Source of the DNA: Bacteroidota bacterium
GTDB taxonomy: Bacteria; Bacteroidota; Bacteroidia; Bacteroidales; GCA-2711565
Direction of reading: 5' to 3'
Assembly: GCA_018816945.1 (NCBI GenBank)
Contig: JAHIVC010000101.1
Location: 1 to 64,000, forward strand
DNA length: 64,000 nt
A program made the position numbers and the translations under genes. This document shows positions 1-64,000 of the stretch, piece after piece (the stretch's first letter is position 1; each line of letters begins with the position of its first letter). The notes below the pieces were generated by a model, which was given only the letters and a program-made list of their open reading frames with translations, was not told the DNA's origin and did not search any database.

Positions 1-331
1 AAAAGATAATTCTAAAATTGTTGACAAATTATTCATATGTTGCTTAAAATAGGATTTTTAACACATTGATTGATCTGTATTTTTTTGTTAAAAAAACTAA
101 AAAAAACCTTTTATTTTTATAAATTATATTACTATATTCGCATTTAATCCTATTTATTAGTAGGATGTATTGTTTATATGAATGCAGAAGATAAAACACC
201 TATATATGTAATGCAATACAAGTCAATACATTACATAACTCTTAGGCTTTTAAACCAGAAAAAATATACTTAAATATTAACCATTTAAATCTTTAAAATA
301 ATAATACATACATAATAAAAAGCGATCTCAT
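1..331. other. AT-rich upstream region, no gene seen
   Basis: This is very AT-rich sequence with no convincing open reading frame, tRNA or hairpin. It probably holds the promoter of the secreted-protein operon that starts at 332, but I found no clean TAnnTTTG box at a sensible distance. Confidence 0.5.
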
Positions 332-766
332 ATGAAAAATTTTTACTTTCTAATTGTTTTTACAACCTTAATTCTTTTTTCAGCAAATAGTCTTTTTGCA
401 CAGCAAAGAATAAATACTGAAGATAAGATTATTGAGAGTTGTTTAACCTTTCCACCTTTATTGGAAAAAATTCCAACGATGGTTAAAGAACAAATCATGG
501 AATACTTAATACTTGACCATGGAGTTGAATTTCAATTTTCACCAAACCTTAAAATCGATGGTAAAAGTGTTTCTTTAATTTCCAAAGACCAACTGGTACA
601 AAACAAGCCCTACTTCGATTTTTTTACATTAAACATTGAAGTTGATAAAGTTGTTACAACATATTATTTAACGTACAACCTCGATAATGAAGAACATATA
701 ATTCCAGTGACCATTCATTTTGAAAAAAAAGATTTGGATTGGAAAGTGATTAATTATACCATCTAA
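332..766 (+). CDS. Small secreted hypothetical protein
   Basis: I do not recognise the family. The 144-residue product starts with a clear signal peptide (MKNF, hydrophobic stretch, then FAQQ at about residues 22-25), so the mature protein of about 120 residues should be exported. The remainder is a soluble alpha/beta-looking sequence with no cysteines after about residue 40 and no motif I can name. The stop codon lies 11 bases before the next start, so it is very likely co-transcribed with the large type IX cargo protein and may assist or modify it. That functional link is inference from position only. Confidence 0.75.
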   Translation: MKNFYFLIVFTTLILFSANSLFAQQRINTEDKIIESCLTFPPLLEKIPTMVKEQIMEYLILDHGVEFQFSPNLKIDGKSVSLISKDQLVQNKPYFDFFTLNIEVDKVVTTYYLTYNLDNEEHIIPVTIHFEKKDLDWKVINYTI

Positions 767-777
767 AAAAAAATATC

Positions 778-3700
778 ATGACACAACGAATTATAAACAA
801 AAGTCTTAAGCTAACATTTCTTTTTGCTTTAATCATTTTCACATTCAAAGCAGCAGTGGCTGTAGGTCCACTTCAACATTTTAACAACGGACGAATTAGA
901 ATTGGAAATGGATGGCAGTACTCAATAAATGAGTATGGGAACTTATTACAACCATGGTATTATAACGGGAGTAATTTTACATGGTATAAGCTTACTTACT
1001 CTAGTTATCCTTTAGATATTAGATGGGGAGTTGGTGGTGACGGAACCAGTGAATGGAATACTAATGGAGATATGATAAACAACCCGACCATGGTCAATCA
1101 AGTGATTGACTATAGCGGTTTTACTGTGACAGATGCCGGCACAGGTGCAGGATATGGTACTATTATAACCAGAGGAGACATAACCATAGGAGGGTCAGAG
1201 TTTTTAGCAGAAAATACTTATACTTTATTACAAACAGAAGCTTATATCTCCATAAAAACTAAATTAACAAATAAAAGTGGCGTAAATGCATCAAATGTTA
1301 GGGTTTGGGTAGGTACCCGTGATGATTGGGTTGGGACTGATGATGGCCCAACTAAAGAAAGAGGGAATTTAGTTAATGGTGCATTTGAAATGATATCTAA
1401 TGCTGCTGATCAGGCAAAATCAATTCTAATTTATTCGGGTAACGAAGCTGCTATGTTTTATAGCAATTCTGACAGGGTCCAGACATCGATAAATTGGTGC
1501 TGTAGTTTTACCAATTCTACCAATCAAAATCCGGCCACCAGCCAAATAACCCATGACAATGATGGATCCTATGCTATGTTTGTTAGGCTTAATGACCTGT
1601 CAGCTGAAGAAAGCGATGAATTCACCTGGTATTATGCAGCAGGATCTTTAGCAGAAATAAATGATATAATAGCGGCTGTTGCTGCTGCTGCTACTAATGT
1701 ATCATATACTTCTTTTGATTATAATTACTCGTATCATCAATCAGGAACTGCTTACACTATTGTGGTTCCTGATGGATCAACGGCTCCTACGGCAGAGCAA
1801 ATAAAAGCAGGTGTTGATTATACGGGTGCCACAGTTTTAATAGATACCAGTTATGTTATTACCGAAAATGTTGATACTACAATTTGTTTTACTGGCTTAA
1901 CAATTAATACATGCTACGACATATACACAGTTACTGAATATGGTACTCCAGTTTCTGAGTTTTCGGTAATTAAGAAAACAAATACTTGTACATTAGAAAA
2001 TGATGCACCTGTAGGTTCATTGATCGCTGATCAAACTACTTGTTTTAATACAGCTATAACAGGTCTCGCATTAAACATTACAGATGAATATCCGGGAGAT
2101 GAAACCTTTACTGTTACAGGTACATCTTCTAACACTAATATTGTGGAAAACAGTGGAATAAGCATAACCGGTACCGGTGCCAGTCGATCTATTTCGATTA
2201 CCCCCAAGACAGGTGCAAGTGGAACGTGTACGATAACCATTGGTATAAACGATAGCGAATATAGTCCTGCTCCACCATCCTTAAAAAATGGAGTTATTCA
2301 CCAAACTACAGTAACATTTGATGTAACTGTGCGTAATGATTTCACTCCGGGAGCAATTTTAACTACCGGTGAAGCTATTTGCTATGGAAGCGGCAACCCA
2401 TCCGTAATTGGAAATTCAATTGCTGCCAGTGGTGGTAATGGAACAATAACTTATAAATGGGAATCATCAACTGATGGTTTTGCTACAGCGGGATCAGTAA
2501 TCGGTGGAGCAACAAATGCGACTTATGATCCTCCGGCAGGGTTAACAGAAACCACTTCATATCGTCGTTATGCACACGATGGTGCCTGCAATACTAATTT
2601 TGAAGTTTCAACAGGAACCTGGACAGTAACTGTTCAAGAACCTTTAACGGTAATTGCTCAGAATGTTATCGTTTATTTAGATGCTGCGGGAAATGGTTCA
2701 ACCACTGCCGCATTGGTTAACAATGGATCATTTAGTTGTAATGGAATTGCAACGATGACTCTGAGTAAAACGAATTTTACCTGCTCAGATATTGGAGAAA
2801 ACGTGGTTATTTTAACAGTAACAGACAATAGTGCTTATGTTTTAACAGCAGAAGCAATCGTTAAAGTTGTCGACAATATAATTCCAACAGTACGTACCAG
2901 AAATGTAACAGTAAACCTGGATGGAAATGGAGCTGCTTCAGTTACTGCTGCTATGATAGATAATGGATCTTATGATAATTGCGGAATTGAATCTATTGAA
3001 CTATCAAAAACCAATTTTAATTGTTCAAATATTGGTTTAAACCCAGTAATCCTAACAGTAAGAGATGTAAATGGAAATGTAAACACCAGAACGGCGTTTG
3101 TAACAGTTCGGGACATTACAAATCCTCAACTTACACTGGTTGGGCCAATTGCAATACAGAGGGTAGATGGTCATTATGTAAAATATGATATTCGTCAACT
3201 TGTTGATCTTGTAACCGACAATGCAGATGCATGCTCTGGAAATCTGACTTGGGCTATTACCAAAGCTTCAAGTGATGAGCCTGATGACGCTCGAGGTAAC
3301 GACGACGGCAGTACAGTGAATGATATTGTAATTCCTGGTGACGGGCAGGAAATTGAAGTACGTGCGGAAAGCTCAACCAGAGGAAACGGACGCGTTTACA
3401 CAGTTTATATTGAGGCTGAAGATGCGAGTGGTAATAAAACTGAAAAAAACATGTTAATTACAGTTAATGCCAGAGGAAGATACACTGCAATAGATGATGG
3501 ACCTGCATATTGGGTTTTTTCGGGTGCTGCAAGGGTTCAAGCAAATGCTGCTTTAGCAACCACTATGATGCAAAATACTCCTAATCCATTTAAAAGTACT
3601 ACTACAATTTCTTTTAGTTTAGAAAACAATGAGTATGCTAATCTGGCAATATACAGTATGTCCGGACAACTAATCAAAACATTGGTTTCTGAAGTAAAAC

Positions 3701-3831
3701 AGGCAGGGAATCATACAGTTGTTTGGGAGGCAGATGACAATAAAGGTATACTTGTACCCCCCGGTATGTACATTTATATTTTAAAAACGAAAGAAATACA
3801 GTACTCAAATAAGATCATTTTACTCAAATAA
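778..3831 (+). CDS. Large secreted multidomain protein with type IX sorting domain
   Basis: This 1017-residue protein has an N-terminal signal sequence (about residues 1-28, ending near KAAVAVG). An uncharacterised N-terminal domain spans about residues 30-300. Immunoglobulin-like or fibronectin-like stretches follow, then two tandem HYR-like repeats of about 80 residues starting near residues 623 and 706. Each repeat has a matching cysteine pair (NNGSFSC/FTCSD and DNGSYDNC/FNCSN). The last 85 residues, from NTPNPF near residue 933, form a typical type IX sorting domain ending in NKIILLK. That domain is known to direct proteins through the Bacteroidota type IX system to the surface, where it is normally cleaved. 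Adhesive or structural surface roles are likely. No catalytic motif was seen. Confidence 0.85.
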   Translation: MTQRIINKSLKLTFLFALIIFTFKAAVAVGPLQHFNNGRIRIGNGWQYSINEYGNLLQPWYYNGSNFTWYKLTYSSYPLDIRWGVGGDGTSEWNTNGDMINNPTMVNQVIDYSGFTVTDAGTGAGYGTIITRGDITIGGSEFLAENTYTLLQTEAYISIKTKLTNKSGVNASNVRVWVGTRDDWVGTDDGPTKERGNLVNGAFEMISNAADQAKSILIYSGNEAAMFYSNSDRVQTSINWCCSFTNSTNQNPATSQITHDNDGSYAMFVRLNDLSAEESDEFTWYYAAGSLAEINDIIAAVAAAATNVSYTSFDYNYSYHQSGTAYTIVVPDGSTAPTAEQIKAGVDYTGATVLIDTSYVITENVDTTICFTGLTINTCYDIYTVTEYGTPVSEFSVIKKTNTCTLENDAPVGSLIADQTTCFNTAITGLALNITDEYPGDETFTVTGTSSNTNIVENSGISITGTGASRSISITPKTGASGTCTITIGINDSEYSPAPPSLKNGVIHQTTVTFDVTVRNDFTPGAILTTGEAICYGSGNPSVIGNSIAASGGNGTITYKWESSTDGFATAGSVIGGATNATYDPPAGLTETTSYRRYAHDGACNTNFEVSTGTWTVTVQEPLTVIAQNVIVYLDAAGNGSTTAALVNNGSFSCNGIATMTLSKTNFTCSDIGENVVILTVTDNSAYVLTAEAIVKVVDNIIPTVRTRNVTVNLDGNGAASVTAAMIDNGSYDNCGIESIELSKTNFNCSNIGLNPVILTVRDVNGNVNTRTAFVTVRDITNPQLTLVGPIAIQRVDGHYVKYDIRQLVDLVTDNADACSGNLTWAITKASSDEPDDARGNDDGSTVNDIVIPGDGQEIEVRAESSTRGNGRVYTVYIEAEDASGNKTEKNMLITVNARGRYTAIDDGPAYWVFSGAARVQANAALATTMMQNTPNPFKSTTTISFSLENNEYANLAIYSMSGQLIKTLVSEVKQAGNHTVVWEADDNKGILVPPGMYIYILKTKEIQYSNKIILLK

Positions 3832-3857
3832 AATTTATTTGATTTCTGATTAATCTG

Positions 3858-3896
3858 AGCACCCCATTAAATACCATTAATGGGGTGCTTTTTTTT
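3858..3896 (+). terminator. Rho-independent terminator of the 332-3831 operon
   Basis: A 13-base-pair stem (AGCACCCCATTAA against TTAATGGGGTGCT) with a short loop is followed by eight T. It lies 27 bases after the stop codon. Confidence 0.93.
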
Positions 3897-4066
3897 GAAC
3901 CACATTAATGTAATTTACAAGTTTAAATAATACTGCTAAAGATTGTTTAATAATTGTTATTGCACTTTAAAATCTATCTATTGAAGCAACAAGACCTATG
4001 GGATTTTTAGAAGTTCTATGAGATGACCTTTCTCCGAACTTGCCGGGGAGGCTCATAATTGAACTC

Positions 4067-4120
4067 TGGTGGGGCTTACGGGATTCGAACCTGTGACCTA
4101 CCCGACTTGCAGTCGGGACG
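4067..4120 (-). pseudogene. tRNA-Cys(GCA)-like 3' fragment
   Basis: On the minus strand one reads the anticodon stem-loop CCCGA-CTGCAAG-TCGGG (anticodon GCA, cysteine), a variable loop, a T arm with GGTTCGAATCC, the acceptor 3' strand AAGCCCC and then ACCA. The matching 5' acceptor strand and the D arm are absent from the sequence upstream, so it cannot fold as a complete tRNA. The encoded CCA differs from the intact tRNAs in this window, which do not encode it, suggesting a different source. Such 3' ends are often left behind by integrated elements; that origin is inference. Confidence 0.7.
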
Positions 4121-4553
4121 TTCTGATCAAACACTTTCTGATAAAGAATTCTTGTCCTCCATAAATATTAATATAATCTCGTAAAATATATTTGACTCTA
4201 TCAAAAAAAAATGGAGATTGAGGAAAAAAAACCTTTAATAATGTCATAAGTAAAAACAAGTCGCATTAATTTGAAGTTTTCTAAAAATATCATAAATTTC
4301 CCTATGGAATTTTTGAATACTCTGACAGAAGTAAACATGTTAATAAAAAATTACCTTCTCCTAAAATTATTTACAAATAGATCATTTTTAAATTTAAGGG
4401 GTAACTTGGAGGATTTTCAAAATGTATATTGTTTTAGTCGTATTAGTAACAAAATAAATAAGAGCCTACAATTAACCTAATTTACCAGTATCTTATAATA
4501 ATGGTATCAGACGATTAAATAAATGGTTTCACTTGACTTTAATGTCATTTCAA

Positions 4554-4570
4554 TCCCGCAGCAAGCGGGA
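4554..4570. repeat. Small GC-rich palindrome
   Basis: The inverted repeat TCCCGC-agcaa-GCGGGA sits in otherwise very AT-rich DNA. Similar CCCGC/GCGGG or TCCCGA/TCGGGA palindromes occur near 15684, 28567 and 44524-44650. Confidence 0.6.
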
Positions 4571-4875
4571 AAGAAATCTAAAAGAATAAGGGATTCACAT
4601 GAAAAGAGTGTTTTTCAGTTCCTTACCTACTTCTATATGGCAATCAAAAGGCTTATAAATTCTTAATTGAAAATGATTTATTCTTAGGAAGCCAAAAATA
4701 TTAACATTTTTAATATATTTGATTTTCAAGTTGGAAGAAGATAATGCAAACAGATACAATATATAACTCATTCTATTTCTCAAATACTTAAAAGATGTTT
4801 TACGTTATATATCAGCACCTTAAATCATTTTTTAGCATAAGTATAGGATATGACTCCATATAGGTATTAATTATA

Positions 4876-6777
4876 ATGATAAAAACTTTTAGATTGAAAC
4901 AGAAGGATGGAAGTGAATATCAAAATCTGAACGAACCCAAATTTGTTCTGTTTACCAATGTATTCGATATTTCTAAAAATGGCATTATTTTATTTTTCTT
5001 ATGCGCTGTTCCTATTGTTTTATATTATCGAACAATCAATTACGAATTTGTTTGGGATGATATTCATCATTTAATCACCAATCAATATCTTAATCCCGTT
5101 AATTTTGAGAACCTATCCCATTTCTGGAAAGAAGTACATTGGGGATTATATATTCCGGTAAGCTATACTTTATGGGCTTTCATTAAGGAGTTATCTCTTT
5201 TACTTAATCAAACCCCTGATTCCACCCATCTATTTCATCTTGTCAATATCTTATTACATATTATTAATGGATTATTGGTATTTACTTTATTAAGACAATT
5301 TATTAAAAATTCTTGGTATGCATTGATTGGTGCACTCTTCTTTTTATTACATCCCATTCAGATAGAAACCGTTGCTTGGATTTCAGAATTTCGTGGCTTA
5401 CTATCGTTTACTTTCGGGTTTTCAGCCTTGTACCAATACCTAAAAGGGTGTTATTACAAATACAATGATCATGATTTAAAGTTATCCCTACGATATTATA
5501 TTTATGGTTGGTTACTATTTGTTGCTGCATTGTTAAGCAAACCTTCTATGGTGGTTATACTCTTTTTTGCTCCAATTTTAGAATACTATTTATATCACAC
5601 TCCGCTAAAAAAACTACTTATTCGAATTTTACCATATTTATTGCCTGTTTTGGTCATCACTATTGTTACAATGCTAGAACAAGGAAATACTGCAACTCAT
5701 CCTTATCCATTATGGATAAGGCCCTTTGTTTTTAGTGATTCTTTACTTTTCTATTTGAAAAAAATTTTCGTCCCCTTCGATTATGCTGCGTCTTATGGCC
5801 GTACCATGATTTATCTAGAGGGAAAATGGTGGTTTTACTCATCCTGGTTATTGTTGTTAGGGTTAGGTGCACTTATGTATAAGTTTCGAAAGAAATACCA
5901 ATTAATTATCCTAGGTGCAGTTTTATTTGTATTTGGTCTTTTGACGGTATCTGGTTTAATTAGGTTTGATTTTCAGGTATGGTCAAATGTTGCCGACCGT
6001 TATATATATATTTCCATGTTTGGTATGGCACTCATCTTATCCTCTTTTCTGGAACAAATGAGTTTTAATAAAAAATATTTTTTTTTGATATCTTCTATAT
6101 GTTTAGTTGGTCTATCAATGGTTACCTGGCTGCAAATACCTGTTTGGAAAAACGATCTTACATTATGGAGCAACGGTATCAGAATAGTACCTCAAAATTC
6201 TTATTCGTGGAATAATAGAGGCGTGTATTATTTTGGACAGAAACAGTATGATGAAGCACTTATTGATTTTCAAAAATCTATCGAATTAGACTCAAACTTT
6301 TCTCATCCATATTATAACAAGGGTCTTATCTATATTGAACTCAATAAATATGATGAGGCAATTCTTAATTTAAATCTTGCCATCAGCTTTGATCAAAGTA
6401 ATGATAAAGATTTTTTTATCAAAAGAGCCGAAACTTATATTCAACTAAAGAGATACGAAAATGCTATTCAGGATTATAATCGTGTAATTGTGATGGGAGG
6501 AGGAAATACAGTTTTATACAACCATTTAGGTTTCACAAATTTAATGGCAGGGAGCTACGATTCTGCTATAATGAACTTTAATAAGAGTATTCTTTTAGAT
6601 CCAAAAAATGAAAGTGCTTATTATAATAGGGGTATTGCTTATACGAATTTGAAAAAATATGATTTAGCTATTCAAGACTATGAAAAGGCTATTCAATTAA
6701 ACCCACGATATGAAAAGGCTATCAGTGCCTTAGAGATGGTTTCCAAAATTAAACTCAATACTCAGACTGAGAAGTAA
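4876..6777 (+). CDS. Membrane GT-C-like protein with C-terminal TPR repeats (TMTC/PMT-like)
   Basis: The 633-residue protein has a polytopic membrane domain (about residues 35-430, roughly ten hydrophobic segments) and then about five tetratricopeptide repeats (about residues 441-625, with repeated YDEAL/YxxAI patterns). In the first extracytoplasmic loop, FVWDDIHHLITN resembles the WDD acidic motif of GT-C glycosyltransferases. The stretch HPIQIETVAWISEFRGLLS matches the pattern of TMTC-type and related proteins. A lipid-linked sugar transferase acting on exported proteins or glycans is plausible. The gene is monocistronic, with AT-rich DNA before it and a hairpin after it. The substrate cannot be inferred. 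Confidence 0.75.
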   Translation: MIKTFRLKQKDGSEYQNLNEPKFVLFTNVFDISKNGIILFFLCAVPIVLYYRTINYEFVWDDIHHLITNQYLNPVNFENLSHFWKEVHWGLYIPVSYTLWAFIKELSLLLNQTPDSTHLFHLVNILLHIINGLLVFTLLRQFIKNSWYALIGALFFLLHPIQIETVAWISEFRGLLSFTFGFSALYQYLKGCYYKYNDHDLKLSLRYYIYGWLLFVAALLSKPSMVVILFFAPILEYYLYHTPLKKLLIRILPYLLPVLVITIVTMLEQGNTATHPYPLWIRPFVFSDSLLFYLKKIFVPFDYAASYGRTMIYLEGKWWFYSSWLLLLGLGALMYKFRKKYQLIILGAVLFVFGLLTVSGLIRFDFQVWSNVADRYIYISMFGMALILSSFLEQMSFNKKYFFLISSICLVGLSMVTWLQIPVWKNDLTLWSNGIRIVPQNSYSWNNRGVYYFGQKQYDEALIDFQKSIELDSNFSHPYYNKGLIYIELNKYDEAILNLNLAISFDQSNDKDFFIKRAETYIQLKRYENAIQDYNRVIVMGGGNTVLYNHLGFTNLMAGSYDSAIMNFNKSILLDPKNESAYYNRGIAYTNLKKYDLAIQDYEKAIQLNPRYEKAISALEMVSKIKLNTQTEK

Positions 6778-6787
6778 TTTATGTAAA

Positions 6788-6836
6788 ACCTGATCAGGAA
6801 ATTATCAATAATATTTTTAAATATTATTGATTCAGG
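6788..6836. terminator. AT-rich hairpin between convergent genes
   Basis: A perfect 13-base-pair inverted repeat (6804-6816 with 6819-6831) is flanked by CCTGA and TCAGG, which can extend the stem. It lies between a plus-strand gene ending at 6777 and a minus-strand gene ending at 6938, so it probably ends transcription from one or both sides. No long T tail is present. Confidence 0.5.
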
Positions 6837-6937
6837 CTGGCACAATCTCTTATCTTAGATGGTGAATACTGAGTTATCTAAACTCTAATGCGGGTTTTAA
6901 CGCTGTAAAAAGCCATCAAAAAATGTTATATTACATA

Positions 6938-8407
6938 CTATATTCTTGAAAAACGTTTAATAAAAAGTTTGAAAAGTAAACTAGCCAAAAGTAGTGGAAT
7001 GTTTAATATGAGGAATATATGAATGTTTTTCAAATAAGGGAATTCACCAAAATGAAAAGCTCTCCCAAAATAATGGTTACATATATATACTTCTCTGATA
7101 AAACTCAATATTATAATGACAACTACGATAGTAAACCAGATGATTTTTCTTTTTTGAGGTAAATAACTAATCCAATTCAGGAAAAATATAAATGGCATAA
7201 AAAGCAGCATATGAACCGTAAAAATGTGTCTCACAAGAGTTGTGACATGAAAAGATGCGATAAGCACAGAGATAATAATCAGTGATAAGAATAATAGAGA
7301 TTCCTTTTTATGGTGTTTAAAGAATGGAATAAAACCCAAAATTGAAAAAATGAATACCGGATTTGAAACCAAAAGACCCGGGGTATTATTTTCTGTTCCC
7401 AACGACCAATTTATATATGAATGGATGTTATTAAAACTTGTAAATAAATTATCAATCCCACTAAAAAAATTGCCGGATAGAGAGGTGAAAAATGATAATT
7501 CTTCTTTGAAGAAAGGGTTGTACTTATTGCTTTTCAATATAAGTTCGCCAAACGCTGAATAATTATAGAAAAGCAACAGACCAATAAATAAGCCCATTAT
7601 AAAGCTGCAAATTATTACCATTTTTATGGTAGACTTGAAGTTTTTAAAGATAGCGTATTGATTTATAGTTATCACATAAAAAAAGAGAGGTATAAAAAAT
7701 AGTATATTTTGCAATTCTACAATTGTAGCATACCCTAACACAGCCGAAATCGCGTAAAGGTATAATTTCCAATGCTTTGAATTTTTGCTGAATAAAGCCA
7801 AGGTTACTGCCAGTGTTACGCTCATCATTGAAGGAGCATGCGAAAACAAGTGGATACTTTCAAGGTGGTTTAGGGTGGCAATACCTGCGATAATCATAAC
7901 AATCAGACAGGTCCAAAATCTAAATAAAAATATTTTAAAACATATTAAAAAGAGCAGAAGCAATCCAATCACTCCACATATGTTGGGTAATAGGGTTGAT
8001 GTAATGATATCGAAATTAGGGTTATTGGCTAATTTTTCAGGAATGATTAATTTGATAAAATCTGCATAAGCGAGAAATGGAATTATGCTGAATGCATTTC
8101 CAGGCAATCTATCAGAGTATAGTTTCCCATCTTTAACGGCATAGTCTGGCGGGAAAATTAATACCATCCAATATTTTTCAACTGATAATTGATGATCATG
8201 GTAGATAGAACTAGCCAAAGCCATATGTCCGCTATCATTGCTTGAATTAATACCGGAAGAGCTGATGAAATAATAAAAATACAGCAAGAAAAGAACCAAA
8301 ATAAGTATCCATTTTTGCGGATTGGTTAAACTTGCTCCCTTAATATTATAACTTTTACTAAGAATATTTTGTTGCTGATCAACTTTAGTAATTTTCATTG
8401 ATCTCAT
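6938..8407 (-). CDS. Polytopic membrane protein, probable GT-C family glycosyltransferase
   Basis: The 489-residue protein has about ten to twelve hydrophobic segments after a charged cytoplasmic N terminus of about 25 residues. In the first large loop, NSSNDSGHMALASSIYHD is followed by GKLYSDRLPGNAFSIIPFL. This resembles the arrangement in PMT/GT39-like proteins, where an acidic residue in loop 1 is followed by a YSDRxPG motif. It is likely to move a sugar from a polyprenyl carrier in the periplasm. The start may be codon 4 (position 8398) rather than 8407. It is convergent with the other GT-C-like gene. Family assignment rests on motif appearance only. Confidence 0.6.
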   Translation of the reverse strand: MRSMKITKVDQQQNILSKSYNIKGASLTNPQKWILILVLFLLYFYYFISSSGINSSNDSGHMALASSIYHDHQLSVEKYWMVLIFPPDYAVKDGKLYSDRLPGNAFSIIPFLAYADFIKLIIPEKLANNPNFDIITSTLLPNICGVIGLLLLFLICFKIFLFRFWTCLIVMIIAGIATLNHLESIHLFSHAPSMMSVTLAVTLALFSKNSKHWKLYLYAISAVLGYATIVELQNILFFIPLFFYVITINQYAIFKNFKSTIKMVIICSFIMGLFIGLLLFYNYSAFGELILKSNKYNPFFKEELSFFTSLSGNFFSGIDNLFTSFNNIHSYINWSLGTENNTPGLLVSNPVFIFSILGFIPFFKHHKKESLLFLSLIIISVLIASFHVTTLVRHIFTVHMLLFMPFIFFLNWISYLPQKRKIIWFTIVVVIIILSFIREVYICNHYFGRAFHFGEFPYLKNIHIFLILNIPLLLASLLFKLFIKRFSRI

Positions 8408-8798
8408 ATTTGATTTTTACCTTTAAAACCTACATGTTTTATTAAATTATTTGCAAAAACTCGATAATCCTACTTAAAATTTTATCTCTATATTAAGAAT
8501 ATCTTGTAACTACAAATATAACAGAATGCTTCTGATTCAATTTAGTCAAGATATTTATTGATAACCCATCTATCATTTTATAAATATTTCTATTCCATAT
8601 TCTGTAAAATTAAATATTCAAATAAATATAAGGCTTTTAAATGTAAAAAAATTTAACTTCTACAAAATTGCAATTTGATCAATATCAAAAAGTTACTATT
8701 CCGGAAAATATTCTTTAGCTTTTCTATATAAAAATTATCGGTTCGGCGCGCTTCTTACTGCCATTTTTTAAGTGATATAACGGAGATATAAACTTCGG
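8408..8798. other. Intergenic region, nothing recognised
   Basis: AT-rich DNA between the divergent membrane-protein gene and tRNA-Val. No protein-coding frame, hairpin or clear promoter box was identified. Confidence 0.5.
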
Positions 8799-8873
8799 TG
8801 GGTCGTACGGGATTCGAACCTGTGACCTCATGCCTGTCAAGCATGCGCTCTAAACCAACTGAGCTAACGACCC
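8799..8873 (-). tRNA. tRNA-Val(GAC)
   Basis: The minus strand gives a full cloverleaf: acceptor GGGTCGT/ACGACCC, D arm GCTC/GAGC, anticodon stem CATGC/GCATG with loop TTGACAG (anticodon GAC, valine), T arm ACAGG-TTCGAAT-CCCGT and discriminator A. CCA is not encoded. Confidence 0.93.
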
Positions 8874-8890
8874 TAAGGATTTATGAATTC

Positions 8891-8962
8891 AGGATCTCCC
8901 TGCTTAAAATCGGGACGCTCTAAACCCTGCCTGCGGCAGGCAGGCAACTGAGCTAACGACCC
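8891..8962 (-). pseudogene. Degenerate tRNA-Val-like copy with an inserted palindrome
   Basis: Reading the minus strand from 8962, the 5' half repeats the neighbouring tRNA-Val exactly (GGGTCGTTAGCTCAGTT, then GGTTTAGAGCG) except for about 19 extra bases in the D loop that form a GC-rich palindrome. The anticodon region and 3' half no longer match the tRNA and cannot form a cloverleaf. It looks like a partial duplication of the adjacent tRNA that then received a small palindromic element. Confidence 0.75.
8926..8944. repeat. Palindromic mini-element inserted in tRNA remnant
   Basis: CCTGCCTGC-G-GCAGGCAGG is a perfect 9+1+9 palindrome. Comparison with the intact tRNA-Val D loop places the insertion between GG and TT, with the flanking tRNA sequence unchanged. 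Confidence 0.8.
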
Positions 8963-9019
8963 AAAATCTGCGCAAAAATATAAAACTTTCAATTAATTTT
9001 TATCATTTTATATAATGTA

Positions 9020-9051
9020 TTTGCTTAATTTAAAACTAATATCTATTTTTG
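9020..9051 (+). promoter_or_regulatory. Bacteroidota promoter of rpsU
   Basis: TTTG (9020-9023), 20 bases, then TATTTTTG (9044-9051) fits the Bacteroidota consensus TTTG-N19/21-TAnnTTTG. The expected start point is near 9056, about 37 bases before rpsU. Confidence 0.8.
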
Positions 9052-9092
9052 CACTCCCTAAAAAAATTAATTTTAAAAGAAAGAGGTAAAAA

Positions 9093-9287
9093 ATGATTAT
9101 TATTCCTGTAAAAGAAGGCGAAAATATTGACAGGGTTTTAAAAAAATACAAACGTAAATTTGAAAAAACCGGTGTTGTTAAAGAATTACGTGAAAGACAA
9201 AAATTCACTAAGCCATCAATTGTAAATAGAGAGCAACGATTAAAAGCGATTTATATTCAACAACTTAGGCAAAACGAGGAAGGATAA
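9093..9287 (+). CDS. rpsU: 30S ribosomal protein bS21
   Basis: The 64-residue basic protein starts MIIIPVKEGENIDRVLKK and has the arginine- and lysine-rich body and the SIVNREQRLKAIY tail typical of Bacteroidota bS21. It binds the small subunit near the anti-Shine-Dalgarno region of 16S rRNA and assists initiation. A purine-rich AAAGAGGT precedes the ATG. A consensus promoter lies just upstream, and a separate promoter serves the next gene. Confidence 0.95.
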   Translation: MIIIPVKEGENIDRVLKKYKRKFEKTGVVKELRERQKFTKPSIVNREQRLKAIYIQQLRQNEEG

Positions 9288-9319
9288 TCCTTCGGATCAA
9301 GAATAAAATAAAAGAAATA

Positions 9320-9350
9320 TTTGTTTCAGGTTGTTTATGTTGTAACTTTG
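9320..9350 (+). promoter_or_regulatory. Bacteroidota promoter of the xerC-like gene
   Basis: TTTG (9320-9323), 19 bases, then TAACTTTG (9343-9350) is an exact consensus match. The expected start point is near 9355, about 25 bases before the TTG start at 9380. A weak hairpin GAAAC/GTTTC with a T run (9350-9369) overlaps the start point. Confidence 0.75.
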
Positions 9351-9379
9351 AAACAGATGTTTCTTTTTTATTTTAAGTA

Positions 9380-10255
9380 TTGACTGAGAAATTCATACAA
9401 TATATACAGTTTGAGAAAAGATTCTCAACGCATACGATAAAAGCCTACCAAACTGACCTGGATCAGTTCTATCAGTATCTTGATGTTCATTACGATATTA
9501 ATGACACTAAAGAAATTAACCATCATATTATCCGATCATGGATAGTTCTTTTAATAGAAACCTCGATATCAACACGTTCTGTTAACCGCAAGCTTTCAAC
9601 TTTAAAAAGCTATTTCAAATTTCTGTTAAAAGAGGGTCTTATAGAAAAAAATCCTATGCAGAAAATAATAGCACCAAAATCATCAAAACGGCTTCCTGTT
9701 TTTATTGATCAAGACTCTATAGATTTATTACTTGATGAAATTGATTTTGGCAAAGGCTATTCAGCTTCGCGTGATAAGATAATAATTGAGCTGTTTTATT
9801 CCACCGGAATGAGGTTAAATGAGCTGATAAACATTAAAATATCCGACATCAATTTCACTACCAAAACGATAAAAATATTTGGGAAAAGAAACAAAGAGCG
9901 TTTGGTACCCTTAAGTTCTGAGTTCAATTTTAATTTATTGGATTATACTGAATCTCTTAAAAAAGAATACCCAGACAGTACTTATTTTTTCGTTACCAAT
10001 AAAGGTGAGAAACTCTATGAGAAATTTGTATATCGCCTTGTAAATACTTACCTTAGTAAAGTAACTACTATAAACAAAAAAAGCCCACACATATTGCGAC
10101 ATACATTTGCTACTCACATGTTAAACAGCGGTGCTGATTTAAATGCAATAAAAGAAATCCTCGGTCATGCCAATTTATCTGCTACACAAGTATATACGCA
10201 TAACACGATCGAGAAACTGAAATCAATATATAATCATGCCCATCCAAAGGCTTAA
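9380..10255 (+). CDS. Tyrosine recombinase XerC/XerD type
   Basis: The 291-residue protein has the N-terminal SAM-like core-binding domain (about 1-90) and a complete catalytic domain. The visible catalytic residues are R145 in MRLNEL, H237 and R240 in HILRHTFATH, H263 in LGHANL and the nucleophile Y272 in TQVYTH. Members resolve chromosome dimers at dif together with FtsK. A second Xer gene lies at 43591-44514, so the two probably form the XerC/XerD pair, this one being the more XerC-like partner; that pairing is inference. The start is TTG, placed 25 bases after the predicted transcription start. hpf follows 16 bases after the stop. Confidence 0.9.
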   Translation: MTEKFIQYIQFEKRFSTHTIKAYQTDLDQFYQYLDVHYDINDTKEINHHIIRSWIVLLIETSISTRSVNRKLSTLKSYFKFLLKEGLIEKNPMQKIIAPKSSKRLPVFIDQDSIDLLLDEIDFGKGYSASRDKIIIELFYSTGMRLNELINIKISDINFTTKTIKIFGKRNKERLVPLSSEFNFNLLDYTESLKKEYPDSTYFFVTNKGEKLYEKFVYRLVNTYLSKVTTINKKSPHILRHTFATHMLNSGADLNAIKEILGHANLSATQVYTHNTIEKLKSIYNHAHPKA

Positions 10256-10271
10256 AGAAAGGAGATGAATT

Positions 10272-10568
10272 ATGAAAGTAAGCATCAATTCGGTACATTT
10301 TAAGACAGACAAAAAATTGGATTTATTTATTACAGAAAAGCTTAACAAACTAGCGACAATTCATACTGATCTGATCGGAAGCGATGTTATGTTAAAGCTT
10401 GCCAACACGGATAATCCTGATAATAAAATTATAGAAATCAGATTATTGATTAAAGGCAATGATATTTTTGCAAAGAAACAGAGTAAAAGTTTTGAAGAAG
10501 CGACTGATCTTGCAATTGACGCCTTAAAAAAACAACTAAAAAAACACAAAGAAAAACTAAAAAATTAA
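10272..10568 (+). CDS. hpf: Short ribosome hibernation-promoting factor (HPF/RaiA family)
   Basis: The 98-residue protein has the beta-alpha-beta-beta-beta-alpha pattern of the HPF/RaiA fold. It starts MKVSINSVHFKTDKKL and ends in a basic helix (ATDLAIDALKKQLKKHKEKLKN). It lacks the C-terminal dimerisation domain of long HPF. It would bind the small subunit decoding centre of idle ribosomes. An AAAGGAG sequence, unusually strong for this phylum, precedes the ATG. It is likely co-transcribed with the recombinase, and the transcript ends at the hairpin at 10634. Confidence 0.9.
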   Translation: MKVSINSVHFKTDKKLDLFITEKLNKLATIHTDLIGSDVMLKLANTDNPDNKIIEIRLLIKGNDIFAKKQSKSFEEATDLAIDALKKQLKKHKEKLKN

Positions 10569-10602
10569 AAAATCATAAGTTGAACAAAAAATATATAAAT
10601 TC

Positions 10603-10633
10603 TTTGTTTATTAATTTTTAATATGTATTTTTG
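10603..10633 (+). promoter_or_regulatory. Bacteroidota promoter of the tRNA-tuf operon
   Basis: TTTG (10603-10606), 19 bases, then TATTTTTG (10626-10633) is an exact consensus match. The predicted start point (about 10637-10639) falls inside the stem of the hpf terminator that follows. Confidence 0.8.
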
Positions 10634-10663
10634 CAGACCTTTTTAAGAAGAGGTCTGTTTTTT
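10634..10663 (+). terminator. Terminator after hpf, overlapping the tuf operon start
   Basis: CAGACCT (10634-10640) pairs with AGGTCTG (10651-10657) and is followed by six T. It ends read-through from hpf. Transcripts from the promoter at 10603 would begin inside the 5' arm and so lack a complete stem. Confidence 0.8.
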
Positions 10664-10764
10664 GTTTAATGAGCATTGATTAATCTGCTAATATTGAGTT
10701 AATTGAAGGAGTTAATATAGTTGCCTGTAAACGAATATATTAATAATTCTAAATACGAATAAAG

Positions 10765-10837
10765 GCCGATATAGCTCAGTTGGTAGAGCAGCTGATTTGT
10801 AATCAGCCGGTCGGCGGTTCGAGCCCGTCTATCGGCT
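10765..10837 (+). tRNA. tRNA-Thr(TGT)
   Basis: The acceptor GCCGATA pairs with TATCGGC. The anticodon loop TTTGTAA gives anticodon TGT, and the T loop is TTCGAGC. It is first in a four-tRNA cluster before tuf. CCA is not encoded. Confidence 0.95.
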
Positions 10838-10866
10838 CAATTCAAAAAAATTGAATAATAATCGTT

Positions 10867-10948
10867 GGGGAGATTCCAGAGCGGTCAAATGGGGCAGACT
10901 GTAAATCTGTTGGCGCAGCCTTCGGAGGTTCGAATCCTCCTCTCCCCA
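10867..10948 (+). tRNA. tRNA-Tyr(GTA)
   Basis: The acceptor GGGGAGA pairs with TCTCCCC. The anticodon loop CTGTAAA gives GTA. It has the long class II variable arm (GGCGCAGCCTTC region) expected for bacterial tRNA-Tyr. Confidence 0.95.
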
Positions 10949-10998
10949 CAACAATTTTAGTGAATCGAGCATTAATCAGACTTTTAGGCTCAAAAATT

Positions 10999-11071
10999 GC
11001 GGGAGTAGCTCATTTGGTAGAGCGAAAGCCTTCCAAGCTTTAGGTGGCGGGTTCGAGCCCCGTCTCCCGCT
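10999..11071 (+). tRNA. tRNA-Gly(TCC)
   Basis: The acceptor GCGGGAG pairs with CTCCCGC. The anticodon stem AAAGC/GCTTT has loop CTTCCAA, giving TCC. Confidence 0.95.
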
Positions 11072-11076
11072 CAAAA

Positions 11077-11148
<72 letters not shown>

Positions 11149-11207
11149 CTAAATCGAAAATATTAATATTAAATCATATTTTAAAACATAATTTAAACAC
11201 TTTTGTT

Positions 11208-12395
11208 ATGGCCAAAGAAAAATTTGATCGCGCGAAACCGCATGTTAACATTGGAACCATTGGTCACGTTGACCACGGTAAAACTACGTTGACTGCTGCG
11301 ATTACACTCAATCTACAAGCTTTAGGGTTAGCCGAATTTAAATCCTTTGATTCAATTGATAACGCTCCTGAAGAAAGAGAAAGAGGGATCACTATCAACA
11401 CTGCACATGTTGAGTATTCTACTTACAACAGACATTATGCACACGTTGACTGTCCGGGTCACGCGGATTACGTTAAAAACATGGTTACAGGGGCTGCCCA
11501 AATGGACGGTGCTATCCTTGTTGTTGCCGCTACTGACGGTCCAATGCCTCAAACACGTGAACATATCCTTTTAGCCCGTCAGGTTGGCGTGCCTAAATTG
11601 GTTGTTTTCATGAATAAAGTTGACATGGTTGACGATGAAGAGCTTCTCGAACTTGTTGACATGGAAATCAGGGATCTTTTGACTTTCTATAAATTTGATG
11701 GTGAAAACACTCCAGTTATTCAAGGTTCAGCATTAGGTGCATTGAATGGTGAAGAAAAATGGGTTGCAAAAGTTATGGAATTGATGGAAGCTTGTGATAC
11801 ATGGATTCCATTGCCTCCACGTGATATTGACAAACCATTCTTAATGCCGGTTGAGGATGTATTCTCAATTACTGGTCGAGGAACAGTTGCTACAGGAAGA
11901 ATTGAATCAGGTATCATAAATACCGGTGATGCAGTTGATATCATTGGTATGGGTGCTGAGAAATTAAAATCAGTTGTTACCGGAGTTGAAATGTTCAGAA
12001 AAATTCTTGATAGAGGTGAAGCTGGTGACAATGCCGGTTTACTTTTAAGAGGAATTGACAAAGATGAGATTACAAGAGGTATGGTTATTGCCAAAACCGG
12101 TACTGTAACTCCTCACAAACATTTCAAAGCAGAGGTTTACATCCTGAAAAAAGAAGAAGGTGGTCGTCATACTCCATTTCACAACAAATATCGTCCACAA
12201 TTCTATTTCAGAACTACCGACGTTACTGGTGAAATTATGCTTCCTGAAGGAGTTGAAATGGTTATGCCAGGTGACAACTTAACTATTAATGTACAATTAA
12301 TTTCAGAAATTGCAATGCACCAAGGTCTTCGTTTCGCTATCCGTGAAGGTGGCAGAACTGTTGGAGCTGGTCAGGTAACTGAAATCATTAGTTAA
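11208..12395 (+). CDS. tuf: Translation elongation factor Tu
   Basis: The 395-residue GTPase brings aminoacyl-tRNA to the ribosome. The P loop GHVDHGKT (residues 19-26), the switch II region [12 protein letters not shown], the NKVD motif and the C-terminal domain ending in [10 protein letters not shown] are intact. The start chosen is the ATG at 11208 ([16 protein letters not shown]), although the frame stays open back into tRNA-Thr. It is carried by the tRNA-tuf transcript, and a long hairpin follows 12 bases after the stop. Codon choice is more regular than in flanking genes, as expected for a highly expressed protein. Confidence 0.98.
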
Positions 12396-12407
12396 TAAAA
12401 ACTATAT

Positions 12408-12453
12408 TGACAGATAAAGGTATTCTGCTTTAGGCAGTTACCTTTATCTGTCA
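12408..12453 (+). other. Long hairpin between tuf and tRNA-Trp
   Basis: A perfect 15-base-pair stem (12408-12422 with 12439-12453) encloses a second small CTGC/GCAG stem. No T tail follows, so an RNA-processing or mRNA 3'-end stabilising site between tuf and the tRNA-Trp-secE transcript is more likely than a simple terminator. Confidence 0.65.
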
Positions 12454-12474
12454 TATAAAAACATGTTTAAATAA

Positions 12475-12547
12475 ACGGGTGTAGCTCAATTGGTAGAGTA
12501 GTGGTCTCCAAAACCATTGGTTGTGGGTTCAAATCCTACCACCCGTG
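12475..12547 (+). tRNA. tRNA-Trp(CCA)
   Basis: The acceptor ACGGGTG pairs with CACCCGT. The anticodon loop CTCCAAA gives CCA, and the discriminator is G. It lies 16 bases before secE, the usual bacterial tRNA-Trp-secE-nusG arrangement. Confidence 0.96.
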
Positions 12548-12563
12548 CAAAAATATTAGATAA

Positions 12564-12761
12564 ATGGCTAAATTATTAAAGTTCAATTACATTAAAGACA
12601 GCTACGATGAACTAGTTCATAAAGTGGCTTGGCCGACTTGGAGTGAATTGCAAAATAGTGCAATCGTGGTATCCATTGCTTCCCTTATAATAGCATTTGT
12701 TATTTATTTGATGGATATGTCATTTCAAACAATATTAGAGACTTTTTATAGTCTGTTCTAG
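12564..12761 (+). CDS. secE: Preprotein translocase subunit SecE
   Basis: The 65-residue single-span protein has the amphipathic helix carrying the conserved KVAWPTWSELQNSA motif and then one membrane helix (about residues 33-55). It clamps SecY in the SecYEG channel. Its position between tRNA-Trp and nusG is the conserved one. Confidence 0.95.
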   Translation: MAKLLKFNYIKDSYDELVHKVAWPTWSELQNSAIVVSIASLIIAFVIYLMDMSFQTILETFYSLF

Positions 12762-12817
12762 TATTTGGTATCTAATATTTTATTTGATAATAAATCAATA
12801 ATAATTCCAGAGTTAGT

Positions 12818-13360
12818 ATGAGCGAACAAATAAAAAAATGGTATGTTGTTCGGGCGATTAGTGGAAAAGAAAAAAAGGTAAAAGAATACCTTGAGAATGA
12901 AATTAATCGACTGAACCTTAATGATTATATATCGCAAGTACTGATTCCGACCGAAAAAGTTTATCAGGTTAGGAAGGGAAAAAAAATCAGCAAAGAAAGA
13001 AACTATTTCCCTGGTTACGTTCTAATTGAAGCAATATTGGTTGGTGAAGTTCCACACATTATTAAAAGTATACCTAATGTTTTGGGATTTCTGGGAACTA
13101 AAGGAGAAGCCGATCCAATCCGTCAATCCGAAGTTAATAGGATACTCGGAAAAGTTGATGAATTAGCCGAACAAGGCGAGGAAGCAAACATTCCTTACAT
13201 CGTAGGCGAATCGGTTACTGTTATAGATGGCCCTTTCAACAGTTTTAGCGGAATCATTGAAGAAATCAATGAGGAAAAGAAAAAGTTGAAAGTAATGGTG
13301 AAAATTTTCGGTAGAAAAACACCGCTTGAACTTGGATTTATGCAAGTTGAAAAGGAATAA
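12818..13360 (+). CDS. nusG: Transcription termination/antitermination factor NusG
   Basis: The 180-residue protein has the NGN domain (about 5-115, starting [16 protein letters not shown] with the FPGYVLIEA strand) and a C-terminal KOW domain (about 125-178, [21 protein letters not shown]). It binds RNA polymerase across the cleft, suppresses pausing and links to ribosomes through the KOW domain. It sits in the secE-nusG-rplK-rplA order. An in-frame ATG at 12818 gives the standard start. Confidence 0.97.
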
Positions 13361-13409
13361 GATTATCAAATATTTAGCCCAATTATAAACTCTATAAGTT
13401 TAAAACAAA

Positions 13410-13856
13410 ATGGCAAAAGAAGTTAGTGGATTAATTAAACTACAAATTAAAGGTGGTGCTGCAAATCCTTCTCCTCCGGTAGGTCCTGCATTAGGAGCTA
13501 AAGGGGTTAATATTATGGAATTTTGCAAGCAGTTTAATGCTCGTACACAAGATCAGGCTGGTAAAATTATCCCTGTGATTATTACGGTGTACAAAGACAA
13601 ATCCTTTGATTTTATTATAAAAACACCCCCGGTAGCTGTTCAAATCATGGAGGCCGCGAAAATTAAAAAAGGTTCACCTGAGTCAAACAGAACCAAAGTT
13701 GCTACCATTACTTGGGAACAAGTAACTGCAATTGCGGAATCAAAAATGGTTGACATGAATGCTTTTACAATTGATTCGGCAGCTAAAATGGTTGCAGGAA
13801 CTGCTCGGAGTATGGGTGTTAGAATAAAAGGACAAGCGCCTTTTGCTAAAAACTAA
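13410..13856 (+). CDS. rplK: 50S ribosomal protein uL11
   Basis: The 148-residue protein carries the N-terminal [20 protein letters not shown] segment, where thiostrepton-type drugs and release factors meet the GTPase centre, and the C-terminal RNA-binding domain with AGTARSMGV. It is known to form the stalk base. It lies 49 bases after nusG. Confidence 0.97.
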
Positions 13857-13906
13857 ATGCAGTTGCGTTTAGCTTATTAGTCAATAATTATTTAAGCAAT
13901 TAGAAA

Positions 13907-14602
13907 ATGACTAAAATTACAAAAAAAAGAAAAGAAGCCATAGCGAAATACAATAAGGACGAAGTCTATACACTCGACAAAGCTATTGAAGTAGTAAAGG
14001 ATTTAACCTATACCAAATTTGATGCTTCAGTTGACATAGATGTTCGACTTGGTGTAGATCCAAGAAAAGCAAACCAGATGGTTAGAGGAACTGTAACCTT
14101 GCCTCATGGCACAGGTAAAACAATTCGCGTTTTGGTGCTTTGTACTCCCGATAAGGAAGAAGAAGCTAAGGCTGCTGGCGCTGATTATTACGGTCTTGAT
14201 GAGTATATTGATAAGATTAAAGGTGGATGGACAGATATAGACGTTGTAATTACAATGCCTAGTGTGATGGCGAAAGTTGGTGCCTTAGGTCGAATTCTTG
14301 GACCTCGTGGACTGATGCCTAATCCAAAAACCGGTACTGTTACCATGGAAGTAGGAAAAGCAGTAAATGACGTGAAAGCAGGTAAAATTGATTTCAAAGT
14401 TGATAAATTTGGTATTATACATGCAGGAATTGGCAAAGTATCTTTTGATAAAGCACAACTGTTGGATAATTCAAAAGAGTTTATCAATTCAATTATCAAG
14501 TTAAAACCAACTGCTGCTAAAGGCACTTACGTTAAAAGTATCTATATGTCCAGTACCATGAGTCCTGGTATACAAATTGAACCAAAATCAGCAACCTTAT
14601 AA
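13907..14602 (+). CDS. rplA: 50S ribosomal protein uL1
   Basis: The 231-residue protein has the two-domain uL1 pattern with the signature [10 protein letters not shown], and it forms the mobile L1 stalk at the E site. In other bacteria L1 represses its own operon by binding a mimic of its rRNA site. I did not identify a convincing copy here. rplJ starts 26 bases after the stop, leaving no room for a separate structured L10 leader of the usual size. Confidence 0.97.
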
Positions 14603-14628
14603 TTGACTGGTAAATAGAATTTTTAGTT

Positions 14629-15150
14629 ATGACAAGAGAAGAAAAAAATCAGTTTATCGAGTCTTTAACGCAAGATCTGAATAACAGTAAGTATTTTTAT
14701 ATCGCTGATATTTCCGACTTAAACTCCGAAGCAACTACACGCTTAAGAGGAATGTGTTTTAAAAAAGACATTAAACTGAAGATGGTTAAAAACACCTTGC
14801 TTCGAATAGCAATGGAAAAAACCAATAAAGACTTAGAACCTCTTTACGATGTTCTTAAGGGAACTACTTCACTAATGTTCGCAGAGGCTGGCAATACGCC
14901 GGCAGTATTAATTAAAGAGTTTAGAAAAAAGAGCGATCGTCCGATTTTAAAAGGTGCTTATGTTGAAGAGATGACATACATCGGGGATAATCAACTTGAC
15001 TTTTTGATTAATATTAAATCTAAAAATGAACTTCTTGGAGAACTCATCGGATTACTTCAATCTCCTGCAAAAAATGTTATTTCAGCATTACAATCAGGCG
15101 GTCAAACATTAACCGGTGTACTCAAAACATTATCAGAAAGGCCTGAATAA
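14629..15150 (+). CDS. rplJ: 50S ribosomal protein uL10
   Basis: The 173-residue protein has the N-terminal rRNA-binding domain ([30 protein letters not shown]) and a C-terminal helix (about 140-170) that holds the L7/L12 dimers. It lies between rplA and rplL as usual. Confidence 0.97.
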
Positions 15151-15203
15151 TAGGCTTTAAGTACTTAAAGATTAAATTAAAAACAATTAAAAACAAAAAT
15201 AAA

Positions 15204-15578
15204 ATGGCAGATTTAAAAGCTTTTGCAGAACAATTGGTTAACTTAACAGTAAAAGAAGTTAATGAATTAGCTGGTATTCTTAAAAATGAATATGGTATTG
15301 AACCAGCAGCAGCAGCAGTGGCTGTAGCAGCTCCAGGTGCAACTGAAGAAGTAGCAGCAGAAGAACAAACCTCATTCGACGTAATTCTAACCGCAGCTGG
15401 ACAATCAAAACTAGCAGTAGTTAAATTGGTTAAAGAACTTACAAGTTTAGGTCTTAAAGAATCTAAAGAATTAGTTGATTCAGCACCAAAAGCAATCAAA
15501 GAAGGTGTTAGTAAAGACGAAGCTGAAGCTCTAAAAAGTCAGTTAGAAGAAGCAGGTGCTGAGGTTGAGGTTAAGTAA
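15204..15578 (+). CDS. rplL: 50S ribosomal protein bL12 (L7/L12)
   Basis: The 124-residue acidic protein has the N-terminal dimerisation helices (1-35), an alanine-rich hinge (about 37-55) and the C-terminal factor-binding domain with the [18 protein letters not shown] helix. It recruits EF-Tu, EF-G and IF2 to the ribosome. A 129-base spacer with small hairpins separates it from rpoB. Confidence 0.97.
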
Positions 15579-15683
15579 GTAGTTAAGCATTATTTACTGA
15601 TTAGAGAGACGAAGACTATCTTCTAATTATTATTGGATTTCGAGTCTGCTTCTGGATTTTGGTAATAAATTAAACTACTAACC

Positions 15684-15701
15684 AGTCCGCATTAGGCGGG
15701 C
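15684..15701. repeat. Small palindrome in the rplL-rpoB spacer
   Basis: GTCCGC-atta-GGCGGGC can fold immediately before the rpoB TTG start. It belongs to the family of CCGC/GCGG mini-palindromes seen in other spacers here and could reduce or modulate rpoB translation, which is inference. Confidence 0.5.
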
Positions 15702-15707
15702 TAAAAC

Positions 15708-18700
15708 TTGAAAACCTTGACAATTCAAAAAACTGAAAGAATAAACTTCGCATCAACCCGCATACACACGGAATACCCTGATTTTCTGGATATTCAATTA
15801 AAATCTTTTCAGGATTTTTTCCAATTGGAAACAAATCCTGAAAATCGTGTGAATGAAGGTTTGTATAAAGTTTTCGCAGAAAACTTTCCAATAACTGATG
15901 CTAGAAATAATTTTGTTCTCGAATTCCTGGATTATTTTGTAGATCCTCCCAGGTATTCAATCGCAGAATGTATTGAAAGAGGGCTCACTTATAGTGTGCC
16001 CCTTAAAGCAAAACTTAAACTTTATTGTACAGATCCCGATCACGAGGACTTTGAGACCATCATCCAGGATGTATATCTTGGTATGATACCTTACATGACC
16101 CCAAAAGGAACATTTGTAGTTAATGGAGCTGAAAGGGTTGTTGTTTCTCAACTTCACAGATCACCAGGGGTGTTTTTCGGTACCAATTATCACGCAAACG
16201 GATCCCAATTGTTTTCTGCCCGTATTATCCCTTTTAAAGGATCGTGGATGGAATTCACAACCGATATTAATAATGTAATGTATGCTTACATCGACCGAAA
16301 GAAGAAACTTCCGGTAACTACATTATTACGGGCAATTGGTTTCGAAAGTGATAAAGATATCCTTGAAATATTTAATTTGGCTGAAACTGTAAAAGTTAGT
16401 AAAGCAGCATTAAAAAGAGTTGTCGGACGTAAGTTGGCAGCTCGTGTATTAAGGTCTTGGATCGAGGACTTTGTTGATGAAGATACCGGTGAAGTTGTTT
16501 CAATTGAAAGAACTGAAGTTATCATTGATAGAGAGACTGAACTTGAAAATAAGCACATCGATTTAATCGTTGATGCCGGAATCAAGACTATCTTAATTCA
16601 TCGTGATGACATTAATACTTCTGACTATAGCATTATCTTTAACACACTTCAAAAAGATACAGCCAACTCAGAAAAAGAAGCTGTTGAATTTATCTACAGA
16701 CAGTTAAGAAATGCTGAGCCTCCTGATGAAGAAACAGCCAGAGGCATTATAGATAAACTCTTTTTCTCAGATAAGCGTTACGATTTAGGTGATGTTGGAA
16801 GATATAGAATCAATAAAAAACTAGGTACGGATACACCTCCTGAAACTAAAGTATTGACTAAGGAAGATATTATTTCTATTATAAAATATCTTATTGATTT
16901 AATTAATGCCAAAGCTGATGTTGATGATATCGACCACTTAAGTAATCGTAGAGTTAGAACTGTAGGAGAGCAATTATATGCTCAATTTGGTGTTGGATTA
17001 GCCCGAATGGCACGAACGATCAGAGAGAGAATGAATGTGCGCGACAATGAGGTTTTCACCCCAACTGATCTGATTAATGCTAAAACCTTATCTTCAGTTA
17101 TTAATTCATTTTTTGGAACCAACCAGCTTTCACAATTCATGGATCAAACCAATCCTTTATCAGAGGTTACACACAAACGTCGTGTTTCTGCTTTAGGTCC
17201 GGGTGGATTATCACGTGAACGTGCAGGTTTTGAGGTTCGTGATGTTCATTACACCCACTACGGGCGATTATGTACAATCGAAACTCCTGAAGGACCAAAT
17301 ATTGGTTTGATTTCTTCATTATGCGTATTTGCAAAAATAAATAAACTTGGTTTTATCGAAACTCCTTACAGAAATGTAATTGAAGGGAAAATCGAAAAAG
17401 ATGCTGAGCCCATTTATTTAAGTGCTGAAGAAGAAGAGAAAAAAATCATCGCTCAGGCAAGTACATTGCTTAAAGAAGACGGTCAAACTTTCCAAAGAGA
17501 TAAAGTAAAGGCTAGATATTTAGCTGATTACCCAATTATCGAAAAGGAAAAAGTGGATTTAATCGATATTGCGCCTAATCAAATTGCATCTATCGCAGCT
17601 TCGTTGATTCCTTTCTTGGAACATGATGATGCTAACCGTGCTTTGATGGGATCAAATATGATGCGCCAGGCTGTGCCTTTATTAAATTCTGAAAGCCCAA
17701 TTGTTGGAACAGGAATTGAAGGTCAGGTTGTTCGTGATTCACGTGTTTTGATTAATGCTGAAGGAACTGGTATTGTTGAGCATGTTGATGCAGACGAGAT
17801 TAAAATTAGGTACGAAAGAACGGATGATGAAAGACTTGTAAGTTTTGAAGATGATGTAAAAACTTATAAACTTACCAAATTCACTCGTACCAATCAAAAT
17901 ACAAGTATCAATTTACGCCCGATTGTGAGAAGAGGCGATAAAGTAACCAAAGGACAAGTATTGTGCGAAGGTTATGCAACTCAAAAAGGTGAATTGGCAT
18001 TAGGACGTAACCTGATGGTTGCTTTTATGCCATGGAAAGGTTATAACTTTGAGGATGCTATCGTAATTTCCGAACGCGTTGTAAAAGAAGACATCTTTAC
18101 TTCTGTGCATATTGAAGAATTTACACTTGAAGTTAGGGATACAAAACGTGGAATTGAGGAATTAACAAATGACATTCCTAACGTTAGTGCCGAAGCTACC
18201 AAAGATTTGGATGAAAATGGATTGATCAGGATTGGTGCTGAAGTTAACGAAGGAGATATCCTCATAGGAAAAATTACTCCGAAAGGAGAAAGTGATCCTA
18301 CCCCTGAAGAAAAACTATTACGTGCAATTTTCGGCGATAAAGCTGGTGACGTGAAGAATGCTTCACTTAAAGCACCGCCTTCATTAAAAGGAGTTGTAGT
18401 TGATAAAAAGTTATTCTCAAGAGTTATCAAAGACCGAAAATCCAAAGTTCGTGAAAAAGAAATTATTCAGGCATTGGAAGACGAGCACTTAAGAGATGCA
18501 GCCGAGTTAAAAGAAAAACTTGTTGAGAAACTTAATGTACTTGTTATTGGTAAAACTTCACAAGGTGTTTATAATAACTTTAAAGAGGAAGTCATTCCTA
18601 AGAAATCAAAATTCACTCAAAAATTATTGCTGGGCGTTGATTATTCCAATATCAATCCAAATAAATGGACAACTGATAAGGATAAAAACGATTTAATCAA

Positions 18701-19526
18701 ATCCCTTATCAATAATTACAATATTAAGCATAAAGAATTACTTGGTGTTTTCAATCGAAAAAGATTTGTAGCAACCGTCGGTGATGATCTTCCAAATGGA
18801 ATTATTCAGATGGCAAAAGTTTATGTAGCTAAAAAACGTAAACTTAAAGTGGGAGATAAAATGGCCGGTCGTCACGGTAATAAAGGTATAGTTGCAAAAA
18901 TTGTACGTGAAGAAGACATGCCATTCCTTGATGATGGAACTCCGGTTGATATTGTCTTAAATCCGTTAGGTGTACCTTCTCGTATGAACTTGGGTCAGAT
19001 TTATGAAACAGTTCTGGGATGGGCAGGCAAAAAAATGGGTGTTAAATTTGCGACCCCAATTTTCGACGGTGCCAGTATCGATCAAATTAACGAGTACATG
19101 CGAAATGTAGGTTTACCCGAAAATGGTAAAGTTTATTTGCACGACGGTGGAACCGGTAAACGATTTGATCAACCTGCAACGGTTGGTTACATCTACATGC
19201 TAAAACTTCACCATATGGTCGATGATAAAATGCATGCCCGTTCTATCGGACCGTATTCACTTATAACTCAGCAACCATTGGGCGGTAAAGCTCAATTTGG
19301 AGGTCAGAGATTTGGTGAAATGGAGGTTTGGGCTTTAGAAGCATTCGGTGCTGCTAATGTTTTACAAGAAATCCTTACCGTAAAATCAGATGATGTAATC
19401 GGTAGAGCCAAAGCTTACGAAAGTATTGTAAAAGGTGAAAATATGCCGACCCCAGGCTTACCAGAATCCTTTAACGTTTTAGTACACGAATTACAGGGCC
19501 TTGGCTTAAATGTAACTTTTGATTAA
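15708..19526 (+). CDS. rpoB: DNA-directed RNA polymerase subunit beta
   Basis: The 1272-residue beta subunit is complete: the N-terminal [20 protein letters not shown] region, the rifampicin region [20 protein letters not shown], the conserved [12 protein letters not shown] motif and the C-terminal [28 protein letters not shown] clamp segment. The start is TTG at 15708, since no ATG lies in frame near the conserved N terminus. An unusual substitution is T523 (ACA) in [13 protein letters not shown], where nearly all bacterial sequences have proline (P564 in E. coli). The classical positions D516, H526 and S531 (E. coli numbering) are wild type. Confidence 0.98.
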
Positions 19527-19605
19527 AACATTCTTGCGTAGGGATACTTAATGTATCTCTACGCATAAAATTTTGTTCTTTACAAATTCAATTTAAATTC
19601 ATCAT

Positions 19606-22600
19606 ATGGCTTTTCGAAAAGAAAATACCGGTACCGGAACATTCACAAAAATGACCATCAGTCTTGCTTCTCCTGAAGCAATCCTTGAAAAATCAAGTGG
19701 AGAAGTTCTTAAACCCGAAACCATTAACTATCGTACCTACAAACCTGAACGCGACGGGCTTTTTTGCGAAAGAATTTTCGGGCCTGTAAAAGACTGGGAA
19801 TGTCATTGCGGTAAGTATAAAAGGATTCGATACAAAGGTATTGTTTGTGATCGTTGCGGAGTAGAAGTTACTGAAAAGAAAGTTAGACGTGAACGTATTG
19901 GTCATATTCAACTTGTTGTTCCTGTTGCACATATATGGTACTTCAGATCATTACCTAATAAAATAGGTGCTTTACTTGGTTTACAAACCAAGAAACTTGA
20001 CATGATCATTTATTATGAACGCTATATTGTTATCAACGCAGGGATAAAAGCAGCTGAAGGTGTCAATTATCTTGACTTTCTGACAGAAGAAGAATATTTC
20101 GAGATTATTGAAAGTCTTCCGGCTGAAAATCAATATTTGGACGATTCGGATCCGGATAAATTCATTGCAAAAATGGGTGCCGAAGCAATTCATGACCTTT
20201 TGGCCAGATTAGATCTTGACACCATGTCATTTGATCTTCGTCATAAAGCGAATACCGAAACATCTCAGCAACGTAAAGCCGAAGCGTTAAAGCGTCTTCA
20301 GGTTTTTGAAGCATTTCGTGATGCAAGGACCAGGATCGAAAACAGACCTGAATGGATGATTGTGAAGGTAGTACCTGTTATTCCACCTGAACTTCGACCA
20401 TTGGTTCCACTAGATGGCGGCCGTTTTGCTACATCCGACTTAAATGACTTGTATCGTCGTGTTATTATTCGTAATAACCGTTTAAAACGATTAATTGAAA
20501 TCAAAGCTCCTGATGTAATCATGCGAAACGAAAAACGTATGCTTCAAGAAGCCGTTGATTCATTATTTGATAACTCAAGAAAAGCAAACTCGGTTAAAAC
20601 AGAATCGAACAGGGCACTGAAATCATTAAGCGATAGTTTAAAAGGGAAACAAGGACGATTCCGTCAGAACTTACTTGGAAAACGTGTCGACTATTCAGGT
20701 CGTTCTGTAATTGTTGTTGGACCCAATTTAAAACTTAACGAGTGTGGTATTCCGAAAGATATGGCTTCTGAATTATTCAAACCATTTATCATTCGAAAAA
20801 TGCTTGAAAGAGGCATTGTTAAAACCGTAAAATCAGCTAAGAAAATTGTTGATCGTAAAGATCCTGTTGTTTGGGATATACTCGAAAATATTTTGAAAGG
20901 CCATCCGGTCATGCTGAACCGTGCTCCTACCCTTCACCGATTAGGTATTCAGGCCTTCCAGCCTAAATTAATTGAAGGAAAGGCGATACAGTTGCACCCA
21001 TTGGTTTGTACGGCTTTCAACGCCGACTTTGACGGTGACCAAATGGCTGTTCACGTTCCGTTAGGAAACGCAGCAATTCTGGAAACCCAAATTTTAATGC
21101 TTGCATCCCACAACATTTTAAATCCAGCGAACGGTGCCCCTATCACAGTGCCATCTCAGGACATGGTTTTAGGATTGTATTACATGACCAAAGGCAGAAA
21201 AAGTACTCCTGAACATATTGTTAAAGGTGAAGGATTTAGATTCTATTCACCGGAAGAAGTAATCATTGCTTATAACGAGAAAAAAATTGACTTGCACGCG
21301 ATGATCAGCGTTAAAACAAATGACGTTGAGAATAATGTTATAGTCAACAAAATGATTGATACTACTGTTGGTCGGGTTCTATTCAATCAGGTAGTTCCTG
21401 AAGGTTATGGTTATATCAATCAGCTTCTTACTAAAAAGGCATTAAGGGACATTATCGGAGACGTTGTTAGAAAAACCGGAACTGCCATAACTACTGAATT
21501 CCTCGACAATATCAAAGAACTTGGATTTAATATGGCTTTTGAAGGTGGTTTATCTTTCAATTTAGGTGATGTATTAATCCCTGAAGAAAAAGTTCAGTTG
21601 GTTAAAAATGCAAATTTAGAAGTTGAAGAAGTAATGAATAACTATAATTTGGGATTCATTACCAATAACGAACGCTATAATCAAATTATTGATATTTGGA
21701 CACATACCAACTCACAACTTACACATACCTTGATGGCCCAGATTTCTAAAGATCAGCAAGGCTTCAATTCAGTATATATGATGCTGGATTCTGGAGCTCG
21801 GGGATCAAAAGAACAAATTCGTCAGTTATCAGGTATGAGGGGATTAATGGCTAAACCACAAAAATCAGGTGCTACCGGAGGCGAAATTATTGAAAATCCG
21901 ATTCTTTCAAATTTTAAAGAAGGATTATCAGTACTTGAGTATTTTATCTCAACTCACGGTGCACGTAAAGGTTTAGCTGATACAGCACTTAAAACAGCTG
22001 ACGCCGGTTATCTGACCCGACGTTTGGTTGATGTTGCACAAGATGTTATCATATCTGAACAAGATTGTGGTACTTTACGTGGATTAACAATTACAGCTCT
22101 GAAAAAGAGTGAGGAAACTGTTGAATCGTTATACGATAGAATTCTTGGAAGGACTACCGTTCACGACATCTATCATCCAATAACCGAAGAATTAATAATC
22201 AAAGCCGGTAAAGAATTAACCGAAGATATAGCCGAAATTATTGAAGCATCACCAATTGAAGCAGTTGAAATTCGTTCGGTATTAACCTGCGAATCAAAAC
22301 TTGGGGTATGTACCAAATGTTATGGTCGTAACCTTGCTTCAGGTAGAATGGTTCAGAAAGGTGAATCTGTTGGTGTAATTGCTGCTCAATCAATTGGAGA
22401 GCCAGGTACGCAGTTAACATTACGTACATTCCACGTTGGGGGTACTGCTTCAAACATTACAATTTCTTCAAAAATTGAAGCTAAATTCGATGGTATCATT
22501 GAAATTGACGAATTACGATCTGTTGAATACACTAATACTGAAGGAAGTAAATTCGATGTAGTTGTCGGTCGATCTGCAGAAATGCGAATTATTGACAAGA

Positions 22601-23895
22601 AAACACAAATAGTGCTTACTTCCGGAAATATTCCTTACGGATCATCTCTGCTGGTAAAAAATAATACAGAGATCAAAAAAGGTACCTTGATTAGCACTTG
22701 GGATCCTTATAATGCTGTTATTTTATCAGATGTAAATGGTAAAATTGTCTTCAATAATGTGATCGAAGGATTAACCTATCGTGTTGAATCAGATGAGCAA
22801 ACCGGATACAAGGATAAGGTGGTTATTGAATCACGTTCAAAATCAAAAAATCCCAGTATGTCTATATTGAATTCTGACGATATTGAAATCAGATCGTATG
22901 ACATTCCTGTAGGATCTCACATTATTGTTAATGACGGAGCAAAAGTTATAGCTGGTGAAATCCTGGTTAAAATTCCTAGAGCAATTGGAAAATCAGGTGA
23001 TATCACCGGTGGTCTTCCAAGGGTAACAGAATTATTTGAAGCTCGAAACCCTTCTGATCCTGCTGTTGTTTCAGAAATTGATGGTGTAGTATCTTTCGGT
23101 AAAAAACTTAAACGTGGTAACCGTGAGGTTATCATCACCTCAAAAACCGGTGAAGAAAAGAGATATCTTATTTCAACAAGTAAACAAATCCTGGCACAGG
23201 AAAATGATTATGTGAAAGCCGGAACACCATTATCAGAAGGTGTAATGACTCCGGCAGATATTCTTGCAATTAAAGGACCAATGAAGGTTCAGGAATATAT
23301 TGTTAACGAAATTCAGGAAGTTTACAGATTGCAAGGTGTTAAAATCAATGATAAACATTTTGAAGTCATCGTTCGTCAAATGATGCGTAAAGTTGAAGTT
23401 GCTGATCCTGGTGATACAAAATTCCTTGAAGGAGAACTGGTTAACAAAATATCTTTCATGGACGAGAATGATGAAATTTTTGGAAAGAAAGTAATTATTG
23501 ACTCAGGAGAATCTGATAATTTTAAAGCAGGACAAATTGTAAGTGCCCGTAAATTAAGAGATGAGAACTCTATGTTGAAACGTAAGGATAAGAAACTTAT
23601 CGAATCAAGAGATGCTCAACCTGCAACTGCTCGTCAGATTTTACAGGGAATAACAAGGGCTTCATTACAAACAAATAGCTTTATTTCAGCTGCTTCATTC
23701 CAGGAAACAACCAAAGTTCTTACGCAGGCATCAATAATGGCCAAAACTGACTATTTAATGGGCTTGAAAGAGAACGTAATTGTTGGTCATAAAATTCCTG
23801 CTGGAACAGGACTTCGTGAATATCAAAATATCCTTACTGGTTCGAAAGAAGAGTATGATGCAATGATGGCTGCAAAAAAAGCAGTTGAGGTTTAA
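19606..23895 (+). CDS. rpoC: DNA-directed RNA polymerase subunit beta prime
   Basis: The 1429-residue subunit is complete. It has the first zinc site ([20 protein letters not shown], about residues 65-84), the catalytic NADFDGDQ loop (Mg-binding D474, D476, D478), the bridge and trigger helices ([19 protein letters not shown], then PIEAVEIRS) and the second zinc site ([17 protein letters not shown]). It is co-transcribed with rpoB, with a 79-base gap. The length fits the Bacteroidota form. Confidence 0.98.
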
Positions 23896-23911
23896 TTTAA
23901 AAATTCGCTTT

Positions 23912-24229
23912 ATGAATGATTCAAATAATCAAAAACAAATAAATATTGAATTGAGTGAGGAAATTGCTGAAGGTATTTATTCAAATCTCGCAATGATAAC
24001 TCATTCTAATGCCGAATTTGTTGTTGATTTTATTAAAATGATGCCTGGTGTTCCAAAAGCTAAGGTTAAATCGAGGGTAATTTTAACTCCTCAACATGCC
24101 AAAAGACTGCTTCGGGCACTTCAGGATAACATTTCAAAATTTGAATCCATACATGGTAATATTATAGAATCAAATGCGGGTGAAGGCCTTCCACCAATTA
24201 GTTTTGGCGGTCCCACGGCCCAAGCATAA
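23912..24229 (+). CDS. DUF3467 family protein
   Basis: This 105-residue protein starts at MNDSNNQKQINIELSEEIAEGIYSNLAMI and matches the small DUF3467 pattern, including HSNAEFVVDFIKMMPGVPKAKVKSRVILTPQHAKRLLRAL. The start at 23912 is preferred over the frame opening at 23885, which overlaps rpoC. Its function is not established. Placement directly after rpoC, before the operon terminator, suggests coexpression with RNA polymerase subunits; this order is, to my knowledge, common in Bacteroidota. Confidence 0.88.
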   Translation: MNDSNNQKQINIELSEEIAEGIYSNLAMITHSNAEFVVDFIKMMPGVPKAKVKSRVILTPQHAKRLLRALQDNISKFESIHGNIIESNAGEGLPPISFGGPTAQA

Positions 24230-24236
24230 TAAAACA

Positions 24237-24271
24237 AAAAAAGTGTTACTATTTAGTAGCACTTTTTTTTT
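24237..24271 (+). terminator. Terminator of the rpoBC transcript
   Basis: AAAAGTGTTACTA pairs with TAGTAGCACTTT (one G-T pair) and is followed by a run of nine T. Confidence 0.9.
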
Positions 24272-24290
24272 GACACCCTTCAGGGTGTCA
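24271..24290. repeat. GC-rich palindrome overlapping a stop codon
   Basis: TGACACCC-TTCA-GGGTGTCA is a perfect 8-base-pair inverted repeat. Its right end supplies the TGA stop of the minus-strand gene at 24288-24695. It could be the remaining end of a mobile element or a 3' stabilising hairpin. Confidence 0.7.
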
Positions 24291-24695
24291 CCCCTGAAAA
24301 TCAAAAAGTTTCAAATCACCCTCCTGTTCAACACAATCAATAATTTTCTTTTTAAACTTCCAACAAGTCATTTGCCTATACTCAAGCTTCTTTGATAGCT
24401 CGTAAGTTGAGATACCCGGTTCTTTGCAAACGCTATAAGCAATTTGAAATGCATCAACAATATCAATTTTACAGTGATGAAAAATTGTGTGTGCCGTAGC
24501 CGACTCTTCAGACTTACATTTTGTACATCTTCTCGAATAACTGCTTTTTCCTTTACAAAAATTAGTATGTCCGCATTTACGGCATTTAAATCCATCCTGC
24601 CATTTAAGTTCTGCCAAATATTTCAGACATTTATCATTATCTGAAAATTTGTCATTAAATTGACTTATATCAAGATTGTACATTAAGATGCTCAT
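24288..24695 (-). CDS. Orphan IS1595-type zinc-ribbon/HTH domain protein
   Basis: The 135-residue product matches only the N-terminal part of IS1595-family transposases. It has a lead helix (YLAELKWQDGFKC), a zinc ribbon (CRKCG at about 38-42, CTKC at about 57-60), the SATAHTIFHHCKI segment and a helix-turn-helix (GISTYELSKKLEYRQMTCWKFKKKI). The DDE catalytic domain, normally another 150-200 residues, is absent and no remnant of it was seen nearby. It may be a truncated transposase or a DNA-binding domain kept as a regulator. No terminal inverted repeats or target duplication were found, though a palindrome overlaps its stop. Confidence 0.75.
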   Translation of the reverse strand: MSILMYNLDISQFNDKFSDNDKCLKYLAELKWQDGFKCRKCGHTNFCKGKSSYSRRCTKCKSEESATAHTIFHHCKIDIVDAFQIAYSVCKEPGISTYELSKKLEYRQMTCWKFKKKIIDCVEQEGDLKLFDFQG

Positions 24696-24807
24696 ATTAT
24701 GCTTATTACATTATTCTTATTCGTGACAATTAATTAAACTGGAACAATTATTGATACAAAAATAAAAAAAATAGTGATATTAATGCGATTTAATATTGAA
24801 TAATATA

Positions 24808-24815
24808 TATCTTTG
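24808..24815 (+). promoter_or_regulatory. Probable -7 box of the thioredoxin pair
   Basis: TATCTTTG matches TAnnTTTG and lies 23 bases before the ATG at 24839. No clear TTTG is present at -33. Confidence 0.5.
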
Positions 24816-24838
24816 TATAAAAATTAATATTTACAAAA

Positions 24839-25357
24839 ATGAGAACACTTAATTTAATTACTTTAATGCTGGTTGGGGTTTTATCTTTTGGCTGTGCATC
24901 TGCTAATAGCAATGAAAAAAAAGATGTAAGTAAATCTGAAGCCAAAACTAATAAGGATGGTAAAATATTACCCGAACATTTAACCTACGAATCATTTAAA
25001 GAAAAGGTATGGGATTTTGAATCTAGTCCTACCGAATGGGTTTATAAAGGAACCGAGCCTTGTATTATTGACTTCTATGCTGATTGGTGCAATCCATGTA
25101 AAATGATTGCTCCCATTATGGAAGAACTCGCAATCAATTATGAAGGAAAAGTGAAAATTTACAAAATAGATACTCAAACCGAACAAAAATTGGCCTCTGT
25201 TTTTCAAATTACCGGAATCCCTGCCATACTTTTTGTACCTGCAACAGGACAACCTATGAAGCAAACAGGTGCAATGTCGAAAGAGTATTATGAACAAGTA
25301 ATAAAAGAGTTCTTGCTATCCACACCTCAAAAAGGGAACGCAACAAGTCAAAAATAA
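24839..25357 (+). CDS. Lipoprotein thioredoxin with CNPC active site
   Basis: The 172-residue protein starts with a lipoprotein signal peptide (LSFGC lipobox, lipidated Cys at about residue 19), followed by a lysine-rich linker and a thioredoxin fold (about 55-165). The active site is DWCNPCKM (C84, C87), differing from the usual CGPC, and the cis-proline loop ITGIPA is present. A periplasmic or outer-membrane-anchored disulfide reductase or isomerase is likely. The N in the CxxC should raise reduction potential relative to CGPC, which is inference. It is paired with a cytoplasmic thioredoxin 26 bases downstream. Confidence 0.88.
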   Translation: MRTLNLITLMLVGVLSFGCASANSNEKKDVSKSEAKTNKDGKILPEHLTYESFKEKVWDFESSPTEWVYKGTEPCIIDFYADWCNPCKMIAPIMEELAINYEGKVKIYKIDTQTEQKLASVFQITGIPAILFVPATGQPMKQTGAMSKEYYEQVIKEFLLSTPQKGNATSQK

Positions 25358-25383
25358 TTTAACAGCGCAAAACATCACATAAA

Positions 25384-25749
25384 ATGGAACATTTAACGAA
25401 ACAAACTTTTTTAGATAAAGTATTTAATTACGAAGAAAATAAAGATTGGAAATTTGAAGGCAAATTACCATGTTTAATCGATTTTTACGCTGATTGGTGC
25501 GGCCCTTGTAAAATGGTTGCCCCAATACTAGATGAATTATCGAAAGAATATGAAGGTAAAGTGAATATTTATAAAGTTGACACAGAAGCTGAGCAGGAAT
25601 TAGCTGCTGCATTTGGAATAAGAAGCATTCCTTCAATGTTATTCTGTCCACAGGATGGTCAACCACAAATGGCACAAGGAGCCTTACCAAAAGACTCTTT
25701 AAAACAAGCTATTGAAGAAGTTCTTTTAAAAACTGTATCAGCAAAATAA
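25384..25749 (+). CDS. Thioredoxin
   Basis: The 121-residue protein has no signal peptide and carries the canonical DWCGPCKM site (C39, C42) and cis-proline (IRSIPS). The N-terminal LTKQTFLDKVFNYEENKDWKFEG segment closely parallels its upstream neighbour (LTYESFKEKVWDFE), so the pair likely arose by duplication, one copy gaining a lipoprotein signal. It probably supplies reducing power in the cytoplasm. A terminator follows. Confidence 0.93.
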   Translation: MEHLTKQTFLDKVFNYEENKDWKFEGKLPCLIDFYADWCGPCKMVAPILDELSKEYEGKVNIYKVDTEAEQELAAAFGIRSIPSMLFCPQDGQPQMAQGALPKDSLKQAIEEVLLKTVSAK

Positions 25750-25775
25750 TTGATTAAAAATTAGCAGGTTAAAAG

Positions 25776-25804
25776 GCCGTGATTTTTGTCACGGCTTTTT
25801 TTTT
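25776..25804 (+). terminator. Terminator of the thioredoxin pair
   Basis: GCCGTGA (25776-25782) pairs with TCACGGC (25789-25795) and is followed by nine T. Confidence 0.93.
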
Positions 25805-25811
25805 ATTTTTG
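25804..25811 (+). promoter_or_regulatory. Probable -7 box of the WbqC-like gene, abutting the terminator
   Basis: TATTTTTG shares its first T with the terminator T run and lies 24 bases before the ATG at 25836. A TTTG occurs in the terminator loop (25785-25788), but its 15-base spacing is short. Confidence 0.5.
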
Positions 25812-25835
25812 CACAAGCTTGATAACAGATAATTT

Positions 25836-26456
25836 ATGGATAAAATTCTTTTAAGTACAGCATACCTCCCTCCCATCAATTATCTTTCGTGCATTGCCCT
25901 TGCAGATGAAATCACAATTGAAGCTCATGAAACCTATACTAAGCAAACTTTTAGAAATCGAAGCCATATTTATTCTCCCAATGGGTTACAAGCATTGATT
26001 ATTCCAATTAACAAAGTGAATGGCAATCATACAAAAACCATCGATATTCAAATTTCGGATCATTCTGATTGGCGATTACATCATTGGAAATCGTTGCAAA
26101 CTGCCTATAATACTTCCGCCTTTTTTATTTATTACAAAGATGAAATCCGGAAAACATTGCAATTTCCTTCATCGAAATTATTTGAGTACAACTTGCATGT
26201 TTTAAATTTTCTTTTGAATGAGATTGGAATAAAGAATACGATTAAAATCAGTGAAGATTACATTAATAATCCTTCTGAAATTGTAGATTTAAGAACAAGT
26301 ATCAGTCCCAAAAGCAAAGTTTCAATAAACAATCCGCAGTATTATCAACTTTACAGTCAAAAATATGGCTTCCTCGAAAACTTAAGTATTCTGGATTTAT
26401 TATTTAACGAAGGTCCCAATACTTTAAACTATTTGCAATCAATGGTTCAGAAATAA
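25836..26456 (+). CDS. WbqC-like family protein
   Basis: The 206-residue protein matches the WbqC-like pattern: an N-terminal LLSTAYLPPINYLSCIALADEITIEAHETY, the RNRSHIYSPNGLQALIIPI segment and KTLQ/HHWKSLQTAYNTSAFF. The family name comes from an O-antigen gene cluster and members are thought to act in glycan or nucleotide-sugar metabolism; the reaction is not established. It ends one base from the convergent pgpH-like gene, with no space for a terminator between them. Confidence 0.8.
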   Translation: MDKILLSTAYLPPINYLSCIALADEITIEAHETYTKQTFRNRSHIYSPNGLQALIIPINKVNGNHTKTIDIQISDHSDWRLHHWKSLQTAYNTSAFFIYYKDEIRKTLQFPSSKLFEYNLHVLNFLLNEIGIKNTIKISEDYINNPSEIVDLRTSISPKSKVSINNPQYYQLYSQKYGFLENLSILDLLFNEGPNTLNYLQSMVQK

Positions 26457-28529
26457 TTATTCGGGGTATTCAATTCTTACATGATAAATATTCAATAGTT
26501 TTTTCTTTAGGATTTCTTTAATTTTTGTGATCTCACGGAAAGTAATATTTGAGTCAATAAATTGATTAGCGTCAATTTGCTTTTCGATAATACTTTCAAC
26601 AAGCTTATTTAAAGATTCTTCGGTTGGAACCTTAATGCTTCTTGATGCAGCCTCAACAGAATCGGCCATCATAACCACAGCAGTTTCGCGGCTCATCGGA
26701 ATTGGTCCCGGATATGAGTACAATTTCTCATCAATATTTTTAGCTTCTTTACTGTTCATTTTCATATGGTAAAAATACTCCACCTTTCTACTCCCCTGAT
26801 GCGTGACGATGAAATCAATCACTTGTTTAGGCAGATCGTATTTAGTGGCAAGTTCTACACCTCTATAGATATGATCAACAATAATTTTAGCGCTTTGATC
26901 TGGAGTCAACTTATCGTGAGGATTGATTCCAGATGATTGATTTTCTATAAAATATACAGGTGCATCCATTTTTCCTATATCATGGTAAAGGGCCCCTGTT
27001 CTGGCCAGTAAGGTATTTCCACCGATCTCAAATAATATTTCTTCTGCTAAGTTTGCTACCTGCATTGAATGCTGAAAGGTACCCGGTGCTTTCGACGACA
27101 ATTCCCGTAATAATTTATTATTTGTGTTAGAAAGTTCTATTAAGGTTACGTCTGTAATTAATCCAAAAACCTTTTCAAACAGATAAATCAATGGGTAAGA
27201 GAACAAGGTTAGGACTGCACTTCCGCCAAATAACAAGAAAGAAGTCCAATCAATGCCTTTAAAGCTTCCTTCCTGTACTAAGCTTAATCCTAAGTATACG
27301 GTCGAATAAGTTACAAATATCATCAATGAACTCCTAAAAAACTGAGCCCTGCGCTGCAACTGCACAACACTGATGATTGCAATGATTCCAGCTATAAGTT
27401 GAAGAAAGACAAATTCAAAACTATTAGGCACTAAAAATCCAATGATAATAATGGTGATAATATGCACATACAAAGCCGGTCGTGTATCAAAAAATGATCT
27501 TATAATTAAAGGAATAATACAAATAGGCACCAAATATAAATATCCGACATTGTATTTAATAACCAAACTGGTAATGAATACCATCATAATAATCAACAAT
27601 AAAATCAAGGCAATTTTAATGTTATCAAAAAATATTTCTCTCCTGAAGTATAACAGAAAGAAGAATAATACAACCATTGATATTGAAATCAGGATAAGTT
27701 GCCCTAATAAAATTACATAGTATGTTGATGCAGAGCCCAATTGTTGTTCATACTCCTTCTTCATCGATTCTAAAATTTGAAATTTGTCCGACGATACCAA
27801 CTCCCCTTTTGAAATAATTCTTTCGCCCGTTTGAACCATACCGCGCATAAGAGATAACTTGCTCAATTGCAATTGTTTTTCTTCCTCAGTTTTTACTTTA
27901 TTATATTTAATATTTATAAAAAGTGTATTTTCAAGCGTGCTCAACAATATGCTTTGATCTAGTCTTGAATTTCCGGTGACCGCTTTTTGAAAATAGTCGT
28001 ACGCTGATTGAATACTAAAGACTTCACTAAATCGCTTTTCTTCAGCTTTATTGCCTTTTATCATTACGAATAGTTCTTGTTTGGTCACATCCACAATTTC
28101 TGCTAAATTTTCAATAATGCCAACGGTGATAACCGAATCAAAAATCATACTGCATCTGTACCAATTCAAATTCTTTTTTTGCTCGCTCATAGGCGAATCT
28201 TTATATTTTGCCTTCCAATTATTTTCAAAATTTTCAAATAATTCATCTTGTTTGGTTAGTGTAATACCCTCATCATAAACAAAATAAGGCTTTATCTGAG
28301 CAAGTATGATTTTCCTATCCTGATCAATTTCACTCTCCGGTTTTAAAATAGCAAAATTATATGATGCGATTAAATCGTTATGCATCCACGGTCTGCCTTT
28401 TTGAAACTCATATTTAAATTTTCCTTCTTTTGGAAAAATAATTACCAGAAGAATGATTGAAAATAAAAATAGCAATCCTTTGATTATTGGGGATTTATGT
28501 ATTCGTAAAAAATCGGAAACTCTTTTCAT
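26457..28529 (-). CDS. 7TM-HD family phosphodiesterase (PgpH/YqfF-like)
   Basis: The 690-residue protein has an N-terminal membrane anchor (about 12-32), an extracytoplasmic region (about 35-270), seven membrane helices (about 275-440) and a C-terminal HD domain. The metal-binding residues are visible: H487 in FQHSMQ, H516-D517 in YHDIGK, and a later HQG motif (FIVTHQGS). This architecture is known to hydrolyse cyclic di-AMP in Listeria PgpH and relatives. It probably lowers the cyclic di-AMP level in response to an envelope signal. A TCCCGA palindrome lies just upstream of its start. Confidence 0.9.
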   Translation of the reverse strand: MKRVSDFLRIHKSPIIKGLLFLFSIILLVIIFPKEGKFKYEFQKGRPWMHNDLIASYNFAILKPESEIDQDRKIILAQIKPYFVYDEGITLTKQDELFENFENNWKAKYKDSPMSEQKKNLNWYRCSMIFDSVITVGIIENLAEIVDVTKQELFVMIKGNKAEEKRFSEVFSIQSAYDYFQKAVTGNSRLDQSILLSTLENTLFINIKYNKVKTEEEKQLQLSKLSLMRGMVQTGERIISKGELVSSDKFQILESMKKEYEQQLGSASTYYVILLGQLILISISMVVLFFFLLYFRREIFFDNIKIALILLLIIMMVFITSLVIKYNVGYLYLVPICIIPLIIRSFFDTRPALYVHIITIIIIGFLVPNSFEFVFLQLIAGIIAIISVVQLQRRAQFFRSSLMIFVTYSTVYLGLSLVQEGSFKGIDWTSFLLFGGSAVLTLFSYPLIYLFEKVFGLITDVTLIELSNTNNKLLRELSSKAPGTFQHSMQVANLAEEILFEIGGNTLLARTGALYHDIGKMDAPVYFIENQSSGINPHDKLTPDQSAKIIVDHIYRGVELATKYDLPKQVIDFIVTHQGSRKVEYFYHMKMNSKEAKNIDEKLYSYPGPIPMSRETAVVMMADSVEAASRSIKVPTEESLNKLVESIIEKQIDANQFIDSNITFREITKIKEILKKKLLNIYHVRIEYPE

Positions 28530-28566
28530 GTGTTTATAATTTATTTCTTAATTGCCACATAGCTTG

Positions 28567-28582
28567 TCCCGATTTTTCGGGA
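28567..28582. repeat. TCCCGA palindrome between divergent genes
   Basis: TCCCGA-tttt-TCGGGA lies in the spacer between pgpH-like and the C40 peptidase gene, one of several copies of this mini-palindrome in the window. Confidence 0.6.
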
Positions 28583-28723
28583 GAATACCAATGTATTCAC
28601 ACTCAGTTTGTATGACCAGTCTTATGTGCATTTCATAAAATAAAATTAACTAGTAGTAAATATAATGAAAATGCGATATATAAATAATATTTCACTAATT
28701 TTAGGAACACAAAAGTACATCAT

Positions 28724-29503
28724 ATGAACTATGGAATTTGCGAATATAGTTTGATTCCCGTTAGAAAAGAGGCAAATAATAGTGCCGAAATGGTGACTCA
28801 ATTATTATTTGGTCATACTTATACAATCATAGAGAATGGAGAAAATTGGCATCAAATAAGGATATCAAATGATAATTATGAAGGTTGGATAGAGCAAAAA
28901 CAAATAAGTCAGATCTCAGAAAATGAATTCAAACTATATACTTCCGAAACTCATAATATCGTTTCGGATTTGGTTCAAGTCGTTAATAATAATTCCAAAA
29001 ACACCTTTTTCCCTATATTATTGGGAAGCAATATTTACGGAGAACAAAACAAAGTTTTTCAGATAAACTGGCAGGAATACACCTATAATGGGGCGTTTGT
29101 ATCATCAAAACAAAAAATCAGTGCCGGCCATATCATCGAAAATGCTTTAATGTATAAAAATGCGCCTTATTTATGGGGAGGTAAAAGTCCTTTTGGAATT
29201 GATTGTTCAGGACTTGTTCAGATGGCCTATTATTTATCAGGCATCAAATTATTGAGAGATGCTTCACAACAAGCTACTCAGGGAGAAACAATTAATCTGA
29301 TCACAGATGCTTCACCGGCCGATTTATGTTTTTTCGATAATGATGAAGGGGCTATTACTCATGTTGGAATTTTATTGCCAGATTCAAAAATTATCCATGC
29401 TTCAGGGTATGTTCGTATCGATTCTATTGATCACCATGGCATTTACGATTCGGTTGACCAATGTTACAGTCATAAATTACGGTTGATTAAAAAAATCATT
29501 TGA
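28724..29503 (+). CDS. C40 family (NlpC/P60) peptidase with SH3-like N-terminal domains
   Basis: The 259-residue protein has an N-terminal bacterial SH3-like domain (about 1-65), a second linker or SH3-like part and a C-terminal NlpC/P60 domain (about 125-255). The catalytic Cys161 is in FGIDCSGL, His213 in ITHVGI and the third residue His225 in IIHASG. It resembles Bacteroidota enzymes that cut gamma-D-Glu-diamino acid bonds in muropeptides (YkfC-like). No signal peptide is visible, so a cytoplasmic muropeptide recycling role is likely; that location is inference. Confidence 0.9.
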   Translation: MNYGICEYSLIPVRKEANNSAEMVTQLLFGHTYTIIENGENWHQIRISNDNYEGWIEQKQISQISENEFKLYTSETHNIVSDLVQVVNNNSKNTFFPILLGSNIYGEQNKVFQINWQEYTYNGAFVSSKQKISAGHIIENALMYKNAPYLWGGKSPFGIDCSGLVQMAYYLSGIKLLRDASQQATQGETINLITDASPADLCFFDNDEGAITHVGILLPDSKIIHASGYVRIDSIDHHGIYDSVDQCYSHKLRLIKKII

Positions 29504-29573
29504 GGCAATTCTGGTTTTGCTTTCTAAACTTATTCTAAATTACAAATTTCATTTTTTTTATAAGATATTATTT

Positions 29574-29581
29574 TAATTTTG
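29574..29581 (+). promoter_or_regulatory. -7 box of the FMN-riboswitch transcript
   Basis: TAATTTTG matches TAnnTTTG, and the expected start point (about 29587) is just before the aptamer. No clear -33 TTTG is seen. Confidence 0.55.
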
Positions 29582-29593
29582 CAGAATAATAAT

Positions 29594-29734
29594 TTCTTCG
29601 GGGCAGGGTGATTCGCCAACGCGAAAATTCCCGACCGGCGGTTAAAGTCCGCGACTCCCGATTTTTTAGTTAAAAAATCGGGATTGAACCTGTGAAATTC
29701 AGGTGCCGACAGTAAAGTCTGGATGGTAGAAGAA
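29594..29734 (+). promoter_or_regulatory. FMN riboswitch aptamer (RFN element)
   Basis: All conserved RFN blocks are present in order: TTCTTCGGGGCAGGGTG, a stem CGCCAACGCG, AATTCCCGACCGGCGGT, AAAGTCCGCGA, a variable stem (TCCCGATTTTTT/AAAAAATCGGGA), TGAACCTGTGAAATTCAGGTGCC, GACAGTAAAGTCTGGATG and GAAGAA. P1 is TTCTTC (29594-29599) with GAAGAA (29729-29734). It controls the TonB receptor at 29877. Conserved-core agreement is strong enough to call without a model search. Confidence 0.96.
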
Positions 29735-29825
29735 GATTATCCTTGGTTGATGCTTTCAATCATTTCTGTACCTTATATCAAATTAAGATGCATGAAGTGT
29801 TTTGATCAATAAATGATAATTCATA

Positions 29826-29854
29826 TGCCCCGAATAATTATGTTCGGTTTTTTT
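29826..29854 (+). terminator. Riboswitch expression-platform terminator
   Basis: CCGAATA (29830-29836) pairs with TGTTCGG (29841-29847), followed by seven T. The overlapping TGCCCCGAA (29826-29834) is the exact complement of TTCGGGGCA (29597-29605) in the aptamer's 5' strand. The two pairings are mutually exclusive, giving FMN-bound termination and FMN-free read-through. Confidence 0.8.
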
Positions 29855-29876
29855 ATGAATTTTAATTTATTGAGCA

Positions 29877-32465
29877 ATGAAAAAAATGATTTTTAAATTA
29901 TTAAGTGTTCTCATCCTAAGTTTGATTACATCAAATATTTTTTCTCAATTTCAGATTACCGGAAAAGTAAGCGGCGGTGATTTATCAAATGCTATTTATG
30001 GGGCTAATATCTATTTATCGAGCAATCGTTCCATTGGAACTGTTACTGATTATTCCGGTCAATTTCATCTGGAAATTAAAAGGATACCGGAGAAATTAAT
30101 CATCAGTTCAATCGGTTTTAAAAGCCGAATTATTGAGCTCCTCGACAACACTTCTAATAAGATTGATTTAGGAATAATAATTTTAGAACCTGAATCGACT
30201 GATCTGGTAGAAGTGAATATCATTTCATCCATTGTTACTGATAACAATACACCCGTATCTGTCTCAAATATTAAATCAGAAACTATCGAAAAAGAGCTTG
30301 GAGATCAAAGTTTTCCGGAGATCATGAAAAGCATTCCGGGCATTTACGCAACCAGAAAAGGAGGTGGAAGCGGCGATGCGGAAGTTAGTTTAAGAGGTTT
30401 TAAACAAGAAAACGTGGCATTACTTTTAAACGGGGTACCGATTAGCAGTGTTGAAAATGGGTTGGTTTATTGGAATAACTGGATTGGGCTGGCCGACGCA
30501 ACTGAAATGATTCAGGTTCAAAAAGGAATAGGAGCATCAAAGGTAGCACTCAACTCTGTCGGTGGAACCATTAACATCATTACCAAATCAACAAATACTT
30601 CTAAAGGTGGAGCATTTATGCATTCAATTACCAGTTATGGAAATAAAAAAAGCACCATTAGTCTGTCATCAGGTTTACTTAAGAATGGTTGGTCGGTTTC
30701 ATTTTTAGGTTCTCACACTTCAGGCCCCGGATATGTTGATGCTACTTATGTAGATGCCTGGGCTTATTTTCTAACAGCAAGCAAACAATTCAATAAAAAT
30801 CATAAGGTCACTTTTACTTTATTAGGCGCTCCTGAAAAACATGGGCAACGTAATCTATTGCTTAGCAATGAAGAAACCCAACAATATGGATTAAAATTTA
30901 ACAAGGATTGGGGCAGTTATAACGGAAAAATAAATAATATTTCTGAAAATTATTATCACAAACCTCAGGCAAATTTGAATCATTATTGGAACATCAATGA
31001 AAAGATGTTTTTAGCTACTTCAGCTTACTTTTCTTATGGTTACGGAGGTGGAAAATGGGCCGAATCATTCAATTACGGGCCATCTATATTTTCATTCCGA
31101 AATGCAAGTCGGCAAATTGATTGGGATGGAATTTATAATAACAACACTTCTAATCAATCAAATTATACGCTTGCAAACGGGACCATTGTAAATGGCTTCT
31201 CCAATACCATTCAAACTGATTTTTTAGCAAGTCATATCTGGACTGGAATTCTCTCAAATTTTGATTATCAGATCAATGAAAAATTTAAATTCATTGGGGG
31301 TATACATCAAAGATATTTTAAATCGAAGTTACAGGAGAAAGTAAGGGATTTATTGGGTGGCCAATTTTGGATAGATACTTACGCCTGGGCAATTGACGGA
31401 GTTGGTGGAAGAAATCAAATCAAAAAAGTGGGTGATATTACCAAAGTTGATAATGGCGCCATTATTCATTTCACTAATTTATTTAGTCAAATAGAATACA
31501 CTCACAATAAACTGAACAGCTTTGTGGCCTCCAGTATTTCATATACCAGTTATCAGCGCGAAGACAGATATAATTATATTAACGACATCAAAAGTGAAAG
31601 CATTGGTAAAATAGGATTTGATATCAAGGGCGGATTGAGTTATCATTTGAATTCAAAAAACAAAGTTTATTTAAACTCATCTTATTATTCTAAAGCACCG
31701 TATTTTAAGTTCATTTACGGCAATTGGACTAATACACCATCCCTCAATATCAATAATGAAAACATCTATTCTATTGAACTTGGTTATGGATACAAAGATC
31801 ATAATCAAAAATTTAGCGTGAATGCTTACTATACTAATTGGCAGGATATTTCATTCTTATCAAAAGAATATATCCTTTTGGAAAATCAATCTCAAACCAG
31901 GGCTCTGGTAAGAGGATTAGATGCAGTTCACAAAGGAATAGAAATAGAATTTGAAAAAATAATCAGCGATAAATTTTCTGTTGGACTTATGGCCTCACTT
32001 GGCAATTGGAAATGGAAAAACGATGTTGTAGCCGAACTTTATAACGAACACAATGTTGTAGTTGATACCACCGAAGTTTATGCCAATGGGCTTTTTGTTG
32101 GCGATGCTCCCCAAACTCAATTAGGTGTTTTCGTGAAAAGTAAAATAATCGATCTGTTCGATTTTAGCTTTAACTATACCTATAATGATCGTTTGTATGC
32201 CGACTTTGATCCTGCCGCGCGTTACAATCCAACTGACCGGAAACAATCGTTCAGGTTGCCATCATACAGTCTTTTAGATGCACACCTTGGATACACCTTT
32301 AAAATATCAAACCATGATGTTTATACCGGCCTGAGTTGTTATAATTTGTTAAATAAGGAATACATCACCAGAGGTGAAGACGGATCAAATCATGATCTCT
32401 CTACTTTTCAAGGAAATTGGGGCTTTGGGCGCACTTTCAGCCTCAATTTAAAAGTTAACTTTTAA
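29877..32465 (+). CDS. TonB-dependent receptor under an FMN riboswitch; candidate flavin importer
   Basis: The 862-residue outer-membrane protein has a signal peptide (about 1-24), a carboxypeptidase-regulatory-like domain (about 25-110), a plug (about 120-235, with SFPEIMKSIPGIYATRKGGGSGDAEVSLRGF given here in part as SLRGF and GVPISSVENG) and a 22-strand-type barrel ending in the aromatic LNLKVNF. It lacks a SusD partner gene. The FMN riboswitch directly upstream implies expression when flavin is short, so riboflavin or FMN uptake is the favoured role. It is a clear paralogue of the receptor at 34529-37189. Substrate is inferred from regulation, not from the barrel sequence. Confidence 0.9.
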   Translation: MKKMIFKLLSVLILSLITSNIFSQFQITGKVSGGDLSNAIYGANIYLSSNRSIGTVTDYSGQFHLEIKRIPEKLIISSIGFKSRIIELLDNTSNKIDLGIIILEPESTDLVEVNIISSIVTDNNTPVSVSNIKSETIEKELGDQSFPEIMKSIPGIYATRKGGGSGDAEVSLRGFKQENVALLLNGVPISSVENGLVYWNNWIGLADATEMIQVQKGIGASKVALNSVGGTINIITKSTNTSKGGAFMHSITSYGNKKSTISLSSGLLKNGWSVSFLGSHTSGPGYVDATYVDAWAYFLTASKQFNKNHKVTFTLLGAPEKHGQRNLLLSNEETQQYGLKFNKDWGSYNGKINNISENYYHKPQANLNHYWNINEKMFLATSAYFSYGYGGGKWAESFNYGPSIFSFRNASRQIDWDGIYNNNTSNQSNYTLANGTIVNGFSNTIQTDFLASHIWTGILSNFDYQINEKFKFIGGIHQRYFKSKLQEKVRDLLGGQFWIDTYAWAIDGVGGRNQIKKVGDITKVDNGAIIHFTNLFSQIEYTHNKLNSFVASSISYTSYQREDRYNYINDIKSESIGKIGFDIKGGLSYHLNSKNKVYLNSSYYSKAPYFKFIYGNWTNTPSLNINNENIYSIELGYGYKDHNQKFSVNAYYTNWQDISFLSKEYILLENQSQTRALVRGLDAVHKGIEIEFEKIISDKFSVGLMASLGNWKWKNDVVAELYNEHNVVVDTTEVYANGLFVGDAPQTQLGVFVKSKIIDLFDFSFNYTYNDRLYADFDPAARYNPTDRKQSFRLPSYSLLDAHLGYTFKISNHDVYTGLSCYNLLNKEYITRGEDGSNHDLSTFQGNWGFGRTFSLNLKVNF

Positions 32466-32496
32466 TGAAATGAGTGCTTAAACAGGCAGAAATAAA

Positions 32497-32523
32497 AAAG
32501 GAGGCCGATCGACCTCCTTTTTT
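32497..32523. terminator. Bidirectional terminator between convergent genes
   Basis: AAAGGAGG pairs with CCTCCTTT around an 8-base loop, with T or A runs on both sides. It sits between the flavin receptor (plus) and the lipoprotein gene (minus). Confidence 0.9.
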
Positions 32524-32542
32524 ATAAAATTTAAATAAATCT

Positions 32543-34516
32543 TTAGTTTACAGTTCTGTCAGAAACGTATTCAAAAGTTGGAGGATTACCAGATCCAGTG
32601 CATTTGAAAACATATTCATGGTATTCATTTCCGGCATTCACTCCTGTGGGATAATAAAGATAAGTTGTTAAATAATAATAAACATCCACTCCACTAACCT
32701 TAGCTACAGCATTTGGGTAACGTAGCTGAGCAAATTTCTCCATACCTTTTTTTAATCGTTCCCATAAGAGTGCTACTTTAGCTGCATCAGTGCTTGCTGC
32801 ATACAATTCAGCGTCACCGGATGCTGGGAATCCATAAGCCTGTCCACTGAAATATGGATTTCGATAACTTAAACGGAAGCTTACATTTGAATACCTACTT
32901 CCAAATCCATAGTAAAACTCCTCATTCTTGTATTGTGGATTAGCAAATTTTGCAATTGCAGGAGTAGCCAAGACATAATCAACCATTAATTGATAATCTG
33001 ATTGCTCCATGACCATTTTAACAGTTGGGTCAAATAACCATCCAGCATTCGAGTAAACAAATTGTTCAGTCCTTGTAATTTTGAAAGAATTCGGCACCCA
33101 TGTTCCATTTGTTAACTTAAATTGAGCAGCACCTGAGTAATTTGGATTACTTGAAGATTTGTAAATAACAGTTTTTATATTACCTTCCAGCGCATATGGG
33201 AATTTTTGACCAAGGTAGTTAGGAATATATAATGGAACGTTAGCAGAAGAAATATAACTAAATCCTATGGTAGTATAATCTACAGGTTGTAGAGCTACAA
33301 AAGTATTGTCTGCGGGTACCCAAGCACTTCCATTGAACTTATAAGTCACATATTGTTTTTCTGAACTTGCAACAGACAATGCAACTTTTTCTTCCGATAC
33401 TTTTACATTATCAACCTGATAAGTAGTAGTTTTTGCAGGGTCAGTTCCTCGATTCGCAGCAGATCTGCCATCGCCATCATACCTAAAAGCGATTCGAACT
33501 TTTTTACCTGCATATGCAGTTAAGTCAGCGACGCCGGCATTTGCACTTACACTGTATCCTGACGGTGATTGTGGGAGTGTGAAATTAGATGAAATATCTG
33601 TCCAGGTAGCTGTGCCTATACCTGCTTCTGTTCCATCAAAATTTTCAGATATCCAAACGGTCAAACAATCTGCATTAGAATAACCAGCTACAATATTAAA
33701 AGTAAATAAAGGAGCCACAGCTGTTTGTAGGTTAATTTCCGGAGAGATCATATAGACTTGATTAATAGCACCACTATTGTAAGAAGAAACCTGTGCATAA
33801 TTATTACTACTATAGGTTCTGCAGAACCAGTTAAGTGATCCCAGTACATCTTTACTCATCCAACCAGCTTCCGAAACAACAGTATATGGAGAAGAGGTAA
33901 CAGTATGTGTACTCCAATCATATGCATAATAACTTACTTCTGTAATATCGGTAACTGCATCTATTGCTGAATAATTATACTCAACAAATTTGTATAGACC
34001 ATTGGCAGCTGTTGGAAATTTTGCGGCTAAAATTGCCGGAATCTTAGCAGCAGGAGTAAAAGTAGGGGTAAATGCACTTACATAATTACCTCCACCCCAT
34101 GCTGATTGATAATCTGCATTATTTAAAATATTAACTGTTCTCAAATCATTCAAATAAGTAGGTTGATCTTCGCCCAAAGTATAAGTAATCATAGCAGTTG
34201 AACCTAAGTCGCCATAAGGATATTTGGTTTTTAGCAAATACGGTACGTATTCGGATGCTGGAGCTGAGTTTGTAAAGAACTTATTTGTCCCTATACTCGT
34301 TGCAAGAGCAATTTTAGCGGGATCTGTTGTAGCAGCTTTGGCGGCACTGCTAATTGTAGTATAATCAGCACTTGTCAAAGTATATGTATAAGCTGCGACA
34401 TTTGTAAGTTTGGTCATATCGGCAAGTCCCTCGAATTGATCGTTGAATTTCTCACAACCACCAAGAAGCACAGCAAAAGCCAAACCTAAAATCAATGAAT
34501 AAAATATCTTTTTCAT
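32543..34516 (-). CDS. Large surface lipoprotein with choice-of-anchor-J-like domain, partner of the TonB receptor
   Basis: The 657-residue protein has a lipoprotein signal (AVLLGGCEKFNDQF, Cys at about 21). Its middle region (about 235-375: YMISPEINLQ, LTVWISENFDG, WTDISSNFTLP, GKKVRIAFRYDGD, YQVDNVKVSEE) looks like a choice-of-anchor-J or cleaved-adhesin beta-sandwich. Regions before and after it contain repeated sequences of the type IPAILAAKFPTA/VPLYIPNYLGQKFPYA, suggesting internal duplication. It is encoded 12 bases after the receptor stop. It probably plays the lid or capture role that SusD plays in Sus pairs, although it is not SusD-like; the ligand is unknown. Confidence 0.8.
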   Translation of the reverse strand: MKKIFYSLILGLAFAVLLGGCEKFNDQFEGLADMTKLTNVAAYTYTLTSADYTTISSAAKAATTDPAKIALATSIGTNKFFTNSAPASEYVPYLLKTKYPYGDLGSTAMITYTLGEDQPTYLNDLRTVNILNNADYQSAWGGGNYVSAFTPTFTPAAKIPAILAAKFPTAANGLYKFVEYNYSAIDAVTDITEVSYYAYDWSTHTVTSSPYTVVSEAGWMSKDVLGSLNWFCRTYSSNNYAQVSSYNSGAINQVYMISPEINLQTAVAPLFTFNIVAGYSNADCLTVWISENFDGTEAGIGTATWTDISSNFTLPQSPSGYSVSANAGVADLTAYAGKKVRIAFRYDGDGRSAANRGTDPAKTTTYQVDNVKVSEEKVALSVASSEKQYVTYKFNGSAWVPADNTFVALQPVDYTTIGFSYISSANVPLYIPNYLGQKFPYALEGNIKTVIYKSSSNPNYSGAAQFKLTNGTWVPNSFKITRTEQFVYSNAGWLFDPTVKMVMEQSDYQLMVDYVLATPAIAKFANPQYKNEEFYYGFGSRYSNVSFRLSYRNPYFSGQAYGFPASGDAELYAASTDAAKVALLWERLKKGMEKFAQLRYPNAVAKVSGVDVYYYLTTYLYYPTGVNAGNEYHEYVFKCTGSGNPPTFEYVSDRTVN

Positions 34517-34528
34517 GTTTTTCAGTTT

Positions 34529-37189
34529 TTAGAATTTAATTTTTAGAGAGACTGAACCGGTTCTTCCGAAACCATAGAATACAGGTGAAGTTTTCCAGTC
34601 GTGATCGACACCATCAGTAGCATCAGTGATGTACTCGGTATCAAAAAGGTTTTGAATATTGCCATAAACCGTAGCATCCAAATCGCCTATTTTGAAACGA
34701 TAGCTTGCATTGAAATCAAATGTTGTAGCATCAGGAATCTGCCAAGGTTGAGAAAAGTTCGTGGGACTCAAACTTGAACTTACTGTTGAAATACTAAAAT
34801 AGGCATAGTTTTTTCCAAAATAATTTGCATCTAAACCTAAATTAAATCCTCTCACTAACTCATATCTAACTCCAATTGCAGCTGTTGTTTGTGCCGAATT
34901 ACCAACCTTGATTCCTCCAATATTGACATCAATCTTGGCATGATCCGGTCCTTGTAATGCAACTACATTACCATTTGCATCTGTTGGTTGTCCATTGCGG
35001 TTATAAAGATAACCTGAGGCATCATTTTGCCAGGTATAGTCTCCCAACGAAATCATACCGGTAACTTGCAATCCATATATTGGTTTTGAAACAAAATCAA
35101 GTTCAATCCCCTGATGAAGTGCGTTCACACCTTCCATGTTTGCAACTAAACTTTCCGGACTGTTAGCGTTAAGTGCACGAACCATTGTTTTATCTTTCCA
35201 CTGAGTACGATAGATATTCAAATTGGCAGAAATTAGTGTAGAACGGTAGCCATAACCCACTTCTGCTGATATTGCTTTTTCGTTAACCGCATTAGGGTTG
35301 GTAATATTACTGGTAGTTGATTGCAGGAATGCACCTCCCGAGAAGAATGGAGCACGTGAAATCACTCCAACATTAGCAAATACATTATGTCTGTCACTCA
35401 AATTATAGTTGGCTCCTCCCTTGGCACTATATCCTATGAAGTTGATTTTTTCAGATTTTGCATCTTTGGCATCATAATAGAAACGATCGTATCTCCATTG
35501 AGATGTGTTTGATCCGGATAAAGAAATAAATGATGTAAGATTATTCTTGTTATACTCCGCTTGCATAAATACTCCTTGGCTAAAAACAAAACCATCATAA
35601 TCACGGTAAACAACATCCCCAACTCCTAGTTTATTTGTTTTCCAACTGGTACTGGTTAAAAGAGGTCGTGATGAACTTGCATCAATAAAAAACTTACCAC
35701 CGTATAAGTCAGTAATCTCATTGGTATGTACTCCTTTATAATACCTAAAATCTAATCCCCCAAAAAGTTCAATATTGTCTGTAAGTTGTGTTGTATACGT
35801 TGATATTGCACCATACCATTTGTGTTGGTTCACACTTTTCGACAATACCATTTTAGAACCAGATTCACTTGCCATATTTATAGCATAAACAGCTCCGTAA
35901 TCAAAGGTCCCGTCTTCTGCACGTAATGCTGTATTTGGCTTACCATAAGATGCACCATACCATAATGAACGGTCGGCAGATGAAAAACCTTGACCGCTGG
36001 TACCATAGCCATCCCCAATTGAAGCATAAACTACAGTAGCAAGACTTGATTTGTCATTAATGGTCCAGAAATGATTTAACGACAATTGTGGTTTGTTATA
36101 TACGTTTCTTGATGACATTCTGCGTTGACCATTCATGTCGAATCCATAGCTTGCATTATATAGATACTTCATTGGTTGCTTTTGCCACTCTGAGATCAAC
36201 AATTTATCATTATTATTTCGTTGATTGTGCCATTGTGGTGCACCAAATCCAGTAAACGACAACATATGTTTGTCATTTATTTTCTTTGAAATATTCACAA
36301 AATATGAATAGGATTCAAATTCTGTTCCTTGAATATAGCCATCTCCATAGGTCTTAGCACCTAATAAAGTGATGGCCCAATTATTTTCGGTTAATCCGGT
36401 AGAAACAGAGAATCCAATTTTGTTGTATCCATCACTTCCTACTCCATAAGATATTGAGCCACCCTTTTTGGCATCGGTTGAGCGGGTTACAATATTGAGT
36501 GAACCACCTAATGATGGGGCCGCTAATTTTGAAGCTCCAAGTCCGCGTTGTACCTGGAAGGTACGAGTAACGTCACCTAAACCAGCCCAATTGGACCAAT
36601 ACACACCACCCCATTCCATATCATTAACGGGTACTCCGTTAATCATTACAGCAACGTTGGCAGATTCAAACCCTCTTAGGTTTACACGAGAGTCGCCAAA
36701 ACCGCCACCTTGTTTGGTAGCATAAATACCGGGAGTTGCTTTCAGTACTTCAGGAAATTCCTGAGTCCCTATTTTTTCTTCAATTTGAGTTGCTCCAATA
36801 GAAGACATAGCTACAGGGGTTTTTCGATAAATACCAATAGAAGCAAATACCGTAACTTCATCTAAACCAACTTGATCACCAACCATAGCGATGGTTCCTA
36901 AGTCTATAGTTTGTCCATTGTTAACAGTAGCAGAAATTTCCTGATTAACAAAACCGACAAATTGAACAAGCAATATATGTTGTCCGGCCGGAAGTTGTAA
37001 TGTAAATCTGCCATTAAGGTCAGTCGTAATTCCTGTTGTTGTTCCTTTTAACACAACAGTTGCCCCAACAAGGGTTTCCTTTGTTGATCCGTCAGTTATA
37101 ATACCTTTAACATAGCCTTGAGCAAAAAGACTACTACTAAAAAGCATGAGCATAACTGCCACGGCAATACTTTGTAGCATTTTTTTCAT
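34529..37189 (-). CDS. TonB-dependent receptor paired with the lipoprotein
   Basis: This protein of about 886 residues has a signal peptide (MKKMLQSIAV to FAQG), a carboxypeptidase-like domain (about 25-110), a plug (about 120-230) and a long beta-barrel ending SVSLKIKF. The ATG at 37189 is preferred because it gives a normal signal peptide; the frame opens at 37207. It shares many aligned segments with the flavin receptor, for example GVYWSNWAGLGD against LVYWNNWIGLAD and LFDTEYIT against LLNKEYIT, but has no FMN riboswitch. With the lipoprotein and the nearby 5'-nucleotidase, a nucleotide- or nucleoside-type nutrient is a reasonable guess. Confidence 0.88.
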   Translation of the reverse strand: MKKMLQSIAVAVMLMLFSSSLFAQGYVKGIITDGSTKETLVGATVVLKGTTTGITTDLNGRFTLQLPAGQHILLVQFVGFVNQEISATVNNGQTIDLGTIAMVGDQVGLDEVTVFASIGIYRKTPVAMSSIGATQIEEKIGTQEFPEVLKATPGIYATKQGGGFGDSRVNLRGFESANVAVMINGVPVNDMEWGGVYWSNWAGLGDVTRTFQVQRGLGASKLAAPSLGGSLNIVTRSTDAKKGGSISYGVGSDGYNKIGFSVSTGLTENNWAITLLGAKTYGDGYIQGTEFESYSYFVNISKKINDKHMLSFTGFGAPQWHNQRNNNDKLLISEWQKQPMKYLYNASYGFDMNGQRRMSSRNVYNKPQLSLNHFWTINDKSSLATVVYASIGDGYGTSGQGFSSADRSLWYGASYGKPNTALRAEDGTFDYGAVYAINMASESGSKMVLSKSVNQHKWYGAISTYTTQLTDNIELFGGLDFRYYKGVHTNEITDLYGGKFFIDASSSRPLLTSTSWKTNKLGVGDVVYRDYDGFVFSQGVFMQAEYNKNNLTSFISLSGSNTSQWRYDRFYYDAKDAKSEKINFIGYSAKGGANYNLSDRHNVFANVGVISRAPFFSGGAFLQSTTSNITNPNAVNEKAISAEVGYGYRSTLISANLNIYRTQWKDKTMVRALNANSPESLVANMEGVNALHQGIELDFVSKPIYGLQVTGMISLGDYTWQNDASGYLYNRNGQPTDANGNVVALQGPDHAKIDVNIGGIKVGNSAQTTAAIGVRYELVRGFNLGLDANYFGKNYAYFSISTVSSSLSPTNFSQPWQIPDATTFDFNASYRFKIGDLDATVYGNIQNLFDTEYITDATDGVDHDWKTSPVFYGFGRTGSVSLKIKF

Positions 37190-37207
37190 AATAAATCGGT
37201 TTAGCAT

Positions 37208-37692
37208 AAATTTTAGTTTAATTAATTCATTGTTTCTTTTACGGTAGACAAGGTAAAAAAATAAAATTGCTCAATTATTACATGTTAATAAATGTTAATA
37301 AAAAATTCTATCGTAAACTCATTAATAGAACAAACTGATAATAAGGAATTTTGCATTTAAAACCACAACATGTTTACATCAAAATTACATTCCTGTAACC
37401 TTGGTTTCTGATAAAGTGTTAAAAAAAAGGGAATAAAATGATCATATCTGCACTATATTTGTCAGAAATGTATGATTTCGTAAAAAATAATCGCAGAGAA
37501 AAACTCAATTATTTTTAATTTTATGAAGCTTAGTTAATTTAGTTTTCTCTATTCTTTTTTTTCAAGAGACTAATAAAATAACTTAAAAATTAGGCCAAAT
37601 TGAATCAGCATCTGGCCGGCTATTTTACTTTGAAAACAGGCGATTTAACTTTAATTTTGAAGAACAATTTAATGATCTTAATATTTAAACTA
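37208..37692. other. Divergent control region between receptor and 5'-nucleotidase
   Basis: About 480 bases of AT-rich DNA without a gene. TATATTTG (37454-37461) could serve the nucleotidase. CAAAATTA (37380-37387) read on the minus strand is TAATTTTG and could serve the receptor. Neither has a clear -33 box. A repeated TGTTAATAAATGTTAATAAA stretch (about 37283-37303) may be a binding site. Confidence 0.4.
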
Positions 37693-39162
37693 ATGAAAAG
37701 AATTTCCCAACTATTTATTCTTTTGCTCATCATCTTTCAAATTTCCTGTTCAAAAAAGGCAGGAGAGCCAACCACCGACCCTACAGTCGATCAAAAAGCG
37801 AGCCTTGTTATTTTATACACCAACGATGAACATGGTTGGATGGAAGCTGATAATACCTTTGGTGGTGCTGCCGGAATGTTTGAGTTATGGAAAACCAGAG
37901 AAGGATATAATAGTGCCGATTCATTTCTGGTTGTTAGTGGTGGCGATATGTGGACAGGTCCGGCAATTTCAACCTGGTTTCAGGGAGAATCGATGATTGA
38001 AGTGATGAATAAAATGGAATATGATGTTGCAACTATTGGAAATCATGAGTTTGATTTTACGATTGAAGGATTGCTTAAAAACAAACAATTACTTGAATTC
38101 CATTTGATCGCTGCAAACATCCGTACTAAAAGTACCGGAGAAATCCCCTCTTTCGCACTGCCCTATGTCATTGAAAATGCCGATGGTGTAAAAGTTGCTT
38201 TTATCGGCCTTGCATCCAGGAGTACACCTTATACAACCTTTCCTGCATTTGTGGCAGACTATGAATTTACTGCTTATGAAGATGCTTTAAATGAATATGT
38301 CCCGGCTGCCAAATTACAAGGCGCCGAAGTAATTATCGTTGTTGGTCATATTGGCGAAGATGAAATGACCCAGTTAGCTCCATTAGCAAAATCACTTGGC
38401 GTTATATTAATTACAGGAGGCCATACCCATCAAAAAGTATCCAAATCGTTAGATGGGGTCACACTCATTCAATCAGGATCGGGCCTGAAAAATTATTGTA
38501 AGGTTGTGATTGAATATGACAAATCAAGAAAAATTTCAAAAGTACTTTCAAATGAAATCGTAAACAATCCTTCGGTTGTTAGAAGTGTTAATGAAGTGCA
38601 AACCATTGTTGATAAATGGCAACTAAAAACCGAAGAAGATCTGGCAATGGTAATTGGCTATTGTTCACAAAAAATTTACAAATCCTCTCCTGAAATGATG
38701 AATATGGTTGCTGATTCATGGCTTTATGCCTACCCAAAAGCAGATATCTCGATGACAAATTCAGGGGGAATCAGGCAAGACATCATGCCGGGAGATATAA
38801 AATTAGAAACCATTGTAGGGCTTTTGCCTTTTACCAATACGCTTATTGAATTAGAGCTGACAGGTACTCAAGTTATCGACTGCATTGGCAATTTGGTAAT
38901 TGGTGGGATGACAACAGTTGGAGGATACAGGCTTGCTGATGGAAGTCCGATTGAGGCAAATACGATTTATTCAGTTTTAACAACTGATTATCTCTATTCA
39001 CTGCCATATAATAATGGTCCTTCAAAATTTGCTCAATATGATTCTGATCCTTATAATACCTCAATTTTATATATGCAACCAACAGTGGATTGGATCATCT
39101 CAAAAAATTCCAATGCACAAAATCCGATAAATAATTATTTGGATCCTATACCAAGACGTTAG
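37693..39162 (+). CDS. Lipoprotein 5'-nucleotidase/UDP-sugar hydrolase family (UshA-like)
   Basis: The start at 37693 (MKRISQLFILLLIIFQISCSKK) gives a lipoprotein signal with Cys at about residue 18; the frame opens earlier at 37600 but that part is not signal-like. The metallophosphoesterase domain shows TNDEHG, GGDMW, GNHEFD, VGHIG and GGHTHQ in order. The C-terminal nucleotidase domain carries TNSGGIRQDI and LLPFTN. The 489-residue length fits the family. It would hydrolyse nucleoside monophosphates, possibly including FMN, outside the inner membrane. That links it to the adjacent uptake receptors by inference only. Confidence 0.9.
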   Translation: MKRISQLFILLLIIFQISCSKKAGEPTTDPTVDQKASLVILYTNDEHGWMEADNTFGGAAGMFELWKTREGYNSADSFLVVSGGDMWTGPAISTWFQGESMIEVMNKMEYDVATIGNHEFDFTIEGLLKNKQLLEFHLIAANIRTKSTGEIPSFALPYVIENADGVKVAFIGLASRSTPYTTFPAFVADYEFTAYEDALNEYVPAAKLQGAEVIIVVGHIGEDEMTQLAPLAKSLGVILITGGHTHQKVSKSLDGVTLIQSGSGLKNYCKVVIEYDKSRKISKVLSNEIVNNPSVVRSVNEVQTIVDKWQLKTEEDLAMVIGYCSQKIYKSSPEMMNMVADSWLYAYPKADISMTNSGGIRQDIMPGDIKLETIVGLLPFTNTLIELELTGTQVIDCIGNLVIGGMTTVGGYRLADGSPIEANTIYSVLTTDYLYSLPYNNGPSKFAQYDSDPYNTSILYMQPTVDWIISKNSNAQNPINNYLDPIPRR

Positions 39163-39234
39163 AATTGTTTCAATCTGTTCTTTATCATGATATTAGATCG
39201 TTGGAGATTTAACCTTAATTTTTTTATTAAAAAA

Positions 39235-39267
39235 ATTGGATTTCCGATATAAAACGTCTTACATTTG
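39235..39267 (+). promoter_or_regulatory. Promoter of the Phe/Tyr operon
   Basis: TACATTTG (39260-39267) fits TAnnTTTG, with ATTG (39235-39238) 21 bases upstream as a near-consensus -33 element. The start point would be near 39272, before leader peptide 1. Confidence 0.65.
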
Positions 39268-39285
39268 TCGCCACAATACAAAAGC

Positions 39286-39339
39286 ATGAAAAACACATTT
39301 TATACCTATTTCTATTTTTACTTTTATCTAAAAGGATAG
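39286..39339 (+). CDS. Phe/Tyr leader peptide 1
   Basis: The 17-codon frame reads MKNTFYTYFYFYFYLKG, with four Phe and five Tyr. It starts about 14 bases after the predicted transcription start. Its stop codon abuts GATGGGA, which can pair with the terminator's 5' arm. This is the classic layout of ribosome-mediated attenuation, with stalling when charged tRNA-Phe or tRNA-Tyr is scarce. Confidence 0.88.
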   Translation: MKNTFYTYFYFYFYLKG

Positions 39340-39402
39340 ATGGGAATTTGTATATAATAATATAAACTTAAGGTCCCATCAATACGATGGGACTTTTTTT
39401 TT
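39339..39402 (+). terminator. Attenuator 1 (terminator with competing antiterminator)
   Basis: The terminator is GTCCCATC (39373-39380) with GATGGGAC (39386-39393) and nine T. The antiterminator is GATGGGA (39339-39345) with TCCCATC (39374-39380). The two 5' partners are repeats of each other, so the pairings exclude each other. Confidence 0.88.
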
Positions 39403-39415
39403 GACATAAAGCAAT

Positions 39416-39496
39416 ATGAGAAATTTCAACACACATTTTGGTTTTTATTTTTATTTCTTCTTTTATCCACACAGGATTGGAGCGGTGTTCGTATAA
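39416..39496 (+). CDS. Phe/Tyr leader peptide 2
   Basis: This 26-codon frame starts MRNFNTHFG. Codons 8-17 contain six Phe and three Tyr (TTT GGT TTT TAT TTT TAT TTC TTC TTT TAT), and the peptide continues to a TAA at 39494. It lies entirely after the first attenuator, with no separate promoter box before it, so it is only made when attenuator 1 is read through. The composition resembles the pheA leader of enterobacteria. Confidence 0.87.
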   Translation: MRNFNTHFGFYFYFFFYPHRIGAVFV

Positions 39497-39544
39497 TAAA
39501 AATCTATTTATTAACCAATCCGCTCTAAAGGCGGATTTTTTTTT
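39474..39544 (+). terminator. Attenuator 2 (terminator with competing antiterminator)
   Basis: The terminator is AATCCGC (39517-39523) with GCGGATT (39531-39537) and T to 39544, ending just before pheA. The antiterminator is GGATTGG (39474-39480, inside leader 2 and 7 bases after its Phe/Tyr run) with CCAATCC (39515-39521). Confidence 0.86.
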
Positions 39545-39552
39545 GAAAAATT

Positions 39553-40425
39553 ATGAAGAAAGTAGGAATTCAAGGGTATTATAATTCATTTCATGAGATT
39601 GTGGCCCATCAATATTTTATAAATGAAGAAATTGAAATTGTGCCCTGTATGACCTTCGAAGGTTTGTTTGATGCCATTCACTCTTCAAAAGCCGATTTTG
39701 GAATTGTAGCAATAGAAAACACATTGGTGGGAAGCATACTGGGTAATTACACCCTGCTTCGCGAGTCGAATCTCTTAATTCGTGCCGAACACAAACTAAG
39801 GGTAAAACATAGTCTGCTCGCTTTAGAAGGTCAGAAGATTGAAGATATTACTGAAGTCCATTCACACCCAATGGCCCTGCAACAATGCGGCGAGTTCTTT
39901 AAGAGATATCCACATATTAAACTAATCAATAGCGATGATACTGCTTACAGTGCCTATGAAATTAGTCAGAACCAAATACTGGGAAGAGGTGCAATTTCGA
40001 ATGAAATAGCTGCAAAGAGTTTTGGCTTAAAACTGCTTGCAAGAGGGATTGAAACCAATAAGCGCAATTTTACCCGATTTTTAATCGTGAGCCCCATCGA
40101 CGAAACTGAAAAACAATTTAAAATTAAAGGTGAAATTAATAAGGCATCATGGGTTGTAACATTATCGCACCGATCAGGAAGTTTAGCACAACTTCTTACT
40201 GTTTTAGCAGCATTCGATATTAGTCTTACAAAAATCCAATCTCTTCCGTTAGTTGGACAAGAATGGACCTATTTGTTTTATATCGACATGATATTTGATA
40301 AAAATGATCAATACCAACGAGCGGTCCAAAGCATTGGGAAATATGTGGAAGACCTTAGAATATTGGGTGAATACCCGGCAGCAATAACTCCGGTTGAGCA
40401 TCAACAAATAAGTACACTTCACTAA
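39553..40425 (+). CDS. pheA: Prephenate dehydratase
   Basis: The 290-residue enzyme converts prephenate to phenylpyruvate. The N-terminal dehydratase domain (about 1-185) has GIVAIENTLVGSI, the HSHPMALQQC segment and the catalytic TRF motif in NFTRFLIV. An ACT domain follows (about 197-275). In that domain the ESRP motif that binds Phe in E. coli is KIQSLP and the GALV motif is GSLAQLL, so feedback by Phe may differ. It is the first gene of the operon, directly after two attenuators, and the next gene starts 6 bases later. Confidence 0.93.
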   Translation: MKKVGIQGYYNSFHEIVAHQYFINEEIEIVPCMTFEGLFDAIHSSKADFGIVAIENTLVGSILGNYTLLRESNLLIRAEHKLRVKHSLLALEGQKIEDITEVHSHPMALQQCGEFFKRYPHIKLINSDDTAYSAYEISQNQILGRGAISNEIAAKSFGLKLLARGIETNKRNFTRFLIVSPIDETEKQFKIKGEINKASWVVTLSHRSGSLAQLLTVLAAFDISLTKIQSLPLVGQEWTYLFYIDMIFDKNDQYQRAVQSIGKYVEDLRILGEYPAAITPVEHQQISTLH

Positions 40426-40431
40426 TATAAA

Positions 40432-41589
40432 ATGATTATACCGGCTAAAAGAGTTAACAGTATCAATGAATACTATTTCTCACACAAATTAAGGGAAATT
40501 GCCAGGAGAAATGCTTCAGGCGAAGATATCATCAATTTAGGGATTGGCAATCCTGATCTGTTGCCGTCCGATTCAACTATCGAAACTTTACAGGTTGAAA
40601 TTTCAAAAACAGACTCGCACGGTTACCAGCCTTACAAGGGAATTGACGAACTAAGGAACGCTTTCTCAAGTTGGTACAAATCAAAATTTAAGGTTGATTT
40701 AAATCCTGAAACTGAAATTTTACCCCTTATTGGTTCGAAAGAAGGGATCTTACATATATCCATGGCTTTTTTAAACCCGGGCGATAAAGTTTTAATTCCA
40801 GATCCGGGATACCCCACTTACAAGGCCGTTAGTGAACTGATAGGTGCAACTCCATTAATTTACAAACTGGAGAAAGAACTCAACTGGTTACCCAATTTGG
40901 GGAAATTAAGCAAACTGGATTTATCCGGAGTTAAACTGATGTGGGTAAACTATCCGAATATGCCTACAGGTGCTCAAATCAACAAAGAAGGCTTTAAAAA
41001 ATTGTTGGACTTTGCACGTTCAAACAACATTGTGATCTGTAACGATAATCCTTACAGTTTCATATTGAACGAGAAGCCTTTGAGTATTTTATCAATACCG
41101 GGTGCAAAAGAAATTGCGATTGAGTTAAATTCTCTGAGCAAATCGCACAATATGGCAGGATGGCGAATTGGAATGCTTGCTTCAAACACCCAGTTTATTC
41201 AATACATCCTTAAAGTAAAAAGCAATATGGATTCGGGCATTTTTAAACCTTTACAAAAAGCGGCTGCAAAAGCCCTGAACAATCCTGATTTCTGGTATCA
41301 GAATTTGAATCACGAGTATGCGGAAAGACAAAAAATCGGCTTTGAGATACTCGATATATTAAAATGTAATTATCAAATAAATCAGGTGGGAATGTTTATC
41401 TGGGCAGAAATCCCTAACTCTGTATATAGTTCCGAATCATATGCCGAACACATCCTGAACAAAGCAAAAGTATTCATTACACCCGGATTTATTTTCGGGG
41501 TTCAGGGCGAACGATATATCAGAATTTCATTAAGCAACTCTCGCGAAAAATTACTACTAGCCAAATCAAGAATTTTATTAAACATCTAA
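40432..41589 (+). CDS. Class I/II PLP aminotransferase, probably aromatic
   Basis: The 385-residue protein has the fold-type I pattern with GIGNPDLLPS near the N terminus, the VNYPNMPTGA loop (where most members have NPNNPTG), the PLP lysine K237 in SLSKSHNMAGWRIG and a C-terminal YIRISLS arginine motif. It most resembles LL-diaminopimelate or aspartate-type aminotransferases. Placement between pheA and the DAHP synthase suggests it makes Phe and Tyr from their keto acids, or transaminates prephenate. Gaps of 6 bases on both sides show tight operon packing. Confidence 0.85.
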   Translation: MIIPAKRVNSINEYYFSHKLREIARRNASGEDIINLGIGNPDLLPSDSTIETLQVEISKTDSHGYQPYKGIDELRNAFSSWYKSKFKVDLNPETEILPLIGSKEGILHISMAFLNPGDKVLIPDPGYPTYKAVSELIGATPLIYKLEKELNWLPNLGKLSKLDLSGVKLMWVNYPNMPTGAQINKEGFKKLLDFARSNNIVICNDNPYSFILNEKPLSILSIPGAKEIAIELNSLSKSHNMAGWRIGMLASNTQFIQYILKVKSNMDSGIFKPLQKAAAKALNNPDFWYQNLNHEYAERQKIGFEILDILKCNYQINQVGMFIWAEIPNSVYSSESYAEHILNKAKVFITPGFIFGVQGERYIRISLSNSREKLLLAKSRILLNI

Positions 41590-41595
41590 ATTATT

Positions 41596-42687
41596 ATGAA
41601 TCCGTCTATCGAAATTGAAACATTAAAAGTCAATAATCAGGAATTAAAAAGGCCGCTATATATAGCCGGGCCATGCAGTGCCGAAACCGAAGAGCAAACC
41701 CTTGCTACAGCCGGGGCATTGGCAGCGATGGGGATAAAAGTTTTCAGGGCCGGTATTTGGAAACCCAGAACACGCCCGGGCTCTTTTGAGGGTGTTGGTA
41801 CAAAAGGCCTTCCCTGGATGAAAAAGGTGAAGGAAGAAACAGGGATGCTCATTGGCACCGAGGTTGCCACCGCTGTTCATGTTTATGAAGCATTAAAATA
41901 CGGAATGGATATGCTGTGGATTGGTGCCCGGACAACCGCCAATCCTTTTGCTGTTCATGAAATTGCTGAAGCTATGCGTGGAGTTGACATTCCTATCTTA
42001 ATTAAAAACCCCGTGAATCCTGATTTGGATTTATGGATCGGAGCTATTGAACGAATAAATCAGGTGGGAGTTAAAAAAGTGGCAGCTATTCATCGTGGGT
42101 TTTCATCTTATAACAAAGCAAAATACAGGAACGAGCCAAACTGGCAAATTCCGATCGACTTAAAAAGAACCATTCCGGAGATTCAACTTATCGCTGATCC
42201 AAGCCATATTTCCGGAAAGCGGGATTTAATTTTAGAAGTTTCTCAGCAAGCCATGGATTTAAATTTTGATGGACTCATGATCGAAACACATATCGATCCG
42301 GACAATGCATGGAGCGATGCCAACCAACAATTAACTCCTGAAGGGTTAAAAGCTTTTTTTGATCAGTTGGTAGTCAGAAATACGAATAACAATCCAAAAG
42401 TCAATTACGATCTGGAAGATTTACGACACGAAATTGATCAACTGGATATCAGCATTCTTGATATGTTGGGTAAACGAATGCAGGTGGCTGAAAACATCGG
42501 ACGATACAAAAGGGATAATGATGTAACAATTTTTCAACCCGGCAGATATACGGAAATCATGGAGAAAAGAGCCAGACAGGCCATCATCAATGGATTAAGC
42601 CGAGAATTTAGCGACCAGATATTTAAGTCCATACACGAAGAATCCATCTTGCATCAAAAAATGATCATGAACAAAAATAAAATCTAA
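41596..42687 (+). CDS. Bifunctional DAHP synthase/chorismate mutase
   Basis: The 363-residue fusion has an N-terminal DAHP synthase of the AroA-I-beta type (about 1-265; AGPCSAETEEQ, AGIWKPRTRPGSFEG, GTEVA, IADPSHISGKRD). A C-terminal chorismate mutase follows (about 275-360; DLRHEIDQLDISILDMLGKR, NIGRYKRDNDVTIFQ). It catalyses the first step of the shikimate pathway and the branch step to prephenate. In relatives the mutase domain mediates inhibition of the synthase. Both activities feed its neighbours pheA and tyrA. Confidence 0.94.
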   Translation: MNPSIEIETLKVNNQELKRPLYIAGPCSAETEEQTLATAGALAAMGIKVFRAGIWKPRTRPGSFEGVGTKGLPWMKKVKEETGMLIGTEVATAVHVYEALKYGMDMLWIGARTTANPFAVHEIAEAMRGVDIPILIKNPVNPDLDLWIGAIERINQVGVKKVAAIHRGFSSYNKAKYRNEPNWQIPIDLKRTIPEIQLIADPSHISGKRDLILEVSQQAMDLNFDGLMIETHIDPDNAWSDANQQLTPEGLKAFFDQLVVRNTNNNPKVNYDLEDLRHEIDQLDISILDMLGKRMQVAENIGRYKRDNDVTIFQPGRYTEIMEKRARQAIINGLSREFSDQIFKSIHEESILHQKMIMNKNKI

Positions 42688-42710
42688 AAAACTTTTTAAA
42701 AAACATATCA

Positions 42711-43547
42711 ATGAAAATATTAATTGTAGGCGCAGGAAAAATGGGCATTTGGCTCTCCGACGCACTTTGTTTGCAACATGAAGTAGCAATTTTTGATCGG
42801 AATATGGAAAAGCTCAAGTACGTATTTAATACGGAAAGATTAATAAACTTACAGCAGATTCAGGAGTTCGATCCCGAATTATTGATTAATGCTGTCGACT
42901 TAAAAAATACTATACAGGCCTTTGATGAACTAACTCCCTATTTGTCTCAGCAATGTATTCTTGCAGATATTGCATCCGTAAAAAATGGCCTTAGAAATTA
43001 CTACCTGGAAAGCGGATTCCGATTTGTATCAACACATCCGATGTTCGGGCCTACTTTTGCAAGTTTAAGGGATTTAAAAAATCAACATGCCATTATCATC
43101 AAAGAATCAGATGAAATTGGAAAAAATTTCTTTCATTCATTTTATGAATCATTAAATTTAAGCATTCATGAATATTCTTTTGTTGGTCACGATCAAACGA
43201 TCGCTTATTCATTGGCAATCCCTTTTTCGTCAACCCTAGTTTTTGCTGCTTGCATGCGGAAACAAGATGCACCCGGAACGACTTTCAAAAATCATCTAAA
43301 AATTGCCGAAGGCTTACTTTCGGAAGATGTTTTCCTGATTTCAGAGATTTTATTCGGGCCCCACAGTGCATTTCAATTGGAACGGATCAAAGATCAATTA
43401 ATTCATTTACTTGAAATCATAAAAAATAAGGATACTGAAAAACTTCATCAATATCTCCATGATATAAAAAAGAATTTGAACTCCCCGGCCATAAGGCCGG
43501 AAGAATTCATTGAAACCTTAAATAATATGGAACACGGCATCATTTAA
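42711..43547 (+). CDS. tyrA: Prephenate dehydrogenase
   Basis: The 278-residue protein starts with a dinucleotide-binding motif (MKILIVGAGKMGIWLSD). It contains the ADIASVKNGLRNYY and STHPMFGPTFASL segments typical of TyrA, where the conserved His of HPMFGP contributes to catalysis. It oxidises prephenate to 4-hydroxyphenylpyruvate with NAD(P). It is the last biosynthetic gene of the operon; xerD follows after 43 bases. Confidence 0.92.
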   Translation: MKILIVGAGKMGIWLSDALCLQHEVAIFDRNMEKLKYVFNTERLINLQQIQEFDPELLINAVDLKNTIQAFDELTPYLSQQCILADIASVKNGLRNYYLESGFRFVSTHPMFGPTFASLRDLKNQHAIIIKESDEIGKNFFHSFYESLNLSIHEYSFVGHDQTIAYSLAIPFSSTLVFAACMRKQDAPGTTFKNHLKIAEGLLSEDVFLISEILFGPHSAFQLERIKDQLIHLLEIIKNKDTEKLHQYLHDIKKNLNSPAIRPEEFIETLNNMEHGII

Positions 43548-43590
43548 AAATTTAACAAATCCATTTCAGCTTTAAATTTTATATTTGTTC

Positions 43591-44514
43591 ATGAATTGGG
43601 ACTTGCATATAAAAGGATTTAGGTCATTTTTATCTTTCGAAAAGTCATTGTCGAAAAATTCTATAGCCGCTTATACAACTGATGTTGAAAAGTTAGCTTC
43701 GTATTTTGATCAATCGGATATTGATATCTCTCCCGACAAGGTAAAGCATGAGGACTTAAAAGGGTTTATTATCTGGATAAACAAATTGGGGGTAAGTTCC
43801 AGCACTCAAACACGCATCATTTCAGGGATCAAGGCATTTTACAAATACATGCTGATGGAAGAAATCATCAGTCAGAACCCGACAGAACTTTTAGAGTCGC
43901 CACGAATTGGACGTAAATTGCCCGATACCCTCAATTTAGATGAAGTGAACATGCTCATCGACAGCATTGATTTGAGTACTGAAAACGGTCAGCGAAATAA
44001 GGCAATTCTTGAAACCTTATACGGCTGTGGCCTTCGTGTAACGGAGTTAATTGAATTAAAATTATCCAATTTACATTTTAAACAAGGTTATATAAATGTT
44101 GTTGGTAAAGGAAATAAAGAGCGACTAACACCTATCGGCTCGGTGGCAATGAAAAATATCCAGCTTTATATCGATAATTACAGAAATCATCAAACAATAC
44201 AGTCGGGTGAAGAAGACATCGTTTTTTTAAACAACCGGGGTCACAAACTTTCGCGAGTCATGATTTTTTTAATCATCAAAAAACAAATGGAACTGATTGG
44301 CTTGAGAAAAAAAGTAAGTCCACATACGTTAAGGCATTCATTTGCCTCACATTTAGTGGATAAGGGTGCTGATTTAAGGGCCGTACAGGAAATGTTAGGT
44401 CATGAATCAATCACTACCACCGAAATTTACACTCACCTTGATCGAAATTATTTAAAGAAAACCATTGAGGAATTTCATCCACGATCAAAAAAGAATAGAA
44501 AATCACGGGTATGA
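43591..44514 (+). CDS. xerD: Tyrosine recombinase XerD
   Basis: The 307-residue protein has all catalytic residues: R149 (CGLRVTEL), H245 and R248 (HTLRHSFASH), H271 (LGHESI) and Y280 (TEIYTH). N- and C-terminal parts fit XerD, the partner that FtsK activates at dif. The start chosen is ATG 43591; the frame opens two codons earlier at a TTG. TATATTTG (43580-43587) lies immediately before the ATG, so if it is a promoter the mRNA would be nearly leaderless. Otherwise it is read from the Phe/Tyr operon. Confidence 0.93.
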   Translation: MNWDLHIKGFRSFLSFEKSLSKNSIAAYTTDVEKLASYFDQSDIDISPDKVKHEDLKGFIIWINKLGVSSSTQTRIISGIKAFYKYMLMEEIISQNPTELLESPRIGRKLPDTLNLDEVNMLIDSIDLSTENGQRNKAILETLYGCGLRVTELIELKLSNLHFKQGYINVVGKGNKERLTPIGSVAMKNIQLYIDNYRNHQTIQSGEEDIVFLNNRGHKLSRVMIFLIIKKQMELIGLRKKVSPHTLRHSFASHLVDKGADLRAVQEMLGHESITTTEIYTHLDRNYLKKTIEEFHPRSKKNRKSRV

Positions 44515-44713
44515 AACCCCAAAGCCCCGAGAATTCGGGAGAAACAAATACCGTAGCAGAGTTGCGGGAAACCTGACTGTTGTCAGGTAAGTTAAACCGC
44601 ATGATATCCCTCGACTATCGCTCGAGATCCCAGCCTGCCCTCATTCGGCGGGTATAACGTTTGGTTGGAGTTCGGCTAAATGATTTTGAGAATCAAAATC
44701 ATAGTCTCACTAA
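44515..44713. repeat. Spacer packed with small palindromes
   Basis: About 200 bases hold at least five inverted repeats: CCCCGA/TCGGGA type (about 44524), CCTGAC/GTCAGG (about 44572), CTCGA/TCGAG (about 44609), a CCTGCC/GGCGGG-type repeat (about 44634) and TGATTTTGA-GAA-TCAAAATCA (about 44681-44701). No coding frame was seen. It separates the convergent xerD and hypothetical genes. Confidence 0.6.
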
Positions 44714-45178
44714 TTAAAACTCTTCAATCTCGCCGTGTTCATCAACAAGAACACCCCAATTCACAGCAATTAATTCTTTATCTTCAAAGAAAAAATCAAT
44801 CATGCCGTCCTCAAAAGAAAGCCTGTATTCTCCATTTTCTTCAATATCGGTTTCAATATCGGAAAAACCATTGGCTTTCATCAAATCGGTAATTTGCTTT
44901 TCGTTCATTTTAAAAACCAATTCACCAAATAATAAGGTATTGGCATTATCGGTTTCAAAACAAGAAACGATTGATTTCTCAGCCCCCCTACCTTCAATAA
45001 AAACAGACAATCCCAGATTCCAATAATTCATTATTACGGTATTGAAATCTTCATCTTCCTGAATATTTTCAATATCTTCAGCATCGCCAATGGTTGCAAC
45101 CACCTGCTCAATGGTGAATCCAAAATTAATTTCCCCGAATCCGACTTTGGGTTTAATATTAAGTGTTAATTTACTCAT
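44714..45178 (-). CDS. Hypothetical acidic protein
   Basis: The 154-residue protein is not one I can name. It starts with KPKVGFGEINFGFTIEQVVATIG, a pattern (G-x-G-x-I-x-F-G-x-S/T) seen in assorted small bacterial proteins, and continues as a strongly acidic alternating-strand sequence without cysteine clusters or membrane segments. No signal peptide is present. It lies 21 bases downstream of the SDR gene on the same strand, so the two are probably co-transcribed. Confidence 0.7.
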   Translation of the reverse strand: MSKLTLNIKPKVGFGEINFGFTIEQVVATIGDAEDIENIQEDEDFNTVIMNYWNLGLSVFIEGRGAEKSIVSCFETDNANTLLFGELVFKMNEKQITDLMKANGFSDIETDIEENGEYRLSFEDGMIDFFFEDKELIAVNWGVLVDEHGEIEEF

Positions 45179-45199
45179 GTTATGATTAATTTATTTTAT

Positions 45200-46006
45200 C
45201 TATTTAAATGGTGAATTAGGTTCTTTTGCCATGTGATTATAAACCATTTTATCCAAATATTTTGGAAAGAACTTATTTATCAGCACAGTCATTTTCCCTT
45301 GAAAGGTTAAAACTAATGAATTTTTTCGTTTCATGATCGCTTTATAAATTCTATTTGCAACTTCTTCAGCCGACATCATTTCTGCTTCATCCCGCGGAGA
45401 CTCTCCTTGCTGCGATCCGTCACTTCCCAGAGCGGTTGTCCTGATATTTGATGCGGTAAAACCCGGACATGCAATTAAAACATGTAAGCCTTTTTTTAAA
45501 TTCTCAATTCTCACCGTTTCCAAAAAACCATGAATTGCAAATTTAGAAGCGGAATAACCGGTACGTCCGGGTAATCCTTTATATCCTGCAATGGATGAAA
45601 CCCCGACCAAAGACCCTTTTGAGGCTAAAAGATAAGGCAATGCATATTTCGAACAATAAACGGTTCCCCAAAAATTCACATCCATTAATTTCCTGATTAC
45701 GTTTAAATCCAAATCTTCAAACAGAGCACGCATCGAAATACCTGCATTATTTATTAATACATCTATTCGACCATATTTATCAACAGCCTTTTGAATCAAA
45801 TTCTTGCAATCTTCCTCTTTACTCACATCTGTCATCACAGGAAGAATGTCTTTGAAATTTCCACTCAATTCCTGAACAAGTTCATCAAGTTTATCGATGC
45901 CGCGTGCCCCCACTACCAAAGCGGTCCCGGGTTCGGCAAATCTTTTTGTCAATGCTTTCCCAATCCCTGAAGAAGCGCCGGTTATAACTATTACTTTTTT
46001 AATCAT
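45200..46006 (-). CDS. Short-chain dehydrogenase/reductase
   Basis: The 268-residue protein has the classical SDR elements: TGASSGIG near the N terminus, NNAG after strand 4, a Ser in VGVSSIAGYKG and the catalytic YSASK motif. The specificity cannot be read. Coenzyme preference is unclear, although R residues after strand 2 (VVGARG) hint at NADPH. It is divergent from the aminotransferase at 46165. Confidence 0.9.
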   Translation of the reverse strand: MIKKVIVITGASSGIGKALTKRFAEPGTALVVGARGIDKLDELVQELSGNFKDILPVMTDVSKEEDCKNLIQKAVDKYGRIDVLINNAGISMRALFEDLDLNVIRKLMDVNFWGTVYCSKYALPYLLASKGSLVGVSSIAGYKGLPGRTGYSASKFAIHGFLETVRIENLKKGLHVLIACPGFTASNIRTTALGSDGSQQGESPRDEAEMMSAEEVANRIYKAIMKRKNSLVLTFQGKMTVLINKFFPKYLDKMVYNHMAKEPNSPFK

Positions 46007-46141
46007 CTATTTTACTAATGTATGCCTGCAAGTATAAATATTTTTATTTAATAAAGGTCGGTTTGTGTATTTTATTTATTAAATATAATTTTTATCTACA
46101 TCATTTAATCATTGAAAAAAGCATCAATCAAATCTTTAATC

Positions 46142-46149
46142 TATTTTTG
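46142..46149 (+). promoter_or_regulatory. -7 box of the aminotransferase-aat run
   Basis: TATTTTTG matches TAnnTTTG and lies 15 bases before the ATG at 46165. It supports that start over the longer frame opening at 46018. Confidence 0.6.
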
Positions 46150-46164
46150 TATAAAATAAAGGAC

Positions 46165-47361
46165 ATGCTCACGAACCGACAATTATTTACATTAAATCTT
46201 GCTTGCCCGGCTGCCACGCCAATGGCTCTGGAAATTGTGCGTGCTGAAGGCATTTATATGTTCGATGATAAAGGCAAAAGATATGTTGATCTGGTTTCCG
46301 GAGTAGCAGTAAATAATATAGGGCACAGGCATCCAAAAGTCATTGAAGCCATTAAAGATCAATTGGATCAATATTTACATTTGATGGTTTATGGGGAATA
46401 TATCCAAAGTCCACAAGTGCAATTAGCAAAGCTTCTTACCGATAATTTACCTGTCAGTTTAAATTCTGTTTATCTGGTAAACTCAGGGAGCGAAGCCATT
46501 GAGGGTGCATTAAAACTTGCAAAGCGTGTTACGAACAGAAGCCGGATTTTCTCCTTCAAAAATGCCTATCATGGCAGTACGCATGGCGCATTAAGTGTTT
46601 TGGGAAATGAAGAATTAAAAAATGCCTACCGTCCGTTGTTACCCGATGTACATTTTCTAAATTTCAATAACGAAGATGATTTAGAAAGGATCAGCAACCA
46701 AACGGCGTGTGTGCTTGTTGAGCCAATACAGGCCGAAGCAGGAATTATTTTACCCGAAAATAATTATTTAAAAAAGCTCAAGGATCGTTGCATCGAAACC
46801 GGTGCACTGTTAATATTTGATGAAGTTCAGATGGCTTTCGGCCGAACGGGGAAATTGTTTTCATTCGAGAATTTTGATGTAATTCCTGATATAATATGCC
46901 TGGCTAAAGGCATGGGCGGAGGCATGCCCATTGGTGCATTTATTGCCTCCCGGGAAATGATGAATACCCTCACCAACAAACCTGAATTGGGGCATATCAC
47001 AACTTTTGGCGGTCATCCGGTTTGTGCCGCAGCAGGGCTGGCAAGCTTAAAAGTAATTATTGAAGAAAAGCTTGCTGAGAGTGCCAATGCAAAAGGCGAA
47101 TTATTCAAAAAGAACCTTACCGGACTTCCCGGGATAAATCACATCAGAGGAATGGGTTTAATGTTGGCGATTGAAGTGGAAACCCAGGATTTGAACAATA
47201 TAATCATTAATCAATTACTGGATAAGGGACTCATTGTCGATCGTTTTCTATTTAATCAAAATGCCTTTCGGATTGCCCCACCCCTGACAATAACTGAGGA
47301 CCAGATTGAAGAAATATCGGCAAATGTGGCTCAGTGTATCATTGATGCTAATCAAAGATGA
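46165..47361 (+). CDS. Class III PLP aminotransferase
   Basis: The 398-residue protein starts at MLTNRQLF; the frame continues upstream to 46018, but that part is hydrophobic, low in complexity and crosses the promoter box. Class III features are VNSGSEAIEGALKLAKR, the YHGSTHG segment, DEVQMAFGRTG and the PLP lysine K248 in CLAKGMGGG. It resembles acetylornithine or ornithine-type and gamma-aminobutyrate-type enzymes; the specific substrate is unclear, and no arginine genes are nearby. It overlaps aat by 4 bases (ATGA), indicating coupled translation. Confidence 0.87.
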   Translation: MLTNRQLFTLNLACPAATPMALEIVRAEGIYMFDDKGKRYVDLVSGVAVNNIGHRHPKVIEAIKDQLDQYLHLMVYGEYIQSPQVQLAKLLTDNLPVSLNSVYLVNSGSEAIEGALKLAKRVTNRSRIFSFKNAYHGSTHGALSVLGNEELKNAYRPLLPDVHFLNFNNEDDLERISNQTACVLVEPIQAEAGIILPENNYLKKLKDRCIETGALLIFDEVQMAFGRTGKLFSFENFDVIPDIICLAKGMGGGMPIGAFIASREMMNTLTNKPELGHITTFGGHPVCAAAGLASLKVIIEEKLAESANAKGELFKKNLTGLPGINHIRGMGLMLAIEVETQDLNNIIINQLLDKGLIVDRFLFNQNAFRIAPPLTITEDQIEEISANVAQCIIDANQR

Positions 47362-48032
47362 CCATATTTGCACTCACAAATGAGCTAATTTTCCCTGATC
47401 CGGGCTTGGCAAATGAGGATGGATTGCTGGCGGTAGGTGGCGATTTAAGTCTGGAACGCTTGCTTTTGGCTTATCAGCATGGTATATTTCCATGGTACGA
47501 CGATCATTCACCCATCCTTTGGTGGGCATTAAATCCGCGTATGGTTCTTTTTCCAAATAAATTTAAGGTCTCAAAAAGCTTACGTCAGCTTATCAATAAA
47601 GAAATTTTTGAAATCAGGATGGATCATAATTTTAAAAAAGTGCTGGATCAATGCAGCCTGGTTCCCCGTAAAGATCAGCATGGAACCTGGATTAACGATG
47701 AAATGAAAAATGCTTACGTAAACCTCTTTGATTATGGATTTGCACATTCTGTTGAAGTATATTTAGATCAAGAATTGGTTGGCGGATTGTATGGAGTTGC
47801 GATCGGGAAAATATTTTATGGAGAGTCCATGTTTCATCTGGTAAACAATGCTTCAAAAGTTGCCTTCTATTATTTAATACAAAAACTAAATTCGTTAAAT
47901 TACAATCTAATTGACGCACAGATGGAGACCCCGTTAATCAAGAGTTTGGGTGGAGAATTGATCCCTTTGGAAGCATACAGGGCAATACTGAAATCATCTA
48001 TCGACAATACAAATTTTCAATGCAAATGGTGA
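47358..48032 (+). CDS. aat: Leucyl/phenylalanyl-tRNA-protein transferase
   Basis: The 224-residue enzyme transfers Leu or Phe from tRNA to proteins with N-terminal Arg or Lys, marking them for ClpS-ClpAP. The family signature FPDPGLANEDGLLAVGGDLSLERLLLAYQHGIFPW (quoted here as GLLAVGGDL and GIFPWY) and WWALNPRMVL are present, as is GGLYGVAIGKIFYGESMF. It overlaps the upstream aminotransferase; guaD follows 6 bases later. Confidence 0.94.
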   Translation: MTIFALTNELIFPDPGLANEDGLLAVGGDLSLERLLLAYQHGIFPWYDDHSPILWWALNPRMVLFPNKFKVSKSLRQLINKEIFEIRMDHNFKKVLDQCSLVPRKDQHGTWINDEMKNAYVNLFDYGFAHSVEVYLDQELVGGLYGVAIGKIFYGESMFHLVNNASKVAFYYLIQKLNSLNYNLIDAQMETPLIKSLGGELIPLEAYRAILKSSIDNTNFQCKW

Positions 48033-48038
48033 AATAAA

Positions 48039-48512
48039 ATGAGTATGGAAAACAAATTTATGCAAAGGGCCATTGAGCTTGCCCGATCCAACATTACCAA
48101 TTTAAAAGGCGGGCCATTTGGAGCGGTAATTGTGAAAGATCATAAAATTATCGGAGAAGGATGCAATGAGGTGATTTCGAATAACGACCCCACGGCACAT
48201 GCTGAGATTGTGGCCATCAGAAATGCCTGCAAGAACCTGAACAGTTTTCAATTGGACGATTGTGAAATCTATACCAGTTGCGAACCCTGCCCCATGTGCC
48301 TGGGAGCAATTTATTGGGCGAGGCCGAAAAAGATCTATTTTGCTGCAACAAGAGAGGATGCAGAACAAGCAAATTTTGATGATTCTTTTATTTATAAAGA
48401 AGTATCTTTGCCCATTGATCAGCGAAAAATTCCAATGGTTCAGATGATGAAAGTTGAATCAAAAACAGTATTTACTGAATGGAACGCACAAAACATTAAA
48501 ATCGATTATTGA
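48039..48512 (+). CDS. guaD: Guanine deaminase (CDA fold)
   Basis: The 157-residue deaminase carries the zinc site H54-A-E56 (TAHAEI) and C84-P-M-C87 (CEPCPMC). Extensive similarity to the GuaD type is visible in NDPTAHAEIVAIRNACK, LGAIYWARPKKIYFAA and DDSFIYKE. It converts guanine to xanthine. The extended C terminus and the YWARP motif distinguish it from tRNA adenosine deaminase TadA. Confidence 0.88.
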   Translation: MSMENKFMQRAIELARSNITNLKGGPFGAVIVKDHKIIGEGCNEVISNNDPTAHAEIVAIRNACKNLNSFQLDDCEIYTSCEPCPMCLGAIYWARPKKIYFAATREDAEQANFDDSFIYKEVSLPIDQRKIPMVQMMKVESKTVFTEWNAQNIKIDY

Positions 48513-48546
48513 TTATTTTTTATTGAATATAAATATTATACTTATT

Positions 48547-48915
48547 ATGAGTTTTGAATTATCAGGAAAATTAATTGAAAAATTAGAAACCCAACAAGTT
48601 ACCTCAACTTTCAGAAAGCGTGAATTCGTTCTGGAAAAGAAAGAATCTGCTTCTGGAAGGGAATTTATTGAATACATCAAATTCCAGCTTAATCAGGATC
48701 GTTGCGAGTTATTGGATAGCTGCAAATTAAACGACGAACTGAATGTTAGTTTTAACATTAAGGGCAGGAAATGGGAAAAAGATGGAAAAGTGAGCTATTT
48801 CTTAAACCTTGAAGCCTGGAAAATTGATAAAGTATTAGGCGAAAATGGTCAGTCGGCACCTCCGCCATCCATGGCAGATATTCCACCCGAAATGGATGAC
48901 GATTTACCCTTTTAA
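48547..48915 (+). CDS. DUF3127 protein with an SSB-like acidic tail
   Basis: The 122-residue product starts at 48547 (MSFELSGKLIEKLETQQVTSTFRKREF); the frame is open back to 48454 but overlaps guaD. The body is a short beta-rich domain typical of DUF3127, likely OB-like (STFRKREFVLEKKE, IKFQLNQDRCELLD, LNVSFNIKGRKWEKDG). The last residues, PEMDDDLPF, closely match the C-terminal tip of single-strand DNA-binding protein (DDDIPF). The function is not established. The tail suggests contact with proteins that recognise SSB. Confidence 0.88.
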   Translation: MSFELSGKLIEKLETQQVTSTFRKREFVLEKKESASGREFIEYIKFQLNQDRCELLDSCKLNDELNVSFNIKGRKWEKDGKVSYFLNLEAWKIDKVLGENGQSAPPPSMADIPPEMDDDLPF

Positions 48916-48917
48916 AT

Positions 48918-49571
48918 ATGAATAACAGATCAGCATTGGTTTTTGGAGGAAGCGGTTTGGTTGGGACCGAATTACTGAAGCTTTTAATCTACGATTCTAC
49001 CTATCATACGGTAATTTCAGCAGGAAGAAGGAACTTAGCGATCCAACATCCTAAACTTAAGCAACTCATCCTCGATTTCGATCAATTGGAGTCACAACAG
49101 GAATTATTTGCCGGACACGACGTTTATTGCTGCCTGGGCACCACCATCAAAAAAGCCAAAACCAAAGAAGCATTCCGAGCCATTGATTTTGGTTATGTAA
49201 CAAGAATTGCTGCGATGACTGCAACGAATGGCATTGGGAATTTCGCGCTTGTCTCCTCCATCGGAACGGATAAAAATTCTGGTAATTTTTATTTGAGAAC
49301 CAAGGGAGAAATGGAAGAAGTGGTCAGGCAACTAAAATTTAATACGCTGGTAATTCTTCGGCCTTCCTTTTTATTAGGGGATCGAACCGAAAAAAGATTT
49401 GGTGAGCGAATTGCTAAAATTGCCATCCAGTTATTTAGTCCCTTACTCATCGGAAAACTAAGGAAGTATCGGGGAATTGAAGCAAAAGCAGTAGCAAAAA
49501 AGATGATGAACATGATCCTTGAGGGCAATACAGGAACCTTCATCATTGAGTCTGATTTGATTAACAAATAA
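48918..49571 (+). CDS. NAD(P)-binding Rossmann protein, atypical SDR
   Basis: The 217-residue protein opens with ALVFGGSGLVGTELLKLL, a GxxGxxG nucleotide site, and has the CCLGTTIKKAKTKEAFRAID segment found in HTATIP2/TIP30-like atypical SDRs, followed by VSSIGTDKNSGNFYLRTKGEME (the Y-x-x-x-K pair). The substrate is unknown. It starts 2 bases after the DUF3127 stop, so the two are co-transcribed. Confidence 0.85.
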   Translation: MNNRSALVFGGSGLVGTELLKLLIYDSTYHTVISAGRRNLAIQHPKLKQLILDFDQLESQQELFAGHDVYCCLGTTIKKAKTKEAFRAIDFGYVTRIAAMTATNGIGNFALVSSIGTDKNSGNFYLRTKGEMEEVVRQLKFNTLVILRPSFLLGDRTEKRFGERIAKIAIQLFSPLLIGKLRKYRGIEAKAVAKKMMNMILEGNTGTFIIESDLINK

Positions 49572-49576
49572 AAATA

Positions 49577-50470
49577 TTGAACAACAAAGTAAAGGCACAC
49601 CTTGCACTGATTGGCGGTAACCTGATTTATGGGTTGAATTATGTGGTTGCCAAAGGCATCATGCCCGATTACATTTCCCCAAAAGGAGTTATCTTTTGGC
49701 GGGTGCTGATTGCTTTTATTTTTTTTAATGTGTACAATTTATTTTGGGGTAAAGAAAAAGTTGATAAAAAAGATTTACTCCGACTGGCTGTTTGTGCCCT
49801 TTTTGGGGTTGCCATTAATCAAATCATGTTCTTCGAAGGGCTAAACCTCTCCACCCCTATCAATGCATCCATCTTAATGACAAGCACACCCATCATTACC
49901 ACAATCTTTGCTTTTTTTCTTATTAAAGAAAGACCTAACTTACTGAAAATAGTTGGTATTATTATGGGAACAAGCGGAGCAACCGCCATTATTTTAATGG
50001 GAGGTAATTTCTCGTTAAGCTCCGATTTATTTGTTGGCAATTTATTTTTATTCCTGAATGCTGTTTCCTTTGCGTTTTATCTGGTGATTGCCAAACCTTT
50101 GCTGGTCAAGTACAAAACCATGACCGTTATCAGATGGGTTTTTAATTTTGGGATCATATTTGCATTGCCTTTCTGCATTAAACCGGCTCTGGAAGTTAAT
50201 TATCAGTTATTTGACTTTAGGGTTTGGGCCTCCATGTTCTATATCTTGTTTGCGGTAACTATTTTGGCTTACTTGCTGGTTAGTTCTTCGTTAAGGCATG
50301 TGAGCCCGATTGTTACCAGCTCCTATATTTACACCCAACCCTTTATCGCATCAGTAGTATCCGTATTTATCATGCACGAAAAACTCACCCTTATTGAAAT
50401 CATTTCTGCTTTGCTTATTTTTTCAGGGGTTTATTTTGTGAGCAGGCAGAAGCGGAAAGCATTAGCCTAG
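49577..50470 (+). CDS. EamA/DMT family transporter
   Basis: The 297-residue protein has ten hydrophobic segments in two EamA halves (about 1-140 and 150-290). The first half carries VVAKGIMPDYISPKGVIFWR and ends in EGLNLSTPINASILMTSTPIITTIF. Members export amino acids or metabolites; specificity cannot be read. The start is a TTG, 5 bases after the upstream stop. A bidirectional terminator follows. Confidence 0.9.
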   Translation: MNNKVKAHLALIGGNLIYGLNYVVAKGIMPDYISPKGVIFWRVLIAFIFFNVYNLFWGKEKVDKKDLLRLAVCALFGVAINQIMFFEGLNLSTPINASILMTSTPIITTIFAFFLIKERPNLLKIVGIIMGTSGATAIILMGGNFSLSSDLFVGNLFLFLNAVSFAFYLVIAKPLLVKYKTMTVIRWVFNFGIIFALPFCIKPALEVNYQLFDFRVWASMFYILFAVTILAYLLVSSSLRHVSPIVTSSYIYTQPFIASVVSVFIMHEKLTLIEIISALLIFSGVYFVSRQKRKALA

Positions 50471-50540
50471 CTTAGATATCCCAATTAAACATATTTAACA
50501 ATATTTTGATAAACCGAAGCGGACGCGAAGGAGAATAAAA

Positions 50541-50564
50541 AAAGCCCATCAAAAAATGGGCTTT
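50541..50564. terminator. Bidirectional terminator between EamA and HU genes
   Basis: AAAGCCCAT pairs with ATGGGCTTT. The minus-strand reading has a seven-T tail, serving the HU gene. The plus-strand reading has a shorter T run. Confidence 0.85.
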
Positions 50565-50590
50565 CGCTTTTTAGATGCTTTTTGTTCTGT

Positions 50591-50971
50591 TTAAACTTTC
50601 TCCACATGGAAAGCTTCAACCAGTGATTTTAACCCTGCACTTGGACGATAATGAAGCTTAAGTTGTTTTACATTGTGAGAACTGACTTCTTCGGCAGTTG
50701 CCATCGAATCGCTGTTTACATTTACACTAAAACTTCCCAGATTACCCAGCCTGACTATTTTTCCTTCTTCCAAAGCCTGAGGAATTACTTCGGTGAGGGC
50801 GATCAGTACCGCGTAAACATCTGTTTTGCTAACAGTCGACATCATAGAGATTTGCTTTGACAAACTGTCAAGGGTTATATCACCCTGGTTAACGGCTACG
50901 GCATAAAACCTTTTGGCTGTTGCCGGATCACGCGGATTGATGCGTGTGATTGCTTTAATTTTAATTGACAT
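50591..50971 (-). CDS. HU family DNA-binding protein (HU-HIG type)
   Basis: The 126-residue protein has the HU fold with a Bacteroidota-specific N-terminal extension (IKAITRINPRDPATAKRFYA) and the beta-arm region GKIVRLGNLGSFSVNVNSDSMA. It is expected to bind and bend DNA. A 22-bp-spaced repeat array lies about 210 bases upstream and could include its regulatory sites. It is single-gene and ends at a terminator. Confidence 0.92.
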   Translation of the reverse strand: MSIKIKAITRINPRDPATAKRFYAVAVNQGDITLDSLSKQISMMSTVSKTDVYAVLIALTEVIPQALEEGKIVRLGNLGSFSVNVNSDSMATAEEVSSHNVKQLKLHYRPSAGLKSLVEAFHVEKV

Positions 50972-51180
50972 AATAAAAGTTTTTAATGAATATTAGGTTG
51001 ATTTTTATAGTTAATACCAAATATTATTTATTTGTCGCACCTCCATTGCAAAAAATATTATCTGATGATTACCTATCATTCTAAATATCAGGACTGTTGA
51101 GCGGCATACCACCGCTTATAGATTATCACAAATTTTTTTGTACTATTGGAAAAATGGTATTAAAAAGAAGCAGATAATAA

Positions 51181-51260
51181 AACCTTTTGAGTAACCGACA
51201 AAAACCTTTTGAGTAATCAACAAAAACCTTTTGAGTAAAGTGGGAAAACCTTTTGAGTAA
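51181..51260. repeat. Iteron-like direct repeats, 22-bp period
   Basis: AACCTTTTGAGTAA occurs four times, starting at 51181, 51203, 51225 and 51247, exactly 22 bases apart. The 8-base intervals vary (ccgacaaa, tcaacaaa, agtgggaa). Two helical turns per unit put every copy on the same face of the DNA. Confidence 0.95.
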
Positions 51261-51295
51261 TTTCCAATTTAAACCTAAGAAATGATAAAAACATA

Positions 51296-51357
51296 AAACC
51301 TTTACATTGAGCGAAGACGAAGTGCGAAACCTTTACACTGAGCGAAGTCGAAGTGCG
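51296..51357. repeat. Tandem 31-bp repeat containing a GAGCGAAGNCGAAG core
   Basis: Two adjacent copies (51296-51326 and 51327-51357) differ at two positions (t/c, a/t). The TGAGCGAAGTCGAAGTG core is a dispersed intergenic motif I associate with many Bacteroidota genomes; that recollection needs a search. It produces a spurious minus-strand frame. Confidence 0.85.
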
Positions 51358-51737
51358 AAACTTGAAAATTCTTGATACATAATAAATAAAATAATATATT
51401 TACTAAAAATAAACAGAATGCTTCCTCGTATCGCCTATCTGACTCAAGATGGATGTATTTACGATACACCTTATCGCATATAAACAAGTTATCGTTCATT
51501 GTAAAAAGACAGAAACAGACGACAGAATGATGAAGAAATTTTTGCTGCATAAAAACAAAAAAAAAGAAAACTCACAGCACATTCAGGCACATTTTGCTGC
51601 CCCAATGCACGGGCGACCGCTTCACAGACAAAAGAGTCATCATTTTGACAACGCATCAACCTGTTGAAAATTGATTATTTGATTGTTAATAAGTTTTAAA
51701 TCTTTGTTGTTCATTGATTTAAAAAAGAATCTTATAA

Positions 51738-51754
51738 TTGACAATTATTGTCAA
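51738..51754. promoter_or_regulatory. Likely operator of the XRE controller
   Basis: TTGACAAT-T-ATTGTCAA is a perfect 8+1+8 palindrome ending 15 bases before the TTG start of the XRE gene. Its placement fits a controller-protein box for autoregulation of the restriction cassette. Confidence 0.7.
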
Positions 51755-51769
51755 GTTAATATTTTCAAA

Positions 51770-52072
51770 TTGAAAACGACCGGAGAAATAATTAGAACCA
51801 AACGAGAAAAGAAAGGGTTGCTATTGCGACACGTTTCTGCTCAACTCGACATTGACACAGCTATTCTTAGCAAAATTGAACATGGCGAAAGAAAAGCGAC
51901 AAGAGAACAAATAACTAAGTTGGCTGAAATTCTCGAAATCAACAAGAAATCATTGCTAGTTCAGTATTTGAGTGAAAAGATTCTTTATGAACTTAAAGAT
52001 GAGGAATTAGGAATTCAAGCACTAAAAGTTGCTGAAAAAACTATCAAGTACGGAGTAATTAAAAACAAATAA
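51770..52072 (+). CDS. XRE-family regulator, likely restriction-modification controller
   Basis: The 100-residue protein, started at TTG 51770 (KTTGEIIRTKREKKG), has a helix-turn-helix of the Cro/C1 type (about 5-60; LLLRHVSAQLDIDTAILSKIEHGERKA) and a short C-terminal helix pair. The frame is open to 51683, but that extension would cover the palindromic operator. It ends 1 base before the methyltransferase start. By analogy with C proteins, it would time expression of the methylase and nucleases; this is inference from context. Confidence 0.85.
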   Translation: MKTTGEIIRTKREKKGLLLRHVSAQLDIDTAILSKIEHGERKATREQITKLAEILEINKKSLLVQYLSEKILYELKDEELGIQALKVAEKTIKYGVIKNK

Positions 52073-52073
52073 A

Positions 52074-53651
52074 ATGACAGAATTATTATCCATAAAAGAA
52101 GCAAGTCTTTGGGCTACAGAATATTTAGAAAAAAATGTTACGACTTCTAATATTTCATATCTTATTCAGTATGGTAGGATTAAAAAGGTTGGTGATAATG
52201 GCTCAACTCAAGTTATCAAAGAAGAACTTATAGAATATTATAAAGACAAAAATAAATCACGACAAGAGGAATGGAAAGAACAATTAGGAAGTGATTTAAA
52301 TTGGGCATTGTCTTTTGAACAATACAAAGAAGCTGAAACAACTAAGCATGTTCACAGACTACATCCATACAAAGGAAAATTTATTCCGCAATTAGTAGAA
52401 TACTTTTTAGATGACCATACGGATAAATTTAAGAAAGAAGTTTACTTTAAACAAGGTGACATAGTTTATGACCCATTCTCAGGCAGTGGTACAATAATGG
52501 TTCAAGCATGTGAACTAGGAATTCATGCAGTTGGAAATGACGTTTCGGCTTTCAATGCTCTTATTGGAAATTGCAAAGTGACTAAATATAAGCTCGTTGA
52601 TGTTCAAACTGAAATTGACAGAATTTCAAGAGTACTAAAATCTTTTTTATTAGCCCACAAAACACTTGAATTTGAAGACAAGCTTTTAAAAGAGTTGAAT
52701 GTGTTCAATAATAAATATTTTCCAGTACCAGAATATAAATACAAAGTAAAACATAAAGAGATTGACGAGAAAAAATATGGTGAGGAAAAAGAAAAAGAGT
52801 TCCTTCCTGTCTTCAACAATCTAGTTAAGGAGTATAAAATTAAACTACGCCAAGACAAGGAAGATTCATTCCTTGATAAATGGTATACTCAACATATTCG
52901 TGATGAAATACAAGTTGTATTTAATGAAATCAAAAAGATAGAAAATCTAGACACAAAAAAAATCGTTAGTGTTATTCTAAGTCGAACAATAAGAAGTTGC
53001 AGAGCAACGACTCATGCTGACTTGGCGACTTTGATTGAGCCAATTACTTCCACTTATTATTGTGGTAAACATGGAAAGATGTGTAAACCATTATTCTCAA
53101 TTCTTAAATGGTGGGAAACATATACCAAAGACACAATTAAAAGATTAGTACAATACAATAAACTCAGAAAAGATACTTTCCACACTTGCTTAACAGGTGA
53201 TAGCAGGAATATTGACATCATTGAAGGACTTAAAAAACTTAACCCTGAATTTTCGAAGCTTGTTGAAATGAAAAAAATCAATGGAATATTTTCATCCCCA
53301 CCTTACGTTGGTTTAATTGACTATCATGAACAACATGCATATGCTTATGACTTATTTGGTTTTGAACGCAAAGATGAATTGGAAATTGGTCCTCTATTTA
53401 AAGGGCAAGGTAGAGAAGCAAAACAAAGCTACATTGAAGGAATAAGTGCAGTATTGAATAATGCAAAGAGATTTTTCATTGATGAATATGACGTATTCCT
53501 TGTAGCAAACGATAAATACAATATGTATCCAATAATTGCCGAATATGCCGGAATGAAAATCGTTAATCAATACAAACGACCAGTTTTAAACAGAACCGAG
53601 AAAGATAAAAGTGCATATTCTGAAATAATTTTCCATTTGAAATCCAAATAA
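52074..53651 (+). CDS. Type II DNA methyltransferase, N4-cytosine class likely
   Basis: The 525-residue enzyme has an N-terminal HTH-like segment (about 3-60), the AdoMet site DPFSGSGT (from D133) and the catalytic motif S408-P-P-Y411. The order, motif I then about 270 residues then motif IV, is the alpha arrangement with the recognition region between them. SPPY is typical of N4-cytosine enzymes, though N6-adenine cannot be excluded. It should protect DNA from the linked nucleases. It overlaps the next gene by one base (TAATG). Confidence 0.9.
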   Translation: MTELLSIKEASLWATEYLEKNVTTSNISYLIQYGRIKKVGDNGSTQVIKEELIEYYKDKNKSRQEEWKEQLGSDLNWALSFEQYKEAETTKHVHRLHPYKGKFIPQLVEYFLDDHTDKFKKEVYFKQGDIVYDPFSGSGTIMVQACELGIHAVGNDVSAFNALIGNCKVTKYKLVDVQTEIDRISRVLKSFLLAHKTLEFEDKLLKELNVFNNKYFPVPEYKYKVKHKEIDEKKYGEEKEKEFLPVFNNLVKEYKIKLRQDKEDSFLDKWYTQHIRDEIQVVFNEIKKIENLDTKKIVSVILSRTIRSCRATTHADLATLIEPITSTYYCGKHGKMCKPLFSILKWWETYTKDTIKRLVQYNKLRKDTFHTCLTGDSRNIDIIEGLKKLNPEFSKLVEMKKINGIFSSPPYVGLIDYHEQHAYAYDLFGFERKDELEIGPLFKGQGREAKQSYIEGISAVLNNAKRFFIDEYDVFLVANDKYNMYPIIAEYAGMKIVNQYKRPVLNRTEKDKSAYSEIIFHLKSK

Positions 53652-54805
53652 TGAAACAATTACTAGATAGATTACAAATATCAATTGAACATCTTAAGTG
53701 TCTTGATGAAGTCTTTGCAGAACATAATAAGGAATATCAAAGAATAAGTGATCTATTGAGTTCAGATGAATTCAATCCAATTTACGAAGAAATTTCGAGG
53801 GAACTATATGCCGGAGGAAAAACTGCTTCTAATAGCAGAGTAAAATTGAATCGCCAAATGATACTTGGCGACATTATAGAATATATTTTCTCAGGTAGGG
53901 CCTATTATTATGCTGCTAAATCAGACGAACATTTAAAGAATTTTTACAAACTAATCTTCTACTCTGTTAATCAGATGTTGTTGTTTGACACAATAACAGT
54001 TAACCCAGATTTAAGGAGAGCATACATTGAAAAACTTGAAGAAAAAATACCTTGTGAAATACTTTATGAAAAACCAGGTGATAAGAAATTAGCAGAGCAA
54101 ATAAAAGAAAGTGAAGTTAAAATATGGCAAACAGAATGGACTTCGGCCATTGATGATTTTATTGATTCACTTTTGCCGAAAACATTAGGTGCACCAAAGG
54201 AGTTAATTGTATTTGCAGAATTTATTCGATTACGATTTGGAATAATAATCCCTTTGTTACTTATTCAGAGAATTTTTGGAAATAAAAACCCCATTGCACC
54301 ACCTGACTTTCTAATTCTTCAAAACAATAAAGAAATATATGGAATTGAAGTTGGCTATAAAAAGGAACTTCAAAGTCGTGAGTTTTCGATAAGAACTTCG
54401 ATTCCAACATTTGCTGTTGATTTAAAGCGAAACATGCATAACAGATGTCCAAAATGTGGTGAGAATATTTTATATTGTGATGTGTTGATTGAGAATTATT
54501 CTAATGGAACTTTAAAAAACGTTCTTGTTGAACGTGATGGTGAAAGAAAACTATTTTGTAGTGAATGTCCGAATTTTGATGATGGCAATTGTAAATTCTC
54601 CAACTATTACGGATGGGTTGAAGGAGTAAACTTTAATGGACAACCATTGGATTCAAAGTCAAATAGGCATTATCATACATGTTGTGTGAAAGATGATAAT
54701 TATTTGTATCGAAGAGCACTAATGAATATCTTGGGAAATCACAGAAATGGCTTTTTTGCACAAATTCCTGAAATTGATGGAATTGAAAATCTAATAAATA
54801 AATAA
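53651..54805 (+). CDS. Putative nuclease/restriction protein with zinc-binding C terminus
   Basis: I do not recognise the family of this 384-residue protein. A possible PD-(D/E)xK site is P-P-D219 (APPDFLIL) followed by E233 and K237 in YGIEVGYKKE; the E-V-G-Y-K form is atypical. After this come CPKCG, YCD and FCSECPNFDDGNC clusters (about 265-320) that look like zinc-binding sites, and a final CC pair. Translational coupling to the methylase (shared base) and location before the TdeIII-like gene suggest it is part of the restriction machinery, either a second subunit or a specificity partner. Confidence 0.65.
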   Translation: MKQLLDRLQISIEHLKCLDEVFAEHNKEYQRISDLLSSDEFNPIYEEISRELYAGGKTASNSRVKLNRQMILGDIIEYIFSGRAYYYAAKSDEHLKNFYKLIFYSVNQMLLFDTITVNPDLRRAYIEKLEEKIPCEILYEKPGDKKLAEQIKESEVKIWQTEWTSAIDDFIDSLLPKTLGAPKELIVFAEFIRLRFGIIIPLLLIQRIFGNKNPIAPPDFLILQNNKEIYGIEVGYKKELQSREFSIRTSIPTFAVDLKRNMHNRCPKCGENILYCDVLIENYSNGTLKNVLVERDGERKLFCSECPNFDDGNCKFSNYYGWVEGVNFNGQPLDSKSNRHYHTCCVKDDNYLYRRALMNILGNHRNGFFAQIPEIDGIENLINK

Positions 54806-54807
54806 AA

Positions 54808-55590
54808 ATGGCATTAACTCAACAACAAATCCAGCAAGTAGAAACTGTTTTACGAAACAGTTTAAGACATAAATTTCAGAACTATAATCCTGAGCCTGCA
54901 GTAATGCCATTTCATACAAGGTTACTTGGTCAGGATAGAATGGCTTTGTTTTCATTTATTCATTCATTAAATACAAACTTTGGAACAAGTATTTTTGAAC
55001 CGGTGGCTAAAGCATTAGCATTGTCAAGTTTCGCAAGTGCAGAATCACAACAAACTTCTGGCAATCAAATTTCATCTGAAGCACATAGAGTTATCCAAAA
55101 TATTATGGATGGACTTTCTGTTGCAACTTCTTCTCCGAATAAAATAGAAGAAATAAAAGCAATTAGGGCAGTTTGCATGTCTGGCGAAATGAAAACAGTG
55201 AAACCAACTAAAGTGGATGTTAAACTCGTTGGACATAACGGAACTATTTACTTGTTCGACATTAAAACGGCTAAACCCAATGCAGGTGGTTTTAAAGAAT
55301 TTAAAAGAACTCTTTTAGAATGGGTAGCGACGACACTTGCAGCAAATCCAGAAGCAAATGTTCAAACAATTATCGCTATTCCATATAATCCATATGAGCC
55401 ACAACCATACAACCGTTGGACAATGAGAGGAATGCTTGACTTAGACAATGAATTAAAAGTTGCAGCAGAATTTTGGGACTTTCTTGGTGGTCAAGGAGCT
55501 TATACTGACTTGCTTGATGTTTTTGAGAGAATTGGTTTAGAATTGAGACCAGAAATTGACGCGTATTTTAAAAGATATAACAGGCAATAA
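54808..55590 (+). CDS. TdeIII-family type II restriction endonuclease
   Basis: The 260-residue protein closely fits the TdeIII endonuclease pattern: VMPFHTRLLGQDRMALFSFIHSL, SSEAHRVIQ, KPTKVDVKLVG and LFDIKTAKPNAGGFKEFKRTLLEWV. The PD-(D/E)xK residues are D137 and D151-I-K153. As I recall, the family prototype cuts GGNCC; specificity here is inferred only. It is the last gene of the cassette and lies 2 bases after the putative zinc nuclease. Confidence 0.88.
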   Translation: MALTQQQIQQVETVLRNSLRHKFQNYNPEPAVMPFHTRLLGQDRMALFSFIHSLNTNFGTSIFEPVAKALALSSFASAESQQTSGNQISSEAHRVIQNIMDGLSVATSSPNKIEEIKAIRAVCMSGEMKTVKPTKVDVKLVGHNGTIYLFDIKTAKPNAGGFKEFKRTLLEWVATTLAANPEANVQTIIAIPYNPYEPQPYNRWTMRGMLDLDNELKVAAEFWDFLGGQGAYTDLLDVFERIGLELRPEIDAYFKRYNRQ

Positions 55591-55905
55591 CCAACAAACT
55601 TGGTGGCAAATTTGTATTTTCAGCAACCGCACAAAGCCAAACAAGAAATCCAAAAGAGCCAACGCACGGACAGAAAGATAATGCAGCAAAAATAAAAGAC
55701 AGTACAACGAAAGACAAGCACCGCAAGTGCATAACACGCGGTATATTTTATTGCCGAGTTAGTGGGTATTTCAGCGTTTCTGCATCTAATAAACTTTTGT
55801 GTAATTTGAGAGGAAAGTGCTTTGATTCGCCGCGGCGAACAGCAACAAAAACATACTACCAATCCGTTAGGGTACACTGTCTGAAAATTCGATTTATAGA
55901 TATTT
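55591..55905. other. Non-coding spacer between restriction and Fic genes
   Basis: About 315 bases without a credible gene. The strand is strongly A- and C-rich from about 55620 to 55740, with short GCAC/GTGC inverted repeats such as GCACCGCAAGTGC (55709-55729 region). This differs from typical AT-rich spacers here and resembles 51580-51650 on the other side of the cassette. Confidence 0.5.
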
Positions 55906-55979
55906 TATGGATACATTATAGATGGATTAATAAAAATCTTTTATATTTGTATGGATAAAATATGGATACGATATGGACA
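55906..55979 (+). promoter_or_regulatory. Phased TATGGATA repeats and -7 box at the Fic gene start
   Basis: TATGGATA occurs at 55906, 55950 and 55961, with TATGGACA at 55972. The last three are exactly 11 bases apart and the first is 44 bases (four turns) upstream. TATATTTG (55942-55949) fits the -7 box and directly abuts the repeats, so a bound protein would block transcription start and the start codon. Confidence 0.75.
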
Positions 55980-57043
55980 AATATATAAATAAGATAAACT
56001 TTGATTTCCAAACTAATCAGCTGATTTTAAAATCGATTAGTTTTATCGACTCATTTAAGGGGAAATGGAATCTTGTTGAGAACAAAGAAAATATTTTCTT
56101 AAAGGAATTAAGGAAAATTGCAACCATTGAAAGTATAGGTTCATCAACACGGATTGAAGGAGCAAAACTTACGAATAAAGAAATTAAAGAACTTCTTGAA
56201 AATGTTAAAATAACCGAATTAAAAACCAGAGATGAGCAAGAAGTAGTTGGTTACTATGACGTTCTTGAAATCATCAATGAAAACTTTGAGAATATAAATA
56301 TTTCAAAGAACTATATCCAACAACTTCATCAAAACTTACTGAAATATAGCACCAAAGATGATAGGCACAGGGGCACTTACAAGAACTTATCGAATAAAGT
56401 TGTAGCAAATTATCCTGATGGAACGCAAAGGGTAATCTTTAACACCACAGAACCGCACCTTGTGGAAAGTGAAATGGACGACTTGATTGATTGGACAAAC
56501 AATCAATTAAAATCAGAAGCACTTCACCCTTTGATTGCAATTGGATTTTTTATATACGAATTTTTATCTATTCATCCATTTCAGGATGGCAATGGACGGT
56601 TATCAAGACTATTAACCAATCTATTGCTTCTAAAAAGCGATTATCTATTTATTCAATATGTTTCATTTGAAAACCTAATTGAACAGAAGAAGAAGACTTA
56701 CTATGAAGCTTTAATGGATGGTCAAAAAGACAAAAATTTAGAAAAGGAAAAGATTGACAAATGGATGCTTTTCTTTTTACAATCTCTTGAAGCTTTAATA
56801 CATCGATTAGAACAGAAATATGATGTTTTCAAATCTAAAGGCGGTTATTTAAATGAAAGGCAAAAGAAAATTAAAGAGTTCATTAAAACTAATCAGCCTA
56901 TTAAATTAGCTGATTTAGTTAATATGATGCCTGATATTTCTATTAATACCCTGAAGAAAGATTTGCAGTATATGAAAACTGAACAAATAATTGAATCAAT
57001 TGGAAAAAATAAAGGGACTGTATATATGCTGAAAGAGAGATAA
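55973..57043 (+). CDS. Fic family AMP-transferase with N-terminal inhibitory motif
   Basis: The 356-residue protein has the inhibitory helix motif S58-T-R-I-E62-G63 (class II Fic), a Fic core with H201-P-F-Q-D-G-N-G-R209-L-S-R212, the active-site loop for AMP transfer, and a C-terminal winged-helix-like domain (about 285-350; INTLKKDLQYMK). E62 is expected to block ATP binding until released. The HTH domain suggests autoregulation through the phased repeats at its start. It lies alone beside the restriction cassette. Targets are unknown. Confidence 0.92.
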   Translation: MDKYINKINFDFQTNQLILKSISFIDSFKGKWNLVENKENIFLKELRKIATIESIGSSTRIEGAKLTNKEIKELLENVKITELKTRDEQEVVGYYDVLEIINENFENINISKNYIQQLHQNLLKYSTKDDRHRGTYKNLSNKVVANYPDGTQRVIFNTTEPHLVESEMDDLIDWTNNQLKSEALHPLIAIGFFIYEFLSIHPFQDGNGRLSRLLTNLLLLKSDYLFIQYVSFENLIEQKKKTYYEALMDGQKDKNLEKEKIDKWMLFFLQSLEALIHRLEQKYDVFKSKGGYLNERQKKIKEFIKTNQPIKLADLVNMMPDISINTLKKDLQYMKTEQIIESIGKNKGTVYMLKER

Positions 57044-57374
57044 GTACGTGCCCTAACACGTTAGGTTGTTTGTATAAAAAAGTTCACTTTAGTGATTGAA
57101 TAATAACATTTTGACCCCTTATCCTTCCTATAAGCCAGATGCTGAATATTCTGTTTACTTAACAACAAAAGAGACTTCATATTTTAATGAACTGGGTTCC
57201 CCTCACTAACTAAAAGCAGCGTATTTTATGCCACGAACTTCCAGTCCACCTCAGCATAAGAAAGTCTAAAAGCCAACAGCGAATAGCTTGAGGCCATCAA
57301 CAATTAGAAACTCAAATAATCAATAAAGAAAATTCTTAAAGTTGACTATCCCTGTGGCGAATTCAGCTTATTAA
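57044..57374. other. Spacer after the Fic gene
   Basis: About 330 bases without a gene. CCTAACACGTTAGG (about 57051-57065) is a near-perfect inverted repeat just after the Fic stop and may help end transcription. AAAAGCCAACAGC (near 57268) also occurs, in the other orientation, in the spacer near 61870. Confidence 0.5.
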
Positions 57375-58460
57375 TTAGCGGTAGCCCAAAGCCGCATAGC
57401 CAACCCAATGGCAAGGAGTAGCAATTGCTGTCCGTCCAAAACCTAAATCATCAACAGGGATATGCTCACAAGTGATGCTGGTTGCATAGCCTATAAATTC
57501 ACCATGCAGTGTTTGTGCATTGTTTAAATAATAAGTCGTCCATAAAGTTGTCGGAACACTGTAACGGCCGCACCAATACCAGATATATTGATGAAAATCG
57601 TTTGCATCCAAGGTGTATTCACTAAAACGTTTGATATTTTCCGGGTTTACCTCTCCTTTTAAACAATTTTCGATGATTTCTGCTTCAAGATCGCGGGCCT
57701 TTTGGTTCCCTGCATCATCGCAACCAAAGGGGGCACGGTCAAATCCGCCCCAATCTTCATTGCCATAATGATCGGCATCTGTAGTTACAACAATCGCATA
57801 ATCCTTTCCCCATTTCCAGTTATGTTTATCTGCCACGGTTTTGATGGCTTCGGCCAATGCTTTTCCACTTTCCTCCATCCTATTCAGGCTCATGGCCGGA
57901 ACAAGAATAGATACGATCGAAACATCACGGTTAAAGTATTGCAGATAAGGAACCATTGATTCAACCGAGTGTTCAACTTTTTGAAGGCTGTCATTGATCA
58001 TCGCAAATTTGCCTTTCAATAAATCGTAAAGTTCTTCACGAATTGGTGATACCTTTACATCTTTCCAGGGTCCTTGCCAATGCGTATAAGTATCAAAAAC
58101 CAACGAATCTTCAATTCCCATAGCAGCAGCTCGATGCGCTACCCCAATTAAAATTACATTGGGCGCCTTCACGTTATGCAAAATTTCCGGAAATAATTTC
58201 CCCACATAGGTATAATCATCGTGAGGGCAAATAGCCATTTTCCAAGGATCACCTATAGTTTTATTCCATCCTTTACGGTCGATACGGGCCATTAAACTAT
58301 CCATTTGCCAGGGGTATTGTGCAAAACCAATGGTATCTTTCTGCGGCCGGACAGATTTAAATTCTTTTTCCGTATTCTGAGTATTTGCACAACTAACGGT
58401 AAACAATAATCCTAACGACAGGATCATCAATGGAAACATTTTTTTTATCAAAGAGTTCAT
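57375..58460 (-). CDS. Memo/AMMECR-associated family lipoprotein
   Basis: The 361-residue protein has a lipoprotein signal (SLGLLFTVSC, Cys at about 24). The mature part follows the Memo-family order: AICPHDDYTYVGKLFPEIL, VILIGVAHRAA, the conserved EHSVESMVPYLQYF and SIVSILVPAMS, then a later TTDADHYG and DANDFHQYI with possible metal ligands. The family is related to ring-opening dioxygenases; the function of exported members is unknown. Position next to an ICMT-like gene gives no further clue. Confidence 0.8.
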   Translation of the reverse strand: MNSLIKKMFPLMILSLGLLFTVSCANTQNTEKEFKSVRPQKDTIGFAQYPWQMDSLMARIDRKGWNKTIGDPWKMAICPHDDYTYVGKLFPEILHNVKAPNVILIGVAHRAAAMGIEDSLVFDTYTHWQGPWKDVKVSPIREELYDLLKGKFAMINDSLQKVEHSVESMVPYLQYFNRDVSIVSILVPAMSLNRMEESGKALAEAIKTVADKHNWKWGKDYAIVVTTDADHYGNEDWGGFDRAPFGCDDAGNQKARDLEAEIIENCLKGEVNPENIKRFSEYTLDANDFHQYIWYWCGRYSVPTTLWTTYYLNNAQTLHGEFIGYATSITCEHIPVDDLGFGRTAIATPCHWVGYAALGYR

Positions 58461-58497
58461 GACTGAGCATTTAAATTAGAGATTTGATCATGGAAAT

Positions 58498-58944
58498 TTA
58501 ATAAATAAATGGGATCAAACGTTTTGATTTTTTAATATAATCGATGTAAGCCGGGAAATGGTTTACCAATCCTTTTTCTTCGTATTCAATTTTAAATAAG
58601 AGAACAATCAGTAAAGCCAGGAGATAAGCAAGTCTTAAATTACTATAATATTCTCCAACCAGAGCAATCATCACCATTAAAGTTGCTGAATACATGGGAT
58701 GCCGCACCAAATAATATGGACCAGAAGTGATCAAGGCTCCATTTTGCTTCACGATGGGCCTTATATCAATATTTCTCAATCTCATTTCATAAATGGACCA
58801 TATTACTAAACTTATGCCTGATAACTCTAACAAAAGCCATAAGTTTAGATGATTAAAAATGGGGGCACTTATCAGAATAAGAGATATAAATGATAGCTGC
58901 AAAAAAACCAATAGTTCGGGATAGTATTTTCTCATAGAAAGCAA
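58498..58944 (-). CDS. Membrane methyltransferase, ICMT/PEMT-like
   Basis: The 148-residue integral membrane protein has about four hydrophobic segments and the family signature GPYYLVRHPMYSATLMV followed by EYEEKGLVNHFPAYIDYIKKSKRLIP. Such proteins (isoprenylcysteine carboxyl methyltransferase-like) methylate lipids or small hydrophobic substrates. The substrate here is unknown. The Memo-like lipoprotein lies 37 bases downstream on the same strand. Confidence 0.88.
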   Translation of the reverse strand: MLSMRKYYPELLVFLQLSFISLILISAPIFNHLNLWLLLELSGISLVIWSIYEMRLRNIDIRPIVKQNGALITSGPYYLVRHPMYSATLMVMIALVGEYYSNLRLAYLLALLIVLLFKIEYEEKGLVNHFPAYIDYIKKSKRLIPFIY

Positions 58945-58959
58945 TTAGCAAGCTAAGAT

Positions 58960-58993
58960 AAAAAAAACCGGCCAGGAAATGAATCCTGACCGG
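58960..58993 (-). terminator. Terminator of the leucine operon
   Basis: On the minus strand CCGGTCAGGA pairs with TCCTGGCCGG (one mismatch) around a 6-base loop, with an eight-T tail. It lies 91 bases after leuB. Confidence 0.9.
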
Positions 58994-59084
58994 AAAGCCG
59001 AATTAATAAAAATTGTTGTAACTTATATTTATATGTCGATTTACATACTATAGAGTTTATAAAAGTGATTTACCCTATCTGAAT

Positions 59085-60155
59085 TTATTTATTTTTAATA
59101 AAATTGGAAATCCAGTCGCCTATTTTACTTGTACCAAAAGATTTACCATCCTTTGCAATTTCCGCAGAAACAATACCTTCACTAATAGATTTTTCGACCG
59201 CTTCCTTAATAAGTGCTGCTTCTGAACTTAATTTAAAAGCATATTCAAACATCATACCTGCAGAAAGAATGGTTGCCACAGGATTTGCAATATCTTTTCC
59301 GGCTGCTTGGGGATACGACCCATGTATAGGTTCGAACAAGAAATTTTCAATGCCTATAGAAGCTGAAGGAAGTATTCCCAAAGAACCACTAATCACACTT
59401 GATTCATCCGAGAGAATATCGCCAAATAGATTCTCCGTCACCAATACATCGAATCGCTTTGGCCATTGAATGATCTGCATGGCAGCATTATCAACAAACA
59501 TATACTCCAATAAAACATCCGGATAATCTTTGGCCATATCTTGTGCGGTTTCCCTCCACAATCTGGAAGTTGCAAGCACATTTGCTTTATCAACAAGCGT
59601 AAGTTTTTTTTGGCGCCTGGCAGCCAGTTCAAATCCAAGTTTCATAATTCTTATGATCTCATATTCCGAGTAAACACAGGTATCATAAGCCGTTTTACCA
59701 TCCTCCGAGCGTCCTTGTGGTTTCCCAAAATAAAGTCCACCGGTAAGCTCACGCAGGCAAATAAAATCAACACCTTCAATAATTTCACGTTTTAAAGGAG
59801 ATTTTTCAATGAGCAAAGGAAATGAAATTACAGGACGAATATTAGCAAACAAACCAAGTCGTTTCCTCATCTCAAGCAATCCTTGTTCCGGTCTGACCTT
59901 TGCTTTGGGATTATTATCATATTTGGGATCACCGATGGCTCCGAAAAGGATGGCATCAGCTTTTAAGCATAATTGATGTGTTTCTTCAGGATAAGGATTT
60001 CCACATTGATCAATAGCTGCTGCTCCAACCAAACCATAAGTAAAATTTATTTTATGCTTAAATTTTTCAGCAATGGCCTCAACAACTTTTATGGCTTGTG
60101 CTATAATTTCAGGTCCGATTCCATCACCCGGCAGGACCGCTATTTTTAAATTCAT
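59085..60155 (-). CDS. leuB: 3-isopropylmalate dehydrogenase
   Basis: The 356-residue enzyme has the N-terminal PGDGIGPEI motif, the [27 protein letters not shown] substrate loop (quoted here as VRPEQGLL), [11 protein letters not shown], the [14 protein letters not shown] segment and [11 protein letters not shown]. It oxidises 3-isopropylmalate to 2-oxoisocaproate with NAD. It is the last leu gene before the terminator and is separated from the leuA-like gene by about 160 bases holding 14-bp repeats. Confidence 0.95.
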
Positions 60156-60244
60156 ATTTTCTGAGTTCTTTGATAAAGATTAATTTTATTTGTCTTTTGA
60201 AATTTATGATTGATATTTCGTGATCAATGTAATTAAATACAATC

Positions 60245-60314
60245 TACTAAATACTGTCTACTAAATACTGTCTACTAACTACTTTCTACTGTCTTCTATC
60301 TTCTGCATTCTGCC
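60245..60314. repeat. 14-bp tandem repeats downstream of the leuA-like gene
   Basis: CTACTAAATACTGT occurs at 60245 and 60259, then decays over CTACTAACTACTTT (60273), CTACTGTCTTCTAT (60287) and CTTCTGCATTCTGC (60301), keeping a 14-base period right up to the stop of the leuA-like gene. Confidence 0.9.
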
Positions 60315-60316
60315 TT

Positions 60317-61840
60317 CTAACTATATTCATTCTCAATCACATTCAGCATTTTTTCAGTTGCCACTATAGCTGCAGTTGTTTGATCTGTCTCCAGTCCCCT
60401 GGTTTTAAATTCACGGTTTAAACGCCAGGTAATCACGGTTTCAACTAAAGCATCTGTTCTGCCTCCCGGAGGAATTGACACAGAATAGTCTAGTAATTGA
60501 GGAAACGGCTTATTCAATTTCAAATAGATTTTTTTGAGGGCATTCATGAATGCATCATATTGCCCATCCCCTTCCGAATTGGCCTGATAATTTTCATCAT
60601 CAATATCAATTTTGATGGAAGCTGAAGGTTTTAATCCTTTTGAAAGCGAAATAACATAATACTGAATTTTAATCCGATTAGAAATTGATTTACTTTTCAA
60701 CACATCAGCAACAATAAATGGAAGATCATCGATCGTAACAGTTTCTTTACTATCTCCCAAATCAATTACCTTTTGTGTAACCTTTTTCAATGATTCAGGA
60801 TCAAGACTCAAGCCCAGTGTTTCCAAATTCATTGTAATATTTGATTTGCCCGAAGTTTTGCCTAACGCATAACTGGTTTGCCTCCCAAAACGTTCAGGAA
60901 TTAAATCATTTTGATAAAGTTTATCTTTATTGTCTCCATCGGCATGCACCCCACTGCATTGGGTAAAAACATATTCGCCAATTAAGGGTTTGTTTGCAGG
61001 GATTCGAATTCCGGAGAAGGTTTCAACCAAGCGGCTGATTTTATTCAGTTTTTTTTCATCCACAGAAGTGTTCATTTTCATCTGATCGCGCACAACAGCA
61101 ATTACGCTTGAGAGTGGCGCATTACCGGCCCGCTCACCTAAACCGTTTACCGTTGTATGAAAACAGCGGATACCGGCTCGTAATGCTCCAACAACATTGG
61201 CCACTGCTAAATCGTAATCATTATGGGCATGAAAATCAAAATTCAAGTTGGGGTAACGATCAATCATCTGTTTACAGAATGCATAAGTTTCTTCAGGGTT
61301 CAGGATTCCCAAGGTGTCTGGCAACATGTAACGGTCGATTTTCGCTTTGCATAATTGATCCATCATATCCAGTACATATTCTTGCGAACTTCTCATCCCA
61401 TTCGACCAGTCTTCCAAATAAATATTCACCTTGATTCCCATTTTTGATGCATTTTCGGTAAATTCTTTAATTTCTGCGAAATGCTGTTCAGGTGTTTTCC
61501 TTAGCTGTCCGATAAGATGTTTTAATGACCCTTTGCAAAGTAAATTAACAACCCGGCCTCCTGCATCATTGATCCAGTTTAAAGATTCCATTCCATCAAC
61601 AAACCCCAAAATTTCAATTTTATCAATAAACCCATCTTTTCGGGCCCATTCGGTTATCCGCTTTACAGCATTAAATTCTCCATTCGAAACTCTCGCAGAA
61701 GCAATCTCAACCCTGTCAACCTTAACATCCTGGAGTAATAATCTGGTCACGCTGAGCTTTTCAGAGTCGTTAAAGGATACCCCGGTTGTTTGTTCGCCAT
61801 CGCGCAAGGTTGTATCCATGATCTGTATTAAATTGTTCAT
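60317..61840 (-). CDS. 2-isopropylmalate synthase/(R)-citramalate synthase-like enzyme
   Basis: The 507-residue protein has the LeuA-type TIM barrel (MDTTLRDGEQTTGVSF near the N terminus, HAHNDYDLAVAN with metal ligands, NGLGERAGNA) and a C-terminal regulatory domain (about 390-500; SEGDGQYDAFMNALKK, PPGGRTDALVETVITW). It lies between leuD and leuB, where Bacteroidota often carry a second leuA-like gene. It may act as isopropylmalate synthase or as citramalate synthase for isoleucine; sequence alone does not decide. It is flanked on both sides by inverted copies of the same 14-bp repeats. Confidence 0.85.
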   Translation of the reverse strand: MNNLIQIMDTTLRDGEQTTGVSFNDSEKLSVTRLLLQDVKVDRVEIASARVSNGEFNAVKRITEWARKDGFIDKIEILGFVDGMESLNWINDAGGRVVNLLCKGSLKHLIGQLRKTPEQHFAEIKEFTENASKMGIKVNIYLEDWSNGMRSSQEYVLDMMDQLCKAKIDRYMLPDTLGILNPEETYAFCKQMIDRYPNLNFDFHAHNDYDLAVANVVGALRAGIRCFHTTVNGLGERAGNAPLSSVIAVVRDQMKMNTSVDEKKLNKISRLVETFSGIRIPANKPLIGEYVFTQCSGVHADGDNKDKLYQNDLIPERFGRQTSYALGKTSGKSNITMNLETLGLSLDPESLKKVTQKVIDLGDSKETVTIDDLPFIVADVLKSKSISNRIKIQYYVISLSKGLKPSASIKIDIDDENYQANSEGDGQYDAFMNALKKIYLKLNKPFPQLLDYSVSIPPGGRTDALVETVITWRLNREFKTRGLETDQTTAAIVATEKMLNVIENEYS

Positions 61841-61849
61841 TTTTTTTGC

Positions 61850-62000
61850 TTTTGGTTATTTGCTTTTAGCTATTGGCTGTTGGCTTTTAGCTGTTGGCTT
61901 TTAGCAATTAATTAGAAGACAGTAGTTAGTAGACAGTAGTTAGTAGACAGTAGTTAGTAGACATCATTTATCATTTATCATTTATCATTTATCATTCATC
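61850..62000. repeat. Low-complexity tandem repeats upstream of the leuA-like gene
   Basis: Three blocks follow each other. First, a GGCTTTTAGCTGTT-type imperfect repeat (61850-61905). Second, GACAGTAGTTAGTA three times with exact 14-base period (61918, 61932, 61946). Third, a TCATTTA 7-base repeat (61963-62000) that decays into TCAT-rich sequence to 62050. Confidence 0.92.
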
Positions 62001-62050
62001 ACTTATAACTCATAACTCATCATTCATAACTCATCACTCATAACTCCTCA

Positions 62051-62683
62051 TTAAAAAGCAGCTACCCTGTCCTGTTCATATTTTTCAATCTCGCTTAACA
62101 TATTTTGCAGATATAAAAAATCATCGTAACCGTGAAGCAGACATTCTTTTTTATAACTATTTATCTCAAATGAAATCAGCATGTTTTTAGCCGGTACTTT
62201 TAAGGATTGTTCTTCCAAATCAACTTCAAAAATTGTTTTAGGGTCATTGCTTACCTCTTTCATCAGTACCTCAAATTCATCAGCACTGACTTGAATTGGA
62301 AGCAAGCCATTATTTAAGGCATTATTTTTGAAAATGTCGGCAAAATAACTCGACACAACAACCCTGAAACCATAATCATAAATTGCCCAGGCGGCGTGCT
62401 CACGACTTGATCCGCATCCAAAATTCTTTCCGGCCAACAGAATTGTGCCTGAATATTTTTCATCGTTCAAAACGAATGACTCGTTTTTTTCATTTGATTT
62501 TCCGTACCGCCAGTCGCGAAAAAGATTGTCGCCAAAACCTTTTCGTTCAACCGCTTTTAAAAATCGAGCAGGAATGATCTGATCAGTATCAATATTTTCA
62601 ATTGGTAACGGAACTGCCATTGATTTTAAGTTTTTAAATTTCTCGAAACTCATTGCTTTAAATTTTATACTATTTTGATTCAT
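62051..62683 (-). CDS. leuD: 3-isopropylmalate dehydratase small subunit
   Basis: The 210-residue subunit has the NIDTDQIIPARFLK start motif and the KNFGCGSSREHAAWAI swivel-domain signature. It pairs with LeuC to interconvert 2- and 3-isopropylmalate. The start may be codon 11 (MSFEKFKNLKSMAVPLPIENIDTD region) rather than 62683. It follows leuC by 2 bases. Confidence 0.94.
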   Translation of the reverse strand: MNQNSIKFKAMSFEKFKNLKSMAVPLPIENIDTDQIIPARFLKAVERKGFGDNLFRDWRYGKSNEKNESFVLNDEKYSGTILLAGKNFGCGSSREHAAWAIYDYGFRVVVSSYFADIFKNNALNNGLLPIQVSADEFEVLMKEVSNDPKTIFEVDLEEQSLKVPAKNMLISFEINSYKKECLLHGYDDFLYLQNMLSEIEKYEQDRVAAF

Positions 62684-62685
62684 AA

Positions 62686-63999
62686 TTAAAAAAAGTCGGC
62701 CGGATTGGTGATTACTCCAGTTACAGCAGCCGCGGCTGCAACCAGAGGGCTTGCGAGCAAAGTCCTTGCACCCGGCCCTTGCCTGCCTTCGAAATTCCGA
62801 TTAGAGGTTGATACTGAATACTTGCCGGAAGGGACTTTATCGTCGTTCATTGCCAAACAAGCCGAACATCCGGGCTGACGCAAACTGAACCCTGCTTCTT
62901 CAAGTATTTCAACAAGTCCTTCTTTCCGAGCCTGCTTTTCAACCGCTTTTGATCCGGGAACTATCCACGCAGTGATATTTTCTGCTTTTTTACGTCCTTT
63001 TACTAATTCAGCAAAGATCCTCAAATCCTCTATCCTTCCGTTTGTGCAACTACCCACAAAAACAAAATCAACCGCCTTTCCAAGGAGTGATTGTCCTTTT
63101 TCAAGACCCATGTATTTAAGGGCATTGTTAAAACTTTCATCTGTTATATTTTCCGGAATCCGTTCTGTGATATTCATTCCCATTCCCGGGTTCGTACCGT
63201 AAGTTATCATCGGAAAAATATCGGCAGCATTATAGTGATATTCTTTATCGAATACAGCATTTTCATCTGTTTTCAGCTTCGACCATTCCTTCACCGCTTT
63301 TTCCCAAGCTTCCTCTTTTGGTGAATTTTCTCTTCCTTTGAGGTAATCGAAAGTTACCTGATCAGGTGCAATTAAGCCACCTCTTGCTCCACATTCAATG
63401 CTCATATTGCACAGACTCATTCGCGCTTCCATGCTCAAATTACGGATGGTATCGCCAGCAAACTCAATAAAATATCCCGTACCTCCACTGCTACTGATTT
63501 GTGATATGATATACAGAATGAGATCTTTTGAGGTAACAGCTTTGTTCATCTTACCGTTAATCGAAATCAGCATTCGCTTTGGCTTCGTTTGCATGATACA
63601 CTGACTGCCAAAAACCATTTCTACTTCACTGGTTCCAATCCCGAAAGCAACCGTACCAAGCGCTCCATGCGTTGAAGTGTGACTATCCCCACAAACAATC
63701 GTCATACCCGGTAAAGTCAATCCAAGCTCCGGGCCTATTACATGTACAATTCCAAGATGCTCATGCTTCAAATCAAATAGTGTGATATGGTGATTCTTAC
63801 AATTTTTCTCAAGTGTTTGCACCTGTGCTCTCGATAATAAATCTTTTATGGGGAGATGCTGATCAATAGTAGGAATGTTATGATCCATAGTTGCTAGCGT
63901 TTTATTCGGTCTCCAAACTTTTAATCCTCTTTTTTCCAGATTTCCAAAAGCAACCGGGCTTGTAACTTCATGAATATAATGCCTGTCGATGTAAAGCAC
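62686..63999 (-). CDS. leuC: 3-isopropylmalate dehydratase large subunit, partial
   Basis: 437 residues of LeuC are visible. The frame runs off the window: the first residues ([15 protein letters not shown]) are internal to the family's usual N terminus of about 25 more residues, so the start lies beyond 64000. Cluster ligands are visible as FVGSCTNGR and [11 protein letters not shown], and [13 protein letters not shown] and [10 protein letters not shown] are intact. It is presumably the first gene, or near it, of leuCD-leuA-like-leuB. Confidence 0.93.
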
Positions 64000-64000
64000 A

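Follow-up and report, generated by a model that had tools for sequence, protein, structure and literature searches.

Does transcription of a Bacteroidales pheA operon pass through two attenuators in succession, and if so, are the two gates alike? The question arises from the window analyzed here, a stretch of 64,000 nucleotides in which pheA heads a run of four genes whose domain content specifies phenylalanine and tyrosine as the products (Table 1). An earlier note on this DNA proposed two consecutive Phe/Tyr leader attenuators before pheA, and both were found complete at 39286-39544. Each module comprises an open reading frame (ORF) with a run of product codons, an intrinsic terminator before pheA, and a mutually exclusive antiterminator, the features by which an attenuator is recognized. 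We infer, with a probability of about 80%, that transcription of the pheA-tyrA operon starts at a single promoter upstream of leader 1 and then has to pass two ribosome-mediated attenuators, one after the other.

Table 1. Positions of the leader, promoter, and operon features in the window
Feature	Position	Strand	Sequence or basis
Putative -7 box, presumed Bacteroidota type (TAnnTTTG)	39260-39267	+	TACATTTG; kept in G001 and G004
Leader peptide 1	39286-39339	+	MKNTFYTYFYFYFYLKG, then stop; aligns in G001 and G004
Antiterminator strand 1 (region II)	39339-39345	+	GATGGGA; its first base is the final base of the stop codon
Terminator 1	39370-39402	+	Stem 39370-39396; T tract 39394-39402 (9 T)
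Leader peptide 2	39416-39496	+	MRNFNTHFGFYFYFFFYPHRIGAVFV, then stop
Antiterminator strand 2 (region II)	39477-39485	+	TTGGAGCGG; within leader 2, stop codon 8 nt beyond
Terminator 2	39517-39544	+	Stem 39517-39537; T tract 39536-39544 (9 T); identical in G001
pheA, prephenate dehydratase	39553-40425	+	PF00800, E = 6.9e-52
Aminotransferase class I/II	40432-41589	+	PF00155
DAHP synthase fused to chorismate mutase	41596-42687	+	PF00793 and PF01817
tyrA-like prephenate dehydrogenase	42711-43547	+	PF02153, E = 5.8e-9

Leader 1 contains 4 Phe and 5 Tyr among 17 residues, and leader 2 contains 8 Phe and 3 Tyr among 26. The first leader, its own terminator, and the complementarity of GATGGGA to TCCCATC (39374-39380; duplex, -10.0 kcal/mol) are present as the earlier note described them, both in the sequence and in the folds, and the second Phe/Tyr-rich frame likewise has its own terminator, whose T tract ends 8 bases before the pheA start codon. 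A plain scan of both strands of the region yields three terminator-like sites, as opposed to 0.2 expected. When the stalled intermediate of leader 1 (39336-39385, with the 3' arm of the terminator not yet made) is folded, the antiterminator forms at -11.8 kcal/mol; in the complete stalled RNA the terminator is still more stable (-18.0), so that any antitermination at leader 1 would need to be kinetic. The antiterminator of leader 2 forms in the stalled intermediate (-16.8 kcal/mol) and persists in the complete RNA (-17.6). Both modules fold into the terminator when the ribosome is placed at the stop codon and also when the RNA carries no ribosome. In the untranslated RNA, a possible protector pairing of the codon run with region II is predicted in the window as a clear hairpin in leader 1 and a weaker one in leader 2.

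The antiterminator of the second module is not the one originally proposed. TTGGAGCGG pairs with CCGCTCTAA (39520-39528) at -13.1 kcal/mol, and in G001, a genome of the same genus, the strand reads TTAGAGCGG and pairs with CCGCTCTAA at -13.4 kcal/mol, the helix being kept through a change from G-U to A-U (consensus of the strand in the two genomes, TTRGAGCGG). The earlier note had assigned the switch to GGATTGG (39474-39480) and CCAATCC (39515-39521). Their complementarity is real, but the pairing is broken in G001, where the corresponding columns read AGATTAG and the duplex weakens from -9.0 to -1.6 kcal/mol, and we rejected it as the main switch in favor of the stronger, conserved helix. GGAUUGG may instead take part in a weak predicted hairpin with the codon run.

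Under the proposed mechanism, scarcity of Phe-tRNA or Tyr-tRNA would stall the ribosome within the Phe/Tyr run of either module, leaving the strand that begins about 11 to 13 nt beyond the run free to pair with the terminator's 5' arm, and the polymerase would continue. A ribosome that reached the stop codon would cover the antiterminator strand, and the terminator would form. Expression would require escape at both gates, so that the overall leak at ample Phe and Tyr would be close to that of the first gate multiplied by that of the second. Both leaders are presumably translated and active and act independently, in which case doubling would be expected to lower the leak and widen the range; serial gating might also make the response steeper.

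Modules of this kind are common upstream of pheA in the Bacteroidales. Among the matches listed (182 of the 392 genomes that had one), omitting from retrieval those in G238, G295, G352, G157, and G223, 171 pheA loci of the order reduced to 162 distinct ones, and 159 were scanned after removal of three with short upstream sequence (L020, L059, and L118). One locus, L031, has a pheA gene broken at a contig end and an intact upstream region. A first detector, which missed bulged terminators, called one module at 118, two at 22, and none at 22 of the 162 loci. A second, fold-based detector called one module at 115, two at 27, and none at 17 of the 159; it was written after inspection of the misses of the first, a caveat carried by its five additional doubles (L086, L126, L138, L139, and L153). 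The 17 loci without modules reflect strict thresholds, since the first detector called one module at L099, and Phe/Tyr-containing ORFs are present at L030 and L063. No module was called in 477 dinucleotide shuffles or on 159 reverse strands, and 120 real his and trp upstream windows returned two false matches, both at the minimum Phe/Tyr score. That minimum (6 of 10) is shared by leader 1 of L019, L100, and L165, 3 of the 54 modules in tandem; 24 doubles are left when these loci are set aside. The tandem design, which the earlier note took to be uncommon, is uncommon with respect to the searched literature and not with respect to the order.

Beyond the Bacteroidales, the survey covered 32 of the 44 genomes with a match from the same class and 38 of 127 from other classes. 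Of the 32 loci from other orders of the same class, 27 have a single module, 5 have no module, and none is double; elsewhere in the phylum, 1 of the 38 loci carries a single module. The frequency of doubles differs between the Bacteroidales and the other orders (27 of 159 versus 0 of 32; P = 0.0096, Fisher exact test, a statistic that ignores relatedness). Within the window's own genome, a pattern of six Phe/Tyr codons has 54 matches, not above the reversed control (28 + 26 versus 31 + 32). Scanning of the loci at 30 of these 54 matches, the window's own not among them, gave two weak module calls (L178 and L180), which we judged to be due to chance.

If these are attenuators, the strand that follows each Phe/Tyr run should match its own terminator. 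For each module, we took the stretch downstream of the run and scored its best helix with the terminator's 5' arm. The score was higher with the module's own partner than with partners permuted among loci in single modules (21.4 versus 15.3), in leader 1 of doubles (19.7 versus 14.1), and in leader 2 (20.6 versus 13.9), and in none of the three sets did any of 60 permutations reach the observed mean. Compared one by one with their own shuffles, most modules scored above 95% of them (86 of 115 singles, 16 of 27 first leaders, and 20 of 27 second leaders), with a minority falling short. The median distance from the run to the start of the pairing strand is 13 nt in singles, 12 nt in leader 1, and 11 nt in leader 2, which places the strand just past a ribosome stalled in the run, given the footprint sizes in the available text of PMC3641672 and PMC4833913. 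At least five pairs form in the stalled-intermediate fold in 115 of 115 singles, 25 of 27 first leaders, and 26 of 27 second leaders, a weak test because 71 to 79% of shuffles attain the same.

The two leaders of a double differ in composition and in where they end. The leader 1 of the window is richer in Tyr and leader 2 in Phe, as the earlier note stated, and the contrast is weak over the relatives: the Phe fraction is higher in leader 2 in 19 of the 27 doubles and lower in 7 (P = 0.049, Wilcoxon test), falling to 12 of 16 when counted by clade (P = 0.10). These asymmetries would suit a two-input logic, in which leader 1 responds mainly to Tyr and leader 2 mainly to Phe and the operon opens fully only when both are short, but the clade-level value, the reversed cases, and the presence of at least one Phe and at least one Tyr in both leaders of every double make such a division of labor unlikely. 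The end points of the leaders differ somewhat more clearly: leader 1 continues for a median of 3 sense codons past the 10-codon window and leader 2 for 9 (P = 0.004; 12 of 16 clades, P = 0.036). These values, like those for the Phe bias, are not strong because several traits were compared. In the window, leader 1 stops at the start of its antiterminator strand, and leader 2 crosses its strand before stopping. According to the model of Elf and Ehrenberg, in the part of PMC1183508 available, ribosome release at the stop codon sets the leak, and a stop codon far down region II lowers it. By this logic, the stop positions would make leader 1 a leaky gate and leader 2 a tight one.

Close relatives bear on whether both gates of the proposed series matter. 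The window's own genome (G000) shares its genus with G001, G002, G003, G004, and G005. G001, with a PheA protein 96% identical, has both modules: the stem of terminator 1 is kept, and leader 2 retains all 11 of its Phe and Tyr residues, with a tail differing by three residues. G003 also has two modules, and G005 has one; no PheA was found in G002, an assembly that is 68% complete. In G004 (PheA, 79%), the -7 box and module 1 are present, with the terminator 1 stem nearly kept, and after terminator 1 the sequence shares GACATAAAG with the window and then continues straight to pheA; alignment of the pheA upstream regions reveals no module 2 in this genome, leader 2 being missing. The earlier note had named, as evidence against its reading, relatives that keep the operon and lose the codons or the competing stems; this is seen in part in G004, which keeps the gene and leader 1 without module 2, and is not seen in G001, where the Phe/Tyr codons and stems of module 2 are kept. 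In G001, additional DNA that includes stem-loop-like stretches separates the upstream gene from the pheA promoter (L032, about 2475-2660); the likeness of G001 to the window stops at 2475 and returns at 2659, just before the promoter.

The double state was mapped on a PheA tree of 158 rows, built by a quick method with a midpoint root and with L031 outside it. Doubles form 15 all-double clades plus the unplaced L031, and parsimony requires at least 14 changes, as opposed to a mean of 24.4 and a minimum of 21 in 200 label shuffles; the number of origins is approximate, since the tree is a quick one and 50 of its 155 inner branches are weakly supported. Parsimony does not separate gain from repeated loss of the second module. 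When the modules of a double are compared with that of its closest single-module relative, the match is better for module 1 in L002/L003, L126, L153, and L102 and for module 2 in L138/L139 and L165; the other doubles have no clear preference. A leader type whose Phe/Tyr run ends in FM occurs as leader 2 of L126, L138, L139, and L153 and as the sole leader of L114, a slight indication that a first unit was lost there. Outside the Phe/Tyr run, likeness is greater between the two modules of a locus than between modules taken from different clades (25.4 versus 19.8, P = 0.008; highest in L008), and three direct repeats with a spacing of 138 to 143 nt join the two modules of the window. An origin of the second copy by tandem duplication followed by divergence is plausible, and shared constraint could have added to the likeness.

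Such duplication would also fit the view that one module works and the other is a recent duplicate or decaying remnant without consequence, as would the presence of module 1 alone in G004. We consider this quite improbable: in G001, leader 2 retains its Phe/Tyr residues, terminator 2 is identical, and the antiterminator survives through a G-U to A-U change, although the tail of the leader differs by three residues; both modules pass the matched-pairing test over the 27 doubles; and a random remnant would not reappear in 15 clades. Found in a fair share of the relatives, doubling looks instead, as far as sequence comparison goes, like a repeatedly evolved means of tightening control.

Two serial attenuators require that a single transcript span both modules. 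The earlier note reported no promoter box between them, and the plus strand there indeed has neither a sigma-70-like site (one weak site lies on the minus strand) nor TAnnTTTG, the consensus that we take to be the Bacteroidota -7 box. In the window, TTG at 39236-39238 could be the upstream box of TACATTTG. In the survey of the order, 18 of the 27 doubles have TAnnTTTG in the 70 nt preceding leader 1, and none has it in the 70 nt preceding leader 2 (P of about 1e-7, Fisher exact test); the chance rate in shuffles is 6 to 7.5%, from which 0 of 27 does not differ, so that leader 2 simply lacks the enrichment found before leader 1. This distribution suggests that a single promoter likely serves both modules and that one polymerase probably passes both gates. 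Taken with the module counts, the matched pairing, and the folds, comparison across relatives supports the proposal of series attenuators on one transcript well. That terminator 1 instead ends a separate transcript (a short RNA or read-through from the phosphoesterase gene, which lies upstream on the same strand and ends at 39162) and that pheA has a promoter near leader 2 is highly improbable, for although 9 of the 27 doubles lack the box before leader 1 as well, none has it before leader 2, the gap from terminator 1 to leader 2 in the window is 19 nt by the detector's count, and 93 of the 115 single-module loci have the box before their sole leader.

The leader stretch matches no Rfam family at the gathering score. 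Under relaxed limits, Phe_leader (RF01859) scores 25.3 bits in module 1 and 26.5 bits in module 2, below its gathering score of 55, and the best subthreshold match of module 2 is Trp_leader (31.5 bits, cutoff 41). Bacteroid-trp (RF01692), which is listed in the accessible text of PMC2864571, has no gathering match in the region and none at an E value of 5 or below in the relaxed search. Elsewhere in the window are an FMN riboswitch aptamer (RF00050) at 29590-29738 on the plus strand (99.7 bits) and six tRNA genes within 8799-12547, five of them on the plus strand between 10765 and 12547.

The arrangement resembles the enterobacterial pheA attenuator in its Phe-codon-rich leader ORF, intrinsic terminator, competing antiterminator, and target gene, and departs from it in having two serial units with mixed Phe/Tyr runs that score below the RF01859 threshold. 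In the Bacteroidota, leader-peptide attenuation has been suggested rather than demonstrated in the accessible portions of the literature: clues to leader peptides and conserved structured 5' elements precede pheA and hisG in Flavobacteriaceae (PMC9723704), and short ORFs of Bacteroides thetaiotaomicron are reminiscent of leader peptides (PMC7366714). The leaders in the available parts of PMC9723704 and PMC2864571 belong to the same phylum and have similar targets, and most of the pheA leaders sampled here are, like them, single units; unlike the case here, no doubling is described in those parts. In 2010, the authors of PMC2965389 were aware of no leader-peptide system beyond the Proteobacteria and Actinobacteria; the searchable text of that paper does not contain the word "Bacteroid" and does mention that some rimP leaders have an additional terminator located upstream.

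Serial control of one operon has precedents of other kinds. The Salmonella mgtCBR leader (mgtM/mgtP), as covered in the available text of PMC3641672, also has two short ORFs and two serial attenuators in one leader, but its attenuators respond to different signals (ATP and proline) and lack typical intrinsic terminators, whereas here, by codon content, Phe/Tyr would be the signal for both leaders, each of which is followed by an intrinsic terminator. Tandem riboswitches and T-boxes likewise place serial sensor-terminator units, often of the same class, before one gene; there, according to the accessible portion of PMC12452182, the RNA itself is the sensor, and here it would be a translating ribosome. 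No description of tandem leader attenuators for the same amino acid was found in the open-licence literature, as far as its accessible text extends. The leader attenuator as a type is thus known, and its doubled same-amino-acid form is new relative to that searched literature.

Doubled leaders also occur in other amino acid operons of the order, according to scans with looser rules than those of the pheA detector and without shuffles. Among 30 hisG upstream regions, 23 have one His leader with a terminator, 2 have two, and 5 have none; the two (L297 in G037 and L300 in G069) carry two serial His-rich leaders, each with a terminator. Among 30 trpE upstream regions, 18 have one Trp leader with a terminator, 10 have none, and 2 were called as having two, of which one is clear: L317 (G011), with two WWW leaders and two terminators in series, in a genome that also carries the doubled pheA leader L031. 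The other (L313) was not counted, its first "leader," MPLRARAWW, being doubtful. By the same loose scans, the window's own genome has one His leader before hisG (MTFNKLHHHHFHTGTQARRN; L289, G000:C97) and one Trp leader before trpE (MKNIVLNNWWWSFNTR; L308, G000:C15). A tentative extension, possible rather than probable, is that the Bacteroidales have repeatedly built unequal compound attenuators, with a leaky first gate like that of E. coli trp and a tight second gate, which would combine a low leak with a wide and steep response without a repressor protein; the his and trp doubles would then point to a general design in the order.

If both gates work, the pheA leader would represent a repeatedly evolved circuit in which ribosomes read one signal twice in series. 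Attenuation models treat one gate only, at least in the available part of PMC1183508, and the order contains genera in which natural single and double forms coexist (G004 versus G000 and G001, L152 versus L126, and L163 and L169 versus L153), pairs that could show whether serial attenuation lowers the leak, widens the range, or steepens the response. The reading, if true, would also mean that translation in the Bacteroidota runs close enough behind transcription to allow control near the 5' end.
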